In this document: one piece after another, positions 1 to 32,171 of the stretch
Numbering within the stretch: the first letter of the stretch is position 1
Layout of the letters: every line of letters begins with the position of its first letter
Assembly (NCBI GenBank): GCA_016873115.1
Contig: VGYB01000027.1
Span: forward strand, 1-32,171
From: Planctomycetota bacterium
GTDB lineage: Bacteria; Planctomycetota; Phycisphaerae; Phycisphaerales; SM1A02
DNA: 32,171 nt
Direction of reading: 5' to 3'
Notes under the pieces: model-generated
What the model saw: the letters and a program-made list of their open reading frames with translations, nothing else
Databases searched by the model: none
What the model was told of the DNA's origin: nothing
Translations under genes and position numbers: made by a program

Positions 1-1
1 A

Positions 2-895
2 CCCTGGCTCATGTCCGGTGAGCAGCCGGCACCGACGGCGGGCTCCTTGGTGGGTTCGCGCGCACCCACGATCCCGACGATCGATGTGCTTCATGCGCTC
101 GTGGGCGGCACTGATGCATCGCTTTCAAGACTGTCGCTGCATCCAGTCGATGCCGAGCCCGCGTTGGTGACCGCGTATGCCTCGCCGCGCTTGCGTGAGT
201 CGGCCAGTGGCGATGCACGCACGGCGTTCTTCGCCCGCCCGACAGGGCTGCCTTCAGGCGGCGAGGGCCCGACGCGAGCCCAGTGGCTGGCGGCTGCGGC
301 GAATGACCCGGGTACGCACGCGGTGATCGCTCATGGTCCGGACGAGTTCAGCGTCTATGTGGCAGCGGTGAATGGCAGCGTGCAGCTTGAGCGCGCCGAC
401 GGTTCGCTGCGGTGCCTGGTGCATGATGGCACGAACGAGCGTCCCTACTCAAGCCTCGCCAGGATGCTCGTGGCTGATGGGGCGCTCGATCCACAAGCGG
501 CCACGCTCGATGGCCTGCGCGCGCTCTGGCAGCGCGAGCCTGCGCTCGTGCGCACAGCGTGCGACCGCAACGATCGCTTCGTCTGGTGGCGCGAGGTTCC
601 GTGCGAGCGATGGCCTCAGTCGCCGTTCGGTCTCACGCTGCTTGCCGGACAGGCGGTCGCGGTTGATGCACGGGTGATCCCGATCGGGAGCCTGCTGCTG
701 CTGGTGCCTGAACCGGATCAGCCCGGAGTGCAGCACGATCTCGCTGCACCACGCCTGGTCTATGCCGCTGACTGCGGCGGCGCGATCACCGGTGCGGGCC
801 GGATTGATCTTTATCTGGGTGCTGGCGATGAGGCACTGGCCACCGCCGGTTGCCTGCATGCCCGGATGGCCGTGTTCCGCATCCAGCGCAACTGA
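2..895 (+). CDS. MltA-type lytic murein transglycosylase (5' end probably outside window)
   Basis: Predicted to cleave the MurNAc-GlcNAc bond of peptidoglycan with formation of 1,6-anhydro-MurNAc, acting in the periplasm. Counting from the first ATG at 11, the MltA domain shows GTNERPYSSLARML near residues 140-155 and NDRFVWWRE near 190-200, matching the family pattern NPSYVFFRE. The C-terminal 3D domain follows at about 205-285 with AVDARVIPIGSLLLL and ADCGGAITGAGRIDLYLG; Asp254 of ADCGG fits the catalytic Asp of E. coli MltA. The frame stays open to the left edge and no signal peptide is visible after the ATG at 11, so the export signal and true start probably lie upstream. It precedes the PSD1 gene by 82 bp on the same strand. 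The family call is firm; the start is not known. Confidence 0.8.
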   Translation, partial: PWLMSGEQPAPTAGSLVGSRAPTIPTIDVLHALVGGTDASLSRLSLHPVDAEPALVTAYASPRLRESASGDARTAFFARPTGLPSGGEGPTRAQWLAAAANDPGTHAVIAHGPDEFSVYVAAVNGSVQLERADGSLRCLVHDGTNERPYSSLARMLVADGALDPQAATLDGLRALWQREPALVRTACDRNDRFVWWREVPCERWPQSPFGLTLLAGQAVAVDARVIPIGSLLLLVPEPDQPGVQHDLAAPRLVYAADCGGAITGAGRIDLYLGAGDEALATAGCLHARMAVFRIQRN

Positions 896-977
896 ATCGA
901 GCGTGCGGCCCAAGGATCCTCGACGATCGCAGGGCCCAAGGCTTGCTCCCACGCAGGGTCCGGGCTCTACTTCCGGC

Positions 978-3737
978 ATGCTCCCCGCGATCATCACGCT
1001 GCTCTGCATGGCTGCCGGGGATGCGGGGGAGCGCACCATCGACTTCAACCGTGAGGTACGGCCGATCCTCGCGGCTCGTTGCTTCGTCTGCCACGGGCCC
1101 GATGCCGAGAGCCGCAAGGTGGGTCTTCGACTGGATGATCCGCATGTGGCCAAGGCTGACCGCGATGGCCACGCGGCGATCGTGGCTGGTGATCCTGGTG
1201 CGAGCGAGGTCTGGCGCAGGCTCCTGAGCGATGATCCCGATGAGCGCATGCCGCCCAAGGGGCCGCCACTCACCGCTGCCGAGCGCGACACGATCAAGGC
1301 GTGGATCGAGCAGGGCGCGGCCTATGCGGCGCATTGGTCGTGGGAGCCCGTGAGACATCCGGCCGTGCCCGGCGTGCGCGATGGGACCTGGCCGCGAGGC
1401 GAACTGGATCACTTCGTGCTCGCTGGGCTCGAGCGAATTGGGATGGCTCCTGCCTCGCCCGCCGATCATGACACCCTGGTGCGTCGATGGTCCTTCGCCC
1501 TGACTGGCCTGCCACCCATGGCGATCGATGGGCTCGAGGGAGCCACGACTCCGCAGGCTGCCGTCGATCTGCTCCTGGCGTCACCGCACTTCGGTGAGCG
1601 TTTCGGTCGGCATTGGCTCGACCTGGTGCGCTATGCCGAGACCTACGGTCACGAGTTCGACTATCCGATCCCGCATGCATGGCGCTACCGCGACTATGTG
1701 ATCCGCGCCTTCAACGCGAATGTGCCGTACGACCGCTTCGTGCTCGAGCACCTGGCCGGCGACGCACTCGACACGCCCCGCATGGATCCGGCCTGGAACG
1801 CCGATGTCAGTGCGATCGGCACGGGCTTCTGGCTGCTGGCCCAAGGCACGCACGCGCCGGTCGATGTCGCCGCCGACGAGGCCGAGCGCATCGCGAACCA
1901 GGTCGATGTGATGACCCGGACCTTCCTGGGCAGCACCGTGGCCTGTGCGCGATGCCACGACCACAAGTTCGATCCGATCGCGCAGCGGGACTATTACGCC
2001 CTCAGCGGATCGCTCAAGAGCAGTGCCCGTACGCCAGCCTGGCTCGATGATGGGCGCATGGAACAGGAGCGAACGGCGCGCGTCGCTGCGCGGCTGGAAC
2101 TCGCGGCGCATGCTGCGCTCGCCCAAGGCAAGCGCGCGGACGAAGGCAGCACGACATCACCCACCACGCCCACTCCTCCCGCCGATGCACTGCGCGTGCT
2201 GGCCACCTTCGACCAGCCCGTGCCAGAGGGGTGGACCGTGGGTGGTGCGGCCTTCGCCAGGACATCCGGGGAGCGCCCGACGATCGGACAGCGTGGCACG
2301 GCGGTCGTGGCGCTCGAGCGCGACATCGCCACCAGCGATGTCGGTGGGCACGCCCTGAAGGGCTGGCTGCGCAGTTCCTCCTTCACGATCGATGGTCCGT
2401 ACCTGGCGCACGCGGTGCGCGGCGCCGGCGTGCGCATCCGGTGCGTGATCGACGGCTACTTCCTGGATGACCAGAATGCGCTGCTCTTCGATGGCATGAC
2501 GCAGTCACCCGATACCGGTGGCGCATGGGCCGCTGTGGTGCATGACCTGCGTCGATTCCAGGGGCGACGGGCGCACATCGAGTACATCGATGATGGCGGC
2601 GGCGCGATGGATGTGGCGTGGCTTGCCTTCGTGCCCGCTGCGGAACTCAAGCCCATGCCCGCCTCGGTTCCGGCCGATCCTGCCATGGCAGATGGGTTGT
2701 CGGCGATCGATGCCCGTGCACTGCCGGACTCCGTCGAAGCGCTGATCCTGGCCGAGGCCGGCGTCTGGGATGACAGCGTGCATGTGCGAGGCAGCGCGCG
2801 TCGACTCGGTGACTCGGTCACGCGTGGGGCCATGGGCGTGCTGGCGACCGGCATGCCTGCGCCCGGCATGGTCGGTTCGGGGCGGCTCGAACTCGCACGA
2901 ACGCTCGTCGATGGCTCGCATCCGCTGGTGGCGCGTGTGATCGTCAACCGGATCTGGCAGCATGTGATGGGCCGCGGACTCGTCCCCACGCCCGATGACT
3001 TCGGTGCATTGGGCTCGGCGCCAACGCATCCGGAACTTCTCGATTGGTTGGCCGTCGACTTCATGCGCGACTGGGACATCAAGCGTCTCGTTCGGCAGAT
3101 CGCGCTGAGCGCGACCTTTGCGCAGTCAGGCATCGCGAGCGAGCAGGCCGAAGCGATCGATCCCGCCAACGCACTCCTGCACCGCGCGTTCATCCGACGA
3201 CTGGACGCCGAGAGCGTTCGCGATGCGATGCTCGCTCTGTCCGGTCGTCTCGATCGCTCGATGGGCGGACCCGGCGTCCCGACGCACCTGACGGAGTTCA
3301 TGACCGGTCGCGGGCGACCGGGCCAGTCAGGCCCGCTTGATGGGAACGGTCGTCGCAGCGTGTACCTGGAGGTGCGGCGCAACTTTGCGGATCCGTTCCT
3401 GGCCATGTTCGACCTGCCCGTCCCGACCACGACCGTCGGTCGACGCCATGAGAGCAATGTCCCGGCGCAGGCCTTGGCGATGATGAATGCGCCACTCGTC
3501 CATGACCTTGCTGCGCGCTGGGGTGAGCGGGCGGGTGCATCGTGCGATGGATCCCCTGGGTCCATGGCGCGGGTCGCCTCAGGCATGCTGCACGACGCCT
3601 GGGGCCGTGCGCCGACGACCGCGCAGGTCGATCAGTGCGTGGCGTTCCTGCAGACCGAGGGCGGACCGAGTCCCGCCGCGTGGTCGGCGCTCGCGCACGC
3701 GATCCTGAACACCAAGCAGTTCCTCTTCATCGACTGA
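978..3737 (+). CDS. PSCyt1-PSCyt2-PSD1 (DUF1549/DUF1553) planctomycete cytochrome-like protein
   Basis: Large exported protein of a family expanded in planctomycetes; its biochemical role is not settled. The 919-residue protein has a short signal peptide (MLPAIITLLCMAAGDAGE). A PSCyt1 domain at about 20-115 carries a haem-type CFVCH at 35-39. A DUF1549/PSCyt2 domain at about 130-350 carries a second CxxCH, CARCH at 323-327. A beta-rich insert at about 410-555 resembles the concanavalin/LamG-like insert seen in longer members. DUF1553/PSD1 fills the C-terminal third, starting near LVARVIVNRIWQHVMGRGLV. The start at 978 was chosen because it gives the signal peptide directly before the PSCyt1 domain; the frame is open further upstream but overlaps the previous gene. 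The DUF1501 gene follows after 3 bp, the usual pairing for this family. Confidence 0.9.
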   Translation: MLPAIITLLCMAAGDAGERTIDFNREVRPILAARCFVCHGPDAESRKVGLRLDDPHVAKADRDGHAAIVAGDPGASEVWRRLLSDDPDERMPPKGPPLTAAERDTIKAWIEQGAAYAAHWSWEPVRHPAVPGVRDGTWPRGELDHFVLAGLERIGMAPASPADHDTLVRRWSFALTGLPPMAIDGLEGATTPQAAVDLLLASPHFGERFGRHWLDLVRYAETYGHEFDYPIPHAWRYRDYVIRAFNANVPYDRFVLEHLAGDALDTPRMDPAWNADVSAIGTGFWLLAQGTHAPVDVAADEAERIANQVDVMTRTFLGSTVACARCHDHKFDPIAQRDYYALSGSLKSSARTPAWLDDGRMEQERTARVAARLELAAHAALAQGKRADEGSTTSPTTPTPPADALRVLATFDQPVPEGWTVGGAAFARTSGERPTIGQRGTAVVALERDIATSDVGGHALKGWLRSSSFTIDGPYLAHAVRGAGVRIRCVIDGYFLDDQNALLFDGMTQSPDTGGAWAAVVHDLRRFQGRRAHIEYIDDGGGAMDVAWLAFVPAAELKPMPASVPADPAMADGLSAIDARALPDSVEALILAEAGVWDDSVHVRGSARRLGDSVTRGAMGVLATGMPAPGMVGSGRLELARTLVDGSHPLVARVIVNRIWQHVMGRGLVPTPDDFGALGSAPTHPELLDWLAVDFMRDWDIKRLVRQIALSATFAQSGIASEQAEAIDPANALLHRAFIRRLDAESVRDAMLALSGRLDRSMGGPGVPTHLTEFMTGRGRPGQSGPLDGNGRRSVYLEVRRNFADPFLAMFDLPVPTTTVGRRHESNVPAQALAMMNAPLVHDLAARWGERAGASCDGSPGSMARVASGMLHDAWGRAPTTAQVDQCVAFLQTEGGPSPAAWSALAHAILNTKQFLFID

Positions 3738-3740
3738 ACC

Positions 3741-5150
3741 ATGGGCCATCACTGCCGATCCTTCTCGCCACTGGCCCTCACGCGCCGCGACATGTTGCGG
3801 CAGTGCATGAGTGGTTTCGGCATGGTGGCCGCGGCGGGCATGATGGGACCCAGGGCGATGGCCGGACTCGTCGAGGGTTCGCTCGCACCGCGTCCGCTGC
3901 GGGCCCGCGCGCGCAATGTGATCTTCCTCTACATGGACGGCGGTCCGAGCAGCATGGACACCTTCGATCCCAAGCCGCGGCTGGCCAAGGAGAATGGCCA
4001 GCCCTTCGGCCTGGCGATGGAGCCCACGCAGTTCAACAACAACGGCAGCACGCTCGGCAGCCCGTGGGCGTTCCGTCCGGGTGGCTCATGCGGCACTCCG
4101 GTGAGCGATCTCTTCCCGCATGTGCGAGCCATGGCCGACGAGCTGCTGGTGATCCGCAGCATGACGAGCCAGTTCAGCGAGCACACGAACGCGAACTACT
4201 TCCTGCACACCGGTGCCGGCCTCGCAGGCCGGCCGAGCATGGGCGCGTGGGCGAGCTACGGCCTGGGCAGCGAGAGCGCCGACCTTCCTGGCTTCGTGGT
4301 GCTCAATGGCGGGCTCGTGCCGCCGGGCGGGCTCGAGTGCTTCGGCAACGGATTCCTGCCGGCGACGCACCAGGGCAGCGTGGTGCTGCCGCGCGGTGAC
4401 GGCCTGGCCAATGTGCGCCCGCGCGAGGGAGCCGATGCACAGCGGCGCAAGCAGGCCCTGGTCGCTGCGCTCGATGGGAGTGCGCCGTCATGCGGTGCGG
4501 TCGAGGCGGCGATCGCCAACTGGGAGCTGGCCTTCCGCATGCAGTGGGCGATGCCGGAACTGATGGAGGTCTCGCGCGAGAGCGCGGCCACGCAGTCGAT
4601 GTACGGCATGGACCACGCGTACGAGCCCACGCGGATCTTCGCGGCGCAGTGCCTGCTCGCGCGGCGCCTGGTCGAGCGCGGCGTGCGGTTCGTCGAGCTC
4701 ACGATTCCCTACACCGCCAACAACGACCGCTGGGACCAGCACGAAAACCTCGTCGGTGGCCACGAGGACAATGCACGCACGGTCGACCAGCCGATCGCCG
4801 CGTTGCTCAAGGACCTGCGCCAGCGTGGCCTGCTCGACGAGACGCTCGTGGTCTGGGCCGGCGAGTTCGGACGCACGCCGTTCGCGCAGGGCACGGCGGG
4901 GCGCGACCACAATCCATTCGGTTTCAGCATCTGGATGGCCGGCGGCGGTGTGCGCGGCGGCAGCGTGTATGGCTCGACCGACGAGTACGGCTACAAGGCC
5001 GTGGACCGCCGCGTCGACATCCATGACCTGCATGCGACGATGCTCCATCTGATGGGCATCGACCACGAGCGACTGACCTTCATGTTCGGCGGCCGCGACA
5101 TGCGCCTGACCGATGTGCACGGCCGCGTGATCACGGATTGGATCGCGTGA
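3741..5150 (+). CDS. DUF1501 family protein, Tat-exported, sulfatase/phosphatase-like fold
   Basis: DUF1501 proteins resemble the alkaline-phosphatase/sulfatase superfamily and are nearly always encoded beside PSCyt/PSD1 proteins in planctomycetes. Their substrate is not established; polysaccharide breakdown is often suggested. The 469-residue protein begins with a Tat-type leader: LTRRDMLRQ with Arg15-Arg16, followed by a hydrophobic stretch. The core starts with NVIFLYMDGGPSSMDTFDPK, a metal-site-like motif of the superfamily. Near the C-terminus are VVWAGEFGRTPF and GRDHNPFGFSIWMAGGGV, both characteristic of the family. It starts 3 bp after the PSD1 stop, so the two are very likely co-transcribed and probably act together in the periplasm. 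Length is normal and no damage is seen. Confidence 0.92.
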   Translation: MGHHCRSFSPLALTRRDMLRQCMSGFGMVAAAGMMGPRAMAGLVEGSLAPRPLRARARNVIFLYMDGGPSSMDTFDPKPRLAKENGQPFGLAMEPTQFNNNGSTLGSPWAFRPGGSCGTPVSDLFPHVRAMADELLVIRSMTSQFSEHTNANYFLHTGAGLAGRPSMGAWASYGLGSESADLPGFVVLNGGLVPPGGLECFGNGFLPATHQGSVVLPRGDGLANVRPREGADAQRRKQALVAALDGSAPSCGAVEAAIANWELAFRMQWAMPELMEVSRESAATQSMYGMDHAYEPTRIFAAQCLLARRLVERGVRFVELTIPYTANNDRWDQHENLVGGHEDNARTVDQPIAALLKDLRQRGLLDETLVVWAGEFGRTPFAQGTAGRDHNPFGFSIWMAGGGVRGGSVYGSTDEYGYKAVDRRVDIHDLHATMLHLMGIDHERLTFMFGGRDMRLTDVHGRVITDWIA

Positions 5151-5168
5151 CCCGCGCCGATCACCTGA

Positions 5169-5185
5169 CCCGCGCCGCTTGCGGG
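5169..5185. terminator. Weak hairpin between convergent DUF1501 and clpS genes
   Basis: CCCGC (5169-5173) and GCGGG (5181-5185) can pair around a 7-base loop in the 37-bp gap between the two convergent genes. The stem is only 5 bp and there is no clear T tract, so terminator function is a guess. A 12-bp direct repeat, TGACCCGCGCCG at 5148-5159 and 5166-5177, starts in the DUF1501 stop codon and overlaps this hairpin. Confidence 0.3.
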
Positions 5186-5187
5186 CT

Positions 5188-5481
5188 TCACGCGTCGGGT
5201 TCGATGGAGACCGTCAGCGACTTCGACTGCAACTGGCCCTGGACGAGTTCGGCGTGCTCGCGATGCGTCACGCACACCACGGCGGCGCCGGTGCGATCGA
5301 CCTCGGTCGTCTTGATCAGCGCCATGGTGACTTCCATGCGCAGGATGTCCATGAAACTGCGGATGACATGCGCATAGGTGTTCACATCATCGTTGTGGAC
5401 CAGCACTTTCCACTGCGGCAGCGGGCGGGGCTTGGTTGGGCTGGGCTTCCGGGTCGGGGTGCCTTGGATGGTGGTGCTCAT
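5188..5481 (-). CDS. clpS: ClpS, adaptor of the ClpAP/ClpCP protease
   Basis: ClpS delivers proteins with N-degrons to the AAA+ unfoldase of the Clp protease in the cytoplasm. The 97-residue protein has a disordered Pro/Lys-rich N-terminal tail (1-22), then the ClpS core beginning WKVLVHNDDVNTYAHVI. Asn30, Asp31 and Asp32 match the NDD residues that line the N-degron pocket. The second strand reads EVDRTGAAVV, so Asp62 stands where E. coli ClpS has the pocket His66. THREHAELVQGQL is the usual C-terminal helix, and the protein ends IEPDA. The start at 5481 is supported by GGAGGTT at 5487-5493. The frame is open upstream but shows no ClpS homology there. rnd lies upstream on the same strand with a 142-bp gap, so clpS may have its own promoter. 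No clpA or clpC is in the window. Confidence 0.9.
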   Translation of the reverse strand: MSTTIQGTPTRKPSPTKPRPLPQWKVLVHNDDVNTYAHVIRSFMDILRMEVTMALIKTTEVDRTGAAVVCVTHREHAELVQGQLQSKSLTVSIEPDA

Positions 5482-5623
5482 GTTGGAACCTCCGGAGGGT
5501 GACGAAGGTAGTGGCAACCATTCAACTTCCAACGAGAATTCTGGTGATTTTCCGGGGCGCCGATGCGGTCGGCAGCCCGATGGCGAGCACTCCACGCGCG
5601 GTCTGCACGCCGCCCCGGCGACC

Positions 5624-6808
5624 TCAGCCCGCCGACTGAGGCCCCTGTGGGCCCCATTCAAGTTCCAGGCGCTCCTTGCCGGCCATGAACGAGTCCAGCC
5701 AGACCCCGATGGCGGCATGGCGCCAGTCGCTGTCCTCAAAGAGGCGTGCCTCCGGATCCTTCTGCCGGGCCAGGTACCAACGGCTGAGCTGCTGGCGCGT
5801 GAGCACCATCGTCGGTGCCAGATGCATGCCGATGCAACGCATGTTGACGATCGACCAGAGGGCATCGATCTTCATGCGGTCGTCGGCGTTCTCGTCGGGC
5901 GGAGTCCAGATCCGATCGCGGTCGATCGGGAGTTCCTTGGCGCGCGCGATGCAGTTGATGATCGCCTCGCCGGACTCCTGGACGACCGGCCGCGGCAGCC
6001 CGCGGACATCATCGAGTTCGCGCACCGACTCAGGCTTGGCGCGGGCCACATCGAGAAGGGGAGCGTCGGCCAAGAGTGTGCGGGGCGGCACATCCTTGGT
6101 CCGCGCGAGTTCATAGCGCAGGACCACCAGTTCGCGAAGGATCGTCATCACGCGCGGACGCAGGTTCATGCCGCGGCAGGCGCGACGGACCTGGCTCTCG
6201 GGATCGAATGACTCGCTGGCCTTGATCTCGAGTTCGCACTCATGCCGGGCCCACTCGACCCGCCCCAGCTCTGCAAGGCGTTCGTGCATCCGCTGCCAGA
6301 CCAGCGGGAGGTAGCGCACATCGTCGGCCGCGTAACTGACTTGGCTTGCGGTGAGCGGCCGTGCGTCCCAATCCGTGAAGGTGTGGCCCTTGGACAGGTG
6401 ATGCCCCGTGAGCGACTCGACCGTGTTCGCCAGGCTGGCCGGCCATGGCATGCCCATGAGCGCCGCGCCGATCTGGGTATCGATCACATTGCGCGCCAGC
6501 ACCCCGGCGGCGCGCTGGGCCGCGTTCACATCCTGGCCGCCGGCATGCACCAGCGTGACCAGTCGCTCGTCGCAGACGGCGGACCAGATGCCGGAGAGGT
6601 CAGGTGTCTGCGTGGGATCGATGATCGCCACGCGCTCGGTGGTGGCAACCTGCACCAGGCAGATGCGTGGGTGAAAGGTTTCTTCGCCGATGAACTCGGT
6701 GTCGTAGGCGAAGGTGCGGGCAGCGCGGAGGTGGTCGACCAATTCCGCCAACTCGGTCTGGGTTCGTATGACCGGCGCGTGGCCCTGGGGCACCAGCGGG
6801 TGCTCCAT
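5624..6808 (-). CDS. rnd: Ribonuclease D (DEDDy 3'-5' exonuclease with HRDC domains)
   Basis: RNase D trims 3' ends of tRNA precursors and other structured RNAs in the cytoplasm. The 394-residue protein has the DEDDy exonuclease domain at about 12-180. Exo I is AYDTEFIGEETFHPRICLVQ (Asp36, Glu38), Exo II is LVHAGGQDV, and Exo III is YAADDVRYLP with the Tyr and Asp of the DEDDy type. A first HRDC domain at about 215-290 contains LRYELARTKDVPPRTLLAD. A second HRDC-like region follows to the C-terminus, as in bacterial RNase D. The start at 6808 sits just before the conserved N-terminus and has a GAGG upstream. The same frame stays open for thousands of bases antisense to the men genes, which is a high-GC artefact. 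It is divergent from menF, with a shared 201-bp control region. Confidence 0.9.
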   Translation of the reverse strand: MEHPLVPQGHAPVIRTQTELAELVDHLRAARTFAYDTEFIGEETFHPRICLVQVATTERVAIIDPTQTPDLSGIWSAVCDERLVTLVHAGGQDVNAAQRAAGVLARNVIDTQIGAALMGMPWPASLANTVESLTGHHLSKGHTFTDWDARPLTASQVSYAADDVRYLPLVWQRMHERLAELGRVEWARHECELEIKASESFDPESQVRRACRGMNLRPRVMTILRELVVLRYELARTKDVPPRTLLADAPLLDVARAKPESVRELDDVRGLPRPVVQESGEAIINCIARAKELPIDRDRIWTPPDENADDRMKIDALWSIVNMRCIGMHLAPTMVLTRQQLSRWYLARQKDPEARLFEDSDWRHAAIGVWLDSFMAGKERLELEWGPQGPQSAG

Positions 6809-7009
6809 GACCCGGATCCTCGAGGGCGCCTCGTCAGCGTGGGCCTCGGCGTGGTGAATCGAGCGCTTGCGGCGGCGGAAGTTCACGAAGGTCGGAATGT
6901 ACGGGGGTCGGGAGCATGCGGCTCGGCTGGTGGTCCAATAAACCAAGGGGACCGCAGGGCGACTTTGAGGCTCCGTGACACCCTTCATGATTCCTAGACT
7001 TCCGGACTC
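6809..7009. promoter_or_regulatory. Divergent control region between rnd and the men operon
   Basis: This 201-bp non-coding stretch should hold the promoters of rnd (-) and menF (+). It includes a locally AT-richer segment around 6930-6945 and an imperfect inverted repeat, GGTCC (6932-6936) with GGACC (6949-6953), which could be an operator or small hairpin. No convincing -35/-10 pair was found for either strand, so the call rests on gene arrangement. Confidence 0.35.
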
Positions 7010-8377
7010 ATGGCCTCGGCCGACACCATGACCCTGCATGTGCGGCGCCTTCCGGGCGTCGCCTCGCTCGCGCGAGCCGTGCAGCATCTGGCCGCAGCCG
7101 TCGAGACCTTTGGCACCCGTTCGAGCGATGCGCTGGACCGCATCGAGATGGAGATCGAGCCGCTCGACATCATGGCATGGGTCGCGAGCCAGCAGCCCGG
7201 TCAGCGCACCATGTTCCGCAACCGCGAGGGAAGCCTGGAGATGGCCAGCCTCGGCTGCCTGTTCGCAGCGCCATCGCTCGAGGATGCCCGCGTGCAGCGC
7301 CTGCTTGAGCAGGAGCCCCCGATCTTTCCACGCATGCACGAGCCAGCGTCGCCATTCCTGGTGACCTCGTGCGTCTTCGATGCCGATGCGCCGATCACCG
7401 GTGTCTGGTCGGCCTTCGGCGCCATGCGTGTCTCGCTGCCCCTGATCGAGGTGCGCCGCATGCGCACCGTGACCACCCTTGCGGTGCACGTGAACGGCGA
7501 TCCATCGCGATCGCTCGACGCGCTGCGTGCGCTGCGCCAGCCCACATCCGTGCAGCGCGTGGCGCTTCGGCTTGAATCCGACAGCGATCCGTCGCACTGG
7601 GCCCGCATGGTGGATGCGGCACTCGATGCGATCGTGTCCCGAAGGCTCGACAAGGTCGTCGTGGCGCGGACACGACGCTATCGCGCCGTCAATGCGATCG
7701 ATCCCATGGCGCTCCTGATGTCGCTCCGCTCGGCGGCGAACGATGTCTTCCAGATCGCGGTCGAGGCGGCACCCGGCTCCAGCTTCGTGTCGATCACGCC
7801 CGAGCGCCTGTTCAAGCGCAAGGGTCGCGTGGTGCACACCGAGGCGATCGCCGGCACCTGCCCGCGCGGGCCGGACATGGCCGCGGATGCGTGGCTGGCG
7901 AGCCGTCTGCTGGCCAGCGCGAAGAACCGGCTGGAACACGATCTCGTGCTGGAGCGCATCAAGGCCGTGCTCGTGCCGTGGAGCGACCAGCTCGATGCCG
8001 AGCCGACGCCGGGGATCGTGCGCCTGGCGCATGTGCAGCACCTGATGACCAGTGTCAGCGCGCGGATGTCCGATGATGTTCGCGACAGCGCGCTGCTGGC
8101 CGCGCTGCATCCGACGCCGGCGGTGTGCGGCACCCCGACGGAAGCGGCGCGCGCCTTCATCGCGGCGCACGAAGGAGACCATCGCGGCCTGTATGCCGGC
8201 GTGGTTGGACTCGTCAGCGCGAGTCGCAGCGATTTTGCGGTGGGCATCCGCAGTGCGCTGGTCCACGGCGACCAAGCCGTGGCGTTCGGTGGCGCGGGTA
8301 TCGTGCGGGGAAGCGAGGCCGATGCCGAATGGCTCGAGACGGCCCGCAAGATGGAGTCGTTCGACGCCGTCTCCTGA
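7010..8377 (+). CDS. menF: Isochorismate synthase MenF
   Basis: Converts chorismate to isochorismate, the first committed step of menaquinone synthesis, in the cytoplasm with Mg2+. The 455-residue protein has a poorly conserved N-terminal half and a chorismate-binding C-terminal half. DKVVVARTRR includes Lys215, matching the general base of isochorismate synthases. TPERLF, HTEAIAGTCPRG, HPTPAVCGTP, RGLYAGVVG and GAGIVRGSEADAEW are the substrate and metal-site motifs in the right order. The men context excludes a siderophore or anthranilate role. The start is uncertain between the ATG at 7010 and one at 7028; neither has a clear ribosome binding site. menD follows after 12 bp, so this gene heads the operon. 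Confidence 0.92.
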   Translation: MASADTMTLHVRRLPGVASLARAVQHLAAAVETFGTRSSDALDRIEMEIEPLDIMAWVASQQPGQRTMFRNREGSLEMASLGCLFAAPSLEDARVQRLLEQEPPIFPRMHEPASPFLVTSCVFDADAPITGVWSAFGAMRVSLPLIEVRRMRTVTTLAVHVNGDPSRSLDALRALRQPTSVQRVALRLESDSDPSHWARMVDAALDAIVSRRLDKVVVARTRRYRAVNAIDPMALLMSLRSAANDVFQIAVEAAPGSSFVSITPERLFKRKGRVVHTEAIAGTCPRGPDMAADAWLASRLLASAKNRLEHDLVLERIKAVLVPWSDQLDAEPTPGIVRLAHVQHLMTSVSARMSDDVRDSALLAALHPTPAVCGTPTEAARAFIAAHEGDHRGLYAGVVGLVSASRSDFAVGIRSALVHGDQAVAFGGAGIVRGSEADAEWLETARKMESFDAVS

Positions 8378-8389
8378 GCCCGCACACGC

Positions 8390-10156
8390 ATGATCACCTT
8401 CGACGATGCCCCGAACCTGAATGCCCTGTGGGCGCGCCTGGTCGTGGCCGAGTTCGTGCGCTCGGGCGCGCGTCATGTCGTGGTTTCTCCCGGTTCGCGC
8501 AGCACGCCGCTGGTCCTGGCTGCACAGGCGAGTGGGCTGGATGTCGTGGTGGCGCTCGATGAGCGCAGTGCGGCGTTCCACGCGCTGGGCATCGCCAAGG
8601 CGACCGGCTGCGCGGCACCGGTGATCACGACCAGCGGTACGGCCGTCGCCAACCTCCTTCCCGCAGCGGTCGAGGCATGGGCGAGCGGCATCCCGATGAT
8701 CCTGCTCACCGCCGACCGGCCGCCGGAACTCCTGGAGTGCGGAGCGAACCAGGCGATTCCCCAGCGCGATGTGCTCGGTCGCTTCGCGCGGTGGAGCGTC
8801 GATCTGGGTTGCCCGACCGATGAGGTGGATGCGCGCGTCGTGCTCTCGACCGCGGCTGAAGCCTGGAATCGTGCACACACCGTGCCGTGCGGTGCCGTGC
8901 AGGTGAACTGCCCGTTCCGTGAACCACTGGGTGTGCAGGAGTCTGCCTGGAATCGCGCGACGCTGGACTCGGTCCGTGCCTGGATCGGTTCGACCGCGCC
9001 GTGGCGTGCCGAAGCGTGCTTCGGTGGCGGCCCGGGGTTGCTCGCTGCATTGCGAGCGGTCACGCGCGGCAGTTCGCGTGGCGTGATCGTGGCGGGGGCC
9101 CTGCGGGACGAGGCTGAGCGCGATGCCGTGCTCATCCTCGCCGCCAGGCTTGGTTGGCCGGTGGTGGCCGACATCACCAGCGGGCTTCGGGGCGTGCCGT
9201 CGGCCCTCGCGCGCGTGATCGCGCATGGCGACCTGCTGCTGCGCAGCGATCCCGCGCAGCGGGCACTCACGCCCGACGCGATCCTGCGCGTGGGCGGCGC
9301 GCTCACGAGCAAGGCCGTGGCCCAATGGATGGATGCCTCGCGCGTTCGTCCGGTGCTGATCGGCCGGCATGCACAGCGTCAGGATCCATCGCATACCGCG
9401 GCGTTCTCGCTCGATGTGGACCTGGCCGCGCTGGCGCGGGATCTCGTGAACGGCCAGCCCGAGGCACTGCCGGCGGTGCCCAGCGCACTGACCGATCCCT
9501 TCGTGCACGCCGACCTTGCGGCCGCCGCGGCGATCGAAGCGTGGATGGAGTCGACCGACGATCTCAGCGAACCATGGATCGCCCGGTGGATCGCGCAGCA
9601 CACGCCTGCCGGTGTGCTCCTGGCAGGCAACAGCATGCCCGTGCGCGACCTGGACATGCATGCGCCCCTGCGCCACGATCTGGTCGTGCTCGGGCAGCGC
9701 GGCGTGAGCGGCATCGATGGCCTGATCGCCACCGCAAGCGGCATCGCGCGCAGCGGGGCACCGACCACCGCGCTCATCGGTGATGTCAGTGCCTTGCACG
9801 ATCTCTCGAGCCTTGAGCTCCTGCGCCGTACACCGGGCCGTTGCACGCTGGCCATCGTGAACAACGATGGCGGCGGCATCTTCCACTTCCTGCCCGTGGC
9901 CCAGCAAGCTGTGCCCTTCGAGGCTCTTTTCGGCACGCCGCATGGCTGTTCCTTCGAGGGTGCGGCCTCCATGTTCTCGCTGCCGTATGCGCGTGCCAGC
10001 ACGCGCACGGAGGCAGCGCAAGCCTTGAAGCGAGCCTGGTCGCACGACGCTCCCGCGATCGTCGAGCTCGTCACGCCGCGTTCTGGGAATCTCGACCGTC
10101 ACCGTGCCCTGCAGGCCGCTGTCATGCAGGCGGTCGATGCCGCCATGGGTGGATGA
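8390..10156 (+). CDS. menD: SEPHCHC synthase MenD
   Basis: Thiamine-diphosphate- and Mg2+-dependent enzyme that adds 2-oxoglutarate to isochorismate with loss of CO2, giving SEPHCHC. The 588-residue length is normal. N-terminal motifs include VVVSPGSRSTPL, DERSAAFHALGIAKATG and TSGTAVANLLPAAVEAW, then ADRPPEL with GANQAIPQRDVLG. The C-terminal cofactor domain shows GNSMPVRDLDMH, QRGVSGIDGLIATASGIA, GDVSALHDLSSLELL and AIVNNDGGGIFHFLP; the last carries the Asp and Asn that bind Mg2+ and diphosphate. The gene lies 12 bp after menF and its stop overlaps the menH start by ATGA, so it is translationally coupled on the downstream side. Confidence 0.96.
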   Translation: MITFDDAPNLNALWARLVVAEFVRSGARHVVVSPGSRSTPLVLAAQASGLDVVVALDERSAAFHALGIAKATGCAAPVITTSGTAVANLLPAAVEAWASGIPMILLTADRPPELLECGANQAIPQRDVLGRFARWSVDLGCPTDEVDARVVLSTAAEAWNRAHTVPCGAVQVNCPFREPLGVQESAWNRATLDSVRAWIGSTAPWRAEACFGGGPGLLAALRAVTRGSSRGVIVAGALRDEAERDAVLILAARLGWPVVADITSGLRGVPSALARVIAHGDLLLRSDPAQRALTPDAILRVGGALTSKAVAQWMDASRVRPVLIGRHAQRQDPSHTAAFSLDVDLAALARDLVNGQPEALPAVPSALTDPFVHADLAAAAAIEAWMESTDDLSEPWIARWIAQHTPAGVLLAGNSMPVRDLDMHAPLRHDLVVLGQRGVSGIDGLIATASGIARSGAPTTALIGDVSALHDLSSLELLRRTPGRCTLAIVNNDGGGIFHFLPVAQQAVPFEALFGTPHGCSFEGAASMFSLPYARASTRTEAAQALKRAWSHDAPAIVELVTPRSGNLDRHRALQAAVMQAVDAAMGG

Positions 10157-11022
10157 GCGACATCATGCGTGCTCGGATCCACGATGGTGCTGGGCCCCCC
10201 GCGGTGCAACCGTTGCAGCACATCGATCGATCGATCCTGCCCTGGCTCGACCTGCGTGGTGCGGAGGGTGACCAGCCGTGCATCGTCGCCCTGCACGGAT
10301 CGTTCGGTGAGCCGCGTGACTGGAAGCTCGTGACCGCGCGACTCGGTGGACAGGCATCGTTCCATGCGGTCGCGCTGGCACCGCTGGCGCAGTGTGCCGT
10401 GCTCGACATGCCGCATGCCGCGGCGATGGTTGCTCGTACCGTGCGGTCCATCCGCGCACAGCGGCCGCGCGCACCGCTCGTGCTGGCGGGCTACAGCTTC
10501 GGTGGCCGGCTCGCCGCCGCCGCCACGGCTGCGCTTGCGCCCGATGCGCTCGTCCTGGTGAGCGCACGGGTGCACCCCCTCCCTCCGATGCAGGCGATCG
10601 AGCGGCAGCGGACCGATGCGGCACATGCCGCCGCACTCGCCCGCGATGGCATGCAGGCCTTCATGCGATCGTGGCACGAGCGATCGATGTTCGCGGGCCT
10701 CGTGGCGCGCGGGATCTCCGGCACGGTGGCCGCGTCCCGGGTCGCGAACACACCGAGCTGGATCCGGATCCTGCGCGAACTCTCGCCGGGCAGGTCGCTC
10801 GCCGCACCGGATCTCGCCCGTGCGACGCGCTGTGCCTTCATCGCCGGCAAGGATGACACGGTGTATGTGGCGGAGGGCGAGCGCCTGCGCAGCCTGCGCG
10901 TGGGCCGGCACCTCGAGGTCACCACGGCCGATGCCGGCGATGGTCACCCGACCACGCATGCGCTGCTTGTCGAGGCGCCCGCGGCCGTGGCGCAGGTCCT
11001 GGACTACGCTTGCGCACCATGA
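10153..11022 (+). CDS. menH: SHCHC synthase MenH, alpha/beta hydrolase fold
   Basis: Predicted to eliminate pyruvate from SEPHCHC to give SHCHC, the third menaquinone step. The 289-residue protein is an alpha/beta hydrolase: oxyanion-region [11 protein letters not shown], nucleophile elbow GYSFGG with Ser115, GKDDTVY supplying the likely acid, and GHPTTH near the C-terminus (His265 or His269) as the catalytic His. Sequence conservation beyond these motifs is weak, as is usual for MenH, so the specific function rests largely on position between menD and menB. The start at 10153 overlaps the menD stop as ATGA; an alternative ATG lies at 10165. The gene ends with a second ATGA overlap into menB. 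Confidence 0.82.
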
Positions 11023-11855
11023 CCACGACCAGCACTTCACCGGCCTGGACCGCCATCGGCGAGTGGACCGACATCCGCTACCACACGCTGCCCGAGGGCA
11101 TCGCGAAGATCACGATCAACCGTCCGCAGAAGCGCAATGCCTTCCGGCCCGAGACGGTGATGGAGATGCGTCGCGCGCTGCAGCTGGCGCGCGAGGATGC
11201 CTCGATCGGCGTCGTCATCCTGTGCGGCGAGGGTCCTGATGCATTCTGCGCCGGTGGCGACCACAGCGTGCGTGGGGAGGCGGGCTATGTCGACGAGTCC
11301 GGCGTCCATCGCCTCAATGTGCTTGATTTCCAGCGCGAGATCCGGACATGCCCCAAGCCCATCGTGGCGATGGTCGCGGGCTTCGCGATCGGTGGCGGCC
11401 ATGTCCTGCACATGATGTGCGATCTCACGATCGCAGCCGACAACGCCACGTTCGGACAGATCGGTCCCAAGGTCGGCTCGTTCGATGGCGGATACGGGAG
11501 CGCCTACATGGCGCGCATCATCGGCCAGAAGAAGGCGCGCGAGATGTGGTTCCTCTGCAGGCAGTATTCCGCGAAGCAGGCACTCGACATGGGTCTCGTC
11601 AACACGGTGGTGCCGCTGGCCGACCTCGAGCGCGAAACGCTGCAGTGGTGCCGCGAGATGCTCGCGTGCTCGCCCACGGCCCTGCGCTGCCTGAAGGCCG
11701 CGATGAATGCCGATTGCGATGGCCAGGCGGGGCTGCAGGAACTGGCCGGCTGCGCCACGATGCTCTACTACATGACCGACGAGGCACAGGAGGGTTCGCG
11801 CGCGTGGCGTGAGCGCCGCCCGCCGGCATGGGACACGATCACGCGCCGCCCGTGA
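11019..11855 (+). CDS. menB: 1,4-dihydroxy-2-naphthoyl-CoA synthase MenB
   Basis: Crotonase-fold enzyme that closes the second ring of the naphthoquinone, turning o-succinylbenzoyl-CoA into DHNA-CoA. The 278-residue protein is strongly conserved: [96 protein letters not shown] and [20 protein letters not shown]. The [10 protein letters not shown] and WFLCRQ blocks separate MenB from other crotonases. The ATG at 11019 overlaps the menH stop as ATGA and is preferred over a TTG at 11010. The gene ends at the GTGA overlap with menA. Confidence 0.97.
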
Positions 11856-12775
11856 GCGATGCCGCGCACATCCCGGCGCCGCAGCGTGCCGGACTTGCCA
11901 TCTGGATCGCGGCCATGCGGCCCAAGACCCTGCCGGCAGGCCTCGCTCCAGTGGTCGTCGGTGCGGCGATCGCCCGTGCACAGAGCGCTGCGCCATGGGA
12001 GGCCCGTGAGTGGGGTCTCTTCGCGGCGTGCGCACTCGGCGCGCTCGGGGTGCAGGTCGCCACGAACTTCGCCAATGAGTGCCTCGACTCCCACAAGGGG
12101 GCCGACACGCTGGATCGGCTCGGTCCCACGCGAGCCGTGGCGGCGGGGCTCATCGCACCCGCACGCATGTGGATGGGGACGGCCATCGCGCTTGCCATCG
12201 CAGGCGTGGCCGCCGCGTGGCTCTCCATCGAGGTGAGCATCGGCTACGCGTTCCTCGGCCTGATCAGTGGCGTGCTCGCGCTCGCCTATACGGGCGGACC
12301 GGTTCCGCTGGCCTATGTGGGGCTGGGCGATCTCTTCGTGCTCGCCTTCTTCGGTGTCGTGGCCGTGGTCGCCACGGGGCTTGCACTCGGTGCGGACCTC
12401 GGTGCGCCGCTCGTCACGGCGGGCGTGGGTTGCGGGTTGCTTTCGACCGCCATCCTTGCGGTCAACAATCTCCGTGATCGAGAGGGCGATGCTCGGGCGC
12501 GCAAGTTGACGCTCGCCGTGCGCCTGGGCGAACGCTTCGCCCGGCTGGAGTACGCGGCCTGCGTGGCTGGTGCGCTGGCGTGCTTCGCATGGTTCGCCGC
12601 AGGGCAGGATCCGCTGGCTTATCTGCCATGCCTGCCATCCATGCTGCTGGTCGTGCAGGTCGTACGCGTGCTGCGCGGGCTGGACGGTCGACCGTTGAAT
12701 GGCGTGCTAGCCTCCACGGGATCGGCTCTGCTGGTGACGGCAGTGCTGTTCGCCCTCGTCGTGACCCGTTCCTGA
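11852..12775 (+). CDS. menA: 1,4-dihydroxy-2-naphthoate polyprenyltransferase MenA
   Basis: Integral membrane UbiA-family prenyltransferase that attaches the isoprenoid tail to DHNA, giving demethylmenaquinone. The protein, about 307 residues, shows [18 protein letters not shown] at the N-terminus, the first Asp-rich motif [14 protein letters not shown], and the second [20 protein letters not shown]. Both match MenA. About eight hydrophobic segments are visible. The start is taken as GTG at 11852, overlapping the menB stop as GTGA; an ATG at 11828 would add eight residues and deepen the overlap. The gene ends with TGATG, where the menC ATG begins on the last base of the stop. Confidence 0.93.
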
Positions 12776-13791
12776 TGCAGTCCTTCAGCGTTGCTTGGTA
12801 CGAACTTCCCATTCGCGCGCCGTTTCCAGCGGGCGGGGAGATGGTTCGTACGCGGCGCGGGGCGATCCTGCGCATGGAAGATGGCGACCGGACCGGCTAC
12901 GGCGAGCTGGCACCACTCGCCGGACTGCATCGTGAGTCGCTGCAGGACGCCCTCGAGGGGTTGCTGGAAGCCACGCAGAGCGGCTCGATGCCCATGGCGC
13001 CGAGCGCCTCCTTTGCGCTCTCCTGTGCGCACGCGACATGGGTGCATGACCGTCGCTACGGCTTCGGGCGCATCGAGCACAGCGCCATCGGCGTCAACGC
13101 CGTCTTCTCCGGCGATGCTGTGGCCGCGCGCGCCGCGATCGAGCGCGGGGAGTTCGACGGCTATCGCACGGTGAAGGTGAAAGTCGGCCGGGGCAAGGTC
13201 GCCGACGATGCCGCGCTGATCGGCGTGATGCTGGAAGGGCTTGATCCCTCGGTCCGCCTGCGGCTCGATGGGAATCGTCGGCTCACGATGACCGCGGCCG
13301 TGCGCTTGATGAAGCGGCTCGACGCGGAGCGCATCGAGTACATGGAGGAGCCGCTGCGCAACCCGCTCGACATGCCCGAGCTCAGCCGCCGCACCGGGAT
13401 CGCCATGGCCATCGACGAGTCGCTGCACGAACCCGCGCACCGCGAGGCGCTCGTGGGCGCACCAGGCATCGAGGTGCAGGTCCTCAAGCCGAGCCTGCTT
13501 GGCGCCCTCGAGGAAGTCGAGCACGCGGTGACGCGTGGCCGCATCCACGGCATGGATACCGTGCTCTCGAGCTGCCTTGAGTCCTCCTACACGCTGGCCC
13601 TGCTCGCGAGGCTTGCATCAGTCACCTCGACCGGCGGTCGTGACCACGGGCTGGCTTCAGCGGGTCTCTTCGAATTCGATCTCGTGGAGCAGGCACCCGT
13701 TCGGGAAGGCCGCATGGAGATCGCGCCCGCACTCCCGATTCCGAGGCTTGATTTCGTACCGCTCAAGGAGGCAGCCGTTCCATGGAGGTGA
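12775..13791 (+). CDS. menC: o-succinylbenzoate synthase MenC
   Basis: Enolase-superfamily dehydratase that converts SHCHC to o-succinylbenzoate. The 338-residue protein contains the catalytic KxK in TVKVKVGRG (Lys134, Lys136), metal ligands in LRLDGNRR, EYMEEPL and AIDESL, and the second catalytic lysine in VQVLKPSLLGA (Lys238). An N-terminal capping domain precedes the barrel. Length and motifs are normal for MenC, and the men context rules out other superfamily members such as dipeptide epimerase. The ATG at 12775 shares a base with the menA stop (TGATG). The last 10 bases overlap menE. Confidence 0.94.
   Translation: MQSFSVAWYELPIRAPFPAGGEMVRTRRGAILRMEDGDRTGYGELAPLAGLHRESLQDALEGLLEATQSGSMPMAPSASFALSCAHATWVHDRRYGFGRIEHSAIGVNAVFSGDAVAARAAIERGEFDGYRTVKVKVGRGKVADDAALIGVMLEGLDPSVRLRLDGNRRLTMTAAVRLMKRLDAERIEYMEEPLRNPLDMPELSRRTGIAMAIDESLHEPAHREALVGAPGIEVQVLKPSLLGALEEVEHAVTRGRIHGMDTVLSSCLESSYTLALLARLASVTSTGGRDHGLASAGLFEFDLVEQAPVREGRMEIAPALPIPRLDFVPLKEAAVPWR
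13765..13771 (+). promoter_or_regulatory. Ribosome binding site of menE
   Basis: AAGGAGG lies inside the end of menC, 10 bases before the menE ATG at 13782. It fixes the menE start and explains how menE is translated despite overlapping menC. Confidence 0.75.
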
Positions 13792-15176
13792 TCACCCTCC
13801 AGATGGGTCCAGGCGGCATCGCCGATCCACACTGGCAGGGCGTGCGTGTTGCATACGAGCACTCGCTCTGGGCCGAGGGCCTGGGTACGGGTGGACGCGT
13901 TGGTGTTCGCGCGTCGCTCGATGCCGAGGCGATCAGCGCGCTCTTCGCCGTGGTGCGCCGCGGTGCCTGCGCAGTGCTCCTGAATCCACGCGATCCCGAG
14001 GCTCGGCGCACCGCCGTCTGCGTGCAGGCGGGCGCGGCGAGCCTGCCCGCGCCGAGCGCACCCAGCTGCACCGTCCCCGGCGCCCATCCTGATCCATCGC
14101 GACCCACGGTGATCGTGCCCACGAGCGGTTCGAGCGGTGAGCCCCGTCTGATCGTGCATTCGGCCGCGACGCTCATCGAGGCTGCCGCGCGTGCGTCGAA
14201 GGCCTGCTCGTTCGCCACCGATGATTGTTGGGGGCTCACCATCCCTTGGCACCATGTCGGCGGACTCGGCATCCTGATGCGCGCGGCGCTCGTGGGTGCG
14301 CGCGTGGCGATGGTGCGCGGCGAATCATCGGTCGACCTGCAGGCGTTCCTGCTCGCGGCACCGTCGGTCACGCACGCCTCGATCGTGCCGACGCAACTGG
14401 CCGGCCTCCTGCACGCCGCCCAACACGATCCGAGCCTCCATGACCGCATCCGTGCCATGAAGGCGCTGGTCGTCGGGGGCGCAGCGTGCCCGGTCGACTG
14501 GCGCAACCGCGCGCTCGAGGCCGGCTGGCCGCTGGTGATGACCTACGGCATGACCGAGACCGGAGCGATGGTGGCAGCCGGTCGACCGACGCCGGAGTCG
14601 GCTGATGGCTGGTCGGGGCGCTGGCTCGATGGTGTCGTGGCCAAGCGGATCGATGCAGATCTGTTCGTGCGTTCGCCGACGATGGCGCTTGGTGCCTGGC
14701 GCGATGGACAGATCGAGCCGATCGTCGAGGCTGGCGGCTGGCTGCTTACGAATGACCAGGGCCGCTTCGAGCAGGGTGCGGTCATCATCACTGGCCGAAG
14801 CGACCGCGTCTTCATCTCCGGCGGCGAGAATGTGGATCCGGTCGAGCTCGAGGCCCAGCTCCTGCACCACGCCGCACTGCTCGGTGCGCGCGTGATCGGT
14901 GTGCCGGACGATCGTTGGGGCATGCGTCCTGCTGCCTTCGTGCGCAGCGACGGCAGCCCGGTCGACTGGGATGCCCTCATCGCCTCGCTCGCCGAGCGCC
15001 TGCCGCGCCATGCGCTGCCGGACTCGATCATCGAGTGGCCGGCCGATCTGCCGCACAAGGCGTCGTTGGCGCAGTGCCATGCGGCACTGCCCTCGGCGCG
15101 GGTCCTGTGGAGCAAGTCCGTACCCGAGCGTTCAGCGGCCGTCGAGTCGGCGGACGGCGTCGGGCACGGCGACTGA
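13782..15176 (+). CDS. menE: o-succinylbenzoate-CoA ligase MenE, A10 lysine not seen
   Basis: ANL-superfamily enzyme that activates o-succinylbenzoate with ATP and transfers it to CoA. The 464-residue protein has the P-loop TSGSSGEP (114-121), IPWHHVGGLGIL, the A5 motif TYGMTETG, the A7-like LLTNDQGRF and the A8 hinge GRSDRVFISGGENVDPVELE. The C-terminal A10 motif, normally LPRxxxGK, reads LPHKASLAQ at 423-431. Leu429 and Ala430 stand where Gly and the catalytic Lys should be, and Lys426 is four positions early. That lysine is needed for adenylation in characterised ANL enzymes, so either Lys426 substitutes or activity is altered. The gene is last in the men operon, and its 3' end overlaps the opposing thioesterase gene by 45 bp. 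Confidence 0.9.
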   Translation: MEVITLQMGPGGIADPHWQGVRVAYEHSLWAEGLGTGGRVGVRASLDAEAISALFAVVRRGACAVLLNPRDPEARRTAVCVQAGAASLPAPSAPSCTVPGAHPDPSRPTVIVPTSGSSGEPRLIVHSAATLIEAAARASKACSFATDDCWGLTIPWHHVGGLGILMRAALVGARVAMVRGESSVDLQAFLLAAPSVTHASIVPTQLAGLLHAAQHDPSLHDRIRAMKALVVGGAACPVDWRNRALEAGWPLVMTYGMTETGAMVAAGRPTPESADGWSGRWLDGVVAKRIDADLFVRSPTMALGAWRDGQIEPIVEAGGWLLTNDQGRFEQGAVIITGRSDRVFISGGENVDPVELEAQLLHHAALLGARVIGVPDDRWGMRPAAFVRSDGSPVDWDALIASLAERLPRHALPDSIIEWPADLPHKASLAQCHAALPSARVLWSKSVPERSAAVESADGVGHGD

Positions 15177-15524
15177 TGCCCCGTCACGCCCGACGCACGC
15201 ATGCACGAGCGTGATGCGCGCCGCGCATCGGGAGCCGAGCATGAGTTCGTGGAGCGTCGTCACCGATCGCTCGCCGCACGCGGTCATGGACGAATGCACC
15301 TCGACCGCATCGCCAACGCGCAGCGGGACATGAAGATCGGCCTCGACCCTCACGATGGGCATGGCCGGGAGCCGTCCGGTGAGCATGTCGCTGATGGGCA
15401 CACCACAGGCTGCGAGCCAGTGCTCGAAGCCGCGGTGCGCGATCTCGATCGACCGCGCCGTGAAGACCACACCGGCGGCGTCGGTGTCGGCGAGCGAGAC
15501 GATGTGCCGGAACGCGTGCTGCAC
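15132..15524 (-). CDS. Hotdog-fold thioesterase, probable DHNA-CoA hydrolase (MenI-like)
   Basis: Predicted to hydrolyse DHNA-CoA to 1,4-dihydroxy-2-naphthoate between the MenB and MenA steps. The 130-residue protein is a 4HBT-type hotdog thioesterase with LADTDAAGVVFTARSIEIAH near the N-terminus; Asp15 matches the catalytic Asp of the DHNA-CoA thioesterase and 4-hydroxybenzoyl-CoA thioesterase families. The strand VRVEADLHVPLRVGDAVEV is also typical. The only usable start in this frame is GTG at 15524, since a stop lies 9 bases further upstream. It is the only men-type gene on the minus strand and overlaps the end of menE by 45 bp. Thioesterase fold is firm; DHNA-CoA specificity is inferred from context and the motif. 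Confidence 0.8.
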   Translation of the reverse strand: MQHAFRHIVSLADTDAAGVVFTARSIEIAHRGFEHWLAACGVPISDMLTGRLPAMPIVRVEADLHVPLRVGDAVEVHSSMTACGERSVTTLHELMLGSRCAARITLVHACVGRDGASVAVPDAVRRLDGR

Positions 15525-15541
15525 GCACGCATCCTAGGGGT

Positions 15542-15824
15542 TCAGCAGGAGCCCCACGCGTTGAGCATCACGCCCAGGTCGGATGCCGTCGACGGGGCCG
15601 TCGCCATCAAGGCCGGCAGGGCAGGCGGGCGGCGGCGTGAAGGGCGCAAGGAAGCGGAAGCTCGAGACAGGCGGATTCCCTGCACCGCCGGGGATGTTCA
15701 CGATCTCGATGCCGCCGATCGGGTGGAGCATCGGCATCCGGGTACCGCCGGCATGGAGCTCGTGTCCGTTGCCCAGCGTCCAGGTGCCGCGGGCGACGAG
15801 GCGCTCAAACTGGGCGATCCACAC
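15542..15824 (-). pseudogene. Frameshifted 3' remnant of a secreted protein with dockerin-like tail
   Basis: A GTG-started or truncated frame from 15824 reads WTLGNGHELHAGGTRMPML, then PPPACPAGLDGDGPVDGI. After that a single extra C, near 15575, breaks the frame. Dropping that base restores DLGVMLNAWGSC followed by TGA at 15542-15544, the standard end of the dockerin-like tails in this genome (compare the lectin protein at 30006-31049). There is no signal peptide and no recognised catalytic domain, so this looks like the decayed end of a longer exported protein. A sequencing error could explain the shift but not the missing 5' part. It lies 28 bp from the divergent K+ channel start. Confidence 0.6.
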
Positions 15825-15852
15825 CGGTGGAAGAGATCGCTACCTTCCCTGC

Positions 15853-16590
15853 ATGCCCAGCGCGAGCCCTCCACGACGGCCGCGGCGGACCGCCCGTGCG
15901 ATCGCGCCGGTGGCCACCCCGGCGCATGTGCGGTCCCCCCAGCAGGGATCCCTCGCCGAGATGCGCGACTCGGTCTACCACATCTACATGGCCGCGCTCG
16001 CCATGCTGGCGATCTTGGTCTCGGTGGGTCTGCTCGCCTCGCCGACCGAGCCCGATGTGGTCGGCGTGCTCACGGTGGTTGACTTTGTCCTCTGCCTCGT
16101 CTTCTTCTTTGACTTCCTGCGCCACCTCTGGATGGCACCGTCGAAGCTGCAGTACCTGCGCGGCTGGGGGATCATTGACCTCCTGAGTTGTGTTCCATTC
16201 GTGGCGCAGACGCGCTGGCTCAGGTTGGCGCGCCTCTTCCGCCTGCTCATGCTCGCGCGCGCGGTACGCATCCTGATCGAGTCGGCACGGACCGAGCCCC
16301 GCAGCATCGTCATGGCGGCAGCGACCTTCTCCATCCAGGTGCTCTTCATCTTGATCTGCATCATCGTGCTCAAGGTCGAGCATGATGCGCCCGATGGCAA
16401 CATCCGCAGTGCCGCCGATGTGCTCTGGTGGGCGATGACCACCGTCACGACCGTGGGCTACGGCGACCGGTTCCCGGTCACCACCGAGGGGCGCATCTGC
16501 GGTGCCATCCTGATGGTTTCGGGCATCGGCTACCTGGCGACGATGCTGAGCGTCGTCGCGCAGGCCTTCGTCCCGACGCGCAAGCCGTGA
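15853..16590 (+). CDS. Voltage-gated-type potassium channel, six transmembrane segments
   Basis: Predicted K+-selective channel of the inner membrane. The 245-residue protein has a Pro/Arg-rich cytoplasmic N-terminus (1-40), then S1 (YMAALAMLAILVSVGLL), S2 (VVDFVLCLVFFFDFLRHLW), S3 (WGIIDLLSCVPFV) and S4 with repeated arginines (RWLRLARLFRLLMLARAVRI). S5, a pore loop and S6 follow. The selectivity filter is TVGYGD at 200-205. There is no C-terminal RCK or cNMP-binding domain, so gating is probably by voltage, as in KvAP-like channels. The ATG at 15853 was chosen because the frame upstream overlaps the pseudogene and lacks conserved features. It converges with the metallophosphoesterase gene, 9 bp apart. 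Confidence 0.9.
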   Translation: MPSASPPRRPRRTARAIAPVATPAHVRSPQQGSLAEMRDSVYHIYMAALAMLAILVSVGLLASPTEPDVVGVLTVVDFVLCLVFFFDFLRHLWMAPSKLQYLRGWGIIDLLSCVPFVAQTRWLRLARLFRLLMLARAVRILIESARTEPRSIVMAAATFSIQVLFILICIIVLKVEHDAPDGNIRSAADVLWWAMTTVTTVGYGDRFPVTTEGRICGAILMVSGIGYLATMLSVVAQAFVPTRKP

Positions 16591-16599
16591 GCCCCCGGC

Positions 16600-17565
16600 T
16601 CAGCCCTGCGCCGCCCAGCCGTAGGTCTGGTATCGGTGGTCGAAGGTCCCGTCGGGACGCAGGTCGAGCACACCGAAGCCCTCGGGCACGCCCTCGAGCG
16701 CACCCTTCCACCATGAGCCGCTGACCGCACCATCATTGATGTAGGTGATGCCATCGGTCTCGCAGCGGTCGCGCAGGTGGACATGCCCGCTCAGGCAGAG
16801 CCTGACCTTGCGGCTTGCCCGCATCAGTTCGTGCAGTTCCGCGCAGTCGGTATGCATCTCGGCACCCGAGACGATGGTGTCCGGGCCACGCGCCGGCGGC
16901 TTGCCGTAGGTGATCGCGGTGATCGCGATGATCGGGATGTGGCTCACGACGCAGACCGGCATCCCGTCAGGTGTCGCCTTCAGTTCGGCCTCGAACCAGG
17001 CTCGTTGCTCGGGATCGAGGAATCCCTTGTAGCCGTTGCCATCGGGCTGCACGCTGTCGAGGAGGATGAACCGCCATCCGCCGCGGTCGCTCGAGAACCA
17101 GGTGCGCGGCTGGGCGAAGGTCTCGCATGCCCACGCCTTGCCCCAGTCCGCTGCATCGAGCGGGACGTCGGTGCGCGAGCGGTTCCATCCCAGGATGTCG
17201 TGGTTGCCGGTCGTGTGCAGCACGGGCACGGAGACATTCTTCATCATGCGCTCGAAGCATCCGCGCATCACGATGGCCCGGTCGCGCTTGGCGTCGAACA
17301 CATCCATCACCGTGTCGCCTCCGGTGATGATGAGATCGGGCTTGAGTTCCTGCGCGCGTGACCAGGCCTGTGCCGCTCCGCGCTCGGCTTGGCGCTCGGG
17401 CTGCACATGGATGTCGGTCATGTGGATCAGCCGGAAGGGCTTCGATGCAGCGGCGTCCTGGATCGGTGCGGCCACGGCATGCGCGCGCGAACGGCCCAGG
17501 AGCGGTGCCAGTGCAAGTCCGGCGGTTGCGGCAAGGGCATCACGACGGTTGATGGGTGTGCTCAT
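16600..17565 (-). CDS. Tat-exported calcineurin-like metallophosphoesterase
   Basis: Predicted dinuclear-metal phosphoesterase acting outside the cytoplasm; the substrate is unknown. The 321-residue protein starts with a Tat leader (INRRDALAATAGLALAPLLG, Arg7-Arg8). The metallophosphoesterase motifs follow in order: MTDIHV (Asp51, His53), ITGGDTVMD, TTGNHDILGW, VVSHIPI and LSGHVHLRD. All metal ligands expected for the family are present. The C-terminus (ITYINDGAVSGSWW) resembles the tail of the Tat-exported phosphoesterases common in planctomycetes and Bacteroidetes. The start overlaps the DUF72 stop as ATGA, so it is the last gene of a tight three-gene set. Confidence 0.9.
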   Translation of the reverse strand: MSTPINRRDALAATAGLALAPLLGRSRAHAVAAPIQDAAASKPFRLIHMTDIHVQPERQAERGAAQAWSRAQELKPDLIITGGDTVMDVFDAKRDRAIVMRGCFERMMKNVSVPVLHTTGNHDILGWNRSRTDVPLDAADWGKAWACETFAQPRTWFSSDRGGWRFILLDSVQPDGNGYKGFLDPEQRAWFEAELKATPDGMPVCVVSHIPIIAITAITYGKPPARGPDTIVSGAEMHTDCAELHELMRASRKVRLCLSGHVHLRDRCETDGITYINDGAVSGSWWKGALEGVPEGFGVLDLRPDGTFDHRYQTYGWAAQG

Positions 17566-18575
17566 GTGCGCGTCATACCATCATCGTGCAAGGCACGAGC
17601 GAGGCGCTCGACGGATCTGGGTGAGCTGCCCTCGGCCTTGTTGTTCACGATGACGAATCCCGCGATGCCTGCCGTCGCCGCGCTGCGGTTCAGGCGGACC
17701 CATGCCGCAAGCCCTGCGGGGTCGGGATCGACGATGCAGTCGAAGGGGGCGTAGCGCTCCTTGGCTTCCTCGTAGGACAGCCCGCTGTGCAGCATCCACC
17801 TGCAGCACAGGACTCTGTTGGCGTCCACGGGAACCTGCTCGGCCTGGGCCATGGGGTCCGGCATCGATGGGTGCACCGAGTAGCAGTGGCTCGCACCCGT
17901 CGATCGCAGCATCCGCAGGTACGACGGCCTGAGCATGCGGCGGTCCCGCCACTCGATGGCGTAGAGTGGCCCCGGAGGCAGGCGAGCGAGGAACTCGCCG
18001 ACCTCATCGATGATGTGTTCGGCCTCGCTGTCGTGGCGGACCCCAAGATGCGAGAACTGGAAGAGGATCGGTCCGCAGCGCTCGGCCAGACCGCCGACGC
18101 ACGGTGCCACCATCTCGTCCGTGGCGAAGGCGGCATCGAGCCAGCGCGACGGGCGGTGCGGTGCGCCCGGTGCGGGCCGCCAGCCATCGAGTGGCTGCGT
18201 GGGCTGCATGATCGACTCATGCGCCTTCACCAGGAAGCGGAAGTCATGCGGGACCTGCGCGGCCAGGCGCATGAACTCCTCCAGCGGTGCAGGGCGGTAG
18301 TAGGTCTTGTCCACCCCGACGGTGCGCAGGAGCGGGTGCTGCCCGTACGCACGCAGGCCATCCCGTGCGAGCGCCGACTCGCTGTACCGACCCGCATAGA
18401 CCAGGCCCTTCCAGCCGGGAAAGCTCCACGAGCTCGTGCCGAGCCTGACGGATGCGGGCAACGAGGCGCCGAGCGCTGCGAGCGCAGGATCAGGTGCGCA
18501 TGGCGACACGGCGCCATCGACGGCAGGTTCCTCGGCCGAACCCCCGAAGAGCGACCATTGCTCCCCGGTTGACAT
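17562..18575 (-). CDS. DUF72 (YecE-like) family protein
   Basis: DUF72 proteins have a TIM-barrel-like fold and no established biochemical role. The 337-residue protein has a 40-residue variable N-terminus, then VRLGTSSWSFPGWKGLVY (about 44-61), VGVDKTYYRPAP, FRFLVKAHESI, LFQFSHLG, YAIEWRDRRML and FVIVNNKAEGSSPRSVERLA, all typical of the family. It has no signal peptide, so it is cytoplasmic, unlike the exported phosphoesterase downstream with which it overlaps by 4 bp (ATGA). A small membrane protein gene ends 3 bp upstream. The tight packing implies co-expression, but the shared purpose is unknown. Confidence 0.9.
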   Translation of the reverse strand: MSTGEQWSLFGGSAEEPAVDGAVSPCAPDPALAALGASLPASVRLGTSSWSFPGWKGLVYAGRYSESALARDGLRAYGQHPLLRTVGVDKTYYRPAPLEEFMRLAAQVPHDFRFLVKAHESIMQPTQPLDGWRPAPGAPHRPSRWLDAAFATDEMVAPCVGGLAERCGPILFQFSHLGVRHDSEAEHIIDEVGEFLARLPPGPLYAIEWRDRRMLRPSYLRMLRSTGASHCYSVHPSMPDPMAQAEQVPVDANRVLCCRWMLHSGLSYEEAKERYAPFDCIVDPDPAGLAAWVRLNRSAATAGIAGFVIVNNKAEGSSPRSVERLARALHDDGMTRT

Positions 18576-18578
18576 GCC

Positions 18579-18908
18579 TCAGCGCACCTCGATCTCGATC
18601 GCACTCACATCGTCGGCGTCGTGCGGCGAGCCTTGCAGCTGCGTGGTGTGCTCGAGCATGCGCCCCGCCCGCTGCAAGGCCATCGTCTGCACGAAATCGC
18701 ACGCCACCCGGTTCTGTGTGTCGAGTCGCGCAGCGATCTGCGCAGCCACGCGTTGGAGGCGGATTTCCGCCGCCTCGACAGCTTGGCGACAGTTGCCACG
18801 AATCGCCATGGTGGTGATGATGCCCAATAAGAGCATGGCTGGCACCACGCCAAGCAGGATGATGCGCCCAGCAATGCGTTGGTGGAACGGCAGGGTTGGG
18901 GTGGCCAT
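18579..18908 (-). CDS. Small single-pass membrane protein resembling the N-terminus of a sensor
   Basis: The 109-residue protein was not recognised at family level. It has a basic N-terminus (FHQRIAGR), one strong membrane segment (IILLGVVPAMLLLGIITTMAI, about 16-36), then a helical, probably extracytoplasmic region (CRQAVEAAEIRLQRVAAQIA) like the start of a sensor-kinase or chemoreceptor input domain, and an acidic tail ending IEIEVR. No second membrane segment, HAMP, kinase or signalling domain follows, because the frame stops 3 bp before the DUF72 gene. It may be a stand-alone small protein or the stub of a truncated sensor. It appears to head the operon with DUF72 and the phosphoesterase. 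Confidence 0.6.
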   Translation of the reverse strand: MATPTLPFHQRIAGRIILLGVVPAMLLLGIITTMAIRGNCRQAVEAAEIRLQRVAAQIAARLDTQNRVACDFVQTMALQRAGRMLEHTTQLQGSPHDADDVSAIEIEVR

Positions 18909-18929
18909 GCGGATCTTAGTCTGCAGAAG

Positions 18930-18958
18930 TTGGTGGTCCTGAGCCGATCCGATACACT
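18930..18958 (+). promoter_or_regulatory. Candidate sigma70-type promoter of the RRM gene
   Basis: TTGGTG (18930-18935) and TACACT (18953-18958) are separated by 17 bp. Transcription would start near 18965 and give a leader of about 120 bases. That leader begins with an inverted repeat, CGCTAG (18965-18970) and CTAGCG (18992-18997). The -10 box matches the consensus at 4 of 6 positions and the -35 at 3 of 6, so this is a prediction from spacing and position only. Confidence 0.4.
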
Positions 18959-19083
18959 CCGCAGCGCTAGGTGCGGCGCGTTGCCGTCACACTAGCGTGC
19001 CTCGTCCGAGTTTCGAGCCAGCTTTCGTCAATGTGGGATCTCGAATCATCGGCCTTGTTGTCCCGCATTGAAAGGAAAGCCTC

Positions 19084-19500
19084 GTGAAGCTCTATATCGG
19101 CAATCTGCCGTTCGGTACTACGGAAGACGACCTTCGCTCCTTCTTCGAGCAGTTTGGCACCGTCGTCGATGTGTTCATCGCCAAGGATCGCGACACCGGT
19201 CGCAGCCGCGGCTTCGGTTTCGTCACCATGGGCGACGCTGCCCAGGGCAACGAAGCCATTGAGAAGACCAATGGCACCCAGTTTGACGGTCGAACATTGA
19301 CCGTGAACGAAGCTCGTCCGCCCGCGCAGGGTGGCGGCGGTGGTGGTGGCGGTCGTGGTGGCTACGGTGGCGGCGGCGGCCGCGGCGGCTACGGTGGTGG
19401 CGGCGGCGGCGGCCGCGGCGGCTACGGTGGTGGCGGCGGTGGTGGCCGTGGCGGCTACGGTGGCGGCGGTGGCCGTGGCCGTGGTGGCTACGACGGCTGA
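19084..19500 (+). CDS. Glycine-rich RRM RNA-binding protein
   Basis: Single-RRM protein of the type found in cyanobacteria, planctomycetes and other bacteria, thought to bind single-stranded RNA as a chaperone, often under cold or stress. The 138-residue protein has RNP2 (LYIGNLPF) at 3-10 and RNP1 (SRGFGFVTM) at about 40-48. The RRM fold ends near residue 78, followed by a linker (ARPPAQ) and a 56-residue tail made almost entirely of RGGYGGGGG units. RGG/YGG repeats often bind RNA or promote condensate formation, which is an inference here. The start is GTG at 19084, with AAAGGAAAG upstream as a ribosome binding site. It is monocistronic, with a candidate promoter and a strong terminator. 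Confidence 0.92.
   Translation: MKLYIGNLPFGTTEDDLRSFFEQFGTVVDVFIAKDRDTGRSRGFGFVTMGDAAQGNEAIEKTNGTQFDGRTLTVNEARPPAQGGGGGGGGRGGYGGGGGRGGYGGGGGGGRGGYGGGGGGGRGGYGGGGGRGRGGYDG
19330..19494 (+). repeat. GGC/GGT-rich tandem repeat encoding RGGYGG units
   Basis: Imperfect in-frame repeats with a core close to CGTGGCGGCTACGGTGG occur about four times, separated by runs of GGC/GGT of varying length. The repeats are expected to change copy number by slippage without breaking the frame. They form the C-terminal tail of the RRM protein. Confidence 0.85.
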
Positions 19501-19527
19501 TCCAGCCTGATCAACCTCACTCATTCC

Positions 19528-19555
19528 AGCGAGCCAGCCCTTGGGCTGGCTCGCT
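19528..19555 (+). terminator. Strong intrinsic terminator of the RRM gene
   Basis: AGCGAGCCAGCCC (19528-19540) and GGGCTGGCTCGCT (19543-19555) are perfect inverted copies that form a stem of about 12 bp with a tetraloop. GTGTTTCG follows, a short T-rich stretch. The hairpin lies 28 bp after the RRM stop. This is the clearest terminator in the window. Confidence 0.85.
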
Positions 19556-19705
19556 GTGTTTCGTCGCTGCACGCGAGTCGAAACTCCGAGGGGTTCAGAC
19601 ACCATGATGCCCCATTCACGTGATGAACGAGGATCCGCAACACTCCAGTGGACACGAACGGCCCTGCGAGGCCGCCGCAACGACGGCGTGCTTCCCGCGG
19701 CCAAG

Positions 19706-21589
19706 TCACTTCCCGCGATTGGACTTTGGCCTCTGGCCGCCAACGCGTCCCCTAGCGCCTGCCCGATCCGTTGGGATCACGATGTCGCGGCCCGCAAAGC
19801 CCTCGCCCTTGGTCGGAGTGCCACGACCGCTGCGGCGATCGAGCGGTGACCAGGTCTGTTCGCGATAGAACTTGGCCTTCGCCGGTTCGACCATCAGCAG
19901 TGCGGGGGCAGTGTCCTCGAGCGCCTGCCAATCCTGCTGGAGAAGCCTGGTTCGAAGGTGCGCACGACGGCCGATCGCCCGGCCATCGCCCTCGGCCGAA
20001 GCCAGGTGATACCAGCGGTACGCCTCGCGCTCGTCGGCCGGCAAGCCGTCACCGAATTCGTACATCAGCCCCAAGCGGAACTGCGCCTCGGTGATACCCC
20101 GTTCGGCAGCGAATCGGTACTGCTCAGCGGCCAGCGTGTTGTCCGGCGGGGCATCGAGACCCTGCTGATAGAGCGCACCGAGTTGCAGCGCGCCCATGGG
20201 CACATCCAGTTCGACGGCCTTGTCGAACGCATCGGCTGCATCCTTGATGTTGCCGATCACGCCTTGACCACCGTCAGAGAGCAAGATGCCGCGGCGATAG
20301 AGCGCCTCGGGGAAGTTCGCCTCGACCGCTGCATCGAGCGACTCGATCGCGGCAATGCGGTTGGCCGGCTGGTTCGCGCTGCCCTTGAGCAGGAACCAAT
20401 ACTGGTCGTAGAGCGCGCCCGGCACCGCAGCCTTGGCTGCCTGGGCCGAGAGTTCGGCGGCATCCTCGCCGCCGCGGCCGGTCTCCACGAGGACGCGCGA
20501 GAGTCGCCACTGCGCCGTCGAGTCACCGGAATCCGCGGCCAGACGGAGGTGCCGTTCGGCCTCGGCAGGGTTGGGCTCGAAGCCCGGACGGCCTTCCTGG
20601 CAGAGCACACCCATGCGCACATGCGCCACGAAGAATCCCGATTGCGCGGCAAGCGTGTAGTGCGCCATGGCAGTGTGCACATCGATCGGTCCGCCGATCC
20701 CGAGTTCGCACATCTGCGCATACGCAAAGCATGCTCTGGGGTCCTCGCGTGCTGCGACCTGCTGCAGCGCACGGGCCCTGGGCAGATCCTGTGGCACGCG
20801 AACGCCATCCTCGAGCAGGCGCCCCAGCTCGAAGCACGATGTGGCATACCCCGCAGCGATTGCACGCTCGAACATCTCGACGGCCGCCTTCACGTCAGGC
20901 TCGATGCCATGGTTGCCCAAGAGACGCATCGCCGCATGATGGGCACACTCAGCATCACCGGCCTTCCCCGCGCGAATGAGACGCTGCAGGCAATCGGCCT
21001 GCTGCGTCGGGTCCTCGAGCAGCATGAGTGCCAGCCGCGAGTTGCCACGGGCTTCGCCTGCGTCGTCGGCTTTGCGATACCACTCTCGCGCGCCGTGCAG
21101 ATCCTGCTTCACGGTGCCTCGTCCCTGCGTGAGCAGATCGCCCAGCACCAGCATGCAGTAGGGGCTTCCGGCCTTGGCACCAGCGCGGGCCACGCGTTCG
21201 GTCTGCTCGGGCATGGGGACCTGCCCCAGCAGATCGACCAGCAGGACCTCAGCCGACTCGCGGTGACCGGACTCGGCGGCACGCATGCGCCAGCGCTGCG
21301 CACTGGCCTGGCTGCTCGCATCGCTGCTGAGGTCCTCGAAGTGGCTCACCAGTTCGAGCGCGGCCTCGCGCGCGTTGACGCGGTCCTCGGAGAGCGCGGC
21401 CCGCTCGAGCAAGGCCAGCGCCTTGGTCACATTGCGGTCCACGCCGTCACCAGTCAGGTACGCCTGCCCGTCCGCCAGCATCTGGGCCGGCGTCTGGCGG
21501 CCACTGATGGTGATGATGATCACCGTGGCCGCCGTGGCGACGGCAACACCGGTGGCGGCAGCCACGATTGTGCGGCGGGAAGCAGGCAC
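19706..21589 (-). CDS. Membrane-anchored Sel1-repeat (TPR-like) protein
   Basis: Sel1 repeats are TPR-like helical pairs that serve as protein-binding scaffolds; no partner is known here. The 627-residue protein has an N-terminal membrane anchor (IVAAATGVAVATAATVIIITI), probably leaving the rest in the periplasm. Repeats run from about residue 35 to 545. Clear units are LGDLLTQGRGTVKQDLHGAR, LGRLLEDGVRVPQDLPRAR, MCELGIGGPIDVHTAMAHYT, LGALYQQGLDAPPDNTLAAE and LGLMYEFGDGLPADEREAYR. A basic Gly/Arg-rich tail (RGRVGGQRPKSNRGK) ends the protein. The start is GTG at 21589. It follows terC by 31 bp and is probably the last gene of the kup-terC operon. No enzymatic domain was seen. Confidence 0.85.
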   Translation of the reverse strand: MPASRRTIVAAATGVAVATAATVIIITISGRQTPAQMLADGQAYLTGDGVDRNVTKALALLERAALSEDRVNAREAALELVSHFEDLSSDASSQASAQRWRMRAAESGHRESAEVLLVDLLGQVPMPEQTERVARAGAKAGSPYCMLVLGDLLTQGRGTVKQDLHGAREWYRKADDAGEARGNSRLALMLLEDPTQQADCLQRLIRAGKAGDAECAHHAAMRLLGNHGIEPDVKAAVEMFERAIAAGYATSCFELGRLLEDGVRVPQDLPRARALQQVAAREDPRACFAYAQMCELGIGGPIDVHTAMAHYTLAAQSGFFVAHVRMGVLCQEGRPGFEPNPAEAERHLRLAADSGDSTAQWRLSRVLVETGRGGEDAAELSAQAAKAAVPGALYDQYWFLLKGSANQPANRIAAIESLDAAVEANFPEALYRRGILLSDGGQGVIGNIKDAADAFDKAVELDVPMGALQLGALYQQGLDAPPDNTLAAEQYRFAAERGITEAQFRLGLMYEFGDGLPADEREAYRWYHLASAEGDGRAIGRRAHLRTRLLQQDWQALEDTAPALLMVEPAKAKFYREQTWSPLDRRSGRGTPTKGEGFAGRDIVIPTDRAGARGRVGGQRPKSNRGK

Positions 21590-21620
21590 TTCCCGAAGTC
21601 TATCGGGAACCGCTGCCGGA

Positions 21621-22634
21621 TCAATCCTGCTCCGGTTCGTTCCTTGATGTCGTGCCGGACTCGGTGGCCGTGCGTGCCGGGAAGAGCAGGCTCAGGCCGA
21701 TGGTGCCTCCGAGGAATGCGGCGATGACCGACAACGTGACGAACGGCGGGGCGTGGTAGCCCATCGGTTGCAGGATCAGCTTGACGCCGATCAACGCGAT
21801 CAGGATCGCGAGGCCAGCCTTCAGGAAGCGGAACGCTCGGAGCAGGCTCGCCACCGCGAAGTACAGCGCACGCAGCCCGATGATCGCCATGATGTTCGAG
21901 CTGAAGACGAGGAATGGATCCTGCGTGATCCCGAACACGGCGGGGATCGAGTCGACCGCGAAGACGAGATCGCTGACCTCGACGATGAGCAGCACGGCCA
22001 GGAGCGGCGTGGCCATCAGTCGCCCGGCCTGGCGCGTGAAGAACCGCTCGCCGTCGTACGACTCGCTGATGGGGATGATGCGACGCATGATCCGCAGGAC
22101 GCGGCTGCGTGACGGATCCATGTCCGGCTCGCTCTCACCGCTGCGGAGCATTTTCACGCTCGTGAACAGCAGGATGGCACCGAAGACATACATGGTCCAT
22201 GCGAACAGCTTGAGGAGCGCGAGCCCGCCGGCGATGCACGCGCCGCGCATCAGGACGGCGCCGAGGATTCCCCAGAAGAGCACGCGTGGCTGGATCTCGC
22301 GCGAGACCTTGAAACGATCGAAGATGAGCGCGAACACGAAGACATTGTCGATCGAGAGCGACTGCTCGACCAGGTAGCCGGCCAGGTACTGCGCACCCGC
22401 ATCGGCCCCTAGCGTGACCCAGATGCCCGCCCCGACCAGCATGCCCAGCGTCACCCAGAACGCCACCATGCGCAGTGCCCCGCGCATGGTGATCTCGTGC
22501 GTGGTGCGGTGGACGATCTTGAGGTCGGTGATGATCGCCAGCGTGACACCCACGATGAATGCACCCCAGACCCACAGGGGGACCTGTAGCGGAACGGCCG
22601 CAGCCGGCGTCGTGATCTCGTCGGGGGCGATCAT
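21621..22634 (-). CDS. TerC/Alx family integral membrane protein, likely metal-ion exporter
   Basis: TerC-family proteins include the Mn2+ exporter Alx/MntP-linked group and tellurite-resistance-associated TerC. The 337-residue protein has about nine membrane segments, with LSIDNVFVFALIFDRF and VEVSDLVFAVDSIPAVFGIT as the two Asp-bearing family signatures, and NIMAIIGLRALYF between later helices. Full length, undamaged. The ATG at 22634 begins the conserved region directly; frame upstream overlaps kup and is not conserved. It is 22 bp after kup and 31 bp before the Sel1-repeat gene. Pairing with a K+ transporter suggests a general cation-homeostasis operon; the transported ion is inferred from the family only. 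Confidence 0.9.
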   Translation of the reverse strand: MIAPDEITTPAAAVPLQVPLWVWGAFIVGVTLAIITDLKIVHRTTHEITMRGALRMVAFWVTLGMLVGAGIWVTLGADAGAQYLAGYLVEQSLSIDNVFVFALIFDRFKVSREIQPRVLFWGILGAVLMRGACIAGGLALLKLFAWTMYVFGAILLFTSVKMLRSGESEPDMDPSRSRVLRIMRRIIPISESYDGERFFTRQAGRLMATPLLAVLLIVEVSDLVFAVDSIPAVFGITQDPFLVFSSNIMAIIGLRALYFAVASLLRAFRFLKAGLAILIALIGVKLILQPMGYHAPPFVTLSVIAAFLGGTIGLSLLFPARTATESGTTSRNEPEQD

Positions 22635-22656
22635 GGGCGGCGCAGTGTAGGTGCGT

Positions 22657-24558
22657 TCAGAGGTCGATCTGGATGCCGAGCTCGACCATGCGGCCGGGCG
22701 GGATCGAGAAGTACAGCGGGTTGTTCGCACCGGCCTGGGACATGGTGCAGAAGAGCCGCTTCTGCCAGCCTGCGAGTTCGCTGTGTCCACGCGGCGTGAG
22801 GATCGTGCGGCCGATGTAGTAGGTCGTGGAGCCTTCGCGCGATTCGAGTCCTTGCTGCGCGGCGAGCTTGGTCAGATGAGGCACATCGACTGACTGGTTG
22901 AAGCCGTGCTGGCAGCGCACACGGAAGAAGCCATCGCGCAACTCCTCGACCTCCACTTGCTCCTCCTCGGGCACCCGCGGCATCGGTACGGTGCGGATGC
23001 TCATGATCGCCACATGCTGGTGCAGGACCTTGTTGTGCTTGAGGTGGTGCAGCAGCGTGGGCGGCACGCCGTCACCATGGTGCGTCAGGAAGATCGCCGT
23101 ACCCTGCACGCGGAGCACGGGGTGCGTGCTGAGCGAGTTGAGCAGGGCATCGAAAGAGAGCACTTGCTTGTCGAACTTGGCGCTCAGGACCTGTCGGCCA
23201 CGGTGCCAGGTCCACATGAGCGTGAGCATGCTGCCAGCGATCGTCAGCGTGAGCCAGCCGCCGCTGGGGATCTTCAGCATGTTCGCTCCGAGGAACAGCA
23301 GGTCGACGCTGCCCATGACGATCAGGAACAAGCCACACCGGATCGGTCCCCACCCACTGTTGGACTTGTAGACGGTGAAGAGGATCGTCGTAATCAGCAT
23401 CAGCATCGAGACGCTGAGACCGTAGGCATCCGCCAGCGCCATGCTGCGGCGGAAGATGAGCACCAGCAGCACGCACCCGATCATCATGATCAGGTTCAGG
23501 AGCGGCACGAAGATGTGACCCTGATGGTCACCCGTATGCAGGATGCGCAGTCGCGGCAGCAGGCCCAACTGCACGGCCTGGTGCGTGAGGCTGAACAGCC
23601 CCGTCAGGATCGATTGGCTCGCAATGCAGGTTGCCAGCGTCGCCAGGATGACCAGCGGGATCAGGCCCCACGACGGTGCCAGCCTGAAGAACGGCTGCTC
23701 GATCGCCATGTTCTGCAGGTACATCGCGCCCTGTCCGAAGTAGTTCAGCAGCAGGCTCGGCATGACGAGTCCGTACCAGGCTGTACGGATGGGGAATCGG
23801 CCAAAGTGACCAAGATCGGCGTAGAGCGCCTCGCCGCCGGTGACGCAGAGCATGACGCTGCCGAGGGCGATGAAGCACTCGCGCGGGTGGTTGCGGGCCA
23901 GATCAAGCGCGTACACGGGATTGACGGCCGAGAGCACGCTCGGCTCGATGAGGATGCCCCGAATGCCCAGCAGCGCGATCACGGTGAACCACGCGAGCAT
24001 CAGCGGGCCGAGCCACGAACCCAGCGCCGCGGTCCCGAAGCGCTGGACGCTGAACAGCACGACCAAGATGACGCAGGTGACCGGGATGACGAACTTGGTC
24101 AGGTCCGGAGAAATGACCTCGAGTCCCTCGATCGCGCTGAGCACCGAGAGGCTCGGTGTGATGACGCCCTCGGCATACAGCAGCGATGCGCCGAGGATCC
24201 CCATGACCAAGAAGGGCAGCGGCAGCGACTTCAGGCCCTTGCCCCGCTCGGGCAGCAGCGAAAGCAGTGAGAAGATGCCACCTTCGCCGCGGTTGTCGGC
24301 CTGCAGCACGAGCCAGGCGTACTTGATGGCGATGACGGTCGTGAGTGACCAGAAGAAGAGGCTCAGCACGCCCAGCACGGTCGAGGGATCCCTCGGCATG
24401 CCATGGTGGGCCGACAGTGACTCCTTGATCGCGTAGAGGGGACTGGTGCCGATGTCCCCGAACACCACGCCCAGGGCGAGCATGGTCAGGGCCAGCTTCG
24501 CGGCGGTGCCGGCGGGCGAGTGGCCGTCGGTCGGGTGATGGGAGGCGGTTTCAGCCAT
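22657..24558 (-). CDS. kup: Kup-type low-affinity potassium uptake transporter
   Basis: Proton-coupled K+ uptake across the inner membrane. The 633-residue protein is normal for Kup. The first helix holds GVVFGDIGTSPLYAIKESL, the family signature. It is followed by further helices with LLYAEGVITPSLSVLSAIEG, VTGGEALYADLGHFG and LLNYFGQGAMYLQ. The soluble C-terminal domain (about 460-633) ends with NNPLYFSIPPGRMVELG, close to the Kup consensus. The start at 24558 gives a short hydrophilic N-terminus of about 20 residues before the first helix. It appears to be first in the operon kup-terC-Sel1, divergent from the Gfo/Idh gene with a 167-bp gap that should contain promoters for both; no clear boxes were found in it. 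Confidence 0.95.
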   Translation of the reverse strand: MAETASHHPTDGHSPAGTAAKLALTMLALGVVFGDIGTSPLYAIKESLSAHHGMPRDPSTVLGVLSLFFWSLTTVIAIKYAWLVLQADNRGEGGIFSLLSLLPERGKGLKSLPLPFLVMGILGASLLYAEGVITPSLSVLSAIEGLEVISPDLTKFVIPVTCVILVVLFSVQRFGTAALGSWLGPLMLAWFTVIALLGIRGILIEPSVLSAVNPVYALDLARNHPRECFIALGSVMLCVTGGEALYADLGHFGRFPIRTAWYGLVMPSLLLNYFGQGAMYLQNMAIEQPFFRLAPSWGLIPLVILATLATCIASQSILTGLFSLTHQAVQLGLLPRLRILHTGDHQGHIFVPLLNLIMMIGCVLLVLIFRRSMALADAYGLSVSMLMLITTILFTVYKSNSGWGPIRCGLFLIVMGSVDLLFLGANMLKIPSGGWLTLTIAGSMLTLMWTWHRGRQVLSAKFDKQVLSFDALLNSLSTHPVLRVQGTAIFLTHHGDGVPPTLLHHLKHNKVLHQHVAIMSIRTVPMPRVPEEEQVEVEELRDGFFRVRCQHGFNQSVDVPHLTKLAAQQGLESREGSTTYYIGRTILTPRGHSELAGWQKRLFCTMSQAGANNPLYFSIPPGRMVELGIQIDL

Positions 24559-24725
24559 CGGAGATGACGAAACCCTCAAATGGTACCTCGTGCCCGGCTC
24601 GATCGGCGGCGGCGCATGGCTGGCCAGTAATCCACATGCCGGTGCCTCGGGTGGTTGCATCCGTGGCCGGACGGCGCGACACTGCACCGCCCGCGCCTGC
24701 GGGACCTGCCCCTGAAGGAGCCGCC

Positions 24726-26102
24726 ATGCGCATTGACCCGTCATCGTTCTCCACTGGCCGCCGCCAATTCATCCTCACCGCTGCTGCAGCGGGTGCCGCG
24801 ACGCAGCTGCCATGGTGGGTGCGCCGTGCCGCAGCGCAGGGCGCATCGAGCAAGCTGCGCGTGGCGTGTGTCGGGTGCGGCGGCATGGGTGCAGCCGACC
24901 TCGCCCAGGTGGCGAGCCATCCGGGCGTCTCGATCGCGGCGCTGTGCGATGTCAACCGCGACACGCTCGCCAAGCAGGGCGAGACCTATGCCGTACCCAA
25001 CGAAAGTCGCTTCACGGACTACCGCGAGTTTCTCGCCAAGGCTGACGGCATGATCGATGCCGTCATCGTGAGCACGCCCGACCACTCGCACGCACCCGTC
25101 GCCGTGCAGGCCATGCGCATGGGCAAGCACGCCTATGTGCAGAAACCGCTCACGCACTCGCTGCACGAGGCCCGCGTGATCGCCCAGACCGCGACCGCCA
25201 AGAAGGTCGTCACGCAGATGGGCATCCAGAACACCGCGAACCCCGGCCGTCGCAAGTCGATGGAACTGCTCAAGGCCGGCGTACTCGGTCAGGTCAAGGC
25301 GGTCCACATCTGGACCAATCGCGCTGCGGGTTGGTGGCCGCAGGGCGGCGATCGACCGGCCGGGAGCGATCCCGTGCCTGCGAACCTCGACTGGGCATCG
25401 TGGCTTAACGTTGCCCCAGAGCGCCCATTCAAGAACGATGCCTACGCGCCGTTCAAGTGGCGTGGCGTGCGCGACTTCGGCACCGGTGCCCTCGGTGACA
25501 TGGCGTGCCACTTCTTCGATGTGCCGTACAAGGCGCTCGGCCTTGGCTACCCAACGCTGATCCGCGGCGAGAGCGAAGGCCTGACGGCAGAGCAGTATCC
25601 ATCGAGCGAAGTCGTTGAATTGACCTTCGAGGGCGTTGCCGCCGCGGGCGGCAAGGCGCTGACCCTGACCTGGTACGACGGCGGCCGCATGCCGTCGACC
25701 TCGATTCTGCCCGGCGTGCCGGCTGACTTCAACATGGCCAAGCGCTCGCGCGACGGCGCCACGATCGTGATCGGCGAGCGCGGCACGATGATCGTCTGCC
25801 ACCCCGGCGATGTGCACCTCTTCCCAGGTTCGCTGGCTGATGGCGTCAAGCTTCCTGAACTGCCTGAGTACAACCACTGGCACCAGTGGGTCGATGCCTG
25901 CATGGGCAAGGGCGCCACGAGCGCTCCGCTCGAGTTTGCCGGCCCACTCACCGAGGGCGTGCTGTGCGGCGTGATCGGCGGCGTGGTCCACGGCAAGACG
26001 CTGCGCTACGACTCGGCGAAGCAGACCTTCGATGATGCCGCAGCCACCGCGATGGTGCGCCGCACCTATCGCGATGGGTGGAAGGTCAAGGGGCTTGGAT
26101 GA
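24726..26102 (+). CDS. Tat-exported Gfo/Idh/MocA family oxidoreductase
   Basis: Predicted NAD(P)-dependent sugar or cyclitol oxidoreductase. The 458-residue protein starts with a Tat leader (TGRRQFILTAAAAGAATQLP) and a probable cleavage site after RRAAAQG. The Rossmann domain follows: LRVACVGCGGMGAADLAQVA, then STPDHSHAPVAVQAMRMGKH. The catalytic-lysine motif reads VQKPLTHSLHEAR, with Gln where the classical motif has Glu (EKP). QKPLTH variants occur in the exported planctomycete subgroup. GALGDMACHFFDVPYKALGL is the C-terminal domain signature. GAAGGAG lies just upstream of the ATG at 24726. The stop overlaps the MFS start as ATGA. Substrate unknown; the bound cofactor must be loaded before export through Tat. 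Confidence 0.92.
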   Translation: MRIDPSSFSTGRRQFILTAAAAGAATQLPWWVRRAAAQGASSKLRVACVGCGGMGAADLAQVASHPGVSIAALCDVNRDTLAKQGETYAVPNESRFTDYREFLAKADGMIDAVIVSTPDHSHAPVAVQAMRMGKHAYVQKPLTHSLHEARVIAQTATAKKVVTQMGIQNTANPGRRKSMELLKAGVLGQVKAVHIWTNRAAGWWPQGGDRPAGSDPVPANLDWASWLNVAPERPFKNDAYAPFKWRGVRDFGTGALGDMACHFFDVPYKALGLGYPTLIRGESEGLTAEQYPSSEVVELTFEGVAAAGGKALTLTWYDGGRMPSTSILPGVPADFNMAKRSRDGATIVIGERGTMIVCHPGDVHLFPGSLADGVKLPELPEYNHWHQWVDACMGKGATSAPLEFAGPLTEGVLCGVIGGVVHGKTLRYDSAKQTFDDAAATAMVRRTYRDGWKVKGLG

Positions 26103-27352
26103 AGCCCGCCACCAGCGCGGTCATCGCGCTGACGGCGCTGAATCTGCTGAACTACCTCGACCGCTTCGTGGTCGCGGGCATGGTCGAGCCACTGAAGAAG
26201 GCCTTCAGCGCGGATGACGCCGACATCGGGCTGCTCACGAGCGTGTTCCTGGTGTCGTACATGTTCGCGAGCCCGCTCTTCGGGGCCATGGCGCGTTCGC
26301 TGCGCCGCACGGCGATCCTGGGTGCAGGCGTGATCGTGTGGAGCGTGGCCACCGTGGCAGCCGGATTCGCCGGTGGATTCGGGCCCCTCCTGGCCAGCCG
26401 CGCCATCATCGGCGTGGGCGAGGCTGCCTATGCCACCGTTGGCCCGTCGATCCTGGGCGACTGGTTCCCGCCCGAGCGCCGCAGCACCGTGCTGGCCATC
26501 TTCTATGCGGCCATTCCCGTCGGCAGTGCACTCGGGTACCTCCTCGGCGGCCTCGTGAGCGAGTCGCTCGGCTGGCGGGCGGCGTTCTGGATCGCGGGCG
26601 GCCCCGGCCTCGTGCTTGGACTCCTCTGCCTTCGGCTGACCGAACCGGTGCGTGGAGCGATGGACAAGCCGGCGGTGCCGAGCCGGGTGGAGTCGGATGC
26701 GGCATCCGCGTCAACGCCGGCCCCCGGACGCAGCGGTCGACGCGAGGCACTCTGGACACTCGCCACGAATGCGCAGTGGATGTGGTCGGTGGCGGGCTAC
26801 ACCGCGTACACATTCTCGCTCGGTGCGCTGGCAGTCTGGATGCCTGCGTTCATGCAGCGCGAACGCGGCTGGTCGGCGGAATCCGCGGTCATCACCTTCA
26901 GCGGCATCGTGGTGGTCACAGGGTTCCTCGGCACGATCGCTGGAGGGGCGGTGGACGCGCGCCTTGCCCGTGGTCGCGCGGTCCCAAGCCTCGTGCTCTG
27001 TGCCATCACGGCACTCGTGGCGGTTCCGTTGCTGATGCTGGCCATCGGTACCCCAGACCGCACGGTCTGCACTTCGGCCATGGGCGTCGGCTGCTTCCTG
27101 GTGTTCGTCTCGCAGGCTCCCATCAATGCCGCAATCCTGAACAGTGTGGCATCCGATGCGCGCGCCTTCGCGATCGGCATGAGCACACTCATGATCCACC
27201 TGCTGGGTGATGTACCGAGCCCATGGCTGGTGGGCAAGGTGAGCGATGCCACAGGCTCGCTTGCCAAGGGTCTTGACCTTGTGCCGTTGGGGTTCGCGGC
27301 CGCAGCGCTGATCTGGGGCGTGGGTGCGCTCGTGCTACGCCGGCGCGCTTAG
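26099..27352 (+). CDS. Spinster-like MFS transporter
   Basis: Major facilitator superfamily permease of 417 residues with about twelve membrane segments and a hydrophilic central loop near 190-215. The N-terminal helix reads LTALNLLNYLDRFVVAGMVE, the typical start of Spinster-type and sugar-acid MFS members. ASPLFGAMARSLRRT is the loop 2-3 motif A equivalent, and SRAIIGVGEAAYATVGPSIL lies in helix 4. The ATG at 26099 overlaps the Gfo/Idh stop (ATGA), so the two are translationally coupled. The pairing suggests the permease imports the compound made or used by the exported oxidoreductase. That link is inference; the substrate cannot be read from sequence. Confidence 0.88.
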   Translation: MKPATSAVIALTALNLLNYLDRFVVAGMVEPLKKAFSADDADIGLLTSVFLVSYMFASPLFGAMARSLRRTAILGAGVIVWSVATVAAGFAGGFGPLLASRAIIGVGEAAYATVGPSILGDWFPPERRSTVLAIFYAAIPVGSALGYLLGGLVSESLGWRAAFWIAGGPGLVLGLLCLRLTEPVRGAMDKPAVPSRVESDAASASTPAPGRSGRREALWTLATNAQWMWSVAGYTAYTFSLGALAVWMPAFMQRERGWSAESAVITFSGIVVVTGFLGTIAGGAVDARLARGRAVPSLVLCAITALVAVPLLMLAIGTPDRTVCTSAMGVGCFLVFVSQAPINAAILNSVASDARAFAIGMSTLMIHLLGDVPSPWLVGKVSDATGSLAKGLDLVPLGFAAAALIWGVGALVLRRRA

Positions 27353-27363
27353 CATCCGGATCC

Positions 27364-28020
27364 GTGCTGATCCATCTGGCGAATCTCCTGCTCCTGGGGT
27401 GCTACCTCGTGCGCGACATCCTGCTGCTGCGGGTGGCGGCGGTCGTGGCGAGCGGGTGCTTCATCGCCTACTTCATGATGCTCGATGCGCCCAACTGGGA
27501 AGCCGCGTCATGGAATGTGGTCTATGTCGTGGTCAATGCGGTGCAGATCGCGTTGCTCGTGCGCGAGCGCGTGCGTGGCCAGCTCACGCCGACCGAAGCC
27601 GCGCTCCGTGAGCGGATCTTCCCCTGGATGCCTGCACACAAGTTCGCGACCCTCGTCCGGCTGGCGGTGCTCGCTCGCGTGGAGCCCGGGGACCCGGCGC
27701 TCGTCGAGCGCGGTCAGGCGGTGGAAGCGTTGTGGCTGGTCCAGGATGGTGAGCTCGAGGTCGTCGTGGATGGCCGATGCGTCGCCACATGCATCCCCGG
27801 TGACTTCGTGGGCGAGATGGCATTCATCGACCGTGTCGCTGCTTCGGCCACGGTGCGCGCGCGCGTGCCAAGCACGCTCTTGGTCTGGGACGCACGGCGC
27901 CTGGACGGGATGCTCGCTGACGAACCCGAGATCCAGCGCGGCTTCCACGCGGCGCTGGGCACCAACATGTCGCAGAAGCTTCGCCGCAAGGCGATGCAGG
28001 TCGTCAGCGGCACGGTCTGA
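27364..28020 (+). CDS. Bacterial Popeye-domain protein with cNMP-binding-like domain
   Basis: Popeye (POPDC/BVES) proteins are three-pass membrane proteins with a cytoplasmic cyclic-nucleotide-binding-fold domain, best known from animal muscle, where they bind cAMP. This 218-residue protein has the same layout. Three membrane segments lie at about 2-20 (LIHLANLLLLGCYLVRDILL), 23-41 and 49-66 (WNVVYVVVNAVQIALLVRE). The linker LTPTEAALRERIFPWMPAHK precedes a cNMP-binding fold at about 100-205. The phosphate-cassette region is GEMAFIDRVAASATV (150-164), with Ala160 where PKA and CAP have Arg. It also lacks the animal DSPE motif. The start is GTG at 27364, 11 bp after the MFS stop. Bacterial function unknown. 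Confidence 0.82.
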   Translation: MLIHLANLLLLGCYLVRDILLLRVAAVVASGCFIAYFMMLDAPNWEAASWNVVYVVVNAVQIALLVRERVRGQLTPTEAALRERIFPWMPAHKFATLVRLAVLARVEPGDPALVERGQAVEALWLVQDGELEVVVDGRCVATCIPGDFVGEMAFIDRVAASATVRARVPSTLLVWDARRLDGMLADEPEIQRGFHAALGTNMSQKLRRKAMQVVSGTV

Positions 28021-28032
28021 GTTCCGGGGCTG

Positions 28033-28917
28033 TCAGCGCTCCGGCATCTTGTCGTCATCGGGATCGTGCGGCGGGATGCTGGGTTCGCGGTTGGGCGCTG
28101 GCTCGCGGGCCGCCTTGCGCGCGGCTTCCTCGTCCTCTTCCTGGATCTTGAGGTCCTTCTCGCTCGTCACCATCAGCACGAAGCCACGGTCGATGACGAG
28201 ATAGTCATTCTCGCCGATCACGGTGCGCCCACGCACGACGCCGGCGCCGAGCGCACGGTCGCCTGATTTGGCGCCGTGGTACTGGGCATCGTCGATCGCG
28301 ATGAGGGCACCACTGGGCAGTTCCATCACCATGCTCGGTACGCCGAGTCCCAGATCCACCGAGGGCTTCAGGACACCGATCGCGACCAGCGGTGCGCCGG
28401 GCTGATCACCGAACCCTCCCGCAAGCCGCTGTGCCGCCTTGTCGATGGCCTCGGCGCTGCTGGTGCGGGCATAGCTCGTGATCGAGTCGAAGACCTCGGC
28501 CAGGATCTTGGTGGCAGGGGCACTCGTGGCGAGCTCATCCGGGCAGCCCGCCATCGCCAGCACCAAGGCGTCGAAGCGCTGCATGATGAGTTCGGGCTTT
28601 GCCGAACCCGTTCCCTTGCAGGTCGAGCACTCATCCTGCTCGTGATAGATCTGCCCCTTGGTGAAGAGCCTCTCAGCCTTGCGCGTTCGTTGTCGTACGA
28701 CCACGCCGTCGCCGCCGCAGGCCTCACAGGCCATGCTGCGCCGCAGTGATCGAGCAGCCTGGCTGACCTGGCTTGGTGTCGAGGACTTGACCTTGGCCTG
28801 CGCTGGGAGCATGGGCGCGGCATCAGCTGCCGTCGAGGCATCCTGGGCCACGGTCGAAACCTGCACGGCTAGCGCGCAGCACGCCACCGCAAGCATCGTT
28901 CTCAGCGTCTGGTTCAT
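28033..28917 (-). CDS. Secreted protein with two DnaJ-like CxxCxGxG motifs, unknown function
   Basis: Not recognised beyond motifs. The 294-residue protein has a signal peptide (MNQTLRTMLAVACCALAVQVSTVAQ). Residues 64-71 are CEACGGDG and 97-104 are CSTCKGTG, spaced like one zinc centre of the DnaJ central domain, with a basic linker between them. A helical region (105-170) and a beta-rich region (170-255) follow, with GVPSMVMELPSGALIAIDDA and RTVIGENDYLVIDRGFVLMV. The tail after 255 is charged and Pro-rich (EEDEEAARKAAREPAPNREP). There is no J-domain. The start overlaps the stop of the binding-protein gene (ATGA), so the pair is co-translated. It converges with the Popeye gene across 12 bp. 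A redox or assembly role is possible but unproven. Confidence 0.7.
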   Translation of the reverse strand: MNQTLRTMLAVACCALAVQVSTVAQDASTAADAAPMLPAQAKVKSSTPSQVSQAARSLRRSMACEACGGDGVVVRQRTRKAERLFTKGQIYHEQDECSTCKGTGSAKPELIMQRFDALVLAMAGCPDELATSAPATKILAEVFDSITSYARTSSAEAIDKAAQRLAGGFGDQPGAPLVAIGVLKPSVDLGLGVPSMVMELPSGALIAIDDAQYHGAKSGDRALGAGVVRGRTVIGENDYLVIDRGFVLMVTSEKDLKIQEEDEEAARKAAREPAPNREPSIPPHDPDDDKMPER

Positions 28918-29987
28918 GGGGTCCCTGCCTCGTTCGGCTGCGCCGAGGGGGTCTCTTCACCGGGAATCACGATTTCCTCGGAGTTCTCCTCGATCATCAC
29001 GGTGTCCTCGGGTGCGGTCTCCCACTCGACCCAGGAGCCGCTCGCATCGAACTCCGGCCGCAGGATGCCCGACTCGACCATTTGGTCGGTCAGCGACTGC
29101 CAGCGGCGCGCGTTCATACGGCCCACCTGCGTCGGCGTCATGCCCTCGGGCATGATGAGCGGTCGCTGCGCCTTGGAGCAGAGCTCCATGGCCTGCCCAT
29201 CCATGGCGCGATTGAGCTTCATCATGCGCGCGTGGTAGGGGACCGGATTGGACAGGTACGCGGTCCACCCTTCTCGCACGCAGTCGACGAAGGCCTTCAC
29301 GCCGTTGGGGTCGGCATCCACACGCTTGGTCGTCGTGATCAGGACGGTCGAGTATGGGTCAAAGCCACAGTCGCTGATCATCAGGCACTTGGTCTGGATG
29401 CCGTTGCGCAGGAGCGTGATCGGCTCGCTGCTGCACCAGCAGACCACCCCGAGCTTCGGGTCGCGCTCGAACATGGCCACACCGGGCGATCGGCTCACGA
29501 GCGTCACGCCCTGGTCGCCAAGCATGTCGTTCATGTGCCGCACGAACGGCAGGCCAGGCTCGATCTCGATCGTCAGGCCGCCGGTCCATGCCTGCGCAAG
29601 CGTCTGCGCCGGGTTCGAGTCGTGCAGCATGATCGCCGTGGGCGCGTGCTGGAAGGTGGCGAACAGTCCCACGATGTCCTGCCCGCTCGCGCGCGCCAGC
29701 AGGATCTGGTCGGCCTGCGCGACGGAGTAGTCGCAGGTGCCCGCAGCCACGAGCGTGCAGGTCGGCGTGCCGCCGGCGCCCTGGAGCAGCGTGACCATGT
29801 ACCCGGCGCGCTCGAAGATGCCGTCGTCGAGCGCGGCGAACAGCCCACCGAACTCAGGCTCGGCAACCCAGTTGAGCTGCAGCGTGATGGGGATGAGCGG
29901 CGGCGGATCGGGTGGTGCCTGAACGGCCGGTTGGTCATCAGCCTGTGCCAGGAGCGAGCACAGCAGCAGGATCGTCGAGATGCCCAT
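28914..29987 (-). CDS. NMT1/THI5-type (SsuA/ThiY-like) periplasmic binding protein, cysteine-rich
   Basis: The family binds small ligands such as pyrimidines, sulfonates or nitrate for ABC import. The 357-residue protein has a signal peptide (MGISTILLLCSLLAQA) and then the NMT1 fold: LQLNWVAEPEFGGLFAALDD at 37-56, AQADQILLARASGQDIVGLF, then SSEPITLL and DCGFDPYSTVLITTTK. The mature part has eight Cys (77, 85, 183, 185, 201, 207, 236, 270), many for a binding protein. The VVCWCSSEP stretch sits where relatives have a GYxTSEP-like motif. A long acidic tail (EDTVMIEENSEEIVIPGEE) follows. No ABC permease or ATPase is nearby. The ATG at 29987 is preferred; a TTG at 30002 is possible, and neither has a good ribosome binding site. 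It lies 18 bp after the lectin gene. Confidence 0.82.
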   Translation of the reverse strand: MGISTILLLCSLLAQADDQPAVQAPPDPPPLIPITLQLNWVAEPEFGGLFAALDDGIFERAGYMVTLLQGAGGTPTCTLVAAGTCDYSVAQADQILLARASGQDIVGLFATFQHAPTAIMLHDSNPAQTLAQAWTGGLTIEIEPGLPFVRHMNDMLGDQGVTLVSRSPGVAMFERDPKLGVVCWCSSEPITLLRNGIQTKCLMISDCGFDPYSTVLITTTKRVDADPNGVKAFVDCVREGWTAYLSNPVPYHARMMKLNRAMDGQAMELCSKAQRPLIMPEGMTPTQVGRMNARRWQSLTDQMVESGILRPEFDASGSWVEWETAPEDTVMIEENSEEIVIPGEETPSAQPNEAGTP

Positions 29988-30005
29988 GCCGTGAGCGTAC
30001 AACGA

Positions 30006-31049
30006 TCAGGGGGGGCATAGACCCCATGCGACCAGCATGATGCCCAGGTCGGCACCACCGACGAAGCCATCACCATCAAGGTCCGCCGCCGAGTTCGTGG
30101 TGCCCCACGCCGTCAGCAGGATGCCAAGATCACTGCCGCCGACCGCGCCATCGCGATCCAGGTCGGACGGGCACGCAGGAGCCGCATCACCCAGCTCGAC
30201 CACACCAATCTGCTGGCCGTTGCCGTCGGCATCCTGGTCGTTCCACTTCCCATTCGACCCAAGAAGTTCCGTGAAGTCCTCGACACCGCCACTGTTGTTG
30301 GGCTCCCCCTGATTCCAATTCGTGTAACCGGTCGATGTACCGTCGGTCCAGACGAATTGGCCCTCGACCTGGACATCGTTGAAGCCGATCCAGAGGCGCC
30401 GGTCCACGCCACCGAAGTTGGCGACATTGGCGCGGACCCATTCGTTCTCCGCTGCATCGTCGATCGAGACGAGGTGCCCACCCAGTTGGACGGCCGTGGC
30501 CTCGGCCGCTGCCCATGTGGTCGCTGAGTACGCCACATAGCGCTTGCCGGTCTCGGGGCGCGTGACCTCGAAGAGTGCGCCGTTGGTGACCATCAGCGTG
30601 CCAGAACCGCTGGCCGCGCCGGCTTCGCTTGCGCCGTAGCCGCCGAGGCGGACCAGGTACTGCTGGCCTGCAGTTGCCGCGATCGTCACGCGTGACTGTG
30701 TGCCGCAGGTGTCATCGCTGCAGGCCAGGATCGAGGTCCCGGTGGCGGCGCAGTCACAGCCTGCATAGACGGCGAGCTTGGTGTCCCAGGTCGCGCCCCC
30801 GCAGGTCGCGAAGGCGACCAAGCCTGACGCGGATGGGGTCCAGCAGAACCAGACATCCTTCCAGACCTGTGCTTGGCCGAAGAAGTTGCACGGGGCATTG
30901 ATCGGTCCGTCCGTCGTGGCATCGACGGTGGAGAACGCGAACGAGCCGAGGTCCGCGATCGGCTCTGCGCTTGTGCACGCGTCGTTGGCCGGCGGAAGAG
31001 CCACGGCCGAGGCTGCAAGCGCGTGGACGATGAGGGCTATGGCGTGCAT
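30006..31049 (-). CDS. Secreted C-type lectin-domain protein with dockerin-like tail
   Basis: Predicted extracellular carbohydrate- or protein-binding protein. The 347-residue product has a signal peptide (MHAIALIVHALAASAVAL) and then PPANDACTSAEPI, a common opening of planctomycete secreted beta-sandwich domains, covering about 20-175 with CGTQSRVTIAATAGQQYLVR near the end. A C-type lectin domain at about 180-300 shows TTWAAAEATAVQLGGHLVSI, LWIGFNDVQVEGQFVWTDG, the EPN Ca2+/sugar motif (about 249) and WND. Two EF-hand-like dockerin repeats end the protein: DLDRDGAVGGSDLGILLTAW and DLDGDGFVGGADLGIMLVAW. AGGAG lies before the ATG at 31049, which is preferred to longer frames. It is first in a likely operon with the binding protein and CxxCxGxG protein. 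Confidence 0.88.
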   Translation of the reverse strand: MHAIALIVHALAASAVALPPANDACTSAEPIADLGSFAFSTVDATTDGPINAPCNFFGQAQVWKDVWFCWTPSASGLVAFATCGGATWDTKLAVYAGCDCAATGTSILACSDDTCGTQSRVTIAATAGQQYLVRLGGYGASEAGAASGSGTLMVTNGALFEVTRPETGKRYVAYSATTWAAAEATAVQLGGHLVSIDDAAENEWVRANVANFGGVDRRLWIGFNDVQVEGQFVWTDGTSTGYTNWNQGEPNNSGGVEDFTELLGSNGKWNDQDADGNGQQIGVVELGDAAPACPSDLDRDGAVGGSDLGILLTAWGTTNSAADLDGDGFVGGADLGIMLVAWGLCPP

Positions 31050-31177
31050 GATGGCTCCTGGTTGGAGGATTGTGACCCCAGGCCGGCGTTGGTCCAAGAA
31101 CAAGGGCGTCGATTTCCATCGCGCTCCGCCCGTGATAACGCGTGGCACGATCGGCCGTCGTTGGTTACGGTGCACCT
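31050..31177. promoter_or_regulatory. Divergent intergenic region between the lectin operon and the PAP2-like lipoprotein
   Basis: This 128-bp gap should contain promoters for both divergent units. The ribosome binding site of the lectin gene is visible at its left end. No convincing promoter boxes or operators were identified. Confidence 0.3.
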
Positions 31178-32125
31178 ATGCACTCGATCCTCCTCGCGAT
31201 CCTGGTCGGTGCGGCCGCAGGCTGTCAGGCACCCGCTCCAGCGGCACGGCAGGCGGCGGTCCCGGCCACCCCGCAACCACCGGCCCGCGAAGCGGCGCCC
31301 CAGCCCGGACCTCCCACCGAAGCCACGGGGGATGCGGCGAAGGAACCCGCGAAGGAGGCACTTCGCGAACCTGCGAAGCCCAAGCAGTCAGAGTGCAAGT
31401 TCCTCTGTCCTGAATCCGTCGACCTCACTGCGCTCGTGGAGGAGCCGCCCAAGCCAGCATCGGCTGAGCACGCGAAGGATGAGGCCATCCTGCTCTGGCT
31501 TCAGGACCGCCGCACGAGCGAGGACGAATCGCGCGCATGGCGCAGCCTCAGCTTCGACCTCACCTGGTTCGACGAAGCGCTCGATGTACGGCTCGACAGC
31601 ACGTGGTATCCGGCGCTCTTCAAGACCTTCAACGAGATCCGCAATGACGTGAGCCTGCTGCTCTTGGATCTGCCCGAGTCCTTCAAGCGCGATCGTCCTC
31701 ACACGAACCCTGCCATCCTGCCATGCCTTCCCCGCGAGGATGCGATCACCGTCAGCGGCAAGGTCACGCTTGCCAACGGCTATCCCAGCGGGCCGGCCTT
31801 GCGTGCCACCGTCTTCGCGGTGCTCCTGGCGAATCTGGTCGAGGACCGCAAGGATGCGCTCATGGAGCGGGCCCGGGAGGTCGGCTTTGCGCGCACCCTC
31901 GGCGGCGTGAACTATCCCTCCGATGTCCGCGCCGCCGAGCAGCTTGGCACGGCACTTGCGCGGCAGATCATCGCGGGGGATGCGTGGGGGAAGCGGAGGG
32001 TCGAACTGCAGGATGAGCTCGTGACCATGGCGCAGCAGCGTGAACGGCAGCCCAAGCCCGTCGAGCCGGATCCCGCGACGGATGCGGCCAAGCCGCGTGA
32101 GCCTGCAAGCGCGAACCCCAAGTGA
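31178..32125 (+). CDS. Lipoprotein with degenerate PAP2 acid-phosphatase fold (catalytic residues replaced)
   Basis: PAP2/class A acid phosphatases hydrolyse phosphate esters through a His nucleophile. This 315-residue lipoprotein has a lipobox ending AAGC (Cys16), an Ala/Pro-rich linker to about residue 75, and a PAP2-like domain at about 95-270. The three active-site motifs are present but altered. The KxxxxxxRP region reads FKRDRP (Arg173-Pro174 kept, no Lys seven before Arg). PSGH reads YPSGPALRAT with Pro206 for His. SRxxxxxHxxxD reads ARTLGGVNYPSD with Asn245 for the nucleophile His and Arg239 and Asp249 kept. A charged Pro/Lys/Glu tail follows. It is probably a catalytically dead binding protein. 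The ATG at 31178 starts the signal peptide; the frame upstream adds 12 unlikely residues. Confidence 0.75.
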   Translation: MHSILLAILVGAAAGCQAPAPAARQAAVPATPQPPAREAAPQPGPPTEATGDAAKEPAKEALREPAKPKQSECKFLCPESVDLTALVEEPPKPASAEHAKDEAILLWLQDRRTSEDESRAWRSLSFDLTWFDEALDVRLDSTWYPALFKTFNEIRNDVSLLLLDLPESFKRDRPHTNPAILPCLPREDAITVSGKVTLANGYPSGPALRATVFAVLLANLVEDRKDALMERAREVGFARTLGGVNYPSDVRAAEQLGTALARQIIAGDAWGKRRVELQDELVTMAQQRERQPKPVEPDPATDAAKPREPASANPK

Positions 32126-32171
32126 CCCCGCTCCGCAGGTCAGTCGAGTCCGGAGAGTCGTCGATGGTGCG

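Follow-up and report, generated by a model that had tools for sequence, protein, structure and literature searches.

The question raised by this locus is what a protein does when it carries the domain of a phosphatase but has lost the residues of phosphatase catalysis: whether it is on its way to becoming a pseudogene, whether it remains an enzyme by other means or whether it is kept for something other than catalysis. The gene lies at one end of the window, by which we mean the whole stretch of DNA analyzed here, 32,171 nucleotides long; the window is also the whole contig, which ends 46 bases past the gene. The reading we favor, at a probability of about one half, is that selection has maintained this pseudo-phosphatase from the genus ancestor onwards for a function other than catalysis, most likely the capture of a phosphate-bearing ligand that it does not cleave.

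Fold and active-site residues

First of all, the domain belongs to the PAP2 superfamily, scoring 28.5 bits against PF01569 (gathering cut-off 27.2), and its top sequence match in the PDB is an acid phosphatase (7f18, E 5.2e-11). A structure predicted from a seven-sequence alignment (mean pLDDT 87.7, pTM 0.88) finds class A phosphatases with Foldseek (1iw8, E 3.2e-8, TM 0.77/0.80). In the VIA-align comparison, which covers Foldseek's own candidates only, the predicted model matches PhoN (2a96) at Z 22.4 over 210 aligned residues with an rmsd of 2.5; class A phosphatases make up the best 13 rows (Z 21.4–22.4, 206–215 residues aligned, rmsd 2.4–2.8), and membrane PAP2 proteins and haloperoxidases rank below them (Z ≤ 14.1). 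A class A acid phosphatase fold is predicted across the whole domain, like that of the non-specific enzymes PhoN and PhoC and those of E. blattae and Pseudomonas (PDB 2a96, 9qcj, 1d2t, 7f17).

Second, the active site departs from that of these enzymes. The class A motif is given as KX6RP-(X12-54)-PSGH-(X31-54)-SRX5HX3D (PMC12356135). The spacings fit, but the full motif is not found in the window protein, from which the Lys and both His are absent. RP, PSG (including G205) and the Arg and Asp of the third motif are common to the class A phosphatases and the window protein, whereas the window protein has other residues in place of the Lys, of both His and of a Gly that does not vary among relatives. 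It is further set apart by long linkers, a probable lipid anchor and an insertion between motifs 1 and 2, which is modeled with low confidence. The third motif reads AR-TLGGV-N-YPS-D, with Ala at the position of the Ser before the Arg, a Ser that is likewise missing from most intact relatives.

An alignment of 22 relatives places these replacements at the catalytic columns: K166, H206 and H245 are present in all 15 rows from other genera (outside rows hereafter) and in none of the seven genus rows. The genus keeps nine of the 14 columns that are invariant in the outside rows and has lost four, namely K166, H206, H245 and G253, the last now Ala; the remaining column, S204, is mixed, with Cys in five of the seven genus species and Ser in two. 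K170 was considered as the motif-1 Lys and rejected, as it does not stand seven positions before R173 (KX6RP) and in both alignments the Lys column is taken up by P166. A displaced catalytic His was also sought; the only His residues of the window protein, H2, H98 and H175, all lie outside the catalytic columns. The original prediction had described a PAP2 scaffold keeping RP, PSG, R239 and D249, both catalytic His replaced (by P206 and N245), the first-motif Lys absent and an intact reading frame, and the profile score, predicted structure, alignment and open 315-residue frame agree with it on each of these counts.

These data also bear on whether the protein could still be an enzyme that works through migrated residues, for example H175 beside the RP pair, or C204. 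Migrated residues in pseudoenzymes are mentioned in PMC10211241, and H175 is largely a feature of the genus (Table 1). Residue 204, on the other hand, is still Ser in two of the seven species, and the Lys, nucleophile and motif-2 His are all gone at once through P166, N245 and P206, making such a rebuilt active site improbable.

The protein is probably a lipoprotein and lipid-anchored, judging from its N-terminal sequence, in which a lipobox-like motif precedes a long, fast-evolving linker; against this, the n-region contains neither Lys nor Arg when counted from the start at 31178.

Table 1. Coordinates of the pseudo-phosphatase gene, its residues of interest and adjoining features in the window
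Feature	Position	Strand	Remarks
Pseudo-phosphatase coding sequence	31178..32125	+	315 aa plus stop; uninterrupted ORF
Probable signal peptide, lipobox-like AAGC, C16 as would-be lipidated Cys	31178..31225	+	C16 in 7/7 covering genus rows
Linker rich in Pro/Ala/Glu/Lys, residues 17-77, fast evolving	31226..31408	+	14/61 positions invariant (six full-length genus rows)
P166, at the motif-1 Lys column	31673..31675	+	Alignments
R173-P174, motif-1 RP kept	31694..31699	+	Alignment
H175	31700..31702	+	Alignment; His in 8/8 genus rows, 1/15 outside rows
Insertion (residues about 187-200) separating motifs 1 and 2	31736..31777	+	Genus rows only, against 15 outside rows
PSGP 203-206, motif-2 His replaced by Pro (P206)	31784..31795	+	Alignments
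R239, motif-3 Arg kept	31892..31894	+	Alignment
N245, at the third-motif (nucleophile) His	31910..31912	+	Alignments
D249, motif-3 Asp kept	31922..31924	+	Alignment
Divergent neighbor, C-type lectin domain and below-cut-off dockerin match	30006..31046	-	Beside the gene in 8/8 genomes having it
Leader just 5' of the start codon, conserved DNA	31140..31177	+	27/38 columns invariant (eight sequences), against 4 of the preceding 40

Spread, origin and selection

A profile search finds the gene in eight of the nine genomes of the genus. The exception is G001 (74 % complete), whose contig breaks off within the ortholog of the NMT1-like neighbor, which starts at contig base 3 without its first residues; for the intervening lectin gene, no closer match than one of 39 % identity turns up. 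The absence of the pseudo-phosphatase there is therefore probably an assembly gap. P206 and N245 are fixed in all seven readable species and P166 in all eight; the copy in G006 runs off the end of its contig and thus stands outside the P206/N245 count, and a 43-residue C-terminal fragment at a contig start (G002:C55) was left out.

Beyond the genus, family-wide matches at E ≤ 1e-4 occur in 13 of 181 genomes, that is, the eight of the genus and five others (G010 and G145, and as local matches G070, G079 and G122), all five of which keep both His. The intact relatives in G145 and G010 share the same domain at 34 and 25 % identity, respectively, and, unlike the window protein, retain the Lys, PSGH and the third-motif His; their gene neighbors, judged from the ORFs, differ. 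Of the 51 distinct PAP2 segments inspected outside the genus, 49 have both His; 15 of the 51 are the aligned outside rows, and many belong to the PAP2 superfamily at large and are not close class A relatives. Out of larger groups, 400 genomes were sampled in the order search and 392 in the phylum search, and 30 of the 70 listed phylum matches were taken as loci (one being the window itself), with the other 40 outside the count. The two exceptions among the 51 (L069 and L078) come from planctomycete tandem proteins. Each has two PAP2 matches (frame residues 80-263 and 387-506 in L069, 265-437 and 501-681 in L078), of which the first, the segment counted here, is degenerate where PSGH and the Arg should stand, and the second is intact. 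Weak matches were dropped in two sets, L002, L012 and L017 once their ORFs were listed, and L003, L013 and L014, which cover only the signal, linker and first domain residues (query residues 4-100).

On the tree, all six full-length copies from the genus fall into a single clade (support 100/99), and the nearest rows, L027 from G145 and then L054 from G010, are intact, although several branches are long and some joins, including that of L027 with the genus, may be false. On this tree, the pseudo-phosphatase thus has a single origin, with the residue changes all on the stem branch of the genus. The active-site changes had been taken for three independent ones, and this independence is not borne out by their shared branch.

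The gene is kept under purifying selection. Whole-gene dN/dS is 0.093–0.324 in all 15 pairs of the six full-length copies, and for residues 201–262, which span motifs 2 and 3, it falls to 0.011–0.131 across the 15 pairs; this is also the most conserved segment, with 52 of 62 positions invariant. Only CCG and CCA encode P206, only CCC and CCG encode P166, and the N245 codon is invariant. Since every readable member of the genus shares the changes, the window gene is not a single decayed copy. Recent decay towards a pseudogene might be suspected from G008, where a frameshift, which could be an assembly error, splits the gene, but the low dN/dS, the lack of internal stops in any of the six full-length copies and the identical replacements in seven species leave this explanation barely credible. 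Orthologs keeping PSGH had been named as the finding that would mark the gene as a single decayed copy; other-genus relatives (G145, G010) do keep both His, yet the changes are genus-wide and the conclusion of decay does not follow. The proposal of selection for a role outside phosphatase activity, as opposed to decay, for which conservation of P206 and N245 in orthologs and a search for an active paralog had been suggested as checks, is supported by the genus-wide fixation, the purifying selection, the constant position beside the same divergent gene and the finding of no intact class A paralog in the window's genome. The other PF01569 match in that genome at E ≤ 0.01, the only one, is a membrane-type PAP2 protein (L019, G000:C6:52275-52493) with PSMH and HHVADI motifs, its His residues present.

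Neighboring genes and the upstream leader

Behind the divergent lectin gene lie an NMT1-like binding protein and then a protein that matches the DnaJ cysteine-rich domain below cut-off. Further along the window, positions 27364-28020 are syntenic with a bacterial Popeye-like protein at L051:2120-2773, which scores above the cut-offs of two domains, Popeye (POPDC1-3) and cyclic-nucleotide-binding.

Downstream, in five loci (L048 to L052), the start of a glycosyltransferase gene (6966-7976 in L048, and its counterparts) overlaps the pseudo-phosphatase stop by 4 nt. This arrangement, together with a top NCBIfam match of the transferase to an ArnC-type model, which at 126.5 bits falls far short of the 529-bit cut-off, would suit a regulator of polyprenyl-phosphate glycan assembly coupled to the overlapping enzyme. 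However, the transferase is found in six of the nine genomes only; it is not in G000, G001 or G002 and is thus not an obligate partner, and G000 and G002 retain the pseudo-phosphatase (G002 is 81 % complete, and its locus L047 has no transferase gene after the pseudo-phosphatase). A Wzz-like gene, so called from a resemblance seen by eye and without a family match in the two copies scanned, follows downstream in L047, L048, L049 and L052 but is not called in L050 or L051. Taken with these absences, a role in glycan assembly is very improbable.

The DNA just upstream of the start codon is itself conserved. An alternative start within it, at 31142, was considered and rejected, as G007 has GTA there and the start is not universal; because this start is not conserved, the leader has the look of an element working at the DNA or RNA level. 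An exact copy of its core occurs once in the genome, and a regulon sharing the core was rejected, with 17 matches at up to three mismatches against 24 for a reversed-pattern control. By consensus, no sigma-70-like promoter or terminator was found in 30950-31250, and no Rfam family reached its gathering score anywhere in the window.

Possible roles of the altered pocket

The protein would count as a pseudoenzyme, with its fold kept (as predicted), its catalytic residues lost and its gene under purifying selection. For the soluble PAP2 enzymes, PMC7413402 describes attack on the phosphate by the third-motif His and protonation of the leaving group by the motif-2 His, whereas PMC12356135 assigns the two roles in reverse. 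With Asn at position 245, the phospho-histidine intermediate could no longer form, making phosphatase activity by that route very unlikely, and with Pro at position 206 the motif-2 His would be unavailable. In PgpB, as reported in PMC7413402, H207A has no detectable activity, whereas H163A retains 27 % on C55-PP, so N245 is the more telling of the two changes.

The same source reports that PgpB H207A in phosphate buffer has a Tm 17.1 °C over that of the wild type, and its authors attribute the hold on phosphate to R104, S161 and R201. By motif position, these residues would correspond to R173, S/C204 and R239 here. Because of this stabilization by phosphate and the corresponding residues, capture of a phospho-ligand appears the likeliest role: R173, S/C204-G205 and R239 may still grip phosphate in the pocket, such that the ligand would be caught and not cleaved, by a class A domain held on a probable lipid anchor and a flexible linker. 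We infer catalytic inactivity, ligand binding and an envelope location. Sensing of phosphate or a phospho-ligand at the outer membrane, offered at first as an example of the non-enzymatic role, is a candidate too. The likeness to PgpB H207A lies in the loss of the nucleophile His with the phosphate-gripping residues kept; the PgpB variant differs, by the same account, in being engineered and membrane-embedded, with Ala and not Asn in place of the His, and in keeping its motif-2 His. The loss of the Lys, Cys in place of S204 in five of the seven species and a possible distortion of the loop by P206 all argue against tight phosphate binding, such that affinity for phosphate may have gone as well, and the retained Arg and Gly may be structural.

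A scaffold ranks close behind phospho-ligand capture, although we regard it as the less likely of the two: a module for protein-protein interaction or assembly in the envelope, in whose function the old pocket plays no part. Roles as scaffolds or regulators are described for pseudoenzymes (PMC11266112), and PRG5, a vertebrate relative said to be inactive, multimerizes (PMC11471602); the gene, furthermore, adjoins the same divergent lectin gene in all eight genomes that have it. Residues 201–262, being the most conserved and having the lowest dN/dS, suggest instead that the pocket region matters, though this segment also forms part of the core of the fold. A bolder and rather doubtful version of phospho-ligand capture is that the genus turned a secreted phosphatase into a lipid-anchored trap for phosphate or a phospho-ligand through a natural counterpart of the PgpB nucleophile mutation, the pocket being reshaped to suit a specific ligand by H175, invariant in the genus, and by the new insertion.

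PRG/PLPPR and PLPP7/NET39 are eukaryotic membrane proteins, unlike the window protein. They are the PAP2 relatives, described in vertebrates, that are said to have functions despite lost activity. Vertebrate PRGs are reported to be inactive through changed catalytic residues (PMC11471602), as is PLPP7/NET39 (PMC7564803), but the latter source counts PLPPRs among proteins with conserved catalytic domains, and the two sources thus differ on PLPPRs. No bacterial class A pseudo-phosphatase appeared among the matches listed from the literature searched, which covered few subscription papers.

With intact nearest relatives, a single point of change and copies in seven species, the step from enzyme to non-enzyme is directly testable in this family. 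If the trap reading is true, the genus would possess a phosphate-capturing receptor unrelated to the PstS-type binding proteins.
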